64,000 nt of DNA from Phascolarctobacterium sp. GTDB taxonomy: Bacteria; Bacillota; Negativicutes; Acidaminococcales; Acidaminococcaceae. Of this stretch, positions 1 through 64,000 are shown piece by piece. The stretch is taken from assembly GCA_030523325.1 (NCBI GenBank), contig JAUNIS010000008.1, positions 1-64,000 of the forward strand, read 5' to 3'. Both the position numbers and the translations under genes were made by a program. Each line of letters starts with the position of its first letter. Within the stretch, counting starts at the first letter, position 1. The notes beneath the pieces are model-generated. The model was not told where the DNA came from. It was given only the letters and a program-made list of their open reading frames with translations, and searched no databases.

Positions 1-21
1 ATGCGATGCGAGGTACGGGTT

Positions 22-393
22 ATGAATAACGTAGTTATCAGCGGACGCATCGAAGCTGTTATAGAACCCTTTTACACCGATAAGAAGCTTTGTATTGCCC
101 CATTCACGCTCATCGTCCAACGTCCTCCAAACAACAGGAAGTTCACACCCGAGTCCAGTCCCGAGGACCGCTACGATTTTATACGTTGTGTTGCCTACGG
201 AAAGCAAGCTACAGTCCTCGCCACGTTCAAAAATGCAGGCAAGAAAATCACCGTTCAAGGGCGCATACGCGCAGGCTATTATTTTAATAAAGAAGGAAAG
301 AAAATTAATACGACAAATGTTATCGTAAATAATTTTGAATATGATGGAGGCGAAGACTTCCATGACTTCGGATCTTATGAAGAAGTAATTTAA
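22..393 (+). CDS. ssb: Single-stranded DNA-binding protein (SSB-like OB fold)
   Basis: A protein of about 123 residues that begins MNNVVISGRI, the usual opening strand of a bacterial SSB. The middle has the family patterns FIRCVAYGKQA and KKITVQGRIRAGYY, which form the OB-fold core that binds single-stranded DNA in replication and repair. The tail is short and acidic (GGEDFHDFGSYEEVI) and lacks the DDDIPF tip that recruits partner proteins, so this may be a secondary or specialised SSB. An ATG at 1 is in frame, but the internal ATG at 22 fits the family start and has an AGG-rich stretch upstream. It stands alone on the plus strand, converging on the glycogen operon. Confidence 0.8.
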   Translation: MNNVVISGRIEAVIEPFYTDKKLCIAPFTLIVQRPPNNRKFTPESSPEDRYDFIRCVAYGKQATVLATFKNAGKKITVQGRIRAGYYFNKEGKKINTTNVIVNNFEYDGGEDFHDFGSYEEVI

Positions 394-431
394 AAGAACA
401 CTCCTAGGCACTAGTTGTTTAGGAGACGAAA

Positions 432-457
432 AAAGGCAGGCCTAGCGGCCTGCCTTT
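432..457 (-). terminator. Intrinsic terminator between ssb and glgA
   Basis: A perfect 11-bp stem (AAAGGCAGGCC at 432-442, its complement at 447-457) with a TAGC loop. On the minus strand the stem is followed by a run of six T, so it mainly ends the glycogen operon. On the plus strand only three T follow, so it could serve ssb weakly. Confidence 0.9.
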
Positions 458-486
458 AGTATTTGAGTGTTAAATTAATTTTATTT

Positions 487-1917
487 TTAGTTCAAAGATT
501 CAAAAATGCGAATATATTCTTGTGCAGATTTATCCCAAGTGAAGTCCCCTGCCATGTCACGTTTGATGATAGCTGTGAATTCCTCGTTGTAATCCTTCCA
601 AAGACCAACAGCTTCTTTAACAACATTATACATATCGTGAGAATTGTATGCCCCAAAGCTAAAGCCATTGCCGATATCCGTGCCATGTTGATAAGCAGTT
701 ACTGTATCAGCCAGCCCGCCTACCTCGTGCACGATGGGTACGCAGCCATAACGCATGGCAATCATTTGGGACAAGCCACAGGGCTCACTCTTCGAAGGCA
801 TGAGGAACAAATCGGCACCACCATAAATTGACATAGCCAGTGCATCGCTATAACCAATGGTTAAGCCAACCTGGTAAGGACGAGCAGCTGCCCAACCCTT
901 GTAGAACTCTTCGTAACGAGCATCGCCTTGACCTAAAATTGCAACTTGTACGCCCATATCCATGAGTCCTTCAAAGGCTTCTTCAACCAAATCTAAACCT
1001 TTATGACTAACCATACGGCTTACCATACCGATAACAGGAATATCCGGGTTAACCTCAAGACCTAGAGCAACTTGAAGAGCGGCTTTATTTTCTTGGCGAT
1101 TCTTCAAGGTATCAGCTGTAAAATTAGCAGATAAAAGTGCATCCGTCTCAGGGTTATAACGAACAGTATCTATACCATTAAGCACGCCATACATTTTATA
1201 TTCAAAATGCTCGAGGATTCCTTCCAAGCCTTGACCAAAGGCAGGAGTCAAAAGCTCTTGTGCGTAAGTCGGAGATACAGTTGTAATGGCGTCAGCCAAA
1301 ACAATGGCACCCTTCAAAAGATTTACGCAACCATCTTGTTCGTATTGACCGTAATCAACACAGGTTCCGGAAATACCCAAAACATCTGCCTTATCACTGA
1401 GCCCGGTCTTGCCTTGATATTCGATATTATGAATAGTAAGTACGGTCTTAATGTCACGCAGGGATTCGTCATTGAATGCATCCATCTTTAAGTAACCAGG
1501 AATCATGGAGCCTTGCCAATCGTTAAAATTAATTACGTCAGGCATATCATCGAGATTACGCAACATGGAAATAACTGCACGACAGAAGAAAGCAAATCTT
1601 TCCGGGTCATCGTCATAACCATAAAGATTGTCACGACCAAAATAATATTCGTTGTCAATCAAATAGTATTTAACGCCATTCATTTCGTATTTGAAGAGAC
1701 CGCAATATGCATGACGCCAGGATAATTGAATGTAATCGTAGCCTTTGAACTGGAATTGTCCGCCAAATTTTTCATGCACTTTTTTGTAGTAAGGCAAAAT
1801 TACGGCTACGTTTTCACCTGCTTGAGCTAATGCGTTGGGCAGGGAACCTGCAACATCTGCAAGACCACCAGTCTTACAGAACGGAACTACTTCAGAAGCA
1901 ACATATAAAATGTTCAT
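487..1917 (-). CDS. glgA: Glycogen synthase (ADP-glucose)
   Basis: GlgA transfers glucose from ADP-glucose to the growing alpha-1,4 glucan. The protein (about 476 residues, normal for GT5) starts MNILYVASEVVPF and carries the substrate-binding KTGGLADV motif near the N terminus. The C-terminal half has VIGMVSRMVSHKGLDL and the SEPCGLSQMIAMRYG donor-binding segment. The ATG at 1917 follows GGAGG at a good distance, so it is preferred over an upstream in-frame start at 1956. It is the last gene of glgB-glgC-glgD-glgA, starting 13 bp after glgD, and is followed by a strong terminator. Confidence 0.96.
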   Translation of the reverse strand: MNILYVASEVVPFCKTGGLADVAGSLPNALAQAGENVAVILPYYKKVHEKFGGQFQFKGYDYIQLSWRHAYCGLFKYEMNGVKYYLIDNEYYFGRDNLYGYDDDPERFAFFCRAVISMLRNLDDMPDVINFNDWQGSMIPGYLKMDAFNDESLRDIKTVLTIHNIEYQGKTGLSDKADVLGISGTCVDYGQYEQDGCVNLLKGAIVLADAITTVSPTYAQELLTPAFGQGLEGILEHFEYKMYGVLNGIDTVRYNPETDALLSANFTADTLKNRQENKAALQVALGLEVNPDIPVIGMVSRMVSHKGLDLVEEAFEGLMDMGVQVAILGQGDARYEEFYKGWAAARPYQVGLTIGYSDALAMSIYGGADLFLMPSKSEPCGLSQMIAMRYGCVPIVHEVGGLADTVTAYQHGTDIGNGFSFGAYNSHDMYNVVKEAVGLWKDYNEEFTAIIKRDMAGDFTWDKSAQEYIRIFESLN

Positions 1918-1930
1918 AATTACTTTCCTC

Positions 1931-3040
1931 CTACACTTTCGCTCCTTTACCAACAACGATTGGATAAGACGCAGAGCCTAAAATAGTTTGTCCTGCCCCA
2001 ACCTGAACATCCTTGTCGGCGATGATATATCTCATTTCTGCGCCTTCACCGATTTGAGTATTCTTGAAGACAACGCAATTAGAAACCTTTGCCCCCTTGC
2101 CAACAGTTACGCCTGCAAAGACGATGGAATTTTCTATGGAGCCTTCGATAACACAACCATCTGCAATGAGGCTGTTTCTTACACTACCGCCAGGCATGAT
2201 AAAGGTCGAGCTCTTACCAGCAGGTTTTGCAGAAATTTGTCTTTCCTCGCAGAAAAGATCTTCACGAATCTCTGGGTCTAAAAGCTGCATGCTGCGATCA
2301 TAAAATTCTTTGACGCTGCGAATTTGTGCTGCATAACCGTCCCAAATAAAGGTGCGGATATTCAGCTTATCCTTATTTGCTTGCAGAACGTCATGCTCTA
2401 AGCTATAACGATCATGGGCAATGCAATCTTCTACAAATTTAATTAATAATTGGGTGCTCATCACATAAACCTCGAGACCTCTGCGCCCTCTCGGAGTATG
2501 AATGTTAACCATGACATCTTTAACCTTGCCATCGGCTTCGGCTTCAAAATAAACGCCATTATCTACATAAAAGCTATCGTTACCACATACGCAAGTAATG
2601 TCGGCACCGGATTCAATATGTTGTTCAAGAATTTTTCTCAAAGGAAGATTAGAAACAAGATCTCCTTCCATAAGCACAACATAATCTTGGCGAATGGAAC
2701 GCAAGTAAGATTCAATGCCTGCAAGAGCTTCCATTTTGCCACGGAAGGTTCCGTTGTGGGTATCGTCAAGGGTAAAAGGCGGAAGAATCTTTAAACCACC
2801 ATGAATACGAGCCATATCCCAAGCCTTACCATTGCCCAAATGATCGATAAGGCTTTGATATTTACCATGTACCAAAATACCTACGTCAGTACAACCAGCA
2901 TTTTGTAAATTAGACAGAGCGAAATCGATAGCTCTATAGCGACCGCCAAATGGTATGGAAGCACTAGAGCGAACGGTAACCAGTTCCTTTAAATTAGGTC
3001 TGGTTTGATATGCAAATACTAAACCGTGCAGACCAATCAT
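1931..3040 (-). CDS. glgD: Glucose-1-phosphate adenylyltransferase, GlgD subunit
   Basis: A 369-residue paralogue of GlgC with a nucleotidyltransferase domain followed by a left-handed beta-helix of hexapeptide repeats (from about residue 260 on). The N terminus reads [15 protein letters not shown] and lacks the glycine-rich GGQGSRL pyrophosphorylase loop seen in GlgC next door. That fits the known role of GlgD in Firmicutes as a partner subunit that raises the activity of GlgC rather than acting alone. It retains [16 protein letters not shown] and the [10 protein letters not shown] sugar-binding region. Its start overlaps the glgC stop by 4 bp (ATGA), so the two are translationally coupled. 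Confidence 0.94.
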
Positions 3041-4242
3041 CTTACTACCTCCTTGCCATCACAATCGAGCATTCTATTAGCCTTGATAATGCGACCAGCT
3101 TCAACCTTGCAATCGGGACCGAGAACGGTGAGTCCCCAACCTTCGGAAGTTTCTTCAGGCTTGGAGCCGATAACTGCATTCTTGCCGATTACACAATCTT
3201 CGCCAATAATTGCATAGCTAACTTTTGCGCCACGACAAACGGTAACACCGGGTAAAAGAACAGAATGGTCTACCTCAGCACCTGGTTCGATAGTAACGTT
3301 TTGACTAAGTACAGAAGTATTAACCTTGCCATCGATTACGGAACCACGATTAAACGCGGAATTAGATACGTCAGAATTTGGTCCGATAAAAGCTGTGGGA
3401 GCTGCAACAGTTTGCGCGTAGATGGGCCAGCTATCATCGATAAGATTAAGACCAGAATTCTTATCGAACATATCCATATTCGCATCCCAAAGAGATTCGA
3501 GAGTACCTACATCCTTCCAATATCCATTGAAACGATATGCTTGCATCTTCTCGCCTGCATTTAACATAGCAGGAATAACGTTTTTACCAAAATCGTTTTC
3601 GGAATTCGGATCAGCCTCATCAGCTTCAAGATAGGCCTTTAATTTGCTCCAGGTAAATACGTAAATACCCATGGAAGCAAGATTGCTCTTGGGTTCTTTC
3701 GGTTTTTCGGCAAATTCTGTGATTTTCATTTCGGAATCAACAGCCATGATACCAAAACGAGATGCTTCAGCCCAAGGAACCTCACGTACAGCAATGGTGC
3801 AATCCGCATTATGTTTCTTATGATAGCTAATCATAGCTGCGTAGTCCATCTTATAAATATGGTCGCCAGAGAGAATTACTACGTATTCAGGATCATAAAG
3901 ATCGATGAATTTATTATTTTGGTAAATTGCATTGGCAGTGCCCTTATACCAAGAGCCTCCGTCCGCACCCATGTAAGGTGGTAAAATATGTACGCCACCA
4001 TTAGCCGAGTCAAGGTCCCAGGCTTGACCGCTTCCAACATAGAAATTCAATTCCATAGGACGATATTGAGTCAGTACACCGACGGTATCAATACCTGAAT
4101 TGGTGCAGTTAGACAGAGGAAAGTCGATAATACGATATTTACCTCCAAAAGGAACAGCTGGTTTAGCAACTTTGCCTGTTAAAACGTAAAGACGACTACC
4201 TTGACCACCAGCCAAAAGCATAGCCACACTTTCTTTTTTCAT
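3037..4242 (-). CDS. glgC: Glucose-1-phosphate adenylyltransferase, catalytic subunit
   Basis: GlgC makes ADP-glucose from glucose-1-phosphate and ATP, the committed step of glycogen synthesis. The N terminus holds the catalytic loop [14 protein letters not shown] and [30 protein letters not shown] carries the catalytic aspartate, FAEKPKEP the glucose-phosphate lysine, and the C terminus is a hexapeptide-repeat helix. The ATG at 4242 is preceded by AGGGGTGA and gives the conserved [10 protein letters not shown] start; an upstream start at 4290 adds 16 unconserved residues. It lies between glgB and glgD and overlaps glgD by 4 bp. Confidence 0.96.
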
Positions 4243-4326
4243 CTTGTCACCCCTATTTTTAACGTCGGAGCCTTCTCGAAGGACCGACAAATTTTAAACT
4301 GTTGTAGTATAAACGAAAGCACGAAT

Positions 4327-6348
4327 TTAATTCCGAACTGGTTCGCCGCTTCCCTTAATCTTTATCGCCTTAAGCACCGATTTACTCCGAACTTTCTTCG
4401 TGGGTTTCGGTTTGGGCTTCGTCATCAGCTTGCCCTCGGGCTTAAAGATAAGTCCTGCGCGAGCTGGAATTTTAATAGCGATGCTGCTTTCATTTTTTCC
4501 GTGACGAACCCATTCGGTTGCAATAGGTTCCTTATCGCCGTAATCGTAGCCACCGTAAATGAGCGAATCACTATTCATAATAGGAAGATATTTTTCATAA
4601 GGCAGTACGGGGATACGATAATGTTCATAAGAAACCGGTGAGAAATTGATAACGCAAATAAGCTCCTCGCCTGCTTTATTCTTACGAGCATAAGCGATGA
4701 CATTGTTGCGATTATCATCAACAATTAACCATCTAAAGCCCTCCCAGGACAAATCCTTTTCCCAAAGCTCAGAATTTTCTAGATAGAAATGATTCATAGC
4801 TTTGAAGAAATCCTTGTTCCTACGATTTCGTTCTTGAGTGAGCAATTCCCAGTCAAGCTGACCTTCATACTTCCACTCGTTCCATTGCCCAAGCTCAGGA
4901 CCCATGAAGAGCAGCTTTTTACCTGGATGAGTCATCATATACAGATAAAAGCCCCTGAGCCAAGCTAATTGGTCCTCGTAAGCACCAGGCATTTTATTTA
5001 CAAGGCTTCCCTTCATATGTACAACCTCATCGTGGGAGATGGGCAGCACATAATTTTCTGAGAAGGCGAACATCATATTAAAGGTTAAATCCTTGTGATT
5101 ATCCTTACGGAAGAAGGGATCCATCTTCAAATAATGGCAGACATTGTTCATCCAACCCATGTTCCATTTGAAGTTGAAGCCTAAGCCTCCCATTTCCGCT
5201 GGCTTGGTAACCATGGGCCAAGCAGTTGACTCTTCAGCCGCCATAATAACCCCAGGATTAATTTTAAACGCCATTTTATTTAAAGTACGCAAGAATTCCA
5301 CAGCCTCAAGATTTTCATGAGAGCCATGTTTATTGGCAGTCCATGCTCCGTCCTTACGATCGTAGTTTAAGTAGAGCATGCTTGCAACTGCATCCACACG
5401 TAAGCCATCCGCATGGAACTCGTCCAGCCAATAGCGAGCCGACGAACAAAGGAAGGAAATAACCTCGGGACGACCAAAGTCGAAAACTCTTGTTCCCCAT
5501 CCGTAATGCTCACGCTTTTTCGGGTCCTCGTATTCGTAGGTGCTGCCTCCATCAAAATCGATGAGGCCGAACTCATCCTTACAAAAATGACTGGGCACCC
5601 AATCGAGAATTACTACAAGATTATGAGCATGCAAAATATCAATCATTTCCTTCAAGCCATCGGGGGTTCCGTAACGACTTGTAGGAGCAAAATAACCCGT
5701 ACATTGATAGCCCCAAGATGCATCAAGAGGATACTCGGTCAGTGGCAAGAACTCGACGGCATTGTAACCCATGTCAACAACGTAATCGGCAAGCTCTTTG
5801 CCAATGCTTGCATAATCGAAATGATTGCCATCTTGATATATACGCCAGCTTCCTAAATGGACCTCGTAAATGTTCAGCGGTCCATCGTATAATTTTCTTT
5901 CGCCACGAGCCTTGATGAATTCCCAATCCTTCCATGCATAAGCAGGCTTGGAGTCAAATTCCGCATTAGCATAGCCACCTAAATCGTAAAGCTTACTTGC
6001 CGTTCCAGGTCTTGCTTCTGCATGAAATGCGTAAGGATCGGCCTTTAAAACAATTTTACCCTTAGAACCGAGGATGGAATACTTGTAGCTAGAGAATTCC
6101 TTAAGTCCGGGAATAAATACTTCCCAAATGCCATCCGCATATGGTTCTTTTAAACAATGCATGGGATTTTGTTTTGCTTCCCAATTGTTGAAGTCACCCA
6201 CAACACTAACTGCGCTAGCTCTCGGAGCCCAGACTCTAAATCGCCAACCTGCTTTACCATTCTCACAAGCTGGATGAGCACCAAAATATCGCCAACCGTC
6301 AGTCAGTAAACCTTTTTTAAATTGTTCACGCCAAGATTTATCATACAT
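4327..6348 (-). CDS. glgB: 1,4-alpha-glucan branching enzyme
   Basis: GlgB cuts alpha-1,4 chains and rejoins them as alpha-1,6 branches. The 673-residue protein has a CBM48-like N-terminal domain (WRFRVWAPRASAVSVVGDFN), then a GH13 barrel. Its four signature regions are visible: VILDWVPSHF, DGLRVDAVASM with the nucleophile near D319, IMAAEESTAWP with the acid/base near E372, and LPISHDEVVH with the transition-state pair H439/D440. A C-terminal beta domain follows, with a lysine- and proline-rich tail (KPKPKPTKKVRSKS). It is the first gene of the glycogen operon, 84 bp ahead of glgC. Confidence 0.96.
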   Translation of the reverse strand: MYDKSWREQFKKGLLTDGWRYFGAHPACENGKAGWRFRVWAPRASAVSVVGDFNNWEAKQNPMHCLKEPYADGIWEVFIPGLKEFSSYKYSILGSKGKIVLKADPYAFHAEARPGTASKLYDLGGYANAEFDSKPAYAWKDWEFIKARGERKLYDGPLNIYEVHLGSWRIYQDGNHFDYASIGKELADYVVDMGYNAVEFLPLTEYPLDASWGYQCTGYFAPTSRYGTPDGLKEMIDILHAHNLVVILDWVPSHFCKDEFGLIDFDGGSTYEYEDPKKREHYGWGTRVFDFGRPEVISFLCSSARYWLDEFHADGLRVDAVASMLYLNYDRKDGAWTANKHGSHENLEAVEFLRTLNKMAFKINPGVIMAAEESTAWPMVTKPAEMGGLGFNFKWNMGWMNNVCHYLKMDPFFRKDNHKDLTFNMMFAFSENYVLPISHDEVVHMKGSLVNKMPGAYEDQLAWLRGFYLYMMTHPGKKLLFMGPELGQWNEWKYEGQLDWELLTQERNRRNKDFFKAMNHFYLENSELWEKDLSWEGFRWLIVDDNRNNVIAYARKNKAGEELICVINFSPVSYEHYRIPVLPYEKYLPIMNSDSLIYGGYDYGDKEPIATEWVRHGKNESSIAIKIPARAGLIFKPEGKLMTKPKPKPTKKVRSKSVLKAIKIKGSGEPVRN

Positions 6349-6368
6349 AGTTCGATACCACTTCGTTT

Positions 6369-6395
6369 AGTGCTGAGTTCATAGTGCTCAGCACT
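6369..6395 (-). promoter_or_regulatory. Inverted repeat in the glgB leader
   Basis: A 9-bp perfect inverted repeat (AGTGCTGAG at 6369-6377, CTCAGCACT at 6387-6395), about 20 bp upstream of the glgB start. The motif AGTGCT also occurs internally in the right half, allowing two alternative pairings. No T run follows on the minus strand, so it is not a terminator for glgB; on the plus strand TTTTT follows but no gene reads into it. It may be a leader RNA stem or a protein operator. The remaining part of this 430-bp divergent region is AT-rich, with a TATAAT-like -10 for glgB at 6448-6453 but no convincing -35. Confidence 0.45.
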
Positions 6396-6629
6396 GTTTT
6401 TATCTTCTGTCAATTAGTTATTATCAAGTTACTATCTTCCATCAAATATTATATCATTTTTACCTAAAAAAATACACTAAATAACAAGTAAAATACTGTG
6501 TCTATCTTTACAAAGTAAGTCATATTAAAAATTTACGATAAATTTACTTAATTTTTTTGTGTTAAAAGCCGTTCAGAAAGAAGAAAAATCCATAAATAAT
6601 TATTGTATTTCAAAAAGTATACTCTATTT

Positions 6630-6660
6630 ACTTTACATTATTCACTAAAAACTTTACATT
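6630..6660 (+). repeat. Two direct repeats 21 bp apart upstream of the hydrogenase promoter
   Basis: ACTTTACATT occurs at 6630-6639 and again at 6651-6660. The 21-bp spacing is two helical turns, so both copies face the same side of the DNA. They end about 34 bp before the -35 box of the hydrogenase promoter, a typical place for an activator site. The binding protein is unknown. Confidence 0.35.
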
Positions 6661-6693
6661 TTGACACAAGATAAAGTATACAAAAGAAAAATA

Positions 6694-6722
6694 TTGTCAA
6701 ATATCTAGTTTTTTAGTATAAT
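6694..6722 (+). promoter_or_regulatory. Sigma-A type promoter for the hydrogenase operon
   Basis: TTGTCA at 6694-6699 and TATAAT at 6717-6722 with a 17-bp spacer. Transcription would start near 6729, giving a leader of about 50 nt that contains GGAGGAG just before the ATG at 6782. Confidence 0.8.
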
Positions 6723-6781
6723 CTCTGTTATAAGCAGATTTCTATTAGTGTATGCTTTATTTAATATTTGGAGGAGATTTT

Positions 6782-8632
6782 ATGAGTCGCTTAATTATCG
6801 AAACGCCTGATCAAGCGCAACTAACAGTCGAACGTTTATACAAAGACTTAGAGCGCCACATCATCGCCAGCCCTCCAGGACTGTGCCCTGTTGATCTGCA
6901 GCTTTCCTTCTTGAAGGTTTGTCATGCTCAAACCTGCGGTAAATGCGTTCCCTGTCGCATTGGTCTGAGTCAACTGCAAAATCTTTTAGAAGATGTTCTT
7001 GAAGGTCGTGCAAATCTTGGAACCATCGATTTAATCCAAAAGCTTGCCACTGACATTTCCAACTCCGCAGATTGTGCGATTGGTTTTGAAGCAGCTAACA
7101 TGGTTTTAAAAGGTTTGGAAGGCTTCCGCGAAGATTACGTGTATCATATTGAACATGGTAAATGCTCCATGCATCAACATCATTCCATTCCTTGTGTTGC
7201 TCTCTGCCCAGCTCAAGTTGATATTCCCGGCTATATCGCCCTGGTTGGTGCAGGACGTTATGCAGACGCAGTTAAATTAATTCGCAAGGACAATCCTTTC
7301 CCAACTGCTTGTGCCCTCGTATGTGAGCATCCCTGCGAAGCTCGTTGTCGTCGTAGCATGATTGATGCTCCCATTAATATTCGCGGCTTAAAACGTATGG
7401 CTGTTGACCAGGCTCCGTCTAACACCGTACCAAGTCCGGAAAAACAACCCTCTACAGGTAAACGTGTAGCAATTATTGGTGGCGGTCCTTCAGGTATGAC
7501 TTGTGCATATTATCTGGAACTCATGGGTCACCACGCAGTAATTTTTGAAGAAAAGGCAAAGCTTGGCGGTATGCTTCGCTATGGTATCCCCTCTTATCGT
7601 TTCCCACGGGAAAGATTGCAAGAAGACATCGATACAATTCTAGCTACAGGTGTTGAGGTTAATTTAAACTCTCGCATCGGTAATGGTGAGGGTGAAATTT
7701 CCTTTGCTAAGCTTCGCCGTGATTTCGATGCAGTTTATATTGCAATCGGTGCTCATACTGATAAAAAGATTGGTATCGAAGGCGAAAATTCAAAAAATGT
7801 TATGTCCGCAGTCGAGATGCTTCGTGCTATTGGCGAAGAAAATATTCCTGACTTCACTGGTAAACGTGTTGTTGTCGTAGGCGGTGGCAATGTAGCTATG
7901 GACTGTGCAAGATCTGCAATCCGCATGGGTGCAGAATATGTTGGCATTGCCTATCGTCGTCGTCAAGAAGATATGACTGCTCTCCCTGAAGAAATTGAAG
8001 GAGCTATGCAAGAAGGCTGCGAACTTATCGCACTCAATGCTCCTCACAGAATCGAAGCCGACGAAAACGGCAACGCTTGTGCTCTTTGGGTTGAACCGCA
8101 AATCATTGGACCTATCGACAATATGGGTCGCGCTAAACCCATTCGCAAAAAAATTGATTTACAAAGAGTTCCCTGCGACATCATTGTCGTTGCTATCGGT
8201 CAAGGTATCGAGCTGCGTCCTTTCGAAGAAGCAGGTATCGGCGTAAAACGTGGTACAATTTCTGCTCTGTCCTCTTCCGAGCTTGTTAATAATGAAGGCG
8301 TCTTTGCAGGTGGTGACTGTGTAACTGGTCCGGCAACCGTTATTCGCGCAATTGCTGCAGGTAAAGTTGCATCGGCAAATATTGATGAATATTTGGGCTA
8401 CCATCACATTATGACCTGTGATGTAGAAATTCCCAACCCATCCATCGACGATAAGAAACCATGTGGACGTGTTCAGCTTGCCTTTGAAGAAGCTCACAAA
8501 CGTAAAGATTCTTTCCTGCCCATCGAATGTGGTATGACAGAACAAGAGGCTTGTCAAGAAGCTGGTCGTTGTCTAAGATGCGACAAGTTTGGTTTTAGTG
8601 CGGTAAGAGGAGGTAGAACCCTGAAATGGTAA
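6782..8632 (+). CDS. NAD(P)/FAD oxidoreductase with NuoF-like Fe-S domain, hydrogenase partner
   Basis: A fused flavoprotein of about 616 residues. Residues 1-125 match the C-terminal Fe-S domain of NuoF/HydB (CGKCVPC at 52-58, a further Cys at 98), which normally holds the N3-type 4Fe-4S cluster. Residues 128-210 resemble the GltD/NfnB Fe-S domain (CVALCPAQVDIPGY, CALVCEHPCEARCR). The rest has two Rossmann sites, IIGGGPSGM for FAD and VVVGGGNVAMD for NAD(P)H. No flavin domain of the NuoF type is present. The start at 6782 is set by GGAGGAG. The stop overlaps the start of the downstream hydrogenase by 7 bp, so the two are almost certainly one complex, moving electrons between NAD(P)H and H2. 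Which nucleotide is used, and whether electrons bifurcate with ferredoxin, cannot be read from sequence. Confidence 0.85.
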   Translation: MSRLIIETPDQAQLTVERLYKDLERHIIASPPGLCPVDLQLSFLKVCHAQTCGKCVPCRIGLSQLQNLLEDVLEGRANLGTIDLIQKLATDISNSADCAIGFEAANMVLKGLEGFREDYVYHIEHGKCSMHQHHSIPCVALCPAQVDIPGYIALVGAGRYADAVKLIRKDNPFPTACALVCEHPCEARCRRSMIDAPINIRGLKRMAVDQAPSNTVPSPEKQPSTGKRVAIIGGGPSGMTCAYYLELMGHHAVIFEEKAKLGGMLRYGIPSYRFPRERLQEDIDTILATGVEVNLNSRIGNGEGEISFAKLRRDFDAVYIAIGAHTDKKIGIEGENSKNVMSAVEMLRAIGEENIPDFTGKRVVVVGGGNVAMDCARSAIRMGAEYVGIAYRRRQEDMTALPEEIEGAMQEGCELIALNAPHRIEADENGNACALWVEPQIIGPIDNMGRAKPIRKKIDLQRVPCDIIVVAIGQGIELRPFEEAGIGVKRGTISALSSSELVNNEGVFAGGDCVTGPATVIRAIAAGKVASANIDEYLGYHHIMTCDVEIPNPSIDDKKPCGRVQLAFEEAHKRKDSFLPIECGMTEQEACQEAGRCLRCDKFGFSAVRGGRTLKW

Positions 8633-10353
8633 ATTTAACAATTGATGGAATTAAAGTTACTGTAGCTAAGGGAACTACGATTATGCAAGCGGCAGCAAAT
8701 GTCGGCATCATTATCCCTAAGCTGTGCTTCTTAAAAAATATTAACGAAATTAATGCCTGCAAGGTTTGCGTTGTAGAAATTCAAGGACAAAATCGTGTTG
8801 TTACTGCCTGCACCACTCCAGTTGAAGAAGGCATGGTTGTCTTCACCAACTCGCCCAAAGCACGTGAGACTCGCAGAACTAACGTAGAATTAATTCTTTC
8901 TCAACATGACTGTGTATGTGCAACCTGTATTCGTTGCGGCACCTGTGCTTTGCAAAAGGTAGCTACTGACCTTGGCATTTACGAAATCCCTTACAAACAA
9001 GAAATTGTTGACGAACCTTGGGACAGAAGCTTCCCGCTGATTCGCGATTCTAAGAAATGCATTAAATGTATGCGTTGCGTACAAGTTTGCGACAAGATTC
9101 AAGGACTGAAGATTTGGGATATCATTAACACTGGTTCTCGCACGACAATCGGTGTATCTGACAACAAAGATATTCGCACTTCCGATTGTTCTTTGTGCGG
9201 TCAATGTATTATTCATTGCCCAACTGGTGCACTCTATGCTCGTACTGATAACCCGGCCCTCTTCAAAGCTTTGGCCGATCCTTCTAAGGTAACTGTTTGT
9301 CAAATTGCTCCAGCAGTTCGTGCGGCTTGGGCCGAGGCATTTAATCTTCCTGAAGAGCTAGCTACGGAAGGTCGTTTAGTTGCTTGTCTCAAACGCATTG
9401 GCTTCGACTATGTCTTTGACACTAACTTTGCGGCTGACGTAACTATTTGGGAAGAAGCCTCCGAGCTTATTGAAAGACTCGGCAAGCCTTCTGCTCACAA
9501 GTGGCCCATGTTTACTTCCTGCTGTCCTGGTTGGGTAAGCTTTGTCTCCTTCCGTTATCCAGAATTCAAAGACAACCTTTCTACAACAAAATCTCCGCAA
9601 CAAATCTTCGGTGCCATCGCTAAGAGTTATTTTGCAAAACAAATCGGTGTTGAAGCTAAGGATATGTTCTCGGTATCCGTAATGCCTTGCGTTTCTAAAA
9701 AACGTGAATGTGCTCAACCCGGTATGAGATCCTCCGGCACCCAAGATGTTGATATGGTTCTGACAACTCGTGCCCTTATTCGTCTTATGAGATCCGAACA
9801 TATCAACCCGATGCTGCTTGCTGAACAGCCTTTCGATTCACCCCTTGGTTCTTCTACTGGCGCAGCCGTAATCTTCGGTGTTACTGGTGGTGTTATGGAA
9901 GCAGCACTGAGAACCGCTTATAAAACTGTTCTTGGCGAAGAAGCTCCTGACGATGCCTTTACCTCCGTACGTGGTCTCGAAGGACGTAAGGAAGCAACCT
10001 TCCAGCTTGGTGATGTAACTCTTAAAACCTGCACCGTTTCTACTCTCCGTAAGGCTGCTGAGCTCTTAGAAGAAATTAAAGCTGGCAAGGCTCATTTCGA
10101 TTTCGTCGAGGTTATGACCTGTCCCGGTGGCTGCATTAATGGTGGCGGTCAACCCTTCCATGAATCCGAAGCCTATGCACAAGTTCGTTCCAACAAGCTC
10201 TATCGTCTTGATGCAAACCGTAAGATTCGTCAGTCCCATAACAATCCAGAGGTTCAAGAGCTCTATAGAGACTTCCTCGAAAGACCTCTCTCCCACCTCG
10301 CAGAAGAACTTCTTCATAGTGACCACACCAACGATGGAAACTACGCAAAATAA
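8626..10353 (+). CDS. hydA: [FeFe]-hydrogenase, catalytic subunit
   Basis: A 575-residue enzyme that reduces protons or oxidises H2. The N terminus has a 2Fe-2S ferredoxin domain (C34, C45, C48, C62), a His-Cys3 4Fe-4S site (H94, C98, C101, C107) and two 4Fe-4S motifs (CIKCMRCVQVC at 145-155, CSLCGQCIIHC at 188-198). The H-cluster motifs follow: TSCCPGW (C299, C300), MPCVSKKRE (C355) and CPGGCINGGGQP (C499, C503). All H-cluster ligands and the proton-relay Cys300 are present. It overlaps the flavoprotein gene by 7 bp. The HydE, HydF and HydG maturases needed for the H-cluster are not in the window. A strong terminator follows. Confidence 0.95.
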   Translation: MVNLTIDGIKVTVAKGTTIMQAAANVGIIIPKLCFLKNINEINACKVCVVEIQGQNRVVTACTTPVEEGMVVFTNSPKARETRRTNVELILSQHDCVCATCIRCGTCALQKVATDLGIYEIPYKQEIVDEPWDRSFPLIRDSKKCIKCMRCVQVCDKIQGLKIWDIINTGSRTTIGVSDNKDIRTSDCSLCGQCIIHCPTGALYARTDNPALFKALADPSKVTVCQIAPAVRAAWAEAFNLPEELATEGRLVACLKRIGFDYVFDTNFAADVTIWEEASELIERLGKPSAHKWPMFTSCCPGWVSFVSFRYPEFKDNLSTTKSPQQIFGAIAKSYFAKQIGVEAKDMFSVSVMPCVSKKRECAQPGMRSSGTQDVDMVLTTRALIRLMRSEHINPMLLAEQPFDSPLGSSTGAAVIFGVTGGVMEAALRTAYKTVLGEEAPDDAFTSVRGLEGRKEATFQLGDVTLKTCTVSTLRKAAELLEEIKAGKAHFDFVEVMTCPGGCINGGGQPFHESEAYAQVRSNKLYRLDANRKIRQSHNNPEVQELYRDFLERPLSHLAEELLHSDHTNDGNYAK

Positions 10354-10355
10354 AA

Positions 10356-10389
10356 AAATGCTCTGTCACGAAAGTGACAGAGCATTTTT
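10356..10389 (+). terminator. Terminator of the hydrogenase operon
   Basis: A perfect 14-bp stem (10356-10369 with 10374-10387) closed by a GAAA tetraloop and followed by T residues, 3 bp after the hydA stop. Confidence 0.95.
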
Positions 10390-10393
10390 AATT

Positions 10394-10584
10394 AGCAATT
10401 AGCAAAGAGCAATGAGCAATTAAGGAATGAAGCTTCGCTTCATAATTAAAACTGTCTCGTTCATGACCGAAGTTCAGTGCTGATTATATGGATTGAAAAT
10501 TGTTAGTAAAAATCATATAGATTTATCAAAAGATTTTGCGAAGCAAAATCAACCACAATTGCTCATTGCTCTTTGCTAATTGCT
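10394..10584. repeat. Mobile-looking element with 28-bp inverted ends (AGCAATTAG type)
   Basis: The segments 10394-10421 and 10557-10584 are perfect 28-bp inverted complements made of AGCAATTAG/AGCAATGAG words. They enclose 135 bp holding short hairpins (around 10428-10442 and 10532-10549) and no open reading frame. A related but more decayed element lies at 17328-17500 and a single arm at 27798-27823. The layout resembles a MITE or an intergenic palindrome family. It fills most of the 265-bp gap between hydA and the convergent radical SAM gene. Confidence 0.7.
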
Positions 10585-10618
10585 CATTGTAAAAGGTTTA
10601 ACACTATGAACTATATTC

Positions 10619-11515
10619 TTAATACGAATGATTGTATACGTCCCAATTCTTTTGCTTTTTTAATTGTACGATGGAATAATCCAATGCTTTGATGATGTTT
10701 TGATTATCCTTAGGCAAGGTGCCAGCGAGAGGAACGTAATTAGAAATATGATTGGAACGGAAAATACAATGGGCTCCGTCCTTCCATTCGATATTGTTAA
10801 TAATCATCTTTAACTCTTCCATAAGACCATAGGGTGGCATGGGGTTAAATTCGCCTCGTTCGAATTGATCCTTAAGCTCGCTACCACGATAAAGCATTAG
10901 ACAAAGAGCCGAAAGATAAGTGGGATTAATCTCGCTAATTGCCTTCGCAGTTTCTAAAGCGTGACGCTCCGTTCCTTCTGCACCAGCAAGACCAAGGATA
11001 ATCATCATGGAAAGCTTGATACCAGATGCAATAACTCGCTTACCTGCCTCGATGCTTTCCGGCCCGTCCACGCCTTTATTAACAGCCTTTAAGGTTATAG
11101 AATCACCACTTTCCATACCGTAATAGAAAAGCTTGAGCCCAGCTTCACGCAGAGCAATGAGTTCTTCTACGCTTTTACGCAGAATATCCTTAGGAGCAGC
11201 ATAGGTTGAAACTCTTTGCAGGTTCGGGAATGTTTTACGCAAAACTTCTAGAATACCGAGTAGTCGCTCGGTTTTGAGGACAAGAGCATCGCCATCGGCA
11301 AGGAATACTCTTCTTACCCCTTCTCTATTATATTGAGCAGCCATTGCTATTTGACGAGCAATTTCTTCGTCAGTTAATACGCAGAACTGCACTCCCCTAT
11401 ACATATTGCAGTAGGTACATTTATTATGGGCACAGCCACGTGTTACGCGCAGGATAAAACTGCGAGCCTCGGAGGGAGGTCGAAAAACCGGTGTATCATA
11501 AGAATCAAAAAACAT
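10619..11515 (-). CDS. Radical SAM protein of unknown substrate
   Basis: A 298-residue protein with the radical SAM cluster motif CAHNKCTYC near residues 29-37 and an Elp3/MiaB-like SAM barrel (VFLADGDALVL, FYYGMESGD, MMIILGLAGAEGTE). It has no TRAM domain, no B12 domain and no extra Fe-S motif in the C terminus, so no specific reaction can be named. It belongs to the broad group annotated as radical SAM protein in Firmicutes. Although it sits next to the hydrogenase it does not resemble HydE or HydG, and it is convergent with hydA beyond a terminator. GGAG precedes the ATG at 11515. Confidence 0.85.
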   Translation of the reverse strand: MFFDSYDTPVFRPPSEARSFILRVTRGCAHNKCTYCNMYRGVQFCVLTDEEIARQIAMAAQYNREGVRRVFLADGDALVLKTERLLGILEVLRKTFPNLQRVSTYAAPKDILRKSVEELIALREAGLKLFYYGMESGDSITLKAVNKGVDGPESIEAGKRVIASGIKLSMMIILGLAGAEGTERHALETAKAISEINPTYLSALCLMLYRGSELKDQFERGEFNPMPPYGLMEELKMIINNIEWKDGAHCIFRSNHISNYVPLAGTLPKDNQNIIKALDYSIVQLKKQKNWDVYNHSY

Positions 11516-11566
11516 AAATTTCTCCTTTATAAATAATTAAACTTGATTTCCATAACATAATCGTCT

Positions 11567-11785
11567 TTATTTTTTATTAGCTTCTAAAATGCGTTTAGCC
11601 TCGGCATTTTCTTCCATTAGCTGCACGTATTCCTCGGGAGACATAATGACGCATTCAGCCTGATTATTTTTCATGACAACCTTTGCCCCTGTGCGTCTAA
11701 CCTCTTCGAAAATTTTACCTGCTTGCCCACGATTAAACAGACAAATAGAAATTGTATCCTTAATTGCACTCATAACAGAACTCAT
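11567..11785 (-). CDS. Phd/YefM-type antitoxin, no adjacent toxin
   Basis: About 72 residues. The core GKIFEEVRRTGAKVVMKNN and the conserved CVIMSPEEYVQLME are typical of Phd/YefM antitoxins, which bind a RelE, YoeB or Doc-type toxin and repress their own promoter. Two ATGs are possible; AGGAGG lies about 8 nt from the one at 11785 but only 2-3 nt from the one at 11791, so 11785 is preferred. No toxin gene is found on either side: downstream is the radical SAM gene (51 bp) and upstream is the lactate permease. It may be an orphan, or act on a toxin elsewhere. Confidence 0.7.
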   Translation of the reverse strand: MSSVMSAIKDTISICLFNRGQAGKIFEEVRRTGAKVVMKNNQAECVIMSPEEYVQLMEENAEAKRILEANKK

Positions 11786-11937
11786 TTGCATTACCTCCTA
11801 AATTTTGAAAAATAATAACATATTTACAAGCTACTTGTCAACAAAATTATCGATAAATTTATTGATATTTTCATCTATAAATTTACAGATAAAATTTATT
11901 TATCCATACTTTTTCACAGACGATATTTTTTCACTAA

Positions 11938-11963
11938 ATAAAAAAGCTCTCCGCAGAGAGCTT
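11938..11963 (-). terminator. Terminator of the lactate permease gene
   Basis: An 8-bp stem (AAGCTCTC at 11944-11951 with GAGAGCTT at 11956-11963) followed on the minus strand by a T run, directly after the permease stop. Confidence 0.9.
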
Positions 11964-11967
11964 AGTT

Positions 11968-13572
11968 TCAAATAATTTTTTTCACAATGTCATATCCAAA
12001 ATATACGATCAGGCAATAAATCAAAAAGAATAAGAGCATATATTTGTATGACGCTTGCATAATTGAAGACGGCGTAATACTATTATACAATTCCTCAACC
12101 TCTTCACTCGTAAGACCATGTGCTTTAGCATAATCATCTATAGCCGGAGTTACAGACCCAATGGCAATAGCAATACTTTGCAGAGATACCATTTTACCTA
12201 TTCCACCTGCACCTGCATTGGAAGCTGCAAGCCAAGCCCCAAGACCAACGTCAGCGGAAATTTTACTTGCGGCAGCCGTCTGCAAGGTACCAAAGAGTAC
12301 GTTAGCGTTTGTTCCTGAGCCTGTAATGAAGGCGCCAAAACCACCTACGATGGGAGCAAAGAAGGGATAATATGAACCTGTCGCACTGACTATTCCTTCT
12401 GCAATGACACTAATCATGCCCGCATAAGTCATAATCTTCGCGGTCATAACAACAAAAATTATAGTCAAGATGGTCAGTTTCAATGAATTAATTGTGTTAA
12501 GCAAAATCTTACACATATCGCCAATGCTTGCTTTTTGGACAAAGCCACCCAGACTAGCTGCTATGAAAATTAATGGTCCAGGTGTTGCGAGCCAAACGAA
12601 TGTATATGGTTTAGCACCTTCACCCATATAGATGGGAACAGATGTTTTGAGAGAAGCAAGCGGTTCGTAAATAGCAGGAAAAACTTTAGAGGTAAAGATT
12701 AAGATAATGAGGATGAAAACAAAAGGAATGGCAGCGAGAAATCCTTCTCTCGGAGAAACCTCTTGTTCTTCGATATCAGTTAATGCATATTCAGGGTCAT
12801 TGGGAGCAAAAATTTTCGCAGCATATGTGAGAGACAAAAGAACTAACAAAGAAGGAATAATTACGCTCAATTCAGGTCCGAAAAAATTGCAAATAATAAT
12901 TTCGGGAATTGCAAGGCTTAAGCCAGCTATTAAAGTAATTATTCCCACGCCTTTCAAAGCTTTAAAACCACCACCGAGAATGGAAACGATAAAGAAAGGT
13001 ACGATGATGTTTAAAGCAAACATTTGCAAAGACACATAAACACCGAGCAGTCCTATATCCAGCTGAGTCATATTTGACAGAATAGTGATTACCAGACCTA
13101 CACCACCTAGACAAGTAGACACACAATTTGAAGATAAACAAGCTAGAACAGAACGCAAGGGATTAAAACCAATAGCCACCATCATGGCCGCCGGAATGGC
13201 TACAGAAACACCAAACCCAGCCATGCCTTCCATAAAATGACTAAAGCCCCAGGCAAGAATTAAACCTAGCACACGTTTGTCACTACTGACAGAGGATAAA
13301 ATAATTTTAATTTTATCCATAGCCTTGGTAGATACAACTAAATTATAAGCGTAAATTGCACCAATAACTACCGCACAAACGGGCCAGATAGCAAGAGCCA
13401 TTCCTTCAAGAGCTGCTGTCAGCATGATGGGTATACTCTGTTCAAACGTTATTGCAGCCAGTCCAAGTGTAAGTAACGTTCCTGCTAAAGTAGCTTGCCA
13501 CGCAGGTAGTTTTATTTTTACGAGAGCGATGATTAACCATAATATAGGTAAAATCGCAAGAAAAAATAACAT
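11968..13572 (-). CDS. lctP: L-lactate permease family transporter
   Basis: A 534-residue inner-membrane protein with about 12-14 hydrophobic segments, of normal length for the LctP family (TC 2.A.14), which carries lactate and sometimes glycolate with protons. Family patterns seen include GFSHFMEGMAGFGVSVAIPA, FNPLRSVLACL, GGFGAFITGSGTNANVLFG and SNAGAGGIGKM. The gene is monocistronic, with its own promoter (13613-13641) and terminator. No lactate dehydrogenase is adjacent, so the real substrate could be another 2-hydroxy acid. Confidence 0.9.
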   Translation of the reverse strand: MLFFLAILPILWLIIALVKIKLPAWQATLAGTLLTLGLAAITFEQSIPIMLTAALEGMALAIWPVCAVVIGAIYAYNLVVSTKAMDKIKIILSSVSSDKRVLGLILAWGFSHFMEGMAGFGVSVAIPAAMMVAIGFNPLRSVLACLSSNCVSTCLGGVGLVITILSNMTQLDIGLLGVYVSLQMFALNIIVPFFIVSILGGGFKALKGVGIITLIAGLSLAIPEIIICNFFGPELSVIIPSLLVLLSLTYAAKIFAPNDPEYALTDIEEQEVSPREGFLAAIPFVFILIILIFTSKVFPAIYEPLASLKTSVPIYMGEGAKPYTFVWLATPGPLIFIAASLGGFVQKASIGDMCKILLNTINSLKLTILTIIFVVMTAKIMTYAGMISVIAEGIVSATGSYYPFFAPIVGGFGAFITGSGTNANVLFGTLQTAAASKISADVGLGAWLAASNAGAGGIGKMVSLQSIAIAIGSVTPAIDDYAKAHGLTSEEVEELYNSITPSSIMQASYKYMLLFFLIYCLIVYFGYDIVKKII

Positions 13573-13612
13573 GAATATCCCCTCAATCTAAAAAAATATA
13601 TAAAACCTCAGA

Positions 13613-13641
13613 ATTATATCACACAAGCTTATTTTTGTAAA
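13613..13641 (-). promoter_or_regulatory. Promoter of the lactate permease gene
   Basis: On the minus strand TTTACA (13641-13636), a 17-bp spacer and TATAAT (13618-13613). A GAGGGG ribosome site precedes the ATG. An imperfect palindrome around 13635-13652 overlaps the -35 box. Confidence 0.75.
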
Positions 13642-13690
13642 TTTTACACAATGTATAGAAAATTTTTCTAAAAGATTTTTGGGAACACAT

Positions 13691-13716
13691 AAAAAAAGCA
13701 CTTCCTAAGAAATGCT
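13691..13716 (-). terminator. Intrinsic terminator downstream of apt
   Basis: On the minus strand an 8-bp stem (GAAATGCT at 13709-13716 pairs with AGCACTTC at 13697-13704, one G-U pair) followed by seven T. It lies 19 bp after the stop of the SH3-like remnant and would end the transcript coming from apt. Confidence 0.75.
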
Positions 13717-13734
13717 CTAAAAAGCATTCGATAA

Positions 13735-13854
13735 TTATAAATTAATGAAAAACTTAGGAACCCATCCATCATGTACCCTTACTTGTGTTCCTTCTTGCTC
13801 GAAGCTAATATAATACCAATCGCCCCAAGAACCAAGCCCAGCATAAGTTTTTTC
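13735..13854 (-). pseudogene. SH3-like domain remnant or very small gene
   Basis: Read on the minus strand, 39 codons translate to a sequence with the SH3b-type pattern GSWGDWYYISFEQ and HDGWVPKFFINL, then a stop. Upstream the frame is closed by TAA at 13855-13857; before that TAA an ATG at 13878 would add seven residues (MFCKEYH). This looks like the tail of an SH3-domain protein with an in-frame stop. A competing frame over the same DNA, 13779-13886, encodes 35 residues with one hydrophobic segment (KKLMLGLVLGAIGIILASS). Only one can be the original gene. The terminator just downstream suggests the locus was, or is, transcribed. Confidence 0.4.
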
Positions 13855-13961
13855 TTAATGATACTCCTTGCAGAACATTTATTCATAACAAAAAGAAACT
13901 TGCAATTTTATTGCGGAAGAGAATGACAATAGAAATTGGACAATGATACTAATTGAAAAAA

Positions 13962-14477
13962 TTAATATTTAATAAAAGAAGCAAAGGGTACAGCGCCAAT
14001 CTTTTTGCGACCGTTCAAGAAAGTTAATTCACAAGGAGTAATTATCCCAACAACCTTACCACAAGCTGCCTCGACTAAATCCATAGCAGCTTTCGCTGTA
14101 CCACCAGTTGCCATAACATCATCGACAATGATAACTTTTTTACCTTTGATTAATGTGCCGTGCATCTGCATGGTTGCTTTACCATATTCTAAGTCATAGG
14201 TTGCTTCTACAAGGTCGCCCTGTGGCAATTTACCTTTTTTACGAATCATGATGAAGGGACAGTGAGTTCTACTAGCGAGAGCCGCACCAAAAACAAATCC
14301 TCTTGCATCAAGTCCTACAACAGTATCGAAGTCGCCCATATCATAAGCTGCTTCGGCCATTTGATTCAAAAGAGAATTGAAAGCCCTAGGATCTGCTAAA
14401 AGAGGAGAAACGTCGCGGAAAATAATTCCCTTTTCAGGAAAATCTGGATAATCTGCTACATACTTCTTGTAATCCAT
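13962..14477 (-). CDS. apt: Adenine phosphoribosyltransferase
   Basis: A 171-residue purine salvage enzyme that makes AMP from adenine and PRPP. The family start YPDFPEKGIIFRD, the loop VVGLDARGFVFGAAL and the PRPP-binding motif VIIVDDVMATGGTA are all present, and the length is that of bacterial Apt. It lies 23 bp after the C_GCAxxG_C_C gene on the same strand and probably shares its transcript. The region behind it holds a small remnant gene and a terminator. Confidence 0.96.
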   Translation of the reverse strand: MDYKKYVADYPDFPEKGIIFRDVSPLLADPRAFNSLLNQMAEAAYDMGDFDTVVGLDARGFVFGAALASRTHCPFIMIRKKGKLPQGDLVEATYDLEYGKATMQMHGTLIKGKKVIIVDDVMATGGTAKAAMDLVEAACGKVVGIITPCELTFLNGRKKIGAVPFASFIKY

Positions 14478-14500
14478 TTTCTTACTCCTTCTTATACTTC

Positions 14501-14917
14501 TTATAAACCTTCGCGTTCGACTATCTCGTCAATAATTGATGCAGCCGTAATGAGGATGAAATCCAAATTGCAAGCACGTTTAGAACTAACGGGAGGATGT
14601 TTAACTTTTAATTCTTTGCAATCCACAGCACCAAGAGCTGCGTTAAATTTCTCGATAAATTCCTTTTCTAACTCTTTAATGCGAGTACTTTCATGGTTAT
14701 TACGTTTTACGTAAATTGCGGAGAGAGCCATAATACCACCTGTGATACCTCCACAGACAAAGCCCATACCCATGCCTCCGCCAAAGCCAGAGCTCATCTT
14801 AAGAGCCTCAGGAGGTAATTGCAAATTATAAGCCCAATTAGCTGCATAAAGCATTTTTTCACTGCAACACAGATTCATATTATTGCCAAAGCCAGATTCA
14901 ATAAGTTCTTTTAACAT
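14501..14917 (-). CDS. C_GCAxxG_C_C family (putative redox) protein, copy 1
   Basis: 138 residues. Family features are the early Cys pair (NLCCSEKMLYAAN), SSGFGGGMGMGFVCGGITGG, and later Cys residues (VDCKELKVKHPP, RACNLDF). The CGGITGG segment is a variant of the usual CGA-G motif. Members of this family are small helical Cys-rich proteins, often beside redox or electron-transfer genes; their biochemical role is not established. A second member is encoded at 16829-17275, with DAHP synthase and an ACT protein in between on the other strand. GGGGG precedes the ATG at 14917. Confidence 0.8.
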   Translation of the reverse strand: MLKELIESGFGNNMNLCCSEKMLYAANWAYNLQLPPEALKMSSGFGGGMGMGFVCGGITGGIMALSAIYVKRNNHESTRIKELEKEFIEKFNAALGAVDCKELKVKHPPVSSKRACNLDFILITAASIIDEIVEREGL

Positions 14918-14940
14918 TTAGAAACCCCCAAAATTTTAAT

Positions 14941-14968
14941 TCGGAATGCGGAACTCGGAGTGCGGAAT
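14941..14968. repeat. Tandem 14-bp repeat TCGGANTGCGGAAY
   Basis: Two adjacent 14-bp copies, TCGGAATGCGGAAC (14941-14954) and TCGGAGTGCGGAAT (14955-14968), then a GAGAC-ATTC-GTCTC hairpin at 14978-14991. It lies at the head of the 321-bp gap upstream of the DAHP synthase gene. The rest of the gap is AT-rich, with a TAAAAT -10-like box at 15179-15184 and no clear -35. Confidence 0.5.
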
Positions 14969-15238
14969 TGATGTATAGAGACATTCGTCTCGATAATCAA
15001 AACTAAATTGTTGCCGCAGTCATCTATTTTTTCCTCACACAAATATTATATAATATGAAAGAAATTACTACAACTTTTATAATTTTTTTGGAAACAAAAT
15101 TTGTGTACAAAGTTTTACACTATTTGCTAAAGATTTTTAGTACTAAACTTTCTTCGTGAAAAATATTTTAATTCGTGATAAAATAGTTTTGTTATTTGAA
15201 AATTTGTGAGTATCCTCACAGAAGATAGGAGAAAAACC

Positions 15239-16273
15239 ATGAGCATGCAAATGGAATTCATTAAAGTTCTTCCCTCTCCCCAAGCGTTGATGGAAGATTA
15301 CCCCTTAAGCAGAGCTTCTAAGCTATTGAAGGCCGAACGCGACGAAACCATCAAAAATATTTTTACCGGCAAGGATAATCGCTTCCTCTTAGTAATTGGC
15401 CCCTGCTCTTCCGACAATGAAGACGCTGTGCTTGACTACGTAAATCGTCTTGCCAAGGTTCAAGAAAAAATCAAAGATAAAATTTTCATCGTTCCCCGTC
15501 TTTATACTAATAAGCCGCGTACAGTTGGTACTGGTTATAAGGGTATGCTGCATCAACCTTCTCCGGACGGCAAGGAAGATATGTTAGGCGGTATTATTGC
15601 TATTCGCAAGATGAACGTACGCGTTATCGAAGAAACAGGTCTTTCCGGTGCTGAAGAAATCCTCTACCCCGAGGTTTTCCGTTATCTTTCCGATACTCTT
15701 TCCTATGCGGCTGTTGGTGCTCGCTCTTCTGAAGACCAACTGCATAGAATGATTGCTTCTGGCGTAGGCATTCCTGTTGGCATGAAGAATCCTACCTCCG
15801 GCGACCTTTCCGTTATGATGAATTCTATTGCCGCAGCTCAACATTCACAAGATTTCTTGTTCCGCGGTTGGGAGGTTCGTACTAAGGGCAACGAATTAGC
15901 TCACGCAATTTTACGTGGCTACCAAGATCCAACTGGCAATAACTGGCCTAACTATCACTACGAGGTTCTCAAGAATGTTATCGGAATGTATGCAGATCGC
16001 AAGCTTGCTAACCCGGCAATTATCGTCGATACCAACCATGCAAATTCCGGTAAAAAATATCTTGAGCAAGTACGTATCGCTAAAGATATTCTCCACTCTC
16101 GTAAATACAACGAGGATATCAAGCAATTTGTTAAAGGTCTTATGATTGAGTCCTACATTGAAGATGGTTGCCAACCTATCTCTGAAGGTACCTACGGCAA
16201 ATCCATCACCGACCCGTGCTTGGGCTGGGAAAAGACCGAACGCCTACTCTTAGATATGGCTGAATATCTTTAA
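15239..16273 (+). CDS. aroF: 3-deoxy-7-phosphoheptulonate (DAHP) synthase, class I AroF/G/H type
   Basis: First step of the shikimate pathway, condensing phosphoenolpyruvate with erythrose-4-phosphate. The 344-residue protein has the type I-alpha signatures LLVIGPCSSDNEDAVLDY, PRTVGTGYKGMLHQP, YAAVGARSSEDQLHR, GIPVGMKNPTSGDLSV and IVDTNHANSGKK. The start at 15239 is set by TAGGAG; a GTG at 15206 in the same frame would add 11 residues. A short hairpin, TGTGAG-TATC-CTCACA, lies at 15205-15220 in the leader. The next gene is a tandem ACT protein, which suggests amino-acid control. Confidence 0.94.
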   Translation: MSMQMEFIKVLPSPQALMEDYPLSRASKLLKAERDETIKNIFTGKDNRFLLVIGPCSSDNEDAVLDYVNRLAKVQEKIKDKIFIVPRLYTNKPRTVGTGYKGMLHQPSPDGKEDMLGGIIAIRKMNVRVIEETGLSGAEEILYPEVFRYLSDTLSYAAVGARSSEDQLHRMIASGVGIPVGMKNPTSGDLSVMMNSIAAAQHSQDFLFRGWEVRTKGNELAHAILRGYQDPTGNNWPNYHYEVLKNVIGMYADRKLANPAIIVDTNHANSGKKYLEQVRIAKDILHSRKYNEDIKQFVKGLMIESYIEDGCQPISEGTYGKSITDPCLGWEKTERLLLDMAEYL

Positions 16274-16302
16274 GAAAATTGAATCTTTTGGAGGAAAAAT
16301 AA

Positions 16303-16719
16303 ATGTTAAATCAAGTATCCATTTTCACTGAAAATCAAGAAGGTGGCTTATATAAAATCACCTCTGTCCTCGCTAAAGCAAATATTAACATCTACACTAT
16401 GCTCGCTAACGACTCTGCCGAATTTGGTATCGTGCGTTTAATCGTTAATGATGGTGACAAAGCTCTGGACGCTTTAAAAGAAGCTGGTTATCAATGCCGT
16501 TGGGACAAGGTTATCGCTGTAATGATGGAAGACGTCCCTGGTTATCTGGATGGCATTCTGCAAGCAATTCACGACGCAAATATCAACATTAATTATCTCT
16601 ACATCTCCTTCGACCGTGAAGCTAACAAGCCTGTAGTTGTGTTTAAGACTGAAGAACCTGAAACTGCAACCTTCCTTCTGGGTCGCGGCTACAACTTAGT
16701 TGAAAACTTCGAAGTATAA
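16303..16719 (+). CDS. Tandem ACT-domain protein, likely amino-acid sensor
   Basis: 138 residues made of two ACT domains: residues 1-70 (VSIFTENQEGGLYKITSVLA and NINIYTMLANDSAEFGIVRL) and residues 70-138 (VIAVMMEDVPGYLDGILQAI and NININYLYIS). Stand-alone double-ACT proteins bind amino acids and modulate partners; they have no catalysis of their own. It begins 29 bp after the DAHP synthase gene with a GGAGG site, so it may make that enzyme responsive to an aromatic amino acid. This is inference from position. A terminator follows directly. Confidence 0.85.
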   Translation: MLNQVSIFTENQEGGLYKITSVLAKANINIYTMLANDSAEFGIVRLIVNDGDKALDALKEAGYQCRWDKVIAVMMEDVPGYLDGILQAIHDANININYLYISFDREANKPVVVFKTEEPETATFLLGRGYNLVENFEV

Positions 16720-16736
16720 TTGTTACTCAGTTAATA

Positions 16737-16777
16737 AAAAATCCCGAAAGCTCTAACTTGAGCCTTCGGGATTTTTA
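16737..16777 (+). terminator. Terminator after the ACT gene
   Basis: AAAATCCCGAA pairs with TTCGGGATTTT, with an inner GCTC/GAGC stem, followed by T-rich sequence. It ends the aroF-ACT unit. Confidence 0.9.
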
Positions 16778-16828
16778 TATGCATATTTGTCGCTAAACTA
16801 AAGATTTGCGAGGCCTTTTACCGAGCAA

Positions 16829-17275
16829 TTACTTTTCTTCTAGCAAACCTTTTTCTACCAAGTATTCAGCCAAGAGCTTACCAATTTTATTAGTAAGCTT
16901 TAAGCAGTTAATGAAATGATCACGAGTATTGAATTCGAATTTCATTAAATCGCCACAAGCACAAGAGCCAAATTGCGCTTTAAATCTTTCATGAAATTCT
17001 AAAGACAAGGGATAGATTTCTCCCAAGGGTTTATCAGCAGGACGATTACGACCTGCTAAAACAGAAATTACCATAGTGCAACCAGCCATTGCTCCACAAA
17101 GATCGCGAGCATGACCAATACCTCCGCCAAAACCTGAGCACATACGAAAAGCATTTTCGTCGATGGGCACCCCTGCTTCAACGCGGAAGGTTTCAACAAT
17201 TGCCTCACAGCAATTAAAACCAGCTTTAAAATTATTACCTACACTCATACCCATTCTTTCGCTAAATTCAGACAC
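16829..17275 (-). CDS. C_GCAxxG_C_C family (putative redox) protein, copy 2
   Basis: 148 residues with the full family pattern: NCCEAIVETF near residue 22, MCSGFGGGIGHARDLCGAMAG, and FGSCACGDL. The CGAMAG segment matches the family name more closely than copy 1. The Cys residues suggest metal or disulfide chemistry, but no function is established. It lies downstream of the repeat array and of the CoA-disulfide reductase gene on the same strand, and GGAGG precedes its ATG. Confidence 0.83.
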   Translation of the reverse strand: MSEFSERMGMSVGNNFKAGFNCCEAIVETFRVEAGVPIDENAFRMCSGFGGGIGHARDLCGAMAGCTMVISVLAGRNRPADKPLGEIYPLSLEFHERFKAQFGSCACGDLMKFEFNTRDHFINCLKLTNKIGKLLAEYLVEKGLLEEK

Positions 17276-17327
17276 TTTAAACTCCTCCTTTAATTTTATT
17301 TTTAAAACGTTAGGAAAAACCTTTTCG

Positions 17328-17500
17328 AATTAGCAATTAGCAATTACGGATGTTTTTGCTACGCAAAAGCTTTGATTAAGTTGAATCATAAATCTACAGA
17401 TTGAATTTGCAATCTGTCAATTTACACAAACTATTTTCCAATTCATCGAGCCGCAGGCTCGATACCACCATTGCTCATTGCTCATTTCTAATTGCTAATT
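17328..17500. repeat. Second AGCAATTAG inverted-repeat element (decayed)
   Basis: Outer ends AATTAGCAATTAG (17328-17340) and its complement (17488-17500) enclose about 147 bp with hairpins, such as CGAGCCGCAGGCTCG near 17446-17461. It has the same architecture and word content as the element at 10394-10584, but the perfect pairing is only 13 bp. Confidence 0.6.
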
Positions 17501-17680
17501 TTATAAACCACGAACTACAAATCAATTATCTCAAATTTCTCCCAAACGCGAAAGATTTGCGTCTAGACGAGGCCGAAAATATCTCGCATTTGCTACAAAA
17601 CTTTCGACAACGAAGTATAAAGCACGTATCTCAATTTTTTTACAAACGCGAAAGATTTGCGTCTAGACGAGGCCGCAGGA

Positions 17681-17730
17681 GAATTTGCTTGTGGGACAGT
17701 ACTTATAACGTACGGACCGCAAGCAAATTC
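17681..17730. repeat. Stem-loop 1 of the repeat array
   Basis: A perfect 11-bp stem, GAATTTGCTTG (17681-17691) with CAAGCAAATTC (17720-17730). The loop contains GGGACAGTACTTATAACGTA and then CGGACC, close to the loop of stem-loop 2 although the stems differ. Confidence 0.75.
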
Positions 17731-17906
17731 GACGAGAACGAAGTATAGACCAAATATCTCGCGTTTGCCCCAAAACTTTCGACAACGAAGTATAAAGCAC
17801 GTATCTCAATTTTCTCCCAAACGCGAAAGATTTGCGTCTAGACAAGGCCGAAAATATCTCGCATTTGCTACAAAACTTGCAAGAATCGTCTTTAGACGAG
17901 GCGGAA

Positions 17907-17962
17907 GAAAATTTTGTAATCCGGGATAGTACTAACACGTACAGACCGGTTACAAAATTTTC
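17907..17962. repeat. Stem-loop 2 of the repeat array
   Basis: A perfect 13-bp stem, GAAAATTTTGTAA (17907-17919) with TTACAAAATTTTC (17950-17962). The loop contains GGGATAGTACTAACACGTAC and AGACC. Compared with stem-loop 1 both stem arms differ together, while the loop is largely kept. Confidence 0.75.
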
Positions 17963-18006
17963 GACAACGAAGTATAAAGCGATTATCGCAAGTTTTGCCC
18001 CAGAGG

Positions 18007-19692
18007 TTAGTCATGTTCAGTAGCATAGGGCCACCCACTCATCCCCCCTTCGAGAGAATGAGCATTGGTAAAGCCTGCTTGACGCAGGATAGTCTCGGCC
18101 TCGTAACCGCGCAAATCAATTTGACAGGAAGTAATAATAAATTGGTCTTTGTCCCCTAGCTCGTCTAATCGCTGACGCAATTCACCAAGAGGAATATTGA
18201 CAAAATTAGGAATACCTGCAATACGATTACGAGAAACCTCTGGAGCCGTACGTACATCTAAGAATAAGTAACCGCCTTGCGCACGCATCGCCTCAAAATC
18301 TTTAGGATTGATGCCGTTAAAACGACCTGCTAATTTGTTGCCCAAGCAATTTGCTGCTGTACCAAGATTATCAATGGGTCCGTTAAAGGGAGGCGCGTAA
18401 GCGATATCAAGATTAGCTACCTGCTGTAATGTCGCGCCGAAGCTCATAGCAGTTACCATAGTATCGATACGTTTGGAAACATTTTTACCAATAGCTTGTA
18501 CACCGATAATACGCTGGCTGCCAACCTCCACCAACATTTTAACAACAATGCGGCCTACTCCAGGCATATAATTAAGGCGATCATTACCAGGTGTAACTAT
18601 AGCTTTGTATTCGATACCAGCAAGCTTTGCCGTTCTTTCGTTTAAACCTGTGGAGCCAGCCTCCATATCAAAGATTTGGCAAATACCAGTACCAAGAACG
18701 CCTGGGTATTTAATGGCTTGTCCGCAAATATTTCCTGCAATAACGCGGCCGTGCTTATTGGCAGTTGAACCCATAGGTGTAAACACCTTTGCTTTACTAA
18801 TGATGTGAGTATTTTCTGCGCAGTCACCGCCCGCGTAAATATCCGGGTCTGACGTCTCCATGTATTCGTTAACAGCAATGCAACCAGTAGGACCAATAGC
18901 AAGGCCGCAAGCCTTTGCTAGCTCCACGTTAGGACGCACGCCAACAGCAACAATTACAAGCTGAGCAGGAATGACTTGCTTATCTGTTTTAACTCCAGAT
19001 ACAATGCCGTTGGTAACTTCAAAAGCCACAGTTTTTTCGTTCAAGCAAAGCTTAATATTATTCTTCTTGATAGTTGGAAGTAAAAGATCGGCAATCTCTT
19101 TATCTAAAAGCTGAGGCAAAACTCGATCTTGCATCTCCACAACAGAAGTTTTAAGTCCTCGCTTCGCAAAATTTTCAGCAAGCTCCATACCGATAAAACC
19201 AGCGCCAATAATTACTACATCAGTAACCTTACGAGCATTTATTTCATCTTCAACAGCATGCACGTCCCAAGGGAACCAAAAGGAATGAATTCCTTGAGCA
19301 TCTGCGCCAGGTAAAGGAAGCTTCACGGGAGTTGCCCCCGTACCAAGTACTAATTTATCGTAAGCAAGTACTTGCTCTCCCTCTTGAGTCTCGTAGGTAA
19401 CTGTTTTGCTCGCACGATCAATCTTTGTAACATTACAACCAGTGCGTGCATCCACACCCTTAACAGTTCGGAAATATTCGCTATCTCTTAAAATACCTTG
19501 TGGAGTATGGTCAAAGCTGTTAAAGCTTTTTACCTCGCCACTAATATAATAAGGAAAGCCACATGCACCATAGCTCAAGGATTGTCCTCGTTCTAACACT
19601 ATAATCTTGGCGTCCTTATCTAAGCGACGCAATCTTGCAGCAGTTTTCATTCCCGTAGCAACGCCACCAATTATTACAACCTTTTTACTCAT
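18007..19692 (-). CDS. CoA-disulfide reductase / NADH oxidase-like with rhodanese domain
   Basis: A 561-residue flavoprotein. The FAD site is VVIIGGVATGMKTAARLRRL, the single active cysteine is in SYGACGFPYYISGEV (C44), the NAD(P)H site is VVIIGAGFIGMELAENFAKRG, and YAGGDCAE closes the FAD domain. Residues from about 465 form a rhodanese domain with FLDVRTAPEVSRNRI and the active cysteine in TSCQIDLRGYEAE. This domain order defines the CoADR-rhodanese family, which reduces CoA disulfide or persulfides and may serve in sulfur or oxygen stress. AGGAG precedes the ATG. The repeat array lies behind its stop. Confidence 0.9.
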   Translation of the reverse strand: MSKKVVIIGGVATGMKTAARLRRLDKDAKIIVLERGQSLSYGACGFPYYISGEVKSFNSFDHTPQGILRDSEYFRTVKGVDARTGCNVTKIDRASKTVTYETQEGEQVLAYDKLVLGTGATPVKLPLPGADAQGIHSFWFPWDVHAVEDEINARKVTDVVIIGAGFIGMELAENFAKRGLKTSVVEMQDRVLPQLLDKEIADLLLPTIKKNNIKLCLNEKTVAFEVTNGIVSGVKTDKQVIPAQLVIVAVGVRPNVELAKACGLAIGPTGCIAVNEYMETSDPDIYAGGDCAENTHIISKAKVFTPMGSTANKHGRVIAGNICGQAIKYPGVLGTGICQIFDMEAGSTGLNERTAKLAGIEYKAIVTPGNDRLNYMPGVGRIVVKMLVEVGSQRIIGVQAIGKNVSKRIDTMVTAMSFGATLQQVANLDIAYAPPFNGPIDNLGTAANCLGNKLAGRFNGINPKDFEAMRAQGGYLFLDVRTAPEVSRNRIAGIPNFVNIPLGELRQRLDELGDKDQFIITSCQIDLRGYEAETILRQAGFTNAHSLEGGMSGWPYATEHD

Positions 19693-20046
19693 TTGATCAC
19701 ACTCCTAAAATTATTTCTCACATAAATATATTCGACGCAAAACTAAATTATTCCTTTATGATTTTTTATGATGCTGTAAGCTAACGAATTAAATAATCAG
19801 CGTCAATAATTTTTTAATCAATTATTTTTAGCAAGAAAATTTTTAAGGCAAATCTTACATACTTAATTCAATTTTCCCAAAGAAATTTCATTCTCATAAT
19901 CTAGAAACAAAGTACATAAACGATTTATTATCGTCTCTTCTACAAGTACACTTATCCATATTTGATTTCTAACTTTACAAAAAATGTTAGCAAATTTACA
20001 TTAATCAGAGAATTTTCAAAAAAATTATTGTATACAAAGAAAACAC

Positions 20047-20075
20047 TTGCAATTTTCTTAAAAACAATTTAAAAT
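20047..20075 (+). promoter_or_regulatory. Promoter of the YkvI-like permease gene
   Basis: TTGCAA at 20047-20052, a 17-bp spacer and TAAAAT at 20070-20075, about 50 bp before the ATG. The rest of the 436-bp divergent gap (19693-20128) is AT-rich, and I see no other clear signal in it. Confidence 0.65.
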
Positions 20076-20128
20076 AACGACATATATTTTTTTATATCAT
20101 TATTTTTTTTAAGGGGGAAGGTTTTCTC

Positions 20129-21223
20129 ATGAGTGCTTTGAAAAAATATTTACTTCCTGGCTTCATCTTCCAATCTATCATGGTTGGTGGTGGCTATGGT
20201 ACAGGTGCAGAAATCAAAGAATTCTTTGCAGTTTCTGGCTTAACAGGTGGTTTAATGGGTATGGCTGTTACCACTTTTGTATGGTGCATTCTTTGTGCAC
20301 TGGCTCTTGAATTCGCTCGTATGTATCGTGCTTACGACTATGGTACCTTGATGAAAGGTTTGTTAGGTAAAGCTGGTATCCTCTACGACATTTGTTATTG
20401 GATTATGATGCTCATCGTACTCGGCGTTGTTAATGCAACTGCTGGTGCAATGTTCAACGAATTAACAGGTATGAGCCAATGGCTTGGCGTTGCTCTTCTG
20501 AACATTTGGGCTATCGTACTCTTGCTTCGTGGTACTGAAGCAATTGAAAATGAATATTCCTTCTGGTCTTACTTGCTATACGCAGTATATATCATTTTCC
20601 TTGTTTCCGTATTCGGTAAGTTCGGCGACCAAATCTCTGCTGAACTCGCAAAACATGTTGTTGGCGAAAATTGGTTGAACAGCGGCTTGCAATATTCCTT
20701 CTACAACTTGGTTGTAGTTCCTCTGTTCCTCTATACTGCTCGTCATATGAAAACTCGTAACGAAGCTTTAATTTGCGGCGTTATCTCTGGCTTCGTTGCA
20801 ATTATTCCTGGCGTTCTTTTGCTCCTTGCTATGGGAGCTAACATGCCTGAAGTTTTAAAAGCAAAGGTTCCTGTAATGGTAATCTTCAGATCCTTGGATA
20901 TGCAATGGCTCTTCTATGCATTTGAACTCGTTCTTTTTGCAACTCTTGTAGAAACTCAAACTGGTTTCATCAAAGCCGTTGTTGACCGTGTTCAACCGGT
21001 TATGAAAGAAAAATATACTCAAAACATTCATGTTGGTTTGATTATCGTTCTTTCCATCATCGGCGTATGCATTTCTGCATTCGGTTTGATCGGTCTTATC
21101 GTAAAAGGTTACGGCACTGCTTGCTATGGCTTCTTAGTGCTGTTCGCAATTCCGATGGCTACCATTGGTGCATACAAAATCTTTAGCAAACCTGCAGATT
21201 TCCAAATCGAAGAAAAAAAATAA
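20129..21223 (+). CDS. YkvI family membrane permease (COG3949-like)
   Basis: 364 residues with about ten hydrophobic segments and a glycine-rich first helix (MVGGGYGTGAEIKEFFA), the hallmark of the YkvI branch of the amino-acid/polyamine/organocation superfamily. The ligand is unknown. A strong AGGGGGAAGG site precedes the ATG. The gene has its own promoter and terminator, and the following gene on the same strand is a MocR regulator that might control it. Transport of an amino acid or amine is an inference from fold and neighbour. Confidence 0.8.
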   Translation: MSALKKYLLPGFIFQSIMVGGGYGTGAEIKEFFAVSGLTGGLMGMAVTTFVWCILCALALEFARMYRAYDYGTLMKGLLGKAGILYDICYWIMMLIVLGVVNATAGAMFNELTGMSQWLGVALLNIWAIVLLLRGTEAIENEYSFWSYLLYAVYIIFLVSVFGKFGDQISAELAKHVVGENWLNSGLQYSFYNLVVVPLFLYTARHMKTRNEALICGVISGFVAIIPGVLLLLAMGANMPEVLKAKVPVMVIFRSLDMQWLFYAFELVLFATLVETQTGFIKAVVDRVQPVMKEKYTQNIHVGLIIVLSIIGVCISAFGLIGLIVKGYGTACYGFLVLFAIPMATIGAYKIFSKPADFQIEEKK

Positions 21224-21239
21224 AAAAATATATACAGTG

Positions 21240-21270
21240 AAATCCTCGGCAGCTTTGCCGGGGATTTTTT
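21240..21270 (+). terminator. Terminator after the YkvI-like gene
   Basis: AAATCC plus CGGCA pair with TGCCG plus GGATTT around a GCTT loop, followed by six T. Confidence 0.92.
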
Positions 21271-21366
21271 GTTTGCCCGTCGACAAAAACATAGCAAAAG
21301 TATATAATTACTCTGAACATATTTTATACGTCGAAATAAAAATTTTGAGAAAGGTCAGTTAATGTA

Positions 21367-22779
21367 ATGCTCACCTACTCTTTTGCTAAAAATAATTCTG
21401 ACTCACTATACGAACAACTTTATAAAAACATTAAGGCTGATATCATTAGTGGTAAGCTTCTCCCTAACGATAAGCTTCCTTCTAAGCGCAGCTTTGCGAA
21501 AAATCTTGGCATCTCTGTCATCACCATTGAAAATGCTTACGACCAATTAATGGCTGAAGGTTATATTTTCTCTCTGCCAAAAAAAGGTTTTTATGTTGCA
21601 AGCTTGCCTGATAACGAAAAAAATGTTCAAGCAAAGCCCAGCACAAATAACATGCCTTTATTAAATAAGGAAGCCTCTTACAAAATTGATTTCTCTACCA
21701 ACAAGGTCATCAAGGACCAATTTCCTTTTACGGTTTGGGCTAAACTCTTAAGAGAATGTCTAAGAGACTACCAAGAAGATATTCTCAACGTCTCTCCTTC
21801 TGCAGGTTCCATAGAACTCAGAACAGCTATTGCTAGACATTTACTCCAATTCAGAGGTATGTACGTAAACCCTGAGCAAATTATTATCGGTGCGGGCACA
21901 GAATATCTTTACGGACAATTAATCCAGCTCTTAGGTCACGCAAAAATTTATGGCGTGGAAGACCCTGGCTACAGGAAGATGGCTCAGGTTTATTTGGCGA
22001 ATGGTGCAAATGTCGAATACATTCCTTTTGATCAAGACGGTATTAACATCAGGGAGCTTGAAGAAAAACAAGTCGATGTCGCTCATACATCTCCTTCTCA
22101 TCAATTCCCCACGGGCTTCATCACCCCCATTAGCAAACGTTACGAATTGCTCTCCTGGGCTGCAGAAAAACCTGGCAGATATATTATCGAAGACGACTAT
22201 GATAGTGAATTCAGGATGATTGGCAAACCCATTCCTTCGCTGCAATCCATAGATAGAATTGAAAAGGTTATTTACATGAACACCTTCACTAAATCTATCA
22301 CGCCTAATTTAAGAATTAGCTACATGGTGTTACCAGAGCATTTAACATCGCTTTATCACAAGCGTCTCTCATTTTATTCTTGTCCTGTAACTACCATCAT
22401 CCAGCTCGCTCTCGCTCGCTTTATAGACGAAGGATATTTTGAAAAGCATATCAATCGTATGCGCAACTACTATAGAAAGCAAAGAGACTCGTTACTTGCA
22501 CTAATAAAAAGCTCCGATGTTGCAAGTTTCGTCAACATTTCTGAAGAAGATGCGGGCCTGCACTTTCTCATTCATTTAGACATTCCTTGCACGGACGCAG
22601 AATTCAAAGCTCGTCTTGATGCCAAAAGAATTCGCATTGCAGCTCTCTCCGAATATTATCACAATCATAATTTCAAAACAGAGCACGACTTTATTCTTAA
22701 CTACTCTTCCCTCTCCGAAGCTAATATTGAAGAGGCCGTTCAACTCTTGTGCGAAGAAATCAAAGTCGTCCGCTCATAA
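21367..22779 (+). CDS. MocR/PdxR-type regulator (GntR HTH fused to aminotransferase domain)
   Basis: 470 residues. The N terminus is a GntR winged helix (SLYEQLYKNIKADIISGKLL, LPSKRSFAKNLGISVITIEN). Residues from about 110 form a fold-type I aminotransferase domain with HTSPSHQFPTGF, IIEDDYDSEFR, and the PLP lysine in NTFTKSITPNLRISY. Such proteins use PLP and an amino-acid-like ligand to control transcription, often of vitamin B6, GABA or taurine genes. No pdxST is adjacent, so the target is open; the upstream permease is the simplest candidate. The ribosome site is weak (GAAAGGTC). Confidence 0.92.
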   Translation: MLTYSFAKNNSDSLYEQLYKNIKADIISGKLLPNDKLPSKRSFAKNLGISVITIENAYDQLMAEGYIFSLPKKGFYVASLPDNEKNVQAKPSTNNMPLLNKEASYKIDFSTNKVIKDQFPFTVWAKLLRECLRDYQEDILNVSPSAGSIELRTAIARHLLQFRGMYVNPEQIIIGAGTEYLYGQLIQLLGHAKIYGVEDPGYRKMAQVYLANGANVEYIPFDQDGINIRELEEKQVDVAHTSPSHQFPTGFITPISKRYELLSWAAEKPGRYIIEDDYDSEFRMIGKPIPSLQSIDRIEKVIYMNTFTKSITPNLRISYMVLPEHLTSLYHKRLSFYSCPVTTIIQLALARFIDEGYFEKHINRMRNYYRKQRDSLLALIKSSDVASFVNISEEDAGLHFLIHLDIPCTDAEFKARLDAKRIRIAALSEYYHNHNFKTEHDFILNYSSLSEANIEEAVQLLCEEIKVVRS

Positions 22780-22780
22780 A

Positions 22781-22811
22781 AAATGCTCACCTTTTTGTGA
22801 GCATTTTTGTA
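22781..22811 (+). terminator. Bidirectional terminator after the MocR gene
   Basis: A 10-bp stem, AAATGCTCAC (22781-22790) with GTGAGCATTT (22797-22806), followed by T. The complement also ends in T, so it can serve the convergent gene ending at 22848. Confidence 0.92.
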
Positions 22812-22847
22812 TGTAATTTTGTAAAATTCAATTCATACTAGCTTTTG

Positions 22848-24086
22848 TTAATCTTTCACACCAACGCTCTTTGCCGCAGCCATGACTGCGAGACGTCCAT
22901 GTTCAAAGGTAAGTCCGCCTTGGAAGAAAACATTGAAGGGCTCACGACACGGAGCATCGCAGGAAAGCTCGATGGACGCACCTTGTACGAAGGTTCCTGC
23001 AGCCATAATAATTTCGTCTTGATAACCCGGTAGCGGAGAAGGAACTGGTGTAACGTGGGCATCAATAGGCGAATTATTTTGAATAGCAGCACAAAAATCA
23101 CAAAGTCTTTCACGAGTACCAAGCTTTATCGCCTGGATGATATCGTTACGTTTGTCTTCTGGCTGAGGCTTAACTTCGTAGCCCATTTCTTTAAATACTG
23201 CTGCACAGAAAACAGATGTCTTAACGGCTTGCATTACTACATGGGGAGCAAGGAACAGACCTTGATAATACTCGCGTTGCGTATCTCCAAGCGTCGCACC
23301 CATCTCGCCACCAAGCCCAGGAGCAGTTGCTCGATAGCTTGCCTTTTCAACCAAGTCCTTGCGACCAACAATATAACCTCCCATAGGAGCAATGCCACCG
23401 CCTAAATTTTTAATCAGAGAACCAGCAGTGATATCTGCACCAACTTCAATCGGTTCACGTTTATCGATGAATTCGCCGTAACAATTATCCACAAAACAAA
23501 TCACGTTCGGATTAGCCTCTTTAGCTGCCTGAAGAATTTTCTCTACCTCGTCAATGGGAATTGTATGACGCTCAGCACTATAACCGCAGGATCTTTGGAC
23601 ATGAACCATAGTAGTTTTTTCGGTAACAATTTTCTTTACAGCTTCTAAGTCGACATGAGCACCCGTCATAGGAAGTTCTTTATAAGTTACGCCAATATCA
23701 ACCAAGGAACCAGGAATTGCCACAGGATAGCCCATAATACTTTGCATTGTGTCGTATGGTCTGCCGGTAAGAGTAACAATTTCGTCACCTGCTTTTAAAT
23801 TACCAAGCAGTGCTACGGCAAGAGCATGCGTGCCAGATACAAATTGGCTACGGACGAGAGCTGCTTCAGCTTTGAAAATATCTGCATAAATCAGGTCCAA
23901 GCTATCGCGACCTACATCGCTATAACCGTAACCTGTTGTGGGCTTCAGATAATAATCACTAACTTTATATTTGCGGAATGCGGAAATTACTTTTTCTGTG
24001 TTGCATAATGCAACCTCTTCCAGCCAAGGAGTATGCTTAGCAACAACCTCCAAGGCTTTCTTTTCTATTTCGTTAAAATCTACCAA
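22848..24086 (-). CDS. Methionine gamma-lyase-like PLP protein (COG4100, YnbB type)
   Basis: 412 residues of the Cys/Met metabolism PLP fold, of the branch once named aluminium-resistance protein. Patterns include YGYSDVGRDSLDLIYADIFK, RSQFVSGTHALAVAL, MVHVQRSCGYSAERHTI, ICFVDNCYGEF and the PLP lysine in AGSLIKNLGGGIAP. The biochemical role of this branch is poorly known. It is directly followed upstream by hflX (13 bp), an arrangement also common in other Firmicutes. Confidence 0.88.
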   Translation of the reverse strand: MVDFNEIEKKALEVVAKHTPWLEEVALCNTEKVISAFRKYKVSDYYLKPTTGYGYSDVGRDSLDLIYADIFKAEAALVRSQFVSGTHALAVALLGNLKAGDEIVTLTGRPYDTMQSIMGYPVAIPGSLVDIGVTYKELPMTGAHVDLEAVKKIVTEKTTMVHVQRSCGYSAERHTIPIDEVEKILQAAKEANPNVICFVDNCYGEFIDKREPIEVGADITAGSLIKNLGGGIAPMGGYIVGRKDLVEKASYRATAPGLGGEMGATLGDTQREYYQGLFLAPHVVMQAVKTSVFCAAVFKEMGYEVKPQPEDKRNDIIQAIKLGTRERLCDFCAAIQNNSPIDAHVTPVPSPLPGYQDEIIMAAGTFVQGASIELSCDAPCREPFNVFFQGGLTFEHGRLAVMAAAKSVGVKD

Positions 24087-24099
24087 AATTTTCTACCTC

Positions 24100-25920
24100 T
24101 TATTTCATAATATAATTAGCAAATTCATCTACAGAGCTTGCATCAATTCTTACTTTAAGTTTAGTTCCCTCAGCTAAATACTCGCTTTCCAAAACTGTGC
24201 CAACCTCGTGGAAACGATTGACAAGAGCGGATTTATCGTAAGGAATGAGGAAATATTCTTCCACGGATTTCATTTTCAAATTGGCTGCGATTAACTCTAA
24301 AAGCTTATCGAGATTGAGATTAGCTTTAGCACTAATGCAGATAGCATTGTCTTCTTGAGATAAACGCATCGGAAGTGCCGAGTCTTGAGGCAGCTTATCA
24401 ATCTTGTTGTAAACGGTGATGATTGTTTTATCCTTGGCACCAATTTCATCAAGCACTTGATAAACAGCATTGCTTTGCTCCTTGTAAAGCTCGTGACTCA
24501 CGTCAATGACATGGAGCAGGACATCGGCCTCAACAACCTCTTCCAATGTTGATTGGAAGGCTGCAACCAATTGATGAGGTAAACGTTGAATGAATCCAAC
24601 CGTATCGGTTAAAATTGCCTCTTGTTTATCGGGCAATTCTAACTGACGAGTTGTAGGATCAAGTGTCGCAAAAAGTTGATCCTTGGCGTAAATGTCGGAA
24701 TTAGTCAATGTATTCAAAAGTGTTGACTTGCCAGCATTCGTATAACCTACAAGACTTACGGTAGGAACCTGCGCTTTATTGCGACCTGCCCGATGTAAAT
24801 CTCGTACATTCTTTACCTTACCAATGCATTCTTTTATATAAGCAATGCGGTCGCGAATACGACGACGGTCCACTTCTAATTTAGTTTCGCCAGGTCCACG
24901 AGTACCAATACCACCACCAAGACGAGAAAGGCTTAGTCCCTTACCCATAATGCGTGGCAGGGTATATTGCAGCTGGGCTAATTCGACCTGCAGCTTGCCT
25001 TCGTTTGTTCTCGCTCTCTGGGCAAAAATGTCGAGAATCAAGGCCGTACGGTCGAGAACGCGTACTCCCATAGCTTGCTCAATATTTCTTTGTTGGGCAG
25101 GCGAAAGCTCGTCATCAAAAATACAAAGGTCAATGTTTTCTTGTTGAGCGAATAAAGCAAGCTCTTGCACCTTACCTTTGCCGATGAAAAAAGCCGGGTC
25201 AGGTTTAGGACGCTTTTGCAAAAATTTTTTCACAACAATTGCCCCAGCTGTATCGGCTAATTGTTTTAATTCTTCGATAGAATCCTCCACAGACCAGCCC
25301 AAGGTATTGAGCATACCACCATATTCCATACCCACAAGGATAGCCCGCTCTTCTGCTTGAGCCAAGGAAGACGCACCCGTCTGTTTATCGAGAATACGCT
25401 CAACCATAGCAACAAGATTCGGGAAAAAGATTCCCTCGCCCTGCTGTAAAGTACAAGGTCCGTAAAGCTCAACGACTAATTGTTCATTATTATCGAGTCC
25501 CGTAATCATGCCAAAGGTCAGCTGACACTTTTCTAATTCCGGTTCCACGCCAATAGCAACCATTGCGTCAAAACGATTATTTTTTAAAGCTGATACGTCA
25601 ACGCCAGAAAGATAGGGATTTCCCCCTGGATGAGTATGAATGCAACGCACACCACTTAAACGAGAGGCTCCACGCCTACCTTCGACAGGAGGCAGGTCAA
25701 CCTTTTCGTTATCACCAACGGCAACAGCGAGAATCGCACCTGCCCTATTGACATACACACTAACCTCACGATTAATGAAGTCGGTAATATCAGCCATTTT
25801 TAAACAAAGCTCTTGGGAAACAAGCTGCCCGCCTTCAAGCTTTAAATCATAGATAGTTTTTAATTCGTCAATGACAGAATTTCTAATTCCTTTGACATTG
25901 CCGTAAATTTCATTTGCCAT
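24100..25920 (-). CDS. hflX: Ribosome-associated GTPase HflX
   Basis: A 606-residue protein, longer than E. coli HflX because of an N-terminal extension of about 170 residues (INREVSVYVNRAGAILAVAV, GVRCIHTHPGGNPYLSGVD). The HflX domain follows (FFIGKGKVQELA, CIFDDELSPAQQRNIE), with a glycine-rich linker (LSRLGGGIGTRGPGETKLE) and the G domain: G1 GYTNAGKST, G3 DTVGF, G4 NKID. HflX splits stalled ribosomes. The ATG at 25920 follows GGAG and gives MANEIYG. It lies between the DEAD helicase and the methionine gamma-lyase-like gene, all on the minus strand. Confidence 0.95.
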   Translation of the reverse strand: MANEIYGNVKGIRNSVIDELKTIYDLKLEGGQLVSQELCLKMADITDFINREVSVYVNRAGAILAVAVGDNEKVDLPPVEGRRGASRLSGVRCIHTHPGGNPYLSGVDVSALKNNRFDAMVAIGVEPELEKCQLTFGMITGLDNNEQLVVELYGPCTLQQGEGIFFPNLVAMVERILDKQTGASSLAQAEERAILVGMEYGGMLNTLGWSVEDSIEELKQLADTAGAIVVKKFLQKRPKPDPAFFIGKGKVQELALFAQQENIDLCIFDDELSPAQQRNIEQAMGVRVLDRTALILDIFAQRARTNEGKLQVELAQLQYTLPRIMGKGLSLSRLGGGIGTRGPGETKLEVDRRRIRDRIAYIKECIGKVKNVRDLHRAGRNKAQVPTVSLVGYTNAGKSTLLNTLTNSDIYAKDQLFATLDPTTRQLELPDKQEAILTDTVGFIQRLPHQLVAAFQSTLEEVVEADVLLHVIDVSHELYKEQSNAVYQVLDEIGAKDKTIITVYNKIDKLPQDSALPMRLSQEDNAICISAKANLNLDKLLELIAANLKMKSVEEYFLIPYDKSALVNRFHEVGTVLESEYLAEGTKLKVRIDASSVDEFANYIMK

Positions 25921-25941
25921 AATTAGCTCCAACAGAAAGAT

Positions 25942-27531
25942 TTATCTTTTCAGTTTCGCGGGTTCGACGTTAATCTTGTAACCCTTGATATAGTTGCGAT
26001 GCAGCGCGGTGATTACTTGTTCAGCATATTCTTCTGGAACTTCTACGAAGGTAAATTTATCGTAAATACTAATTTGCCCAATTGTGCGAGCAGGAATATC
26101 TGCTTCAATCGCAATGGTAGAGATGATATCCTTTACCATGATTCTTTGGGCACGACCAACATTAACAAAAAGTCTTACCATACCTGGCTTAGCTCCAGTA
26201 TTGGAAAGATCCATACGTTCAGCATCTTCTTCCACCTTTGGAGCTTCCAGAGCCTTCTGACCTTCCTGCATAAGTTTAATTGCGGCAGCAGCCACGTCTT
26301 CTGCAGAATAATCGTCTAAAAGAGATTCGGCGATTGGCAGATAATCTTGGTAAGCATTTAACTCAAGAACTGTTTGCAATTTGCTGATAATTGTATCACG
26401 TTGACGTTCAATAACATTTGCTGCAGTCGGAAGTTGACGTCTTTGAATTTTTGTTTTAACAACACGTTCAATTAATTTTAATTGACGGAACTCACGGGGA
26501 GTAATGAAGGTCATAGCAATACCAGTGTTACCTGCACGCCCTGTACGACCGATTCTATGTACGTAGCTTTCAGGATCTTGCGGAATATCAAAGTTTACTA
26601 CGTGAGTAATATTTTCGATATCAAGACCACGAGCTGCTACGTCGGTGGCGATGAGTACATCAACAGCACCCTCGCGGAATTTTTTCATAACTCGATCACG
26701 TTGATTCTGAGAAAGATCCCCATGCAAACCCTCAGCCATGTAACCACGAGATGAAAGTGCGATACTTAAATCGTCAACGCCTTTTTTAGTACGGCAGAAA
26801 ATAATCAGCTTACCATCGATTTCCGTATCCATCAAACGACAAAGTCCTTCGATTTTATCCTTTGTTTCATAATAAACTTGTTCAATCAAAGGAACTGTTA
26901 ACTCTTCTTTAGTTACGCTAACATTTTTCGGAGCCTTCAAATATTTTTTCGTCAGGCTCAAAATCGGGCGAGGCATGGTTGCAGAGAAAAGAAGTGTTTG
27001 TCTCTCGTCAGGTATTGCCTTCATAATCTCTTCAATATCGTCAACAAAACCCATGTCCAGCATTTCGTCGGCTTCATCAAGAATTAAATGTTTAATATGA
27101 TCAAGCTTAATGGTGCCACGATTAATATGATCGATTAAACGACCCGGGGTACCAATAACTATTTGTATGCCAGACTTCAAAGCGCGGATTTGACGGTCAA
27201 TGGGTTGACCACCATAAACCGGGAGAGAACGAATTCTCTTCACACGACCAATATTACCGATTTCTTCGGCAACCTGGATAGCCAGCTCACGAGTCGGAGT
27301 AAGAATCAAAGCTTGAACGTGCTTAGATACTTCGATATTTTGAATAACTGGAATACCGAAGGCAGCAGTTTTACCAGTACCAGTTTGTGCTTGCCCAATG
27401 ACATCTTCTCCAGCTAAAACCAAAGGAATGGTTTCCGCTTGAATGGGAGACGGTTCTTCGAAACCCATTTCGCGAATTGCCATGACGATGCGTTTATCCA
27501 GTTCAAGATTACCAAAAAATTCTGTTTGCAT
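25942..27531 (-). CDS. DEAD-box RNA helicase with C-terminal DbpA-type RNA-binding domain
   Basis: 529 residues. Helicase motifs are AQTGTGKT (I), PTRELA (Ia), TPGRL (Ib), DEADEMLDMGF (II), SAT (III), ATDVAARGLDI (V) and HRIGRTGRAG (VI). Residues from about 450 form a DbpA/CsdA RRM-like domain (VRLFVNVGRAQRIMVKDII, KFTFVEVPEEYAEQVI), which guides the enzyme to structured RNA such as 23S rRNA. It is CshA/DeaD-like and probably acts in ribosome assembly or cold adaptation. The start at 27531 follows GGAGG; the in-frame extension to 27603 is unlikely to be coding. Confidence 0.95.
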   Translation of the reverse strand: MQTEFFGNLELDKRIVMAIREMGFEEPSPIQAETIPLVLAGEDVIGQAQTGTGKTAAFGIPVIQNIEVSKHVQALILTPTRELAIQVAEEIGNIGRVKRIRSLPVYGGQPIDRQIRALKSGIQIVIGTPGRLIDHINRGTIKLDHIKHLILDEADEMLDMGFVDDIEEIMKAIPDERQTLLFSATMPRPILSLTKKYLKAPKNVSVTKEELTVPLIEQVYYETKDKIEGLCRLMDTEIDGKLIIFCRTKKGVDDLSIALSSRGYMAEGLHGDLSQNQRDRVMKKFREGAVDVLIATDVAARGLDIENITHVVNFDIPQDPESYVHRIGRTGRAGNTGIAMTFITPREFRQLKLIERVVKTKIQRRQLPTAANVIERQRDTIISKLQTVLELNAYQDYLPIAESLLDDYSAEDVAAAAIKLMQEGQKALEAPKVEEDAERMDLSNTGAKPGMVRLFVNVGRAQRIMVKDIISTIAIEADIPARTIGQISIYDKFTFVEVPEEYAEQVITALHRNYIKGYKINVEPAKLKR

Positions 27532-27797
27532 TAATTTTATTTCCTCCAATTTATATGTATAACAGCACAACCTTTCACATATAAAGGATGCAAATATTAG
27601 CATCCCTCAGCACATATCAAGTTGTGAATTTCAAAACATATGTACTTAAATTTTCAAATCGCGAAAATTTTGTTAGTATTCCTTGCAAAATATATTATTA
27701 AGTCACAAGGTGCAATGCTCTTTAATTTTTCAATGCGTTTAAAAATTGCAGAACATATTTTCTTAATCAAAAAAATTACACAGCAAATTTTATCCTT

Positions 27798-27823
27798 CAT
27801 TGCTCATTGCACATTGCTAATTG
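27798..27823. repeat. Single AGCAATTAG-type repeat arm near the rimO stop
   Basis: Words of the same repeat family as at 10394 and 17328 (ATTGCTCATTGCACATTGC and so on), just downstream of the rimO stop. No inverted partner is seen in the 230-bp gap, so this is a solo or degraded copy. Confidence 0.5.
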
Positions 27824-27832
27824 AAATTGTTT

Positions 27833-29158
27833 TCAAACGATTTCCGCCACCATTTCGTAAGTGAAGCCTTGGACAATGCGTACGCGAACCATTTGCCCAA
27901 CCTCGAGACCTTGAGCATTTTCGATAAAGATGCTGCCATCAATATCGGGAGCCTCGTGCTGACTGCGGGCAATAGCTTTATCCGGTTCATCTTCCATAAA
28001 GCCTTCAACGATTACGTCAAGCTCTTTATCTTCTCTATCGCGATGAATTTCTTCAGAAATTTCTGCTTGCAGAGCCATAAGTTCATGAAAACGATCTTCT
28101 TTGATTTCAGGATCAATTTGGTTTGTCATTTTGCCGGCAACGGTATTCTCTTCTTGAGAATATTGGAAGACACCAGCATTCTCGAAACGTTGCTCAGCTA
28201 CAAAGTTTTTTAAGATTGCAAAATCTTCTTCAGTTTCTCCGGGGAAGCCAACGATAAAGGTAGTACGAATGGTAATATCAGGAATTTCCCTGCGTAGTTT
28301 TGCAAGAAGCTCTTCCACCTGAGCCTTAGTGTCATGACGGTTCATTCGCTTCAGCAAGCTATCCGAGGCATGCTGCAAGGGAATATCAATATATTTACAA
28401 ACCTTTTCGCAATCGCGAATGGCTGCAATCAACTCATCCGTAAAATTGTTAGGATATAAATACATAACGCGAATCCATTCAATGCCTTCTAAAGCATTTA
28501 AATCTCTCAAAAGCTGAGGCAATTTTAATTCGCCATATAAATCCTTGCCATAAAGAGTCGTATCCTGAGCCACGACGATCAATTCTTTAATGCCTGTATC
28601 CGCCAGAGCTTTTGCTTCAGCCATGACCTTTTCGTAGGGTTCTGATTTATAACGACCACGCAAGAAAGGAATTACACAATAAGAACAGAAATTATCGCAG
28701 CCTTCTGCAATTTTCAAATAAGCCATATAGCTGGGAGTTGTAAGCAGGCGTGGAGGCATTTTTACATTTAAACTTTGTGTACGTTTTAAATGTTTAACTC
28801 GCTCCCCTGCCATAACTCTATCAAGCACAAAAGCAATTTCCGGATAAGCTTCTGTACCCACAACAGCATCAACCTCGGGCATGCCCTCGAGAATTTCCTC
28901 AGAATAACGTTGGGACAAGCAACCAGTTACGATTAAATACTTGCAATTACCTGTTGTTTTATATTCGCCCATACTCAGAATCGTATTAATGGATTCTTCT
29001 TTGGCAGATTCAATAAAACCACATGTATTAACAATGATAATATCTGCTTCTTCGGGATTATTAGTGATTTCTAAATTTTTCTCCCGAATAATCCCTAACA
29101 TAACCTCAGAGTCAACTAAATTTTTGGGACAACCTAGGCTGACCATACCTAATTTCAT
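27833..29158 (-). CDS. rimO: Ribosomal protein S12 methylthiotransferase RimO
   Basis: A 441-residue radical SAM methylthiotransferase that modifies the conserved aspartate of ribosomal protein S12. The MTTase domain starts VSLGCPKNLVDSEVMLG, with Cys residues also in IIVNTCGFIESAKEES and VTGCLSQRY. The radical SAM motif is CDNFCSYC, and the C terminus ends in a TRAM domain. The MVSLGCPKN start separates RimO from MiaB. It follows the binding lipoprotein gene by 16 bp. Confidence 0.96.
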   Translation of the reverse strand: MKLGMVSLGCPKNLVDSEVMLGIIREKNLEITNNPEEADIIIVNTCGFIESAKEESINTILSMGEYKTTGNCKYLIVTGCLSQRYSEEILEGMPEVDAVVGTEAYPEIAFVLDRVMAGERVKHLKRTQSLNVKMPPRLLTTPSYMAYLKIAEGCDNFCSYCVIPFLRGRYKSEPYEKVMAEAKALADTGIKELIVVAQDTTLYGKDLYGELKLPQLLRDLNALEGIEWIRVMYLYPNNFTDELIAAIRDCEKVCKYIDIPLQHASDSLLKRMNRHDTKAQVEELLAKLRREIPDITIRTTFIVGFPGETEEDFAILKNFVAEQRFENAGVFQYSQEENTVAGKMTNQIDPEIKEDRFHELMALQAEISEEIHRDREDKELDVIVEGFMEDEPDKAIARSQHEAPDIDGSIFIENAQGLEVGQMVRVRIVQGFTYEMVAEIV

Positions 29159-29174
29159 TATAATTTTTCCTCCA

Positions 29175-30143
29175 TTATTTAGAGAATCTTACCATGTCGA
29201 GCCAACGATTTGTAAGATACTCTTGTTCCTTCCAAACCATATAAGAATTATTTAGCCACAATTTATTAGTGTCAGTTAATTTTCCTCCGTCATCGAAAAG
29301 AAATTCATAACCAGTAAGCATTTGTTGACTAAAGGTTTTCATATCAGGAGACGTCATCATCCATTCCATAAAGATGTGAGCCTTCTCTTCATTTGCACAA
29401 TCCTTGAAAAGACCCATGCAAAACAGATTAACAGGTGTCCCTTCCTCGGGACGCACGATATAAGCTGGAAATTTACTTTCCAAATATTTAAAAACAATAC
29501 TTTGCCTAGTGATGGAAATATCAGTATCCCCAACAGCCGTTTTACGAACAGTGGAAAAAGGAAAGTTCGTGTAATCACTGACAAATCTGTTTAAATTCCA
29601 GAGATAAGTAAGGGTTGTTTGTTCTCCCATATTGTCAGCCAAAGCCCCTAAAAAGTTTTGGCTACTAATATTGTTGGACAAATTTTCTATGCAAATGCGA
29701 GGATTAGGAATATTTTGCAAATCACTCCACTTCCTAATACTTTTTTGACCAATGGTACGCGCATAATTCTGGTTCACAAGAAAAACTGCAGGATCATAAA
29801 AAATACCATACCAATATCCTTCGCCATCACGAAAGCCTACAGGCAAGTCATTGCCCACGTCAAGCTTGGTAGTTTTAAGTTTGCTATCCATAACAAGACC
29901 GTTCAATGTCCTACGTTCTGCTAAAACAATGTCCGGTCTCGGGCCATCATCTTTGAGCTCATAAATAACCTTGATGAGGAATTTATCATCTCTAGATGAC
30001 TTCATGAAAGTACGAACCATTTCAAAGGTAAATTTGGGGTCCAATTCGCTATATAAAATTAAAGAGTTTTGACTTTTCTCACTGCCACAACCAAATACAG
30101 CTGCAGTTAAAATGAGCAGGAGCGAAATTAGTAGTTTTTTCAT
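29175..30143 (-). CDS. Periplasmic-binding-protein-like lipoprotein
   Basis: 322 residues with a lipoprotein signal (MKKLLISLLLILTAAVFGC, lipid Cys19). The mature part has a type-2 solute-binding look (SLILYSELDPKFTFEMVRTF, RDGEGYWYGIFYDPAVFLVN, GTPVNLFCMGLFKDCANEEK), similar to iron(III) or polyamine-type extracellular binding proteins. No ABC permease or ATPase is nearby; the neighbours are rimO and ygiQ. It may work with a distant transporter or have another envelope role. The ribosome site is weak. Confidence 0.75.
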   Translation of the reverse strand: MKKLLISLLLILTAAVFGCGSEKSQNSLILYSELDPKFTFEMVRTFMKSSRDDKFLIKVIYELKDDGPRPDIVLAERRTLNGLVMDSKLKTTKLDVGNDLPVGFRDGEGYWYGIFYDPAVFLVNQNYARTIGQKSIRKWSDLQNIPNPRICIENLSNNISSQNFLGALADNMGEQTTLTYLWNLNRFVSDYTNFPFSTVRKTAVGDTDISITRQSIVFKYLESKFPAYIVRPEEGTPVNLFCMGLFKDCANEEKAHIFMEWMMTSPDMKTFSQQMLTGYEFLFDDGGKLTDTNKLWLNNSYMVWKEQEYLTNRWLDMVRFSK

Positions 30144-30175
30144 AAAATTTACTGATTAATGCTAAACGTTAATTT

Positions 30176-32026
30176 TTACTTGCGTCGTTTCCTAGTATCA
30201 GCCGGTTTCTTGAAATCTTTCTGAGCTTGTTTACTGCTTCCGGGTTTCTGAATGAGGCATTTCTTTCCGTCACCAATGAGGTCAGTACGTCCTGCTTTGG
30301 TTAAGGCTTCAAGAACAAGCTTATAGTTACGCGGAGATTTGTATTGCATGAGTGCTCTTTGCATGGCTTTATCATGAGGATTACGAGCCACGAAAACAGC
30401 ATTGCCCGTGTTAGGGTCATATTCTGAATAATACATAGCCGTTGCAAGACTTCCAGGTGTCGGAATAAAATCCTGAACCTGTTCTGGTTGATGATGAATG
30501 TCACGTAAGAATTCGGCTAATTCGATTGCGTTGTTCAACGTGCAACCAGGATGAGAAGAAATAAAATAAGGAACCAAATATTGAGAAACACCAAGCTCCT
30601 TATTTTTTTCTGCAAAAAGCTTCATAAATTTTAAATACACATCCTTGCCCGGCTTCCCCATCTTACTAAGGACTTGAGGTGCAATGTGTTCGGGAGCAAT
30701 CTTCAAAAGACCGCTAATATGATAACGGCAGAGCTCATCTAAAAATTGATCGTTTTTATCCGCCATTAAATAATCGTAACGAATGCCAGAGCGAATGAAA
30801 ACTTTTTTAACACCAGGCAGTGCTCTGAGCTTTTGCAAAAGTTTTACATAAGCGCTGTGGTCCGCATCAATATTGGGACAGGGACTTGGAAAAAGACATT
30901 GTCTGTCCTTACAAGCTCCGTACTTTAATTGTTTTTGACAAGCTGCATGACGGAAATTAGCAGTAGGACCACCCACATCATGAATATAACCTTTAAAGCC
31001 AGGCAATTTTATTAATTGTTTGGCTTCTTTAATAATACTTTCATCACTGCGAGCTTGAATGATACGTCCTTGGTGAGCATGAATTGCGCAGAAAGCACAG
31101 GAACCAAAACATCCTCGGCTTGAGACAAGACTGAACTGAACCTCTTCGAGAGCAGCCACACCACCTAATGCGTCGTAACTGGGATGCCAAGCACGCATGT
31201 AATCTAAATTGTAAATCTCATCCATCTCTTCTTGGCTAAGTGGATAGGTAGATGGATTTTGAATGATGTATTTACCTGTTCCCTTTTGTACGACAACCTT
31301 GCCATAAAAAGGGTCCCCTTCCTTGCTTTGCAGCTTATACGCAAGAGCAAAATTTTTTTTGTTTTCCTTGATAGCTGCATAACTTGGAATCTCAACGTAT
31401 TCTTCGCTGGGTAATTCTTTTGATAAATAAGCAGTACCTCGAATATAATGCATATCCTCTAGGGATGCGCCACCAGCTAAGTAATCTGCAACTTCCCTGA
31501 TTTGTGTTTCACCCATGCCATAAATTAAAAGATCTGCATGAGAGTCTTCTAAAATTGAAGGACGAATTTTATTTTCCCAGTAGTCAAAATGCACGAAGCG
31601 TCTTAAAGACGCTTCGATGCCCCCAATCACAACTGGGAGCTCGGGCCAAAGTTTTTTCGCAAGGCTTGCATATACTGCAGTAGCATGGTCCGGTCGTTTA
31701 CCGACCGTCCCACCCGCAGTGTATTTGTCAACCTTGCGCTCAATCTTGCCCACTGTATAATGGCAAAGCATGCTGTCTAAGTTGCCCCCGCTTACAAGCA
31801 CTGCCAAACGCGGCTTACCAAGTACAGCTAAATCATCCGGTTTATTCCAAGCCGGTTGGCAGAGCATCCCTACCTTGTATCCTTGTGCTTCAAGCACTCG
31901 ACAAATAACAGCAGGACCAAAGCTTGGATGATCCACATAGGCATCACCACTTATGAATAAAAAATCTAATTCGTCCCAGCCTCGTGCAAGTATTTCTTCA
32001 CGGGTAATGGGCAAAAATTGTTTCAT
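30176..32026 (-). CDS. ygiQ: YgiQ family radical SAM protein
   Basis: 616 residues, the usual length. The N terminus has the family start PITREEILARGWDELDFLFI and SGDAYVDHPSFGPAVICRVL. A radical SAM motif, CFGSCAFCAIHAHQGR, follows near residue 315, and a further Cys-rich stretch (ACKDRQCLFPSPCPN) is also typical. The C terminus is basic (KKPADTRKRRK). The reaction is unknown. GGAG precedes the ATG at 32026. It lies between rodZ and the binding lipoprotein gene on the same strand. Confidence 0.93.
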   Translation of the reverse strand: MKQFLPITREEILARGWDELDFLFISGDAYVDHPSFGPAVICRVLEAQGYKVGMLCQPAWNKPDDLAVLGKPRLAVLVSGGNLDSMLCHYTVGKIERKVDKYTAGGTVGKRPDHATAVYASLAKKLWPELPVVIGGIEASLRRFVHFDYWENKIRPSILEDSHADLLIYGMGETQIREVADYLAGGASLEDMHYIRGTAYLSKELPSEEYVEIPSYAAIKENKKNFALAYKLQSKEGDPFYGKVVVQKGTGKYIIQNPSTYPLSQEEMDEIYNLDYMRAWHPSYDALGGVAALEEVQFSLVSSRGCFGSCAFCAIHAHQGRIIQARSDESIIKEAKQLIKLPGFKGYIHDVGGPTANFRHAACQKQLKYGACKDRQCLFPSPCPNIDADHSAYVKLLQKLRALPGVKKVFIRSGIRYDYLMADKNDQFLDELCRYHISGLLKIAPEHIAPQVLSKMGKPGKDVYLKFMKLFAEKNKELGVSQYLVPYFISSHPGCTLNNAIELAEFLRDIHHQPEQVQDFIPTPGSLATAMYYSEYDPNTGNAVFVARNPHDKAMQRALMQYKSPRNYKLVLEALTKAGRTDLIGDGKKCLIQKPGSSKQAQKDFKKPADTRKRRK

Positions 32027-32043
32027 AGGAAATCTCCAAAAAT

Positions 32044-32847
32044 TTATTTATCTTTAGCATACTCTAAGATATGAACGCCTGTGATACCTTCAAGAGCAAC
32101 TGCTTCACCATTAACAGAAACCTTGCAGGCACCCATGTTGCCAAATTTTAAACGAATTTTATCCTTGGCTTCGTATTTTTTCTTATCGCCTGCGTATAAC
32201 ATGATGGAAGCAAGCTCTCTACCATCACCGTAGGCCTCGAACCAACATTTATCGATAGCTTCGATTTCGACTACATAGCCATCAACCTGTACCTGAGGTT
32301 TTTCTGTAGCAGTTTTTTCAGGTTCCTTTTGCGTAACGGTTTCAGTTACTGCTTCCTTAGGCGTATTCATCCAAGTAATTACTTTAGGTACAGCAACATA
32401 GCCAATACCAAGAAGTGCTACAAGACCAACACTAGCTAAAACTACGGGCCAATTAACGTGAGGCATCTCCATGCGACCAGTACCACTGCCGATATCCCTC
32501 TGTGTTTTAAGTTGAATGTTCATGCGCACGTTTTCTGCTTCACGAATACCTTGGGTGGCCATCTCTCCGCGAGCTAGGCCTGTTTGAGATGCTCTGTATT
32601 GTTGAACGAGTTCGGGACCATTCAAGCCGAGGTAGTTACCATAGGTACGCATCATTCCTTTTAAAAATGTTTCACCAGGCAGCTTGTCATAATCATCAGC
32701 CTCGAGAGCCCTCAAATAAAGAGGTCGAATCTTTGTATCTTCTTCGGCTTGTTCAATGGAAATATTTTTCGCATTTCTTGCTCTGCGCAAAATTGTGCCA
32801 ATCGAAATTTCTTCTTGTTCTTGAATATCTAATTCTTTATCATCCAT
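32044..32847 (-). CDS. rodZ: RodZ-like cell-shape protein (HTH, one membrane helix, DUF4115)
   Basis: 267 residues. The N terminus is a RodZ-type HTH (IGTILRRARNAKNISIEQAE, IRPLYLRALEADDYDKLPGE, FLKGMMRTYGNYLGL). A single membrane helix follows near 133-150 (WPVVLASVGLVALLGIGYVA), then a Glu/Thr-rich linker and a C-terminal beta domain (DKCWFEAYGDGRELAS, KDKIRLKFGNMGACKVSVNG). RodZ links MreB to the wall machinery in rod-shaped cells. It begins 14 bp after ftsK, suggesting co-transcription. Confidence 0.9.
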   Translation of the reverse strand: MDDKELDIQEQEEISIGTILRRARNAKNISIEQAEEDTKIRPLYLRALEADDYDKLPGETFLKGMMRTYGNYLGLNGPELVQQYRASQTGLARGEMATQGIREAENVRMNIQLKTQRDIGSGTGRMEMPHVNWPVVLASVGLVALLGIGYVAVPKVITWMNTPKEAVTETVTQKEPEKTATEKPQVQVDGYVVEIEAIDKCWFEAYGDGRELASIMLYAGDKKKYEAKDKIRLKFGNMGACKVSVNGEAVALEGITGVHILEYAKDK

Positions 32848-32861
32848 TACATCATCTCCCT

Positions 32862-35639
32862 CTAGCGGTTCAAGAATCTTTCTTCAACCTCTTGTCGAGA
32901 CATAATTACCTCACGTGGCTTAGCGCCAACAGATTGACCGACAATGCCCAACTCCTCGAAGGTATCCACCAAACGAGCGGCACGTGTATAACCAATCCTA
33001 AATCTTCTTTGTAACATGGAGCTCGATACTTGTCCTGTATCTAGAACAAGTCTTAAGGCATCTTCAAAGAGAGCATCCTCTTCAGGACCAGCATTGCCCG
33101 CTTCCCCATTTTGTTCTTGGCTAGATGCTTTGTCCTTATCTTTATCGGAAGAAAGCTCAACCTTGGTAACCTCTTCGTTGTATTCGGTAGCAAGGCCTTG
33201 CTTCTTCACGAAATCAACGATTTTAGCAAGTTCTTCGTCAGTAACAAAGGCACCTTGCACGCGCATGGGTGTATTAACACCAACGGGTTTAAAGAGCATG
33301 TCACCTTTACCAAGAAGCTTTTCTGCCCCACTGCCATCCAAAATGGTGCGTGAGTCAGTTTGACTCGATACTGCGAAAGCAATACGCGAAGGAATATTGG
33401 CTTTTACAATACCGGTAATAACATCAACAGAAGGTCTTTGTGTTGCGAGAATCAAATGAATGCCGCAAGCACGGGCCTTTTGTGCTAAACGTAGGATTGC
33501 TTCTTCAACATCCACCTTAGCAACCATCATCAGGTCAGCTAATTCGTCGATGATGATAACGATATACGGAAGCTTTTCTACGTCTTCTTTTTTATTAAAG
33601 GCAGTGATTTCTCTAACATGGTTATCAGCAAAAAGCTGGTAACGTCTTTCCATTTCATTGACGCCCCAACGCAAAGCAGATGCTGCCTTCTTAGGATCGG
33701 TTACGACAGGAGTCAAGAGATGTGGAATACCATTATAGTTAGAAAGCTCTACAACCTTCGGGTCAACTAAGATCAATTTAACCTCTTCAGGGCTTGCCTT
33801 ATACAAGAGCCCAGCAATAATCGTATTAACGCACACAGATTTACCGGAACCTGTTGAACCTGCGATTAAGGTGTGCGGCATCTTGCCGAGGTCAGCACTA
33901 ATGATATCGCCAGAAATATTTTTGCCTAAACCAATTGCCAAACGAGAGGGATCTTTTTTAACAACATCAGTATCAACAACCTCACGAAAAGCAACCATAT
34001 CGTTTTTCAAGTTTGGTGCTTCAATACCCACTGCCGATTTACCAGGAATGGGTGCCTCTATACGTACGCCGCTTGCCGCAAGTCTTAAAGCAATGTCGTC
34101 TGCTAAATTAACAATGCTTGCTACCTTGACACCTGGAGCCGGTTCCAGTTCAAAACGAGTTACAGAGGGTCCACGCGTTACGTTGATAACTTTGGCACGA
34201 ACTTTAAAATCGGCCAAGGTTTTTTCCAACACGCCGCATTGTTCCTTAACTCCTTGTTCCCAACTAGCTCTATCGGCTCTTACAGGCGGATTCAAAAGAC
34301 TTACAGGAGGTTTAATGTATTTACTTTGAGGCTTTTGAGCTTCATCCCTCTTTGTTTCTTGAGCCTTAGCTTCTGCTTCACTTAAAACAGGGCCTGCAAT
34401 TTTATCGCCACTATCTTCGATAGTAATGCTAATATGCTTTTCGTTCTCATTAACTGGCTCGGATGTTTCCGGCTTAACTTCTTGTGCGATCGGAGTGCCA
34501 ACTGCAGAATTAACTTCAACAGGAGCAGTAACTTCAGTCTTAACCTCTTGCGCTTCAGGAATCACTTCTGTTTCAGTGTTTTGCGATTCGAAAATTTTCG
34601 GCTCGAGCTCCTGCTCATCTTTATAGAAGTTGTTAATCACCGAGTTACTATTAGAAAATGGACTTATTGTAAATATTTCCTCTTGAGCATTTGTTTTTAT
34701 AGTTCCCTCACCAGTAATATTTTGTTCCTGTGCGCCAGCTAAATCTTCATAGTGGATAATGCGTCCTTGAGAAATATTTTTCTTTTCATCCCACTTAGTG
34801 TGAGAATTTTTCGTACTAGGATTCTTTTCCCACTCGGGGATTTGCAGCGGATCGCTTTTAATTTCTTCTTTTACATCGTCGTAGGTTCCACTCTTACCAA
34901 AGTTTAAAACTTTTTTGTAAGCGGATTCTTTTTTGATGCCCTCGTTAAAGCTACCGAATTCACTGCTGTTATAAATATCTCGCGGGTCAAGTCCGTCCGA
35001 TGAACCGCTATTGGAACGTTCTCGTTTTTGATAAGTTGACTTTCTTTCACTTCTCCCAGGAGAATCCTCTTTATTCACATATGTTCCTTCGACATCATCA
35101 TCGTCATCAGAACCACCAAAGATTAAATCCTTAACCCATGTAAAGGCAACACCGAACAACCACAAGGGGATGAGCAAAATCAAGGAGATTAAGGTTAATA
35201 CAAAAATGATTATGCCAGCAGCACTCTCGCCAACAATAGCCCCTAAGCCTTTAACAAACATGTACCCGAAAAAACCGCCGCCCCTTTGACAAAGCTCCAA
35301 TGTGCTAACATCGTTTGGTGCAAATAATCTATGACAAGCTCCGAGCAGACATATTAAGAGCAGGCAAGAACCCCAAACAATTTTGTTAAAATAGCCAACT
35401 TTTTTTGCAAGTGCCATCTTAAAACCAAGAGCCAAGAGCATCAACGGCAAAATGAAAGCCAATTTACCAAAAAGCACTGCCTCTACTTTATAGAAAAGAC
35501 TCAGTGAGTCGACAAAAAAACTTGCAGTAAATAGACAGCCAAAAATTATAAGCACAATACCTACAATACGCCAGGTATTATTGGGCTTTACTTCTTCAAT
35601 ATTCTGTTCGATTTCTACTTCTTTTTTCTTTCTAGGCAA
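32862..35639 (-). CDS. ftsK: DNA translocase FtsK/SpoIIIE
   Basis: 925 residues. Four hydrophobic segments lie in the first 190 residues and anchor it at the septum. A long low-complexity linker rich in Glu, Lys and Ser follows. The motor (about 460-840) has Walker [14 protein letters not shown], Walker [14 protein letters not shown], and [20 protein letters not shown]. The C-terminal gamma winged helix ([20 protein letters not shown]) reads polar DNA motifs. It moves chromosome ends through the closing septum. It follows rnj by 14 bp and precedes rodZ. Confidence 0.96.
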
Positions 35640-35653
35640 AATTACACCTCAAA

Positions 35654-37318
35654 TTATACTTCCATGATAATGGGAAGAATCATAGGACGACGACGCGTTT
35701 TCTCATATAGGAACTTGCTGAGAGAATCGCGCACCATCCCTTTAATGGTTGCCCAATCGGTAATACCTTGGTCCTCACATTTATCAAGTGCTGCTTGCAC
35801 TCTTTCTTTAGCTTCGTCCATCAAGCCTTCGGCCTCACGCACATAAACAAAACCGCGAGAAACAATATCCGGACCAGCTAAAACATGACAATCCTCGCTG
35901 TCCATAGTCATGACTACAATCATAATTCCGTCTTGAGATAATTGACGACGGTCTCTTAAAACAATATTACCTACGTCGCCCACTCCTAAGCCATCGATTA
36001 AGATGCGACCGGATTGAACCTTACCTGCGATACGGATTTCTTCTTTCGTGAGTTCGATGATAGAACCGTTCTCGCCAATAACAATATTTTCTTTAGGCAC
36101 GCCCATAGAATTAGCAAGCTTTGCATGCTTAACTAGGTGTCTGAATTCGCCGTGCACCGGAATAAAATATTTCGGACGAACCAAGTTTTGCATGAGCTTC
36201 ATTTCTTCTTGACTAGCATGCCCTGATACATGCACGCCGTTAGATTTTTCGTAGATAACATCGGCACCCAGTTTAATAAGATTGTCGATAGTCTTAGAAA
36301 CAAGCTTTTCGTTGCCAGGGATTGGGGTTGCACTAATGATAACAGTATCACCAGGACAAATATCAACCTTGCGATGACCTGAAGTACTCATACGTGTCAG
36401 AGCACTCATAGGCTCGCCCTGAGAGCCAGTTGTGATGATGACTAATTTATCCGAAGTATAGTTGTGTGCTTCATCTATATCGATAATTGCTTCGTCAGGA
36501 CATTGAAGATAGCCAAGCTCACGAGCGATATTTACAACATTAACCATACTGCGACCAAGTACAGCAACCTTACGACCGTACTTTATCGCTGTATTAATTA
36601 CCTGTTGAATACGATGTACGTTAGATGAGAATGTTGCAACGATAATACGATTTTTGGCATAACGGAATTCATCCTCAAAGGTCTTGCCTACTTCCTTTTC
36701 GCTAGGAGTAAAACCAGGTCTATCAGCATTAGTGCTATCAGCCATAAGACAAAGCACGCCCTTGTCACCGTAATCGGCAAATTTTGAGAAGTCAGTAACT
36801 TGACCATCTACAGGAGTATGATCAATCTTGAAGTCACCTGTATGAATAATCGTGCCGATTGGCGTATTAATGGCTATGGCAACTGCGTCAGGAATACTAT
36901 GATTTACACGCATGAAATCGAGACGGAAGGAACCTGCATTAACAATGTCACCAGGTTTAATAGTTACAAGATTTTCATCACTGACTCCGTGCTCTTCTAA
37001 ATGACTTTTAACAATGCCTAGAGTTAAAGGAGTGCCATACACAGGACAGTCGATTTGTTTCATAATAAAGGGCAAAGCACCGATATGATCCTCGTGACCA
37101 TGAGTGATGAAAATACCACGAACCTTTTCTTGATTGTCAATTAAATATTGGAAATCGGGAATGACAAGGTCAATGCCAAGCATTTCATCTTCAGGGAACA
37201 TCAAACCTGCATCTACTAAAATAATATCGTCAGCATAACGGAATACCGTCATGTTTTTACCAATTTCACCTAAACCACCCAACGGGATGATTTGAATTTT
37301 ATTTACTTGCTTAGCCAA
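35654..37318 (-). CDS. rnj: Ribonuclease J
   Basis: 554 residues, metallo-beta-lactamase/beta-CASP fold with 5'-3' exo- and endonuclease activity in mRNA decay and rRNA maturation. The zinc motif THGHEDHIGALPF, the further ligands in HTGDFKIDHTPVDG and the beta-CASP patterns (CLMADSTNADRPGF, VHGEFRHLVKHAKLANSMG) are clear. The C-terminal domain ends RRRPMILPIIMEV. A GGAGG site precedes the ATG at 37318. The 235-bp gap upstream is AT-rich and holds the terminator of the preceding unit. Confidence 0.96.
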   Translation of the reverse strand: MAKQVNKIQIIPLGGLGEIGKNMTVFRYADDIILVDAGLMFPEDEMLGIDLVIPDFQYLIDNQEKVRGIFITHGHEDHIGALPFIMKQIDCPVYGTPLTLGIVKSHLEEHGVSDENLVTIKPGDIVNAGSFRLDFMRVNHSIPDAVAIAINTPIGTIIHTGDFKIDHTPVDGQVTDFSKFADYGDKGVLCLMADSTNADRPGFTPSEKEVGKTFEDEFRYAKNRIIVATFSSNVHRIQQVINTAIKYGRKVAVLGRSMVNVVNIARELGYLQCPDEAIIDIDEAHNYTSDKLVIITTGSQGEPMSALTRMSTSGHRKVDICPGDTVIISATPIPGNEKLVSKTIDNLIKLGADVIYEKSNGVHVSGHASQEEMKLMQNLVRPKYFIPVHGEFRHLVKHAKLANSMGVPKENIVIGENGSIIELTKEEIRIAGKVQSGRILIDGLGVGDVGNIVLRDRRQLSQDGIMIVVMTMDSEDCHVLAGPDIVSRGFVYVREAEGLMDEAKERVQAALDKCEDQGITDWATIKGMVRDSLSKFLYEKTRRRPMILPIIMEV

Positions 37319-37519
37319 AGCTTCACCTCCAATTTTATTTTTTAATAAACCTTCTAGCCAAATTCACGAGCCGCTAGAAAGCATTTTTACTTGTGAAAAA
37401 AACCTTGAAAATTTCGCTATCAATAAAGGAAAAAACAAATCCTTTACATTCACATAGTTAATCAATTTATTATACTACATTTTACTTTTTATTACAAATT
37501 TTCAAGCAAGAAAAATAAA

Positions 37520-37549
37520 AGAAAAGCCCTGACAGCTCAAGGCTTTTCT
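37520..37549 (-). terminator. Terminator after the 37.6-kb small gene
   Basis: AGAAAAGCC (37520-37528) pairs with GGCTTTTCT (37541-37549); T-rich sequence follows on the minus strand. It closes the sstT unit. Confidence 0.8.
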
Positions 37550-37553
37550 ATAA

Positions 37554-37883
37554 TCAGAGATTTAAAATTGCTTGCAAATCTTTTACATCCTTTGTGTATT
37601 TCATCATACCAAAAAATTGCACAACTCTTAATTTTTCAATATAAATTAATTCGTGCTCAAGAAGGTATTCGTTTAAAGCTTTCTCTTGCAAATTCATGAC
37701 AGTTTCATCCGCAAAGCCAAGCTTGGATTTTAAATCCATACGAGCATCGTATAAATCGCTCTCAAGGTTGCGAACTTCTCCTCGTTGAGGCTCACGATTT
37801 TTCTTGATGAAAAGATCTAGATAAACAATAAATTTATTTTTGTAATTACCAACGTAAATAGTTTCTTCTGGCAGGCTAGACAT
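37554..37883 (-). CDS. Uncharacterised small protein downstream of sstT
   Basis: About 109 charged residues with no signal peptide or membrane segment. The pattern MSSLPEETIYVGNYKNKFIV, then a helical middle (REPQRGEVRNLESDLYDARM) and a leucine-rich end, is not one I recognise. AGGTG lies 6 nt before the ATG at 37883; the in-frame GTG at 37892 is less likely. It begins 12 bp after sstT and is followed by a terminator, so it is expressed with the transporter. No function is proposed. Confidence 0.7.
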   Translation of the reverse strand: MSSLPEETIYVGNYKNKFIVYLDLFIKKNREPQRGEVRNLESDLYDARMDLKSKLGFADETVMNLQEKALNEYLLEHELIYIEKLRVVQFFGMMKYTKDVKDLQAILNL

Positions 37884-37895
37884 ATGATTCACCTA

Positions 37896-39128
37896 TTAGA
37901 AATTTAATTCCTTACCTTCTTTTCTCCATTCAATTGCTTCAGCGGCAGCCGTATACATAACGTCACCTGCAGAATTGATTGCTGTTTCAAAGCTATCCTG
38001 TAACACACCAATAATAAAACCAACCCCAACTACTTGCATGGAAATATCTGCGCTAATACCAAAGAGCGAGCAAGCCATGGGAATTAAAAGTAAAGAACCA
38101 CCCGCCACACCAGAAGCACCACAAGCTGCAACAGTTGCTAGAACAGAAAGAATAAATGCAGAGCCTAAATCGGTTTGAATACCAAGAGTATTAACTGCGG
38201 CTAAAGTCATAACAGTAATTGTAATTGCTGCACCATTCATGTTAATTGTCGCACCAAGAGGAATCGATACAGAATAAAAATCCTTGTCCAAACCAAGTTT
38301 TTCGCACAGGGCCATATTCACAGGAATATTTGCTGCAGATGAACGAGTAAAAAATGCAGTCACACCGGATTCTCTTGCACATCTTACCACGAGAGGATAA
38401 GGATTTTTCCTCAAGCAACAACCAACAACAGTCGCATCAACACATAAAAAGATAAAGAGCATGCAGCCGATAAGCACTATTAAAAGCTTGCCATAACCAA
38501 GGAATACCTCCATACCGTTATTAGCAACGGTGTCGAACACAAGACCCATTATACCAAAGGGTGCCGTACTAATAATCCAACGAACGATTTGGGATACGGA
38601 ATCAGCTAAATGAGAGAAAACTTCTTTGGTAGTTTCAGAAGCAAATTTTTTCAAAGCCAAGCCAATTAAAATGGACCAAAACAAAATTGCAATATAGTTA
38701 CCATTAACAAGCGCACTCAAAGGATTCATAGTCATATTGGTAAGCAAGGTACCAAGTACTTGACTAATACCACTTGGAGGTGCTTGACCTTCTACTGCTT
38801 TAGTTAATTTCAAAGTGATGGGCCAGATAAAACAAGCTGCAACAGCTGCAAAAGCACTCATCAAGGTTGACGCCATGTAAAGGATCAAAACATTTTTAAA
38901 TTTAGCACCTACACCTTTTGTTGCAAAAGCCAATGAACTGATAACTAAAAGAAATACTAAAAGAGGAGCAACAGCCTTCAACGCCCCAACAAACATATTA
39001 CCTAAAATAATAATCCAGGTTTGGCTTGGACACATCACACCTAATGCGGCGCCAATACACATGCCTGTAAAAATTCTCAGCGGCAAGCTAATACTATTCC
39101 ATTTTTCAAATACGGATTGTTGTTCCAT
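37896..39128 (-). CDS. sstT: Serine/threonine:sodium symporter SstT
   Basis: About 410 residues of the dicarboxylate/amino acid:cation symporter family. Several hydrophobic segments are present with the re-entrant loop motifs FFTRSSAANIPVNMALCEKL and SIPLGATINMNGAAITITVM, which bind substrate and sodium. SGVAGGSLLLIPMACSLFGI and VLQDSFETAINSAGDV match the SstT branch rather than GltP. AGGGA is 6 nt before the ATG at 39128; another ATG at 39134 is too close to it. It likely imports serine or threonine as fermentable substrates. Confidence 0.93.
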   Translation of the reverse strand: MEQQSVFEKWNSISLPLRIFTGMCIGAALGVMCPSQTWIIILGNMFVGALKAVAPLLVFLLVISSLAFATKGVGAKFKNVLILYMASTLMSAFAAVAACFIWPITLKLTKAVEGQAPPSGISQVLGTLLTNMTMNPLSALVNGNYIAILFWSILIGLALKKFASETTKEVFSHLADSVSQIVRWIISTAPFGIMGLVFDTVANNGMEVFLGYGKLLIVLIGCMLFIFLCVDATVVGCCLRKNPYPLVVRCARESGVTAFFTRSSAANIPVNMALCEKLGLDKDFYSVSIPLGATINMNGAAITITVMTLAAVNTLGIQTDLGSAFILSVLATVAACGASGVAGGSLLLIPMACSLFGISADISMQVVGVGFIIGVLQDSFETAINSAGDVMYTAAAEAIEWRKEGKELNF

Positions 39129-39360
39129 TTTCATTCCCTAATCATCATCTCCCCCATACGATGACGATAACCTTTCCTAATTTTATTTTGTATATATTTT
39201 ACAGAACGTTGCCATTATACCACGAAGCAGATTTTTTTACAACGTTTTATGTTAAAACAAAAATTCTTTTGCAAAACTGTCACATTCATCCTTCATTAAT
39301 TCCATTCTACAAAAACATTACGAAAGTTTTTCCTTGCTTTGTCCATCCTACGTACTACAA

Positions 39361-39392
39361 AAGAAAAGGCCCAAGGATTTTTCCTTGAGCCT
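39361..39392 (-). terminator. Terminator of the cobalamin operon
   Basis: GGCCCAAGGA (39368-39377) pairs with TCCTTGAGCC (39382-39391) with one mismatch. On the minus strand TTTTCTTTT follows. It lies just behind the cbiC stop. Confidence 0.88.
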
Positions 39393-39409
39393 GAAAATAT
39401 TTTTGGATA

Positions 39410-40060
39410 TTACAAATATTTAACCTCACCAGGTTTTCTCGCAACCTTGTAAAGCAGAGCATTACAAATTGCTGCCGCAACGTTGGAACCGCCCTTACGA
39501 CCTCGAGCCACGATAAAAGGAACACCTGTCTTCATGATAATTTCCTTAGACTCAACAACATTAACAAAGCCAACGGGCACGCCAATAACAAGAGCCGGAT
39601 TAATCTTGCCTTCCTTCACAAGCTCGTCCAATCGAACAAGTGCAGTCGGTGCATTACCTATAGCAATAATAACAGGACCTTCAATAGTGCAGGCCTTTTC
39701 CATGCAGGCTGCTGCACGAGTAGAACCAGCCTCTTTAGCCCGAGCTGCAACTTCTGGGTCAGCCATAAAACAAACGGCTTTTGCGCCACAGGTTTTGAGC
39801 CCCATTTTATTAATACCAGTGCATGCCATATTCGTATCGGTTACAATGGTCGCGCCAGCTTGCAAAGCTTCTAAGGCTTTTTCTACGACTCCTTCGGAGA
39901 AAAGAAGATTGCGAGCATAATCAAAATCAGCCGAAGTATGAATAACACGTTTGACAATATCAAGCTTTTCAGGATCGATATGAATTTGGCCTAGCTCCTC
40001 GCCAATAATTTCCATGCTGCGTTTTTCAATGTCTGCAGGCAAAACATTTTGTAATTTCAT
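39410..40060 (-). CDS. cbiC: Cobalt-precorrin-8 methylmutase
   Basis: 216 residues. CbiC moves a methyl group from C11 to C12 of the corrin ring, giving cobyrinic acid. The catalytic histidine is in RVIHTSADFDYARNLLFS; TDTNMACTGINK and VIGVPVGFVNVVESKE are also family motifs. It is the last gene of the operon, 8 bp after cobO. Confidence 0.95.
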   Translation of the reverse strand: MKLQNVLPADIEKRSMEIIGEELGQIHIDPEKLDIVKRVIHTSADFDYARNLLFSEGVVEKALEALQAGATIVTDTNMACTGINKMGLKTCGAKAVCFMADPEVAARAKEAGSTRAAACMEKACTIEGPVIIAIGNAPTALVRLDELVKEGKINPALVIGVPVGFVNVVESKEIIMKTGVPFIVARGRKGGSNVAAAICNALLYKVARKPGEVKYL

Positions 40061-40068
40061 TTTGTGAC

Positions 40069-40599
40069 CTACCTTTCAATACCTTTACGCGCAGGAATCC
40101 CTTTTTGATAGGGATGCTTACGCATCATAATCTCGGAAACATAATCTGCTAATTCGATAAGCTCAGGCGCAGGATTGCGACCAGTCATTACGACTTCGAG
40201 TTCAGCAGGTTTATTTTTTAAGAAATCAATGAGAACTGCTTTATCAAAGAGACCCTTGTCTGTTGCTCCAATGACTTCATCCATAACTAAAAGATCAATA
40301 TTTTCCTCAACGCAAATTTTTTTAACCTTTTCAAAAAGAGCCATATGGTCCATTAAAAGCTGTGCTTTTTCTTCATCGGTCATCTGAAAAGTAAATTTAA
40401 CAATTTCCTTGGCCCGCATTACTTGAATGTTAGAGATTAAATTTAAAGTGTTGAGCTCGCCTGTTAGCCTACCTTTTAGAAATTGTACAAATAGTACTTT
40501 ATTTCCATGCCCCGCGCAACGAATAGCAAGACCAATACTACAAGTAGTCTTGCCTTTACCGTTACCAGTGTAAATGTGAATTAAGCCTCCGTCCTTCAT
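40069..40599 (-). CDS. cobO: Cob(I)yrinic acid a,c-diamide adenosyltransferase (CobA/CobO type)
   Basis: 176 residues. It transfers the adenosyl group of ATP to cobalt(I). The P-loop IHIYTGNGKGKTTCSIGLA, VLFVQFLKG and the Walker B-like LLVMDEVIGATDKG identify the CobA/BtuR family. Its start overlaps the cbiP stop by 1 bp. Confidence 0.95.
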   Translation of the reverse strand: MKDGGLIHIYTGNGKGKTTCSIGLAIRCAGHGNKVLFVQFLKGRLTGELNTLNLISNIQVMRAKEIVKFTFQMTDEEKAQLLMDHMALFEKVKKICVEENIDLLVMDEVIGATDKGLFDKAVLIDFLKNKPAELEVVMTGRNPAPELIELADYVSEIMMRKHPYQKGIPARKGIER

Positions 40600-42122
40600 T
40601 ACAGTCCGGCCTCCAGAATTTCATAAACCTTTTTCATATCAATATTATCACGTACGGCTTGTGCCAAAATATCGTATTGCTGCTTTTTATATTCGGCAAA
40701 ATTAACGGTCTTAATATCATCCATTTTCATGCCTTTTTTCGCAAGCAATGCTTCCACAATTTTAACGACAATGCCTTCATTATCAAAAACGCCATGTACG
40801 TAAGAGCCATAAACATTGTAGCCGTTTTCTACATTTTGGGATCCTTCTAAGAAAGCTTCACCATTGGCGTCTACAATGGGTTTAATATTCGTAATTGCTT
40901 TTTCTTGAGGATAAGTAGTAACGCCGCTGTGAATTTCGTAACCAACGAGAGGCTCACCACTTAAAGACGAAAAAATTCCTTGCACATCAGCGAACTTTCC
41001 TTCCATTTGAATAGTTCGTTTATGTTCGATAAAAGATGTCTTGCTGTCTAAGAGACCCATAGCTTGATGGTCGCCGCCCTCTTCAACTCCAAAAGGATCT
41101 GAAATAGTTTTGCCAAGCATCTGGTAGCCACCACATACGCCCCAAATCGGAGTACCCTTAGAGGCTTGCTTAAGAATTTCTGCTTCAATACCAACCTGAC
41201 GCATCCATTTCATATCGCCAATAGTATTTTTTGTTCCCGGAATAATAATCATATCCGGGTGACCGAGCTCGCGCACAGAAGTTACGTAGCGAAGCGAAAC
41301 GCCAGAAACTAATTCAAAAACGTTAAAGTCGGTGTAATTGCTCATACGCGGAGTACGAATGACAGCAATATCGATGAGTTTAACTTCTGTATGAGAGGTC
41401 AGGCGTTCGGACAGGGAATCTTCATCTTCAATATCTACGTTCAACATAGGCATAACACCGAGAACGGGAACGCCAGTTAATTTTTCAATCATATTGAGAC
41501 CAGGACGAAGAATCTCTACATCACCACGAAACTTGTTGATGATGATGCCCTTAATCATCTTGCGTTCTTCCTCTTCCATAAGCATGATGGTTCCGTAAAT
41601 ACTTGCAAAAACTCCTCCACGATCAATATCAGCGACAAGAAGAACGGGTGCCTTAGCCATCTTAGCCATTCCCATATTAACGATATCATTTGTTTTTAAA
41701 TTAATCTCTGCGGGAGAACCTGCACCTTCGAGACATATTATTTCAAAATCTTCTCCGAGCTTGTTGAAAGCTTTCATAATGTCAGGAACAAGTTTATTTT
41801 TAAAACGATAGTATTCGGATGCAGGCATAGTACCAATAGCTTCGCCATTAACTATAACCTGAGAGCCACTATCACTCGTCGGTTTTAACAAAATTGGATT
41901 CATCAGTACGGAAGGCTCGATATTGGCAGCTTCAGCCTGAACAACCTGAGCACGGCCCATCTCCGCACCCTCTTTAGTAATAAAAGAGTTCAGAGCCATA
42001 TTTTGAGATTTAAAGGGAGCCACCTTGTGCCCATCTTGATTAAATACTCGACACAGACCTGCAACAGTCAGGCTTTTGCCAGAATTACTCATGGTACCAA
42101 CGACCATTAACGCTTTTGCCAT
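40599..42122 (-). CDS. cbiP: Cobyric acid synthase
   Basis: 507 residues. CbiP/CobQ amidates four side chains (b, d, e, g) using glutamine. The N-terminal ATP domain has VVGTMSNSGKSLTVAGLCRV and DIDRGGVFASIYGTI. The C-terminal type 1 glutaminase has the nucleophile in WGVCGGYQMLG and the His of the triad in SYVHGVFDNEG. It overlaps both neighbours by 1 bp. Confidence 0.96.
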   Translation of the reverse strand: MAKALMVVGTMSNSGKSLTVAGLCRVFNQDGHKVAPFKSQNMALNSFITKEGAEMGRAQVVQAEAANIEPSVLMNPILLKPTSDSGSQVIVNGEAIGTMPASEYYRFKNKLVPDIMKAFNKLGEDFEIICLEGAGSPAEINLKTNDIVNMGMAKMAKAPVLLVADIDRGGVFASIYGTIMLMEEEERKMIKGIIINKFRGDVEILRPGLNMIEKLTGVPVLGVMPMLNVDIEDEDSLSERLTSHTEVKLIDIAVIRTPRMSNYTDFNVFELVSGVSLRYVTSVRELGHPDMIIIPGTKNTIGDMKWMRQVGIEAEILKQASKGTPIWGVCGGYQMLGKTISDPFGVEEGGDHQAMGLLDSKTSFIEHKRTIQMEGKFADVQGIFSSLSGEPLVGYEIHSGVTTYPQEKAITNIKPIVDANGEAFLEGSQNVENGYNVYGSYVHGVFDNEGIVVKIVEALLAKKGMKMDDIKTVNFAEYKKQQYDILAQAVRDNIDMKKVYEILEAGL

Positions 42123-43252
42123 TATGCTTCACCCTCCTTCATGAGAAAGTCTAAAATATCATGATAATTTTCTAATTTAATTTTCTTTGCAGGAGCATTG
42201 ATAATTCCTGCGAGAACAGGCAATTTACCTTTGCCGTGCTTACCTGTGACGGAAGATGTTATATGATCGCCACAAACAACAATTTTCAAAGGTTCTTGGT
42301 AAGATTCCATAATTGGTTTCAAGAGGTCGCTGTCAATTTGCTCAATAAACCGAGCTTTTCCAGCATAATCGTAACGATGAGCTGCTTCATCCGTGCCGTT
42401 AAAATGGCAGATGACAAAGTCATTATGCTTCAAGAGTTCTAGAGTTGCAGCAGTCTTAGATGGAATATTTGTATTCACATCACCCGTTGCACCAGACGGA
42501 ACTAATAGCTGCATCTCAAGAGCCGTAGCAAGACCTTTGACAATCTCTGCCTTACAAACAGCTCCACCCTTGAGATTATGCAAAGCCTCAAAGCTTGGCA
42601 ACACTTCTCGAGCTGATGCTCCCCAGGGATAAAGCTCGTAATGAAGCCCGTCATGACTAAAGGCTGCTAGTCTCTTTTTTGCTTCGCTCAAAAAATAACT
42701 GATGGACAGAGATTGATTTCTAAGATTAGCCAACAGCTCGTCTACTATGCCACCAACATTTTCGTGAGGAGGAGGAACTTGAGCAGTCAAAACTTTTTCT
42801 TCCTTACACATGACGAGAAGATTACGGTACTCGGACAGATGAATGAATTCAATATCAGAGAGCAAATTATTGCAGATAGCTGCTGCTTTACTCATAGTTT
42901 GAGGACTTAGTCCTTGTCCGTTAAAACCTGCCAGATGGCCTTCTTCATCCACTGCAACAAGATTGCAGCGCAAGACCATTTCGTATTCAGATATATCGCG
43001 ATTATGAGCTAAGAGCTCCATGTAGGCTCTGTTGTGAGGCATATCTTCTTTGGCGACGCCAAGCAAACGAGAAATACAAGAGCAGCTTTCAGGAACCAAA
43101 TCATCTTCGCAGATAGAAAGCATCGCCTTTGTGCCTAAGCTAACTAATTTATCCATAGTCGGATGCTTAGCAAAGGTAAAAGGTGTTCTTCCCCACCATG
43201 CTCCAATAGGCTCGTCCCCTAGTCCATCAATCAAAATTAATAAAGAACGCAT
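42122..43252 (-). CDS. Phosphoglycerate-mutase-like (alkaline phosphatase superfamily) protein in the cobalamin operon
   Basis: 376 residues related to archaeal-type, cofactor-independent phosphoglycerate mutase (ApgM). The metal-site opening is LILIDGLGDEPIG, with CSCISRLLG as the expected position of the catalytic serine. Late metal ligands are visible in HFNGTDEAAHRYDYAGK and VVCGDHITSSVTGKHGKG. It sits between cobD and cbiP, overlapping cobD by 26 bp and cbiP by 1 bp, so it is firmly part of the operon. I see no known CobC/CobZ phosphatase here, so it may remove a phosphate in nucleotide-loop assembly. That role is inference; a glycolytic role is unlikely given the context. Confidence 0.75.
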   Translation of the reverse strand: MRSLLILIDGLGDEPIGAWWGRTPFTFAKHPTMDKLVSLGTKAMLSICEDDLVPESCSCISRLLGVAKEDMPHNRAYMELLAHNRDISEYEMVLRCNLVAVDEEGHLAGFNGQGLSPQTMSKAAAICNNLLSDIEFIHLSEYRNLLVMCKEEKVLTAQVPPPHENVGGIVDELLANLRNQSLSISYFLSEAKKRLAAFSHDGLHYELYPWGASAREVLPSFEALHNLKGGAVCKAEIVKGLATALEMQLLVPSGATGDVNTNIPSKTAATLELLKHNDFVICHFNGTDEAAHRYDYAGKARFIEQIDSDLLKPIMESYQEPLKIVVCGDHITSSVTGKHGKGKLPVLAGIINAPAKKIKLENYHDILDFLMKEGEA

Positions 43253-44315
43253 GTTTTTTTGCTTCCTTAATTGCTTTAATTAAGCCACGGTTTAAAACTC
43301 TCGTCTTAACCGCAACACGGTAAAAATGTTCGCTAAGATTATTGTAATTTGCACAAGAACGAATTAAATAACCCTGCTTATGCAAATCTTCTACTAATTT
43401 ATCAGGTCTATCTAGCTTAAAGAAAATATAGTTGGCATGGGAGCCATAAATTTTCGCACCGACATTAGTCAATTGAGCTTTCAAGTATTCGCGCTCTTCA
43501 TTTATAAGAATATGACTTTCATAAAGATAGGATTCTTCACTTAAGGCTGCAATGCCAGCCATTTGCGCAAGAGCAGAAACATTCCAGTCTTGACCAGACT
43601 CGTGCAGCTTAGCAATCAAATTATTATCGCTGGTTACAAGATAACCTAAACGAATACCCGGCATAGCAAATGTTTTCGTAAAAGCTTTAACAATTACTAA
43701 ATTTTTATTGTCAGGTAAAGCACTTACCATGGAAAAATCTTTTGGATTAACGATGAAATCCATAAAGCATTCATCAATCATTAAATAAGCGCCAACTTCC
43801 TTGCAACGTTCCAAGATGGCTGTCAGCAGCTTCTTATCAGTAAGCTGACCCGTAGGATTATTGGGATTACAAATCACAACAAAATCGGTACGTACAGTAA
43901 TTTTACTTAAAATATCTTCTTGAACAGCAAAACTCTGACTTTCCTTCAATTCATAGTATTTAATTTTACAATCAACGGTTCGCAGAGCTTTTTCGTAATC
44001 TGCAAAGGTAGGTGCAAGCAAGAGCGCATTCTTTGGCTTTAAAGCTAAAGCAAGACGAAAAAGACAATCTGCTGCCCCATTACCAAAAAATAAATAATCC
44101 GGCTTTATATTTAAAAATTTAGCAGTTGCTTTTTTTAAATCTCGACAGAAAGGATCGGGATAATTAATGCATTGCTTCAAAGCATCTTGCACAGCCTTTT
44201 TGATACTTTGAGGCAAACCCAGGGGATTAATGTTAGCGGAAAAATCTATAAAAGGCTTTCCGTTAGGAGCAATTTTTTCAGTATAAACGTCTCCACCATG
44301 TTCGTACCTATACAT
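43227..44315 (-). CDS. cobD: Threonine-phosphate decarboxylase-like aminotransferase
   Basis: 362 residues of the fold-type I PLP family, close to histidinol-phosphate aminotransferase. The start HGGDVYTEKIAPNGKPFIDF and FSANINPLGLPQSIKKAV is typical of CobD, which makes the aminopropanol phosphate linker of B12 from threonine phosphate. The PLP lysine is in VKAFTKTFAMPGIRLGY; CNPNNPTGQL and MIDECFMDF are also seen. The last 26 bp overlap the next gene. A 119-bp gap without evident signal separates it from cbiB. Confidence 0.9.
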   Translation of the reverse strand: MYRYEHGGDVYTEKIAPNGKPFIDFSANINPLGLPQSIKKAVQDALKQCINYPDPFCRDLKKATAKFLNIKPDYLFFGNGAADCLFRLALALKPKNALLLAPTFADYEKALRTVDCKIKYYELKESQSFAVQEDILSKITVRTDFVVICNPNNPTGQLTDKKLLTAILERCKEVGAYLMIDECFMDFIVNPKDFSMVSALPDNKNLVIVKAFTKTFAMPGIRLGYLVTSDNNLIAKLHESGQDWNVSALAQMAGIAALSEESYLYESHILINEEREYLKAQLTNVGAKIYGSHANYIFFKLDRPDKLVEDLHKQGYLIRSCANYNNLSEHFYRVAVKTRVLNRGLIKAIKEAKKHAFFINFD

Positions 44316-44434
44316 CTATTCTTCTCTCTCTCTAAAAATGTTTAAGTTTAGTCACGTGCAATCTAGCCAAAATACGCAGAGTAAATGTACTAAAAATATG
44401 ATTGCTATGAGCTAGAGATAAACGATTTGTATTT

Positions 44435-45391
44435 TCAAAGGATAACATAACGAATGCCAGTAAAAATTACGAGGCACAGGGTACTCGTCATGTATAAAAT
44501 TTTATTGACGCGAATAATATCTTCCGGTTCAACAGGCCTGATATCATCGCCGATAGTGTCTTTATGCACTAACTTGCCAAAATAAAAATGGTCACCGCCA
44601 AGCTGAATGTTTAAAGCACCAGCAGTAACTGATTCAGTCATCGCTGAATTAGGACTTAAGTGATTATAACGATCGCGCCAAAAAATTTTCCAAGCGCCAG
44701 AACCGTTAAAGCCGCATAAAAATGAAGCAGCAATCATTACAAGACCTGTGATACGCGCAGGAATTAAATTAGCAAGATCATCTAATTTAGCTGCGCAACG
44801 ACCAAAATACAAATATTTGTCATTCTTATAGCCTACCATGGAATCCATAGTATTGATACCTTTGTATAAGAAGGCTAAGGGAGCTCCACCGATAAACATA
44901 TAGAGCATGGGCGCGATAATTCCGTCCGCAGTATTTTCGGCAACAGTTTCAACAGCGCCTTTCGTAATTTCTTCTTCGTCAAGCTCTTGAGTATCGCGAC
45001 CAACGATCCAAGATAATTTTACCCGTGCTTCCTCGATGTCGTGTTCCTTCAAAGGGTAATACACGTTCATGCTTTCGTCCTTCAAACATTTTGTAGCAAA
45101 AATTTGGTAACAAAAAATTGTTTCGATGGCAAATCTTGCCCAAGGACTAAAAGCACCAGCAATGGTAAGAATACTCCAAGGCACGAGAAAACTCAAGGAA
45201 ATAACGATTAAAACCATAAGTCCTCCGGCGTAAAGCTGAGCAATTTCATTTTTCCCACACATTCCCCGCAATTTTTTATCAAGATAGCCAATAAGATTGC
45301 CAATCATACAAATCGGATGGGGCAGCCAGTGAGGATCGCCAAATATTAAATCTAAAATAAAGCCTGCGATAATTGCAGTAAGAGCTAACAT
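44435..45391 (-). CDS. cbiB: Adenosylcobinamide-phosphate synthase
   Basis: About 318 residues, an integral membrane enzyme joining aminopropanol phosphate to adenosylcobyric acid. Family motifs are LDLIFGDPHWLPHPICMIG, SWIVGRDTQELDEEEI, KGAVETVAENTADGIIAP and INTMDSMVGYKNDKYLYFG. The ATG at 45391 gives the normal CbiB start; the earlier in-frame TTG at 45427 lies inside cbiA. It begins 7 bp after the cbiA stop. Confidence 0.95.
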   Translation of the reverse strand: MLALTAIIAGFILDLIFGDPHWLPHPICMIGNLIGYLDKKLRGMCGKNEIAQLYAGGLMVLIVISLSFLVPWSILTIAGAFSPWARFAIETIFCYQIFATKCLKDESMNVYYPLKEHDIEEARVKLSWIVGRDTQELDEEEITKGAVETVAENTADGIIAPMLYMFIGGAPLAFLYKGINTMDSMVGYKNDKYLYFGRCAAKLDDLANLIPARITGLVMIAASFLCGFNGSGAWKIFWRDRYNHLSPNSAMTESVTAGALNIQLGGDHFYFGKLVHKDTIGDDIRPVEPEDIIRVNKILYMTSTLCLVIFTGIRYVIL

Positions 45392-45398
45392 ATTTTTC

Positions 45399-46772
45399 TT
45401 AACCTTTTTTATTATTTTTCTTAGCAAAGCTTAGGCATGCTTGAATGAAATTCTTAGCGAATTTTTCGTTTCCCCATAAATGCAGATGAGGATAACCTGC
45501 GTAAAGATTAGGGCTAGCAATACCACAAGCCCACTCTCCCCTGCCAGAAGCTTTTTGCACAGCAAAACAAGTACCATTGTTAGTACTGTCAGAGTAGTGG
45601 AACTCATGAGCGTTAATCTTTCCGCCACGAGGAGTTAAAACATTGTCCTCTTGAGCCTCTAGATGTACGTAACCAAAATGCTGAAGTTTAGAAGTTAGAG
45701 CTGATTCACCTTGTAAGAAACCGACCCAATTGTAAATGTTTTCTTTATCCTTATAGCGCTCTAATAAATACATAAAGCCGCCACATTCTGCGTAACAAGG
45801 AGTACCTTGAGCTAAAGCATTCTTGATAGAAGTGAGCATACTTGTATTTTCCGCAAGCTTTTTTGCATAAAGCTCTGGATAACCGCCACCTAAGAAAATA
45901 CCATCGCATGGAGGCAATTCATTATCATCAACCGGACTAAAGGAAACAAGCTCAGCACCCAATTCATAAAGCAAATCCAAAGCATCCTGGTAGTAAAAAC
46001 AAAATGCTTTGTCTTCGGCAAGAGCTATTCTGCAGGAGCCAATTTTTTCTACAGTATGGTCCACGTAATCTAAAACATCTGCAGACCTTGCGATTTCAAG
46101 CAATGCATCTAAATTGATAGACTTAATTGCTTGCTCAGCTAACCGGTCCACAATATTTTGCAAATCACCAATCTCCGCTGCGGTAACTAATCCTAAATGA
46201 CGACTTTCGAAATTGCAGTCCTTCATCACAGGGAAATAACCCAGCAACTTAATGCCGGTTTCTTTTTCAATTGTTTCCTTATAGAAAATATAACTCATAG
46301 GATTCATGTTGTTTAAGATAGCTCCAACAACATGAGAATCACTGCGAAAGTCCTTGAACCCCTTAATGGTAGCAGCAATTGACAAGGCTGCTCCCTTACC
46401 ATTAACGACTAAAACTACTGGAGTATTAGTCGCACTTGCTAAATCGTAGGCTGAAGCATCGGAGGTTTTTCCCATACCATCGTAAAAGCCCATGGCTCCT
46501 TCGAGAACGGAAACGTCCATATCGGCCGAATTTTTTGCTAAAAGAAAGGAAACTATTTCCTTACCCAACATGAAAACATCAAGATTTCTCGATTTAGCTC
46601 CGATAACACGAGAATGGAACATAGGATCAATATAATCAGGTCCGGATTTGAACGCAGCAACACGAAGACCCTTCTGCATAAGTGCCTTCAATATCGCACA
46701 TACTATTGTTGTCTTTCCAGAACCACTGCCTGGTGCAGCAATCATAAGACGAGGAATCTTTGCGGATTTCAT
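45399..46772 (-). CDS. cbiA: Cobyrinate a,c-diamide synthase
   Basis: 457 residues. It amidates the a and c side chains with glutamine and ATP. The N-terminal ATP site is MIAAPGSGSGKTTIVCAILK, with FKSGPDYIDPMFH. The glutaminase half has the nucleophile in CYAECGGFMYL and the His in NAHEFHYSD. It begins 1 bp after the cbiET stop. Confidence 0.96.
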   Translation of the reverse strand: MKSAKIPRLMIAAPGSGSGKTTIVCAILKALMQKGLRVAAFKSGPDYIDPMFHSRVIGAKSRNLDVFMLGKEIVSFLLAKNSADMDVSVLEGAMGFYDGMGKTSDASAYDLASATNTPVVLVVNGKGAALSIAATIKGFKDFRSDSHVVGAILNNMNPMSYIFYKETIEKETGIKLLGYFPVMKDCNFESRHLGLVTAAEIGDLQNIVDRLAEQAIKSINLDALLEIARSADVLDYVDHTVEKIGSCRIALAEDKAFCFYYQDALDLLYELGAELVSFSPVDDNELPPCDGIFLGGGYPELYAKKLAENTSMLTSIKNALAQGTPCYAECGGFMYLLERYKDKENIYNWVGFLQGESALTSKLQHFGYVHLEAQEDNVLTPRGGKINAHEFHYSDSTNNGTCFAVQKASGRGEWACGIASPNLYAGYPHLHLWGNEKFAKNFIQACLSFAKKNNKKG

Positions 46773-46773
46773 A

Positions 46774-47988
46774 TTAGTCTTCCTTTTTGAGAGCAGTCAT
46801 TACATAAACAGGATTTTGCGCCATCATGAGATTGTAGCTGCCAAGCTTCTTGCTTCTAGCAACAAAAACATTGACAATCTCTAAAGCATAATCCTTGTGA
46901 TTTTGATAATAAGCAGCAACCTGAGCCAAGGTTTCTACTGTAATTGCATTCATAACAATGCGACACTTAGGATTCTTTGCGTAAATGATATCAAGCATAT
47001 CGCAAAGATCGCCACCACTTCCTCCTACAAAAACACAGTCAGGAGCTGGACGACTCTTAATATTTTCTAAGGCTTCACCAGCAATGATTTCTAAGTTGGT
47101 GAGACCAAACAATTCTTTATTCTTGCCCAAAAGCTCAACAGCTTCCGGATTACGTTCAAAGGCGCAGACATGCCCCTTATTTGCAAGGAGTGCCATCTCA
47201 ATACTGCAGGAACCAGTACCAGCACCAATGTCATAAATATAATCGGTTGCTTTAGGTTGCAGCTTACTCATAGAAACTGCACGTACCTCTTGCTTCGTCA
47301 TAGGAACCTTTGAGCGCATAAAAAGTTCATCGGCTAATCCGTGCACTTTAGGTTCAAAGCCCGTAGCATTTTCGTTGATGATCATCATGACGGAAAGAGA
47401 CGGGAAAGTAAGCTTCGCAATTTCTTTAGCTGTGCCAATAGTAATTTTTTCTTCCGGATAAGAAAGGTTTTCCCCAACATAAACGAAGACGTCCTCTAGT
47501 CCATGCTCAACTAATTTTTTGCACAAAGCATGAGCAGAATTGTCTCCTCCAGTTAAAGAGAAAACTTTTTTATTTGTAGCCACTGCATGAATGATGTTTT
47601 GTTCGCGACCATGCATGCTGACGATTTTGGCGTCGTCCCAGCTAAGTTCGATTTTAGAAGCAAAATAAACTAAGCTCGAGATACCGCAATAACGAGTGCA
47701 GGAACAATTGGGAAGCTTTCCTTGAATTGTTTTTGCCAGCGAGAAGAAGCCTACATCACCTGATACAAGTACAGCGACAATATCCTTTTCTTGATCTGCA
47801 GCACTGCAAACATCAGCGATCTCTTGAGTCTTTATAGTTGTATAAAATTTTTTACCAGCTTGGTCGAAAGCAGCGAGCATACGTTTATCACCAATAAGGA
47901 TTGTCGCTTCGCTGACAGCTTTTTTAGCTGCACCGGTCAACAAATCAGGATTGCCAGGACCAATGCCGACAATATTTACTTTTAACAT
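46774..47988 (-). CDS. cbiET: Fused cobalt-precorrin-7 C5-methyltransferase / C15-methyltransferase (decarboxylating)
   Basis: 404 residues made of a CbiE domain (1-200, starting VNIVGIGPGNPDLLTGAAKK, with LVSGDVGFFSLAK and YCGISSLVYFASK) and a CbiT domain (about 210-404, with DYIYDIGAGTGSCSIEMALL and CVFVGGSGGDLCDML). Fusion gives the CobL-like layout. It methylates C5 and C15 and removes the C12 acetate carboxyl. A 63-bp gap lies between it and cbiJ. Confidence 0.94.
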   Translation of the reverse strand: MLKVNIVGIGPGNPDLLTGAAKKAVSEATILIGDKRMLAAFDQAGKKFYTTIKTQEIADVCSAADQEKDIVAVLVSGDVGFFSLAKTIQGKLPNCSCTRYCGISSLVYFASKIELSWDDAKIVSMHGREQNIIHAVATNKKVFSLTGGDNSAHALCKKLVEHGLEDVFVYVGENLSYPEEKITIGTAKEIAKLTFPSLSVMMIINENATGFEPKVHGLADELFMRSKVPMTKQEVRAVSMSKLQPKATDYIYDIGAGTGSCSIEMALLANKGHVCAFERNPEAVELLGKNKELFGLTNLEIIAGEALENIKSRPAPDCVFVGGSGGDLCDMLDIIYAKNPKCRIVMNAITVETLAQVAAYYQNHKDYALEIVNVFVARSKKLGSYNLMMAQNPVYVMTALKKED

Positions 47989-48051
47989 TTTAAAATACCT
48001 TTATGGTTTTATGAATCAATCCGCAATGAATTTATAAATCCTTGCGAGCTT

Positions 48052-48807
48052 TTAGCAGAATCTTGTTTGCAGATAAGTCAGTACCTCTGCAAAACAAATG
48101 CCCTCTTCTTCACTCTTGCGACCAACTACGATAAGTTTAGCATCGCAAGCTTTGGCAGCCCGAACCTTTTCGTCAAAGCCACCCACCGCACCAGAATCCT
48201 TTGTCACAATATAGCGAGCATTGAATTTTTTGAACATGGCGATGTCAAGCTCCTCGCTAAAAGGTCCTTGCATGCAGACGATGTTTTTCGGTGCGTAGCC
48301 AAGTGTGAGTGCAGTCTTCAAGGAATTCTCCATAGGAAGAACTCTTAAGGCGATGCGTTCGGCGAAATTATTTACGCCAGTAAAATCCGGCAAATTCTTG
48401 CTACCAGTCGTAAGAAAAATATTGCCTTCCAATTGATTTAATAAATCAACTGCTTCAGCAAAATCACTAACTAAAACATAGTCGCCCTTTTCGGCCGACG
48501 GACGCACCAAACGAATATATTCAGCATTTTCAAGCTTACATGCTTCTTGAACTGTTTCTGTTACAATTGTCGCATAAGGATGGGTTGCATCGATTACACA
48601 AACAGGCTTTTTATCCCGAATGAAAGCACGCATACTATTTAAATCTAAACGATTAGCCATAACAGATGTATTGGCTTGCTCTTCGATTAAAGCAGCACCA
48701 TAATCGGTAGCTACGGAAACATAAAGTTCGATATCAGCAGTAGCTAATCCTTTTATCAAATTGCGACCTTCACTAGTTCCACCAATGAGCCATACTACTT
48801 GTTTCAT
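48052..48807 (-). CDS. cbiJ: Cobalt-precorrin-6A reductase
   Basis: 251 residues. It reduces the macrocycle with NADPH. Family patterns are VWLIGGTSEGRNLIKGLAT at the start, VIDATHPYATIVTETVQEAC, NIFLTTGSKNLPDF, RVLPMENSLKTALTLGY and IVTKDSGAVGGFDEKVRAA. The start overlaps the cbiH stop by 1 bp. Confidence 0.93.
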   Translation of the reverse strand: MKQVVWLIGGTSEGRNLIKGLATADIELYVSVATDYGAALIEEQANTSVMANRLDLNSMRAFIRDKKPVCVIDATHPYATIVTETVQEACKLENAEYIRLVRPSAEKGDYVLVSDFAEAVDLLNQLEGNIFLTTGSKNLPDFTGVNNFAERIALRVLPMENSLKTALTLGYAPKNIVCMQGPFSEELDIAMFKKFNARYIVTKDSGAVGGFDEKVRAAKACDAKLIVVGRKSEEEGICFAEVLTYLQTRFC

Positions 48808-49541
48808 TACAGTCTATAACCACGTGGGGTTACCATGCGTCCATTAATTACTTCGGTTTGAGTATTACCGATAACAACGGTACTGAACATATCAACTTGT
48901 TTTTCACGCAGCTCAGCCAAAGTAGTTAATTCGTAAGCTTCACCTTCACGACCAATATTACGAACGATACCGCAAGGAATTGTTCCCGGTTGGTTCTTCA
49001 GCATAATATCACAAGCTTTTTGCAAATAATCGTGACGTTTAATGGAAGAAGGATTGTAAAGAGCGATGCAAAAATCGGCTTTGGATGCGCAGTCAAGTCT
49101 CTTTTCAATTTTTTCCCAGGGAGTAAGCAAGTCTGAAAGAGAAATGGTGCAGAAATCGGCAATTAAAGGAGCACCTAAAACAGCGGCACCAGAACAAGCA
49201 GCCGTAATACCAGGAACAACTTCGATTTCAACCTCAGGATGATCCTTACTTACTTGACACATAATACCTGCCATACCGTATACACCTGCGTCGCCAGATG
49301 AAATCATAGCAACAGTTTGACCCTTCAAAGCTTCTTCTAAAGCTAATTTACAACGGTCAACTTCTTTACGCATGCCATTAGACAAAAAAGTTTTATCAGC
49401 AAAATCGTCTTTAATAAGTTTTACATATACATGATAGCCTGCGATTACGTCGCATTCTTTTAATGCTTTGATAGCGCGTTCAGTCATTTGTTCAACGCCG
49501 CCAGGTCCCAAGCCTACGACGAAAATTTTCGGATTAGACAT
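48807..49541 (-). CDS. cbiH: Cobalt-precorrin-3 C17-methyltransferase
   Basis: 244 residues of the tetrapyrrole methylase fold. The SAM loop is FVVGLGPGGVEQMTERAIK, with VAMISSGDAGVYGMAG and VVPGITAACSGAAVLGAPL, then CTISLSDLLTPWE and ALYNPSSIKRHDYLQKA. These last two are diagnostic of CbiH/CobJ, the ring-contraction enzyme. It follows cbiG by 11 bp. Confidence 0.95.
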   Translation of the reverse strand: MSNPKIFVVGLGPGGVEQMTERAIKALKECDVIAGYHVYVKLIKDDFADKTFLSNGMRKEVDRCKLALEEALKGQTVAMISSGDAGVYGMAGIMCQVSKDHPEVEIEVVPGITAACSGAAVLGAPLIADFCTISLSDLLTPWEKIEKRLDCASKADFCIALYNPSSIKRHDYLQKACDIMLKNQPGTIPCGIVRNIGREGEAYELTTLAELREKQVDMFSTVVIGNTQTEVINGRMVTPRGYRL

Positions 49542-49552
49542 GAATTTTCTCC

Positions 49553-50617
49553 TTATTTCTTTAAACCGATTTTCGTAAAATCCAAATTTAATTCTTCAGT
49601 AGCAATAGAAAGTGTAACACCGTTCCTGCTTGTCTTCTTAAGAAGCAGATGATGATTACCCGCATCCTTAACAGCACTGCGTTCACATACATTGCTGACA
49701 CCCACAATACTTTTCACAAAAGCTGAAGGAGTAAATTCCCCTTCCAGCTCATTCAGTTCTTCCGAACTATAAAAGTTTATGGGATAATGATATTTTTTTG
49801 CAAAAGCCAAGAGCCCCTGCTCGTCCTTCTTTAAATCCACACTTGCGACACCTGCGATTGATCTTAAATCAATATGCAGCTCACTAAGCATAGGCAGTAC
49901 TAAATCTTCTATTCTTTCAAGTGGAGTATTGCGCTTGCACCCAATACCAAGGTGCAAAACCTTGGGGATTAAACGCAACGTTGTCTTAAAGGGAGTTTTC
50001 TCTTTGTCAATAGTAATGCACATACCTACTTTAGGTTCAAAAGATTCAACAACAAGCTTTGGCAATGCACTTGCAACATTCATCCACTCGTCCTTAACGA
50101 AGCCAACATTTTTTCCTGCAACAAGTTCTGCAGCAAAATCTTTAGCTTCACTCAATCCGTCGATGAGCATATTATTGCGAGCGGCCCATTCGTCAACAGC
50201 AAATAGTCCATTGACATCTGTTGCCGTAGTCACGCAAGGCATGGCATTAAGATAAGTCGCAAGGACGCGAGCAAGTTCATTTGCTCCTCCGATATGCCCT
50301 GCACATAAAGGAATTACGAAATTGCCTCGTTCATCAACATTTATGACAGCTGGGTCCACAAGTTTATTTTGTAAATGTGGAGCAATAGTTCTTACTGCAA
50401 TACCTGTTGCACCTACGAACACAAGGCAGTCCGAACTAGCAAAAGCATCTTTAGTAGTAGCTTGATAATTAACCTCGTAGGCTTTTACTTGAGTTTCTTC
50501 AGAATATTTTGCCATAGTGAAACTACTTGCTTCATATCCTACAGTTTCAAGACATGCTGCAATTTTTTTACCAAGCTGTGCCCCACGAGCAGAAAAAGAT
50601 AAAACGCTCGCTTTCAA
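49553..50617 (-). CDS. cbiG: Cobalt-precorrin-5A hydrolase
   Basis: 354 residues. CbiG opens the delta-lactone and releases acetaldehyde, a step found only in the anaerobic route. Domains: an N-terminal part (SARGAQLGKKIAACLETVGY, CLVFVGATGIAVRTIAPHLQ, PLCAGHIGGANELAR), a linker, and a C-terminal domain (HLGIGCKRNTPLERIEDLVL). It follows cbiF by 14 bp. Confidence 0.94.
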   Translation of the reverse strand: MKASVLSFSARGAQLGKKIAACLETVGYEASSFTMAKYSEETQVKAYEVNYQATTKDAFASSDCLVFVGATGIAVRTIAPHLQNKLVDPAVINVDERGNFVIPLCAGHIGGANELARVLATYLNAMPCVTTATDVNGLFAVDEWAARNNMLIDGLSEAKDFAAELVAGKNVGFVKDEWMNVASALPKLVVESFEPKVGMCITIDKEKTPFKTTLRLIPKVLHLGIGCKRNTPLERIEDLVLPMLSELHIDLRSIAGVASVDLKKDEQGLLAFAKKYHYPINFYSSEELNELEGEFTPSAFVKSIVGVSNVCERSAVKDAGNHHLLLKKTSRNGVTLSIATEELNLDFTKIGLKK

Positions 50618-50631
50618 AATTTTCTTACCTC

Positions 50632-51417
50632 TTATTTTGTTTCGGGTTTTAAATCGACAAGATGAGGATTTGCTTCACGGAAGCCATGAGTAAAGTTCGG
50701 ATTATACAGTTCGCTACGATCATAAATATTGCCTAAGAATTCGCCAACGGTAATAAGAGCAGTTTTGTTGATGCCATATTTTGCAGCAGATTCTGCCAGA
50801 GTACCAACTGTACAATAAACAATTCTTTCATCAGGCCAAGACGCTTTATAAACGATGGCGGCCGGAGTCTCAGCCTTGTAACCACCTTTAATGAGCTCGG
50901 CGGAAAGTTTTTCTAACATGCCGGAAGACAAGAAGATAACCATTGTCGCATGATGAGCTGCGTAATCGGCAATTTTTTGATGATTCGGTACGGGAGTACG
51001 TCCTTCCATACGCGTAATAATTACGGATTGAGATACATTAGGCAAGGTGTATTCTGCTTCTAAGCAAGCTGCAGCTGCACAGAAAGAGGATACGCCAGGA
51101 ACAATTTTGAAATCTACATTATAGCTACGAAGCAGATCAATTTGTTCGCGATGAGCTCCGTAAACAGATGGGTCGCCAGTATGCAGACGCACAACTAATT
51201 TTCCAGCTTGAGCAGCCGGTACCATTGCCGCAATAACTTCTTCAAGAGTCATGTGTGCGGAGTTCATTATAACGCAATCGGGTTTGCAATATTTTAAAAG
51301 CTCAGGATTAACTAAGCTACCTGCATAAATACAGAGATCGCATTGTTCAAGTAATTCTTTACCTTTAACAGTGATTAAATCAGCAGCACCAGGACCAGCA
51401 CCAATAAAATAAATCAT
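50632..51417 (-). CDS. cbiF: Cobalt-precorrin-4 C11-methyltransferase
   Basis: 261 residues. The tetrapyrrole methylase motifs YFIGAGPGAADLITVKGKEL, DLCIYAGSLVNPELL, LHTGDPSVYGAHREQIDLL, IVPGVSSFCAAAACL and RMEGRTPVPNHQK identify CbiF/CobM. The start overlaps the cbiL stop by 1 bp. Confidence 0.96.
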   Translation of the reverse strand: MIYFIGAGPGAADLITVKGKELLEQCDLCIYAGSLVNPELLKYCKPDCVIMNSAHMTLEEVIAAMVPAAQAGKLVVRLHTGDPSVYGAHREQIDLLRSYNVDFKIVPGVSSFCAAAACLEAEYTLPNVSQSVIITRMEGRTPVPNHQKIADYAAHHATMVIFLSSGMLEKLSAELIKGGYKAETPAAIVYKASWPDERIVYCTVGTLAESAAKYGINKTALITVGEFLGNIYDRSELYNPNFTHGFREANPHLVDLKPETK

Positions 51418-52118
51418 TATTCACCTAACTCCTTTTCTTTTACAAGAATGACTGAGAAATAGCTGCTTTGCGGGTCAACTTCTTCCATGTCATAATAAAC
51501 TTTTTCACCAGGCAGACCACAACGTTCTACCATGCCAGCATTTTTAAAGAGATTGCGTTCGCGAAGTTCTTCTTTAACGCGACCAATTTCACTTGCAGAT
51601 TTCATCAGTACTTTGTTACCAGGACCGTCCAAGAATTTTGTGGATTCCTTGTAGGAACCAGGCAGCACGATTAAAGGTTCAGCTCTTTCACAAAGGGAAA
51701 CGTTTAATCTAGCAGCTACTGCGCAAATCGATGTTACACCTGCAACAAGCTCGGCTTCATAACCATCCTTCAGCACAAGCTTATGAACATAAATGCAGGT
51801 TGCATAAACTGTAGGGCAGCCCAAGGTAATAAATACAACGTTTTTGCCCTCGTCCAAAAGCTTTTCGATAGCATCAGCACCATCTCTATGAGCCTTATTC
51901 ATCTTTGCCATGTCTTTCGTCATAGGCATATAAATCATAACTTGTTCTTTTTCATCCAAGTTGATTACATTGTTTACAATAGCTTTAGCAGTAAGCACTC
52001 CATTGTCACCTTCGGGGATAGCAACAACATCGCATTCCTTTAAAAGTCGTACAGCCTTTAAAGTCAGGTATTCTGGATCTCCAGGTCCGATACCTACGCT
52101 GTATAATTTCCCTTTCAT
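51417..52118 (-). CDS. cbiL: Cobalt-factor II / precorrin-2 C20-methyltransferase
   Basis: 233 residues from the ATG at 52118, which follows GGAGG well; an earlier in-frame TTG at 52133 is part of the ribosome site. Motifs: YSVGIGPGDPEYLTLKAVRL, VVFITLGCPTVYATC, LVAGVTSICAVAARLNVSLC and KESTKFLDGPGNKVLMKSAS. It performs the first methylation specific to B12. Confidence 0.95.
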   Translation of the reverse strand: MKGKLYSVGIGPGDPEYLTLKAVRLLKECDVVAIPEGDNGVLTAKAIVNNVINLDEKEQVMIYMPMTKDMAKMNKAHRDGADAIEKLLDEGKNVVFITLGCPTVYATCIYVHKLVLKDGYEAELVAGVTSICAVAARLNVSLCERAEPLIVLPGSYKESTKFLDGPGNKVLMKSASEIGRVKEELRERNLFKNAGMVERCGLPGEKVYYDMEEVDPQSSYFSVILVKEKELGE

Positions 52119-52137
52119 CTCTTCATCCTCCAAAAAA

Positions 52138-53268
52138 TTATTTAAATTGATGTAATTTAACTAATTCTTCTGCATGCTCTGTTTGTCCCAGTACTCCGTA
52201 AACATTGGAAAACATCATAGCAGCAGTTTTTATTTTACCATGCACGCGATGCTGCATGTAAAAATCAATTTTGTTTGTTACTTCTTTAATAACTGGTTCG
52301 AAAAGGTTTTCTCTTTGCAAAACCTTTGTTACTTCATCCGTAGTCAAGCATTTGTAAATTTCTTGACCAACTTCAACGGATGCTCCATGGAACATTGCTT
52401 GCATGGCCATGAATTCAGTGCGACAATCTGCATATTTTGAATGCGTATTCATGACGCCTTGACAAAGCTTAACAAGCTTACCACTATGCCCAATGATTAA
52501 AATACTTTCAAAACCAAGAAAGACTGCGTAATCTAAAAGCTCGCCTACAAAATTACTACAGGTTACTGCACCAGTGATATCCATCTTAAGAACATCACGG
52601 GTAAAATCTTCCCCGTAATTTCCAAAGAAAACTAATAAATCTTTTGTTCCCCCAGCCTTGCGAGCACGCATCTCCACACGCATGGTCTCGATTAGAGCAT
52701 TCTCACTCATTGGCTCAACTATGCCGGACGTCCCTAAAACAGAAAGTCCACCGAAAATCCCAAGACGAGGATTAAAAGTTTTTTTAGCAATCTCTACACC
52801 TTCCGGAATAGAAATGGTAATCTTAAAGCCTTGATGATAATCGTATTCTTGCATTACCTTACATGTTTCGAAGGTAATCATTTTGCGAGGCGTTGGATTT
52901 ATAGCTGGCCCTCCAACCTCACAGGCAAGTCCTGGCTTAGTTACTCGACCAACGCCGATACCTCCCTCGATGATAATCTCAGGTTCAGTAATGCGTTCAA
53001 CCTTTGCATAAACTAAAATACCATTGGTATCATCAGGATCGTCACCACTATCCTTACGAATAGCACAAGAAACATAATCGGGATGCAACTCGACATCGAG
53101 AGGTTCTAAATTTAAAACGATTCCTTTAGGAGTATCGATGCGAACCGTCTCTACTCTCTCGCCAGAAAGCAACATAGTTGCAGCAGCTTTTGAGGCAGCA
53201 GTTGCACAACTACCAGTTGTATAGCCACATCTTAAATTCTTACCTTGAGAAAATTGAAATTCTTCCAA
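52138..53268 (-). CDS. cbiD: Cobalt-precorrin-5B C1-methyltransferase
   Basis: 376 residues. CbiD is specific to the anaerobic route. The start region LRCGYTTGSCATAASKAAAT is diagnostic; VGRVTKPGLACEVGGPAINP, MSENALIETMRVEMRARKAG and LIIGHSGKLVKLCQGVMNTH are also present. Translation likely begins at TTG (53268), 8 nt after GGAG. It is the first gene of the operon, behind the riboswitch. Confidence 0.95.
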   Translation of the reverse strand: MEEFQFSQGKNLRCGYTTGSCATAASKAAATMLLSGERVETVRIDTPKGIVLNLEPLDVELHPDYVSCAIRKDSGDDPDDTNGILVYAKVERITEPEIIIEGGIGVGRVTKPGLACEVGGPAINPTPRKMITFETCKVMQEYDYHQGFKITISIPEGVEIAKKTFNPRLGIFGGLSVLGTSGIVEPMSENALIETMRVEMRARKAGGTKDLLVFFGNYGEDFTRDVLKMDITGAVTCSNFVGELLDYAVFLGFESILIIGHSGKLVKLCQGVMNTHSKYADCRTEFMAMQAMFHGASVEVGQEIYKCLTTDEVTKVLQRENLFEPVIKEVTNKIDFYMQHRVHGKIKTAAMMFSNVYGVLGQTEHAEELVKLHQFK

Positions 53269-53344
53269 AGCTGAACTCCTTCATAAAAATGAATCCAGAA
53301 AGCCTTATTGCTTTTTTATCGTTAATTGAAACTATTCCTATTAA

Positions 53345-53377
53345 CAAGAAAAGACTTCCGCTTGATTCACGGAAGTC
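53345..53377 (-). terminator. Riboswitch-controlled terminator ahead of cbiD
   Basis: On the minus strand GACTTCCG (53377-53370) pairs with CGGAAGTC (53360-53353), then TTTTCTTG. Lying between the aptamer and cbiD, it is the likely expression platform. Confidence 0.88.
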
Positions 53378-53429
53378 CTGAAAATGCACACAACGGCAGA
53401 ATTTACAGCTAAAGAAAAAGTCATAGCTT

Positions 53430-53545
53430 AAATTACGAACCTACATCTTCATCACTCGTGAATCAGTTCTTAGTATGGTTTGGCAGCTGACTTGAATGCT
53501 CTCACAGCGGCGGGACCGTATGGCTAATGCCTCTTACCAAAAAAG
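53430..53545 (-). ncRNA. Cobalamin riboswitch
   Basis: The minus strand shows the conserved core CGGTCCCGCCGCTGTGA followed by a B12-box-like AAGTCAGCTGCC, flanked by a TTTGG/CCAAA closing stem. The B12 box is shorter than the textbook form, suggesting a compact variant. It sits between a promoter and a terminator upstream of cbiD, so ligand binding would stop transcription of the whole cobalamin operon. Boundaries are approximate. Confidence 0.87.
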
Positions 53546-53575
53546 TACATAATACACCCATACTTTACGAAGATT

Positions 53576-53605
53576 ATTATAACATAGTTCCTTGAAAAAT
53601 GCTAA
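53576..53605 (-). promoter_or_regulatory. Promoter of the cobalamin operon
   Basis: On the minus strand TTAGCA (53605-53600), an 18-bp spacer and TATAAT (53581-53576), about 30 bp upstream of the riboswitch aptamer. Confidence 0.65.
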
Positions 53606-53663
53606 TTAATTTATAAAATTATTGCTTGTAAGCTAATTTTCAGACTATTTGAAAGCAGATTCG

Positions 53664-53672
53664 TGCTATAAT
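53664..53672 (+). promoter_or_regulatory. Extended -10 promoter of the SGNH hydrolase gene
   Basis: TGCTATAAT, an extended -10 element, lies 41 bp before the ATG at 53713. No good -35 box is present at the usual distance, which is common for extended -10 promoters. Confidence 0.55.
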
Positions 53673-53712
53673 CTTTTTAGATGGTAGAAAAATTGAAAGG
53701 TAGAAAGTAAAA

Positions 53713-54255
53713 ATGAAATATATTGCATGCTTTGGCGACTCTCTTGTCCAAGGATTTCCTTTTGGAAATAAATACTCTTGGATTGCAGCTTGTGAAGAAA
53801 ATAAAAAATTAAAAATGTTGAACTATGGATTATGCGGAGATTGTTGTGATGATATTTTTTATCGCTTACGTCAATCACAGCTTCCCGACTACGTTCGGTA
53901 TATTTTATTTCTTGGAGGAGCTAATGATATTATCTCTGCTTGTCCATATAATTATACTCTCAACATGTTCGACAAGCTTTACAAATATTGCGAAGAAAAA
54001 AATCTCAAGCTTTGCATCGTGCTTCCTCTCATCAGTTCCGATGCTTTCTTGAACGAAAGACTCGAGCAATTAAAGTCGGACTTAAGCAAAAAATTTACGA
54101 AAAAAGTTTTATTGCTAGACCTACAGCCTGCCATCGGACTCGATGCAAAAACTCGTAAGGATGCCTACCTCGACGGTGTACATCCAAAAGCATCAACCTA
54201 TAAAGCCATGGGAGAACTCGCAAGACCAATACTTGAAGAATGGACGAAAGAATAA
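53713..54255 (+). CDS. SGNH/GDSL-family hydrolase
   Basis: 180 residues without a signal peptide, so probably cytoplasmic. Block I is CFGDSLVQGFPFG (nucleophile S10), block III is FLGGANDI and block V is DGVHPKA with the Asp-His pair. Such enzymes are esterases, lipases or acyl-lyases; the substrate is unknown. It is a single gene with its own promoter and terminator, divergent from the cobalamin operon. Confidence 0.88.
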   Translation: MKYIACFGDSLVQGFPFGNKYSWIAACEENKKLKMLNYGLCGDCCDDIFYRLRQSQLPDYVRYILFLGGANDIISACPYNYTLNMFDKLYKYCEEKNLKLCIVLPLISSDAFLNERLEQLKSDLSKKFTKKVLLLDLQPAIGLDAKTRKDAYLDGVHPKASTYKAMGELARPILEEWTKE

Positions 54256-54262
54256 AAATAAT

Positions 54263-54299
54263 AAATCTGCTCGCAAAAAATGTGAGCAGATTTTTTTTT
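54263..54299 (+). terminator. Terminator after the SGNH hydrolase gene
   Basis: AAATCTGCTC (54263-54272) pairs with GAGCAGATTT (54284-54293), followed by a nine-T run starting within the stem. Confidence 0.93.
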
Positions 54300-54312
54300 C
54301 AGGACTTAACCT

Positions 54313-55650
54313 TTATTCGATTTCGTAATTTGCTAAATCAACTTGTTGATAAGAGATTTTTTCGTAGCGTTCTGGCTTGGGCACGGGATATGTGCAATCA
54401 AAACCAATTTTTGCGCCGATATTATCTACAACTGTCGGATTAAGCTCGTGACAGAAAGCATTTTGAATGATAATGACGTCCTTCGCTGGATCGCAGCGAG
54501 TTACCATAGCGCGTTCAACATCTTCTGCGTCATAAATATTGACATCGCTATTAACTACACGAACCATTTGCAGCGGTGGGAAAGCGGCAAAAGCTGCAAG
54601 AATTGCGTTCTTAGCCATACCATTTTTCGGAGGATCTAATTGTAAAACAACTCCGTAATGACTACCGCCGTGAGTCATATAAACTTTTTTCAAACCAGGA
54701 ACTTGACGAGAAATCGTTTGGAAAAGGTTTGCCTCTACACCAAGTCCAACGGAATTCCAAACCTCGCGACCAGGATGGAGCATGTGGATGACTGGGTCTT
54801 TAGCAAGAGCAATCGCTTTCACGTTAATTACCCAACGGTCTTCACGTTTTGCGTAATAACCACTTACCTCACCAAAGGGGCCTTCAGGCTCACGTACGTT
54901 AGGAAGAATTTCTGCTTCCAAAACCATTTGCGCATCGGCAATAGCTTCTACATAAACAGTTTTGCTCCTGCACAAACGTGCTGGCTCTTTCAAAAGATAA
55001 GAAGCAACTGCAAGCTCGTCCATATCAATAGGGCAAGCTGCACTCGGGGTAATGGCTGCAACATAATAAGCTGGATGTACGCCATTATTAATAGTTATTT
55101 CCAGAGGGACGCCCTTTGCTTCCGCACGTTCATAATAATCGCGCAGATGACGGCCTACGTCCATCAAAAGACCGAGACGATTTTTACCAGTAACCATCAT
55201 ACGATGCACAGAAGTATTGCGCACGCCGGTATCTGGATCTTTGGCGATGACGATGCAATTAGAAAAATACGGACCGCCGTCCTTCAGAGCATGAGTAGGA
55301 ACAGGAATTTTTGAAAGGTCGGGTTCTTCCATATACTCGTAGTGAACGGGGGCGTCTTCAGTAACAATAGGTGCAACCGGGTTAGCACGCAGACTATTTA
55401 CTGCATCAGCAAAAAGGAAGGACAATTTTTCAGTTTCGCAATCAAAAATACAAGCTAAATTGTCACGGTTCCACCACCAGCCAGTTGTTACAGGATATTT
55501 TGAACCTTTAACCTTGTCAAATTGTAAAATTTTTCCACCTTCAAATTTTGCGGCAATGCCAGCCAGTTCGTGATAAGGATCAACTTCCGTCTTAACATGA
55601 GCATAGCGACCAGCAGCCTCAAGCTTTTGAATACAATCTTTGAAATTCAT
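54313..55650 (-). CDS. ubiD: UbiD family prenylated-FMN-dependent decarboxylase
   Basis: 445 residues. UbiD enzymes use prenylated FMN to add or remove CO2 on aromatic or unsaturated acids. The likely catalytic residues are visible: R150 in SVHRMMV, and E256 and E261 in REPEGPFGEVSGYY. NTSVHR and HPGREVWNSVGLGVEANLFQ support the family. It follows an LpdD-like gene and ubiX, the arrangement of hydroxybenzoate, gallate or protocatechuate decarboxylases. The substrate cannot be read from sequence; the T-box leader upstream hints at a link to amino-acid metabolism. Confidence 0.92.
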   Translation of the reverse strand: MNFKDCIQKLEAAGRYAHVKTEVDPYHELAGIAAKFEGGKILQFDKVKGSKYPVTTGWWWNRDNLACIFDCETEKLSFLFADAVNSLRANPVAPIVTEDAPVHYEYMEEPDLSKIPVPTHALKDGGPYFSNCIVIAKDPDTGVRNTSVHRMMVTGKNRLGLLMDVGRHLRDYYERAEAKGVPLEITINNGVHPAYYVAAITPSAACPIDMDELAVASYLLKEPARLCRSKTVYVEAIADAQMVLEAEILPNVREPEGPFGEVSGYYAKREDRWVINVKAIALAKDPVIHMLHPGREVWNSVGLGVEANLFQTISRQVPGLKKVYMTHGGSHYGVVLQLDPPKNGMAKNAILAAFAAFPPLQMVRVVNSDVNIYDAEDVERAMVTRCDPAKDVIIIQNAFCHELNPTVVDNIGAKIGFDCTYPVPKPERYEKISYQQVDLANYEIE

Positions 55651-55714
55651 TTTTTCTTACCTCCTTCTTGGCAATAGTTTTCTCTTCTCTTTGCCAACTA
55701 AATGTGTAAAAATT

Positions 55715-56089
55715 TTATTTTCTTTCTTGCAAAGCAATGAGAAAATTTTGAACTAACGTCTCAGAATTTTTTAGGAGAATGTTTATTTCTTCTTTACTCG
55801 CTCCATCTAAATGAAGCCCTGCACTTACCGCTATCGGTCTGCCCACAACCTTACATATTGCGAGTGCTACTCGTGAAGCAGGAATATCATCTCTATGTCC
55901 CGGGACTGTTAGTACGCTAACGGAAGCTGTTACTCCTTCATTTGTTGGTGGGCAAGGCATTGCCAAGGCTACAGCACCAATATGGACGATGCCTGCGGTA
56001 AGAAGTATCTGTAGATCATCGCCAACTGGTGTAACTTGCATCGTGACCTGTGTTCGCCCTGTCCCTGCGACAAATTTACCTTCAACCAT
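55715..56089 (-). CDS. lpdD: LpdD-like UbiD-associated protein
   Basis: About 124 residues. GRTQVTMQVTPVGDDLQILL, AGIVHIGAVALAMPCPP and VPGHRDDIPASRVALAICKV match the small D subunit found in gallate-type decarboxylase operons, which is thought to help load or carry the prenylated flavin. It starts at 56089 behind AAGGGAG; the longer form to 56134 lies inside ubiX. It overlaps ubiX by 8 bp. The assignment rests on remembered family patterns plus context. Confidence 0.65.
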   Translation of the reverse strand: MVEGKFVAGTGRTQVTMQVTPVGDDLQILLTAGIVHIGAVALAMPCPPTNEGVTASVSVLTVPGHRDDIPASRVALAICKVVGRPIAVSAGLHLDGASKEEINILLKNSETLVQNFLIALQERK

Positions 56090-56654
56090 TTTGTACTCCC
56101 TTCCAAGCTTTAAAGTTTGGCAAATTAATACCAAATTGCATCAAAGCTTTACCAAGAATGTGATCAATGTGGTCCTGAATGCTTTGTGGTTTATTGTAGA
56201 AGGTTAAAACTGGAGGAACAATTGTACAACCAAGCTCGTTTGCCGCAAGTAAGTTGCGCAAATGCACGCGGCCTAAAGGCATCTCACGAGGCACTAAGAC
56301 AATCTTGCGATTTTCTTTCATGCACACATCGGCTGCTCGTTGCAAAAGATTATCCGTATAACCACTTGTTAATGCAGCCAAGGATTTCATACTGCATGGT
56401 ACGATAAGCATTCCCTCGGTAACAAATGAACCACTGGCAATTGTTGCCGCCATGTCATCTGACTCGTAAACAAAATCGGCTAGAGCTCGTACCTCGTCAG
56501 GAGTTTTGTCTCCTTCTATGAGTAAATTTTTTTCTGCGGAAGGAGTCATCACTAAATGAGTCTCCACGTCTTCAATTTGTTTAAGCAGTTCCAGTAGTCT
56601 TACGCCAAGACAAACTCCGTCGGCCCCAGACATACCAATAATTAATTTTTTCAT
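56082..56654 (-). CDS. ubiX: Flavin prenyltransferase
   Basis: 190 residues. UbiX attaches dimethylallyl to FMN, giving the prenylated cofactor for UbiD. The start IIGMSGADGVCLGVRLLELL, VPCSMKSLAALTSGYTDNLL and LVPREMPLGRVHLRNLLAA are typical, though GADG replaces the more usual GASG. First gene of the operon, about 40 bp after the T-box terminator. Confidence 0.93.
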   Translation of the reverse strand: MKKLIIGMSGADGVCLGVRLLELLKQIEDVETHLVMTPSAEKNLLIEGDKTPDEVRALADFVYESDDMAATIASGSFVTEGMLIVPCSMKSLAALTSGYTDNLLQRAADVCMKENRKIVLVPREMPLGRVHLRNLLAANELGCTIVPPVLTFYNKPQSIQDHIDHILGKALMQFGINLPNFKAWKGVQNG

Positions 56655-56695
56655 TTTTCCTTACCTTTACAAAATTTTGACTTGTTTTACAAAAC

Positions 56696-56721
56696 AAAAA
56701 AGCCCTTGATATAAATCAAGG
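56696..56721 (-). terminator. T-box terminator ahead of ubiX
   Basis: CCTTGAT (minus, 56721-56715 arm) pairs with the 56710-56704 arm around a four-base loop, followed on the minus strand by six T. It is the off-state of the T-box leader. Confidence 0.9.
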
Positions 56722-56977
56722 ACAGATAATCAAAATACCTGCGGTACCACCTTGCTTCACTGCCTCACGCAGTGCAACTTTAGCAGAATGCCAACACATT
56801 CCTCACCCTTAACGCAGATGCTACGTTGTAGAATACTCTCCTCAAAGGATTTGACTACACCCTCAACGGTCCATTTGCCGGCCTGCATTTCTATCTGGAT
56901 TACACCACCCCAGACTCTCTGTAAGCGCACGCTCCGGTTTGATCTCCGTATCAACAGTTTGTGGTCGCTATGAAACT
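56722..56977 (-). ncRNA. T-box leader upstream of ubiX-lpdD-ubiD
   Basis: The minus strand carries the hallmark T-box AAGGTGGTACCGC (56739-56753), the Stem I motif AGAGAG followed by a GGGGTGGTGTAATCC distal loop near 56897-56920, and a downstream terminator. The acceptor-binding bases are TGGT, which would pair with a tRNA ending ACCA. The specifier loop probably lies in AAATGGACC near 56867-56876, where ATG or TGG could be read; I cannot settle it. T-box leaders open when an uncharged tRNA binds, so this decarboxylase operon should respond to lack of an amino acid. Confidence 0.88.
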
Positions 56978-56983
56978 GATGTG

Positions 56984-57012
56984 ATTTTATAACCTCTTTT
57001 TTAAAATGTCAA
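56984..57012 (-). promoter_or_regulatory. Promoter of the T-box / ubiX operon
   Basis: On the minus strand TTGACA (57012-57007), a 17-bp spacer and TAAAAT (56989-56984), just ahead of the T-box. Confidence 0.8.
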
Positions 57013-57105
57013 TTATTTTCCTGTTTATTTTCAAATGAACTTTAAAACTTTGGAAAAATGTTAAATATATTACACTTTTGAATATTTTGTTTTAGAAACT
57101 AGACC

Positions 57106-57136
57106 AAAAAGGCGATGTTAAAAAATCGCCTTTTTT
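57106..57136 (-). terminator. Terminator of the DUF4417 cassette
   Basis: AAAAAGGCGAT (57106-57116) pairs with ATCGCCTTTTT (57125-57135); T runs follow on both strands. It lies about 100 bp after the stop at 57236, and the sequence between is AT-rich without other signals. Confidence 0.85.
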
Positions 57137-57235
57137 GGTTTACGCGTTAGAATTGACGCTACCTTAAAACATACAAAAAGGGATATAATTTAATTCTTCA
57201 CTTTAGTCACAAAACAATCAAATTGCCATACATAT

Positions 57236-57598
57236 TTAATCCTTACTTAATATTTCGGTATCGTCATCAGAAACTATTTCCCTAAATGATTTTCCCATTA
57301 TTGTGCATTCATTCAGCAAACTATTCATATCAGCATACCAACCAACAGTAACAAACTCGTCAGCAATCGGGTAATGATGTTTTGTGAATTTCATAATCAT
57401 TACGTGATAAACTGCCTTTTTATCATCTAGAAGAACAGCTTCTTCATTAGTAATAATTTCCCTACACATTCTAAAATAGGAATCTTTATATTTGAATTCC
57501 AATCCCATATGATATTCTCCAAACTCGTCTGAACTTCGTCTTCCAAAAGAATATTCTCTAATAAATTCTTCTAATGATGGATATTCGTTAATTCTCAT
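57236..57598 (-). CDS. Small acidic protein, immunity-like
   Basis: 120 residues with no signal or membrane segment. SLEEFIREYSFGRRSSDEF, GLEFKYKDSYFRM and LLNECTIMGKSFREIVSDD resemble small immunity-type proteins that pair with phage- or toxin-associated domains; this is a recollection of pattern, not a search. Its ATG overlaps the stop of the preceding gene (ATGA), so the two are coupled. AT-rich like the rest of the island. Confidence 0.45.
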   Translation of the reverse strand: MRINEYPSLEEFIREYSFGRRSSDEFGEYHMGLEFKYKDSYFRMCREIITNEEAVLLDDKKAVYHVMIMKFTKHHYPIADEFVTVGWYADMNSLLNECTIMGKSFREIVSDDDTEILSKD

Positions 57599-57978
57599 AA
57601 TAAGCCAAATTTCCTTCTTACCTTATCTGCAAGTTCTAAATCTTCTTTTAGTACTGGGTGTCCCTCATCACTATGGTTCAACTCATAATGTACATGTGGT
57701 TTAAGACCGTTATGCGAGTGTAGAAAATCAATACTCTTTACTTGAGAATGCGCATCATCATAGAAGCATAAATGTTTTAAAGCCCCATTTTGAACAATTG
57801 CATAAATCCTACAAGCAGTATGAGAGAACTCAGGTGCCTTGACACTACCATTTGGCCTTACCAATACTTTAACCCCATATGATTCTCCAATTGAGATAAA
57901 TGTTTTGCCACCATCTTTAAATTTAAAATCTCCTATATCAACATTTATAAAACTTCCTCTAGATCCCAATAATTTCAC
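57595..57978 (-). CDS. Toxin-like or phage-head-associated domain protein
   Basis: About 124-127 residues. The C-terminal half (CFYDDAHSQVKSIDFLHSHN, then GLKPHVHYELNH and LADKVRRKFGLL) resembles a His-rich domain I associate with the C-terminal ends of phage minor head or polymorphic toxin proteins, here standing alone. The start is uncertain: GTG at 57978 lies inside the ribosome site, while TTG at 57969 has AAGGTG at 6 nt. It overlaps the DUF4417 gene by 10-20 bp and the immunity-like gene by 4 bp. Confidence 0.4.
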   Translation of the reverse strand: MKLLGSRGSFINVDIGDFKFKDGGKTFISIGESYGVKVLVRPNGSVKAPEFSHTACRIYAIVQNGALKHLCFYDDAHSQVKSIDFLHSHNGLKPHVHYELNHSDEGHPVLKEDLELADKVRRKFGLL

Positions 57979-58672
57979 CTTCTTTTATACAAGTAATTTT
58001 ACTAGTTAACAATAACGGAATTTGTTCATACATATTTTTTCTTCTACTGAATGACTCTTTATATTTAAAATTCAAAAAAGTTCCAAACATCCCTTTAATT
58101 ATATCACCGTAAACTATTATCAATTCAGGCTCTATTGTTTCTTTTAACGCATTAAATCCTTGCAAAAATTTCTCAGAATTATTTTTGCATCCTATCGTAG
58201 AAACAACAACTACGGAGTATCTCGAAATACCTGAAAAACATATATCGTAAGTATCAAGATCATCCCAACCTATAGTAGGAACTGTTAATATTCCACAGTC
58301 AGACCAAATACATCCCAACCACCTATTTTGAAATACAGCCATTCTTATCATATTACGATTCATAGCGCTCCGAACAGAAAAGTCTGGCGTAGATGCTGCT
58401 CTACAAGTCTGTAACAATGGAATATATTTCAACGGTTGTGACCAGTAGCGTTGGAGTACCTTGTCATATGAAAAAAACAGTGCAATTTTATTAGAATTAT
58501 TATTTCTGCAATTCAAATTTTGACAATTGATTGGCATCAATGTTTCAATATCTAGTTGTTCTGTATAAACCCTATTCATAACAGGCATCTCATAACTGCC
58601 TAGCATGTGATTTTTCAGCAATGGTCTTAAAACATTAAACTTTTCTATCGAGGTTAAATTGTAACCACTCAA
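57959..58672 (-). CDS. DUF4417 family protein
   Basis: 237 residues. FSVRSAMNRNMIRMAVFQNRWLG is the region I recognise as DUF4417 (a patterned PDFS...NR.LG), followed by TVPTIGWDDLDTYDICFSGI, VVVVSTIGCKNNSEKFLQGF and PELIIVYGDI. The family is found in phages, plasmids and integrated elements and has no known function. Translation likely begins at TTG, 9 nt after GGAGG. It is the first gene of an overlapping three-gene cassette. Confidence 0.7.
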   Translation of the reverse strand: MSGYNLTSIEKFNVLRPLLKNHMLGSYEMPVMNRVYTEQLDIETLMPINCQNLNCRNNNSNKIALFFSYDKVLQRYWSQPLKYIPLLQTCRAASTPDFSVRSAMNRNMIRMAVFQNRWLGCIWSDCGILTVPTIGWDDLDTYDICFSGISRYSVVVVSTIGCKNNSEKFLQGFNALKETIEPELIIVYGDIIKGMFGTFLNFKYKESFSRRKNMYEQIPLLLTSKITCIKEGEIIGI

Positions 58673-58712
58673 ATATCTAAGCCTCCTTTATCAAAAACTA
58701 TTTAATAATTTA

Positions 58713-58741
58713 TCGACAATTTAAATAGAATATGCTAAAAT
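58713..58741 (+). promoter_or_regulatory. Promoter for a short plus-strand transcript
   Basis: TCGACA (58713-58718), a 17-bp spacer and TAAAAT (58736-58741). The transcript would start near 58748 and run into the terminator at 58783-58828. Confidence 0.55.
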
Positions 58742-58747
58742 CAAAAC

Positions 58748-58828
58748 ATAATCTGAGGAATGCCTTAGCATATCCATGAGGAGAACATGTCAGATGCTGT
58801 TGCAGCAGTATTCGACATGTTCTTTTTA
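58748..58828 (+). ncRNA. Putative small RNA (about 80 nt)
   Basis: Between the promoter above and a perfect 9-bp terminator stem (GAACATGTC at 58783-58791, GACATGTTC at 58814-58822, then TTTTTATT). The hairpin contains a second small stem, GCTG-TTG-CAGC. It lies between the DUF4417 and immA genes, on the opposite strand. Two tiny frames overlap it: plus 58787-58864 (25 residues, behind GAGGAG) and minus 58765-58845 (26 residues, behind a perfect AAGGAGGTGAT). Either could be a peptide gene with an antisense RNA, but neither is supported by recognisable protein sequence. Confidence 0.45.
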
Positions 58829-58881
58829 TTGGAACAAATCAGCATTCATCACCTCCTTTGCTGATAGTGATAAGCATTATT

Positions 58882-59448
58882 TCAATCTTTAAAAATATAG
58901 TTCGGTAATAACATATTAATTAAAGATCTCTCATAATCAAAAATTTTATTTCCATATTTGTTGATCCTTTTTTTTATACTCGAACTGATGTATTTTGCCA
59001 TTTCATAGCTAACATTGAAATTTTCTACTATATCATTAACTTCATAAATCTCTTTAGCAATCAAATAGGGTATAGGGCACATAAAATATTTTGCAAAATA
59101 ATCAGCTAGATCATCATCTTCAGGAAATTCTTCTGAATCAGCATACACAATATGTTTAATTTCATGAAACACTGTTGTTCTAATACACCCTATCGACTTC
59201 AAATCTGATAATGAATCATAAAATACTATTATAGGGTAAAATTTTTTTGCATAGGAAAAACCATATTTAGACCTTTTTAGAAGCAAAATTCTCTCTTTTT
59301 CGTCAAAATGCGAATAAGGTACGAGTTCAATGCAAATACGATTACAAACTACTTGAGCTTTTATTGGAAATTCATCAAAGTCATAATCGATATAAATTTC
59401 TATAACTTTTTTTGCGATTTCATCATATTCAGAACCTTGTCGATACAT
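58882..59448 (-). CDS. ImmA/IrrE family metallopeptidase
   Basis: 188 residues. The zinc motif is TTVFHEIKHIVYAD (H95, E96, H99), followed by EDDDLADYFAKYFMCP, whose acidic residues supply the third ligand. These enzymes cleave an XRE-type repressor to switch on mobile elements or stress genes, as ImmA does with ImmR in ICEBs1. It begins 5 bp after the XRE gene, so the pair forms one unit. AT-rich with poor ribosome spacing. Confidence 0.85.
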   Translation of the reverse strand: MYRQGSEYDEIAKKVIEIYIDYDFDEFPIKAQVVCNRICIELVPYSHFDEKERILLLKRSKYGFSYAKKFYPIIVFYDSLSDLKSIGCIRTTVFHEIKHIVYADSEEFPEDDDLADYFAKYFMCPIPYLIAKEIYEVNDIVENFNVSYEMAKYISSSIKKRINKYGNKIFDYERSLINMLLPNYIFKD

Positions 59449-59453
59449 ATGTA

Positions 59454-59768
59454 TTAAACCTTCCCCAATAATAATGCAATAAGTTTATTTTTTTCATCTG
59501 GAGTCAAGGAATTACCCTTGCGGGCTATAGCCGTAGAAATAACAATAAAAGCATTTTCTTCCTCGTTATTTTCTTCGTCAGACAAGATATACTCTGGACT
59601 AACATTCAATGCCTTTGCCAAATTCAAGATAATATCTATTCTTGGTCGTTGATCACTGTTTAAATACCTTGATAGAGAACTTTCTGCAATTCCGCTTATC
59701 TTAGATAATTCCTTTTGATTTAAACCATTTTGATCCATCAATATCTTTATTTTATTTTTCCATTCCAT
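59454..59768 (-). CDS. XRE family repressor (ImmR-like)
   Basis: 104 residues. The HTH covers residues 1-60 (IKILMDQNGLNQKELSKISG, IAESSLSRYLNSDQRPRIDI). A short C-terminal part (ENNEEENAFIVISTAIARKG) precedes a leucine-rich end. GAGGTGAT precedes the ATG. It is followed by the ImmA peptidase and preceded by a promoter with an operator-like palindrome, so it probably represses itself. Confidence 0.9.
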   Translation of the reverse strand: MEWKNKIKILMDQNGLNQKELSKISGIAESSLSRYLNSDQRPRIDIILNLAKALNVSPEYILSDEENNEEENAFIVISTAIARKGNSLTPDEKNKLIALLLGKV

Positions 59769-59839
59769 CTATATCACCTCACTCTTTTCATTTTTTGTAT
59801 CTTATTTTCAAAAAACACCTCCTTATATTCTTTTATACT

Positions 59840-59872
59840 ATTATATATTCCAATTTTGGAATCGTCAATTCC
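59840..59872 (-). promoter_or_regulatory. Promoter with operator palindrome for the XRE-immA unit
   Basis: On the minus strand TTGACG (59868-59863), a 17-bp spacer and TATAAT (59845-59840). The spacer and edge hold the inverted repeat ATTCCAA-TT-TTGGAAT (59847-59862), and an extra TTCC half-site follows at 59869. A repressor bound there would block the promoter. Confidence 0.75.
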
Positions 59873-59977
59873 TTTTCTGCAACAATAGATTAATTTTATA
59901 AATTTATTCCATAGTAAAAATTGATTTATACAAATATTACATTCAAGAACCACAACATGATAATTTTTTGTAAAGAC

Positions 59978-60058
59978 AACATAGTTCCACTCTAATTTTA
60001 TATGCTCCCTTTATGGGATACAGTGAAATAAATAAACTGTATCTAGTGAAGGGAGTTT
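59978..60058 (+). mobile_element. Left end of an IS3-like element
   Basis: A nested inverted repeat, GATACAGT/ACTGTATC inside CTCCCTT/AAGGGAG (60006-60054), lies just before the orfA remnant and has the look of an IS left end. No matching right end is found nearby. The boundary at 59978 is a guess. Confidence 0.4.
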
Positions 60059-60063
60059 TTGTT

Positions 60064-60147
60064 ATGCATCGAAAGAAATATTCTCCAGAAGAGAAGTTGA
60101 AAGCCGTTAAAATGTGTCTCGAAGAACATAAGTCATGTAAAGAGTAA
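60064..60147 (+). pseudogene. Truncated IS3-family transposase OrfA
   Basis: 27 codons, MHRKKYSPEEKLKAVKMCLE and a few more, match the opening helix of the OrfA HTH of IS3-type transposases. A stop appears after KSCKE, where an IS21-like end begins. The remainder of the transposase is missing. Confidence 0.65.
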
Positions 60148-60188
60148 AATAAAAGTGTAGGTTTAGTGGAAAATAAAAATGTAGGTTT
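60146..60188 (+). repeat. Direct repeats of an IS21-like left end
   Basis: AAAATAAAAGTGTAGGTTT (60146-60164) and AAAATAAAAATGTAGGTTT (60170-60188), 24 bp apart. Multiple terminal repeats of this kind are typical of IS21 ends. Confidence 0.65.
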
Positions 60189-60226
60189 TCTCCATAACGT
60201 GGTAATCTATTAACGGAGGTGATTCC

Positions 60227-60592
60227 ATGAATACAGTACTTATTACTCAGCTGAGCATTTTGAAAATGAGCAGAACTAAACCTAACTATGCGGAGCTTGC
60301 TCGTATGTACGATCTTGACCGGCGAACTGTCAAAAAATACTACGACGGATATGACGGTAAGCCGCGACGTCGTAATAAAGCAAACAGACTCGACAAACAT
60401 CTGCCATTTATAACTATTAGAGGTGTTACGGTCCGAGCTGTTTATGAATACTTTCACGACGAGGTCGATTCCAGCATCGGAACGTACTCAAATTTCAATA
60501 AAAACGTCAAAGCTAAGGGATTAAAGCTTAAGAAAACAGAAAAAGGCTATCCCAGATATGAGACAGAGGCAAAGCTTTTTGCCGTCTCTTGA
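60227..60592 (+). pseudogene. Truncated IS21-family transposase IstA
   Basis: 121 codons. NYAELARMYDLDRRTVKKYY, DKHLPFITIRGVTVRAVYEY, IGTYSNFNKNVKAKGLKL and GYPRYETEA match the N-terminal DNA-binding part of IstA. The frame ends at ETEAKLFAVS, before the catalytic DDE domain, and no istB follows. A good GGAGGTGATT site is kept. The element is inactive. Confidence 0.8.
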
Positions 60593-60630
60593 CCAACGGC
60601 TTGTGGATTTGATACAAGAACTCAATTAAA

Positions 60631-60681
60631 TAACCGCAAACCTAACGTGGCTGTATTACAACCTCGCAAAATTTGCGGTTA
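60631..60681. repeat. Inverted repeat behind the istA fragment
   Basis: TAACCGCAAA (60631-60640) and TTTGCGGTTA (60672-60681). It lies in a 289-bp AT-rich stretch without genes between the istA remnant and the NlpC gene, which also holds a degenerate copy of the 17.5-kb box B near 60769-60790. Confidence 0.45.
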
Positions 60682-60802
60682 AAAACAATATTTTACTGTA
60701 AAAAATTTTTATAATATTTCACTGTCCTCTTGAAGGGTAGCGAATCAAAAAAACAGACTACTATAAGTTCGACGATGAAGAATAAAAAGTCTATATGCAA
60801 AC

Positions 60803-60828
60803 AAAGGTCTAGCTTACGCTAGACCTTT
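60803..60828 (-). terminator. Terminator of the NlpC/P60 gene
   Basis: An 11-bp perfect stem, AAAGGTCTAGC (60803-60813) with GCTAGACCTTT (60818-60828), about 55 bp after the stop. The T run on the minus strand is short. Confidence 0.7.
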
Positions 60829-60881
60829 ATACATCACGGAATTAATCAGACCCCAACGAAGTTTGGAGGCTATAAATAATC

Positions 60882-61535
60882 TTATCGGATTCGACACGCG
60901 CCATAATAACGCGGACCCCAATAGCTATCCCACAGATTAGAAACAGTTACACCAGTAGAAGAGCCAGCATGTAAGAACTGCCCATTACCTACGTAAATAC
61001 CAACGTGGGATGCACCAGGTGCGTAGGTGGTAAAGAATACCATATCGCCAGGACGAAGCTGGTTAGAAGAAATTTTTGTTCCGCAATAATATTGTTCATC
61101 GGCCATGCGAGGAATATTGATGCCTGCACGACGGAAGCAATATTGAGTAAAACCGGAACAATCGAACCCGCCGTAACCAGTACCACCAAACACATAAGGA
61201 GTACCGATTACACCGTAACCTGCACGAATAATCGCACGAGCTCTATCATGAGCACGATTAACAGGCATATCTTTATTCATAAGAGCCATATATGTAGCTT
61301 GACCGATGACACCGTCTACATCAAGGCCCTTATCAGCTTGGAATTTTTTGACAGCGTTTTCAGTTTCACCACCGAAATCACCATCAAGAGCAGAAACAGG
61401 ATAATTAAGTTCAACTAATCTCTTTTGGATATCAAGTACCTCTTGACCTTGATCTCCACGTTCGAAGGAAGCAAAAGCAACCACACTACCCATGCACATA
61501 AGCATGGACACTAACATAACACGCAAAAATTTCAA
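60882..61535 (-). CDS. NlpC/P60 peptidoglycan endopeptidase with peptidoglycan-binding domain
   Basis: 217 residues. A signal peptide covers about residues 1-23 (MLVSMLMCMGSVVAFA). A PG_binding_1 domain follows (QEVLDIQKRLVELNYPVSAL, GETENAVKKFQADKGLDVDG). The catalytic NlpC/P60 domain has C126 in FDCSGFTQYC, H177 in ASHVGIYVG and H189 in FLHAG. It should cut stem peptides of the wall outside the inner membrane. Translation may begin at TTG (61535) behind AGAGG. The gene has its own promoter and terminator. Confidence 0.92.
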   Translation of the reverse strand: MKFLRVMLVSMLMCMGSVVAFASFERGDQGQEVLDIQKRLVELNYPVSALDGDFGGETENAVKKFQADKGLDVDGVIGQATYMALMNKDMPVNRAHDRARAIIRAGYGVIGTPYVFGGTGYGGFDCSGFTQYCFRRAGINIPRMADEQYYCGTKISSNQLRPGDMVFFTTYAPGASHVGIYVGNGQFLHAGSSTGVTVSNLWDSYWGPRYYGACRIR

Positions 61536-61573
61536 TAGCCTCTACATCCTTTCTCGAAATATAATACGATTAA

Positions 61574-61602
61574 ATTATAACACATTATTGCCCGCTTGTA
61601 AA
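61574..61602 (-). promoter_or_regulatory. Promoter of the NlpC/P60 gene
   Basis: On the minus strand TTTACA (61602-61597), a 17-bp spacer and TATAAT (61579-61574), about 40 bp before the start. Confidence 0.8.
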
Positions 61603-61633
61603 ATTAAAGCCGGTAATACTTTTATATGCTTGT

Positions 61634-62566
61634 TTAATCTTTTTTGATGTGACGAGTAACTAGATAAAGAGGTCTTTGCTTAATTTCTTCGAAAATGCGA
61701 CCGATATATTCACCCAAGATACCAATACCGAGTAATTGTATGCCTCCAAGGAACAAAGTGCAAACCATCATCGTAGTCCAGCCAGGAACTGCGTCCTTGG
61801 AAATATATTTAACATAGAGAACGTGTCCCATTAACCCAAGACTAATTAAACCACAAATCAGTCCTAAGTAAAATGCCCAACGCAACGGCAGGTTCGAAAA
61901 TGATGTAATACCATCCAAAGCAAAATGCAACATTTTACGCAAATTAAATTTTGATACGCCTGCAAAACGAGGAGGTGCAACAAATTCGTATTCCGCAACC
62001 TTAAAACCAAGAGTTCTAACTAAACCACGAATGAAACGCGCTCTCTCGCGATACATTTTGAAAGCATCGACAGCCTTGCGATCCATTAGACGAAAATCGC
62101 TGCCACCGGGCGTAATCTCAACCTTTGAAAGCGCATTGATAATCTTATAGTAAACAGAAGAAGTAATATTCTTAAAAAATCCTGCATCTTCTGTTGCCAT
62201 ACGCTTGGTCTGAACAATCTCGTAACCATCTTCCCATAGCTTCACAAGGTAAGGAATTAATTCAGGTGGATGCTGCAAATCACCATCCATAGTTATTACG
62301 ATATCACCATCTGCATTATCAAGACCGCAGGTAATGGCCAATTGATGACCGTAATTACGACTCAAAAGATAAGCCTCAATATGTGCGTCCTTTTGCGAAA
62401 GCTCATTCAAAATAAGTGCAGATCCATCCTTGGAGCCGTCATCTACAAATATAATATTGTAATCGTAATCTAGTCCCTGCATGACAGACGTTGTGCGTTT
62501 ATAAAATTCTCGCAAATTAGCTTCTTCGTTAAAAACAGGAACCGCAATTGAAATTTTCTTTTTCAT
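61634..62566 (-). CDS. Family 2 glycosyltransferase, GtrB/DPM-like
   Basis: 310 residues. The GT-A domain shows ISIAVPVFNEEANLREFY, IIFVDDGSKDGS, MDGDLQHPPELIP (metal-binding Asp), and SDFRLMDRKAV. Two membrane helices close the C terminus (FYLGLICGLISLGLMGHVLY, MMVCTLFLGGIQLLGIGILG). Such enzymes load a sugar onto a polyprenyl phosphate for cell-surface glycans. The ATG at 62566 follows AGAGGG; the in-frame start at 62617 reads through the rnpB terminator and is rejected. Confidence 0.92.
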   Translation of the reverse strand: MKKKISIAVPVFNEEANLREFYKRTTSVMQGLDYDYNIIFVDDGSKDGSALILNELSQKDAHIEAYLLSRNYGHQLAITCGLDNADGDIVITMDGDLQHPPELIPYLVKLWEDGYEIVQTKRMATEDAGFFKNITSSVYYKIINALSKVEITPGGSDFRLMDRKAVDAFKMYRERARFIRGLVRTLGFKVAEYEFVAPPRFAGVSKFNLRKMLHFALDGITSFSNLPLRWAFYLGLICGLISLGLMGHVLYVKYISKDAVPGWTTMMVCTLFLGGIQLLGIGILGEYIGRIFEEIKQRPLYLVTRHIKKD

Positions 62567-62582
62567 TTTATTTCCCTCTGAC

Positions 62583-62615
62583 CAAAAAAGACGCACGCAA
62601 ACTAATGCATGCGTC
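62583..62615 (-). terminator. Terminator of rnpB
   Basis: GACGCACGCA (62590-62599) pairs with TGCATGCGTC (62606-62615) with one mismatch, and the minus strand continues with six T. Confidence 0.9.
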
Positions 62616-62628
62616 ATTTTTCATAAAG

Positions 62629-62981
62629 ATGAGTGATCAATAAGCCGAGTTCTGTTCCTCTTACGAGGTGATAATCATTTATCTAGACTTGACATTACTG
62701 CCAAGTTCAAGCGACGCAACCCGGGAGGCTCAGCGGGCAACATCATCCCTCCCCTATTTGGTCTTGCTCCGGATGGGGTTTACCTAGCCAGCCTGTCACC
62801 AGACTGCTGGTGCGCTCTTACCGCACCGTTCCACCCTTACCTACAAAAGTAGGCGGTCCTCATTTCTGTGGCACTAGCCCTAAGGTTTCCCTCGCTGGAC
62901 GTTATCCAGCATCCTGCCCTATGGAGCTCGGACTTTCCTCACCTGGCTCTAGGCCAGCCGCGATTATCTTTCACACTCACC
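62629..62981 (-). ncRNA. rnpB: RNase P RNA, type A
   Basis: The minus strand shows the conserved core: GAGGAAAGTCCGAGCTCC near the 5' end, AGGGTGGAACGGTGCGGTAA in the middle, and ACAGAACTCGGCTTAT at the 3' end. The ends pair (GAGTG/CACTC, P1). The length of about 353 nt is normal. It processes tRNA precursors. It has its own promoter and terminator. Confidence 0.95.
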
Positions 62982-62986
62982 GCATC

Positions 62987-63015
62987 ATTTTAACAAAATT
63001 AAAGTCTTCAGTCAA
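62987..63015 (-). promoter_or_regulatory. Promoter of rnpB
   Basis: On the minus strand TTGACT (63015-63010), a 17-bp spacer and TAAAAT (62992-62987), directly before the RNase P RNA. Confidence 0.85.
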
Positions 63016-63083
63016 GGAGTATTATAATTGGTAATTCTTAAAAAGAAATGAATGTTATTCTCGTTAATTTTTCACTCAATTAT

Positions 63084-64000
63084 TTATTTGCGAATTATTT
63101 TCTTTTCACCATTTTCATAAGTATAAATTTCACCTAGAACGACTCTGTTTTTATGAATTTCCATATCATCCATATAAAGTGTTCCTAAATCCGTATCTAA
63201 TACTACATTGTGAAAATCTGTTTCACCGGTTTTGCTAGAAAATTCACCCGATAATGATTTGAAAGGAAGAAACATTACGCTACCACGACCTGTTTGAAAA
63301 CTACCCGCGTAAATTGTTTCTTTTGATTTACCTGAAGATAAAATATACATATCCAGATTGCATCTACCCTTATACATAACATTTTTAGTTGCTGAGGAAA
63401 TCATCAGCTTTTCACCGTGAATATCTATTCTGTAATTATTATGGTCGAAATGGTATAATCCGGATGCTTTAACGTCGCCATCCCAAATTTTAGCAACAAC
63501 ATCGTACAAGCTTACAATACCACTTTCGTAATGATATTCACCGCTTACCTTGTGAAAAACCATAGGTGGTATATCAAGCTGTTTCATCTCGATAGTTCCT
63601 TTGATAACGGGAGATTTTAATTGTCCAGAGACGGTTCCGGAAATATCTAAAGGATTTTTTATGTTGCCCAATCCCATTGACTCAGGCACAACTCCATACA
63701 TACCGAGACTTAAACTAACGTTTTCCTGATTCTTTAGCAAATCTACTTTGCCACTAAGATTCATTGTTTTGCCAACTATATCTCCACCGAATTCTCCTAC
63801 ATTTAAATTTAAACCAAGATAACGACCGTTTTTTATAGCGGCTTCTAAATGAACATCTTTAAAAAGAAAATCTCTTTGTTTGTAAAAAGCACCAATGCTA
63901 CCTTTATTAAGAATTAGTTTAACATCGGGATATTTATTACTAAAATCAATATTTACTTCAAATTCTTCTGATTCTTCAGGTATATGTTCGCCTTCAGTTG
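63084..64000 (-). CDS. TamB/AsmA-like envelope protein (C-terminal part, cut by window end)
   Basis: The frame is open from 64000 down to the stop at 63084, giving at least 305 residues; the start lies outside the window. The sequence is a run of short beta strands with the repeated theme 'GTVSGQLKSPVIKGTI...VSLYDVVAKIWDGDVKASG...YRIDIHGEKL', characteristic of TamB/DUF490 proteins, which form lipid-carrying bridges between inner and outer membranes. A full TamB C-terminal domain is not evident, so a more distant AsmA-like protein is possible. It is the best diderm marker in the window. Confidence 0.6.
   Translation of the reverse strand, partial: TEGEHIPEESEEFEVNIDFSNKYPDVKLILNKGSIGAFYKQRDFLFKDVHLEAAIKNGRYLGLNLNVGEFGGDIVGKTMNLSGKVDLLKNQENVSLSLGMYGVVPESMGLGNIKNPLDISGTVSGQLKSPVIKGTIEMKQLDIPPMVFHKVSGEYHYESGIVSLYDVVAKIWDGDVKASGLYHFDHNNYRIDIHGEKLMISSATKNVMYKGRCNLDMYILSSGKSKETIYAGSFQTGRGSVMFLPFKSLSGEFSSKTGETDFHNVVLDTDLGTLYMDDMEIHKNRVVLGEIYTYENGEKKIIRK

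Follow-up and report, generated by a model that had tools for sequence, protein, structure and literature searches.

The window analyzed here, a stretch of 64,000 nucleotides from Phascolarctobacterium sp. (assembly GCA_030523325.1, contig JAUNIS010000008.1, positions 1-64,000), poses a puzzle: Why is an operon for a UbiD-family decarboxylase preceded by a T-box, and which amino acid does that RNA sense? An earlier note had described a promoter, a T-box core and a terminator followed by ubiX, lpdD and ubiD, and this description is borne out by the Rfam, Pfam and NCBIfam matches (Table 1). The coordinates given there, 56082-57012, hold for the leader and ubiX, but the remainder of the operon extends to 54313.

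Table 1. Features of the ubiX operon, whose elements all lie on the minus strand of the window, and of other RNAs mentioned in the text (window positions unless a locus is named).
Feature	Position	Strand	Evidence
Promoter	57012-56984	-	TTGACA (-35), 17-nt spacer, TAAAAT (-10); 11/12 consensus match
T-box leader RNA, Stem I to antiterminator	56963-56715	-	RF00230, 71.9 bits, E 1.1e-15, model 1-219/219
Specifier triplet UGG (Trp)	56873-56871	-	TGG inside CAAATGGACC, as RNA AAAUGGACC; Rfam alignment, invariant in 25 leaders
T-box core AAGGTGGTACCGC (= AAGGUGGUACCGC)	56753-56741	-	Sequence; bulge UGGU predicted to pair with the 3' end of the tRNA, its U facing G73
Intrinsic terminator hairpin GUCCUUGAU-UUAU-AUCAAGGGC, then U6 (TTTTTTG)	56723-56702	-	-12.4 kcal/mol, z = -5.3
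ubiX, flavin prenyltransferase, 190 aa	56654-56082	-	Pfam PF02441; NCBIfam TIGR00421 and PRK06029 over cut-off
lpdD, prFMNH2-binding chaperone, ~124 aa	about 56089-55715	-	Pfam PF21758; internal ATG start; 8-nt overlap with ubiX
ubiD, probable indole-3-carboxylate decarboxylase, 445 aa	55650-54313	-	Pfam UbiD N/core/C; TIGR00148; AnInD best PDB match
RNase P RNA, bacterial class A	62626-62979	-	298.8 bits
T-box before DcuC/YfcC-family transporter, window's genome (L016/L050)	G000:C72:35899-36136	-	UGG, UGGC
T-box before SBF-family gene, G091 (L160/L265)	L160:5281-5536		Specifier resembles AUU
T-box diverging from ubiD-trpB T-box, G076	L261:7849-8078	-	130 bits

Judged by its sequence and predicted folds, the ubiX leader is a complete T-box with promoter, antiterminator and terminator. 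Its score lies under the RF00230 gathering score of 93 bits, and a default scan of the whole window missed it; six others among the 18 T-boxes of this genome also score below that value. When 25 homologous leaders are aligned, compensatory changes occur at 28 of the 68 consensus pairs, and this covariation indicates that the T-box call is not a chance match. The antiterminator, CAAGG-[UGGUACC]-GCAGGUA...UAUCUGUCCUUG, is predicted to fold with the 7-nt bulge UGGUACC, and because it shares GUCCUUG with the terminator the two predicted folds are mutually exclusive. The leader therewith has the features of a Trp-class T-box: a full-length covariance match, a specifier, a UGGN bulge and exclusive antiterminator and terminator. 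Promoter-like matches around the leader are as numerous as expected from shuffled sequence, so that it is the position of the promoter that supports it.

The amino acid is identified by the specifier and by the genes that related leaders control. The specifier had previously been left as ATG or TGG, with a lean away from Trp on the grounds that a TGGT motif calls for A73 while bacterial tRNA-Trp usually carries G73. Fitting the leader to the Rfam T-box model, as had been proposed for fixing the specifier, places UGG in the specifier position (register CAA-A-UGG-A-CC), and AAATGGACC is invariant in all 25 aligned leaders. The same UGG/UGGU leader, with AAATGGACC and AAGGTGGTACCGC unchanged, is found in 29 relatives, where the gene on its 3' side, wherever readable, is trpE, trpD or trpB. 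The premise about the discriminator base is correct here: the tRNA-Trp(CCA) of the window's genome has G73, as does tRNA-Trp in 29 other genomes examined, yet the matching leaders all carry UGGU. The lean away from Trp nevertheless fails, since these UGGU leaders precede trp genes and a U opposite G73, as a wobble, is documented for 46% of Trp T-boxes in TBDB (PMC7778990). A methionine switch, with AUG as the specifier, would draw on the AUG one base upstream of UGG and on the A73 of this genome's tRNA-Met, which fits the U of the bulge. We rejected it as extremely improbable: the register yields UGG, the U:G73 pair is frequent among Trp T-boxes (PMC7778990), and an identical specifier region and bulge govern trpE, trpD or trpB in relatives, so that this reading would demand a Met switch on family-wide trp operons. 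The ubiX leader is thus, by sequence comparison, almost certainly regulated by Trp. Three further Trp leaders in the window's genome, all with UGGC, precede trpDCFBA, a DcuC-family transporter and trpB2.

What does a Trp-responsive decarboxylase act on? The best PDB match of the window UbiD is AnInD of Arthrobacter nicotianae (7p9q; 382 bits, 44% identity over the full length), followed by the enzymes HmfF (307 bits) and AroY (184 bits); against the VdcC model it scores 239 bits, with a cut-off of 650. The E-R-E triad of the UbiD family is conserved (R150, E256, E261). An identity of 44% is insufficient to fix a UbiD substrate. D164 corresponds to AnInD D169, at the indole N-H. According to the AnInD report, Asp169 binds the indole N-H and its variants are severely impaired (PMC8988006). 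Asp occupies this position in all relatives at least 52% identical to the window UbiD; at the same place the HmfF sequence is gapped and that of AroY has Ala. In a maximum-likelihood tree AnInD joins the 52-row clade of the window UbiD (support 100/98), apart from HmfF and AroY, with AnInD and AroY both on long branches. Taken together, similarity, this one diagnostic residue and the logic of the operon suggest that the window UbiD probably decarboxylates indole-3-carboxylate to indole. The LpdD product matches the LpdD structures 8p4w/8pzh weakly (E 0.09), and its GHRD motif is consistent with the His-x-Asp metal site described for LpdD (PMC10865409).

Scanning 85,000 species genomes gave 67 loci, and of 380 Negativicutes genomes that were scanned 15 proved UbiD-positive. 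In 10 of these 15, UbiD is linked to Trp: its gene adjoins trpA, trpB or trpB2, lies behind a Trp T-box, or both, in four different gene orders. In Succiniclasticum and near kin (G054, G047, G030) a Trp T-box is followed by trpD-C-F-B-A, ubiD-ubiX-lpdD and usually trpB2; the strain Succiniclasticum ruminis DSM 9236 has the full order trpDCFBA-ubiD-ubiX-lpdD-trpB2. Within the Succiniclasticum group, G044 has a similar order with no lpdD or trpB2 called, the locus of G058 begins within trpA, and G053 has trpB-A-ubiD-ubiX-lpdD-trpE-G. Elsewhere the order is T-box, trpB-ubiD-ubiX-lpdD (G087) or T-box, ubiD-trpB (G091 and G076), to be compared with T-box, ubiX-lpdD-ubiD in the window's genome. The T-boxes of G091, G087 and G076 all have the specifier UGG and score 102.6-116.5 bits.

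These loci also bear on the position of UbiD in the pathway. The enzyme might act on some other acid upstream of indole, such as a precursor of anthranilate, and so serve TrpD in genomes that lack trpE; trpD-C-F-B-A is indeed retained and trpE missing in Succiniclasticum and in the window's genome. We consider this distinctly unlikely. The substrate of TrpB is indole, and trpB is the sole trp gene accompanying ubiD in G087, G091 and G076, so the product there must be indole if both enzymes act in sequence. The Asp that contacts the indole N-H is moreover conserved, and we know of no acid precursor of anthranilate for a UbiD enzyme.

The linkage is recurrent rather than universal: the UbiDs of several close relatives (L143-L145, L147, L148) have no adjoining trp genes, and in the tree the window UbiD groups more closely with relatives lacking trp neighbours than with the UbiD of Succiniclasticum. 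Judging from this position, the link to Trp probably arose, or was retained, on more than one occasion. The T-box core motif was not found beside other LpdD relatives, in a search covering short loci of the first 100 genomes. Two more distant loci deserve mention. In Tectomicrobia (L188), a trpB2-like gene is immediately followed by the gene of a UbiD that has Glu in the position of the indole-binding Asp and may use another substrate; we excluded this linkage from the Trp argument because its whole subclade has Glu at the position of Asp164. In Spirochaetia (L157), ubiD-ubiX-lpdD lies between an aminotransferase gene and iorAB-like genes (indolepyruvate:ferredoxin oxidoreductase; the alpha-subunit-like protein scores under its curated cut-off), a setting that points to the metabolism of aryl or indole acids.

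The leader was also compared with those of the genus. In the same-genus genomes G001 and G002, trpEGDCFBA lies behind an equivalent leader; each of G001, G002 and G004 has one UGGU leader, before trpE where the gene is visible. The single UGGU leader of the window's genome precedes ubiX, and the trpE leaders of the genus are ~75-79% identical to it in DNA. Over the 255 nt that precede ubiX, the closest ortholog of the operon (G006/L137, UbiD 91% identical) shows no T-box: local alignment of the ubiX leader gives 31 for this region versus 306-316 for the trpE leaders. Neither trpE nor any chorismate-binding enzyme was found in the window's genome, whose completeness of ~92.6% leaves the absence unproven; aroC (chorismate synthase) is present. 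We read these comparisons as indicating that a trp leader came to control the decarboxylase, through either loss of trpEG or rearrangement. Some of the genomes being MAGs, a misassembly at the leader-ubiX junction is a remote possibility, although the window's genome yielded no second, near-identical copy of the ubiX leader.

The same evidence raises the question of whether the capture was neutral, that is, whether a trp leader left over or duplicated after trp genes were lost or moved simply had an unrelated decarboxylase, for phenolic or other aromatic acids, land behind it. The T-box-free operon of G006 would fit such a history, as would the trpE leaders of genus mates, which make a rearrangement likely. 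We regard it as unlikely, because members of this UbiD clade also occur with Trp T-boxes and trp genes in three or more further lineages whose gene orders differ, the leader is intact with a conserved core, and the nearest solved relative of the enzyme is an indole-acid decarboxylase. A functional connection of the decarboxylase to Trp remains the preferred reading.

The distribution of trpE is less uniform than a simple replacement would predict. Within the family, trpE is present in 1 of 8 UbiD-positive and 30 of 51 UbiD-negative genomes (Fisher p = 0.02, uncorrected for ancestry or incompleteness). Loss of trpE as a general rule was rejected, since most UbiD-positive genomes from other families retain the gene; that several do so means that UbiD is not simply a replacement for trpE. 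Many fairly complete Acidaminococcaceae genomes have no trpE match (G007, G021, G022, G024, G031-G033 and G051), and several of them have a Trp leader directly before trpD or trpB, suggesting that reliance on anthranilate or indole from outside is widespread.

In the window's genome a Trp T-box precedes a DcuC/YfcC-family transporter, a candidate importer of Trp or a Trp precursor. Just upstream of the ubiD-trpB T-box of G091, another T-box, whose specifier looks like that for Ile and not Trp, controls a protein of the sodium/bile-acid-symporter family (SBF), and in G006 an SBF gene lies just downstream of ubiD. The divergent T-box of G076 precedes a 383-aa membrane-like protein without a Pfam match.

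From these elements a mechanism can be proposed. With tRNA-Trp charged, the leader would fold the terminator and ubiX-lpdD-ubiD would be off. Under Trp starvation, uncharged tRNA-Trp would pair at two sites, the anticodon CCA binding UGG in the specifier and the GCCA end binding UGGU in the bulge through a G73:U wobble, so that the antiterminator would form and the operon be transcribed. UbiX would then make prenyl-FMN, LpdD would deliver it, and UbiD would convert indole-3-carboxylate to indole, the final Trp precursor, which TrpB, or the TrpB2 that has its own Trp T-box in this genome, would join with serine to give Trp. In the trpE-less genome of the window, this route would amount to Trp salvage. 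Overall, we consider it likely that the Trp T-box switches on an indole-3-carboxylate decarboxylase operon that supplies indole to TrpB, although the direction of the reaction and its physiological role are, like the substrate, putative. The earlier suggestion that the substrate or product of UbiD is tied to an amino acid is most likely right.

Parts of this scheme have known counterparts. The leader resembles the Trp T-boxes of trp operons (RF00230; PMC7778990) in its Stem I, UGG specifier, UGGU opposite G73 and antiterminator/terminator, but it precedes ubiX-lpdD-ubiD instead of trp genes. The enzyme shares with AnInD (PDB 7p9q) the features given above, but its gene belongs to an anaerobe, is accompanied by lpdD and stands behind a Trp T-box, whereas AnInD needs no LpdD; the available part of the AnInD report contains no link to Trp synthesis (PMC8988006). 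The combination of ubiX, a small accessory protein and ubiD recalls the LpdD/LpdC gallate decarboxylase (PMC10865409 for LpdD) and the bsd/vdc hydroxyarylic acid decarboxylase operons, but the window UbiD lies on the AnInD side of the tree and not with AroY. Bifidobacteria convert exogenous indole to Trp by TrpB (PMC11085991), whereas here the indole would come from indole-3-carboxylate through a dedicated, Trp-regulated decarboxylase. In the open-access literature that was searched we found no relevant paper joining a T-box with UbiD, nor one joining an indole-3-carboxylate decarboxylase with Trp biosynthesis. The RNA belongs to an established type; what seems to be new in that literature is the assigned pathway, together with the apparent passing of a trp leader to a decarboxylase operon.

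More tentatively, indole-3-carboxylate could be a regulated source of Trp, through UbiD and TrpB, in several Negativicutes of gut and rumen, replacing anthranilate synthase in some; in the window, the leader that serves trpE in genus mates would now serve the decarboxylase. Such a role would give biological meaning to a type of UbiD known from structural and biochemical work, and would connect the chemistry of prenyl-FMN with the nutritional supply of amino acids. It leads to the prediction that bacteria of gut and rumen can draw on indole-3-carboxylate for Trp synthesis. The case further illustrates that the specificity of a T-box can be used to assign substrates within the UbiD family, where they are hard to predict.
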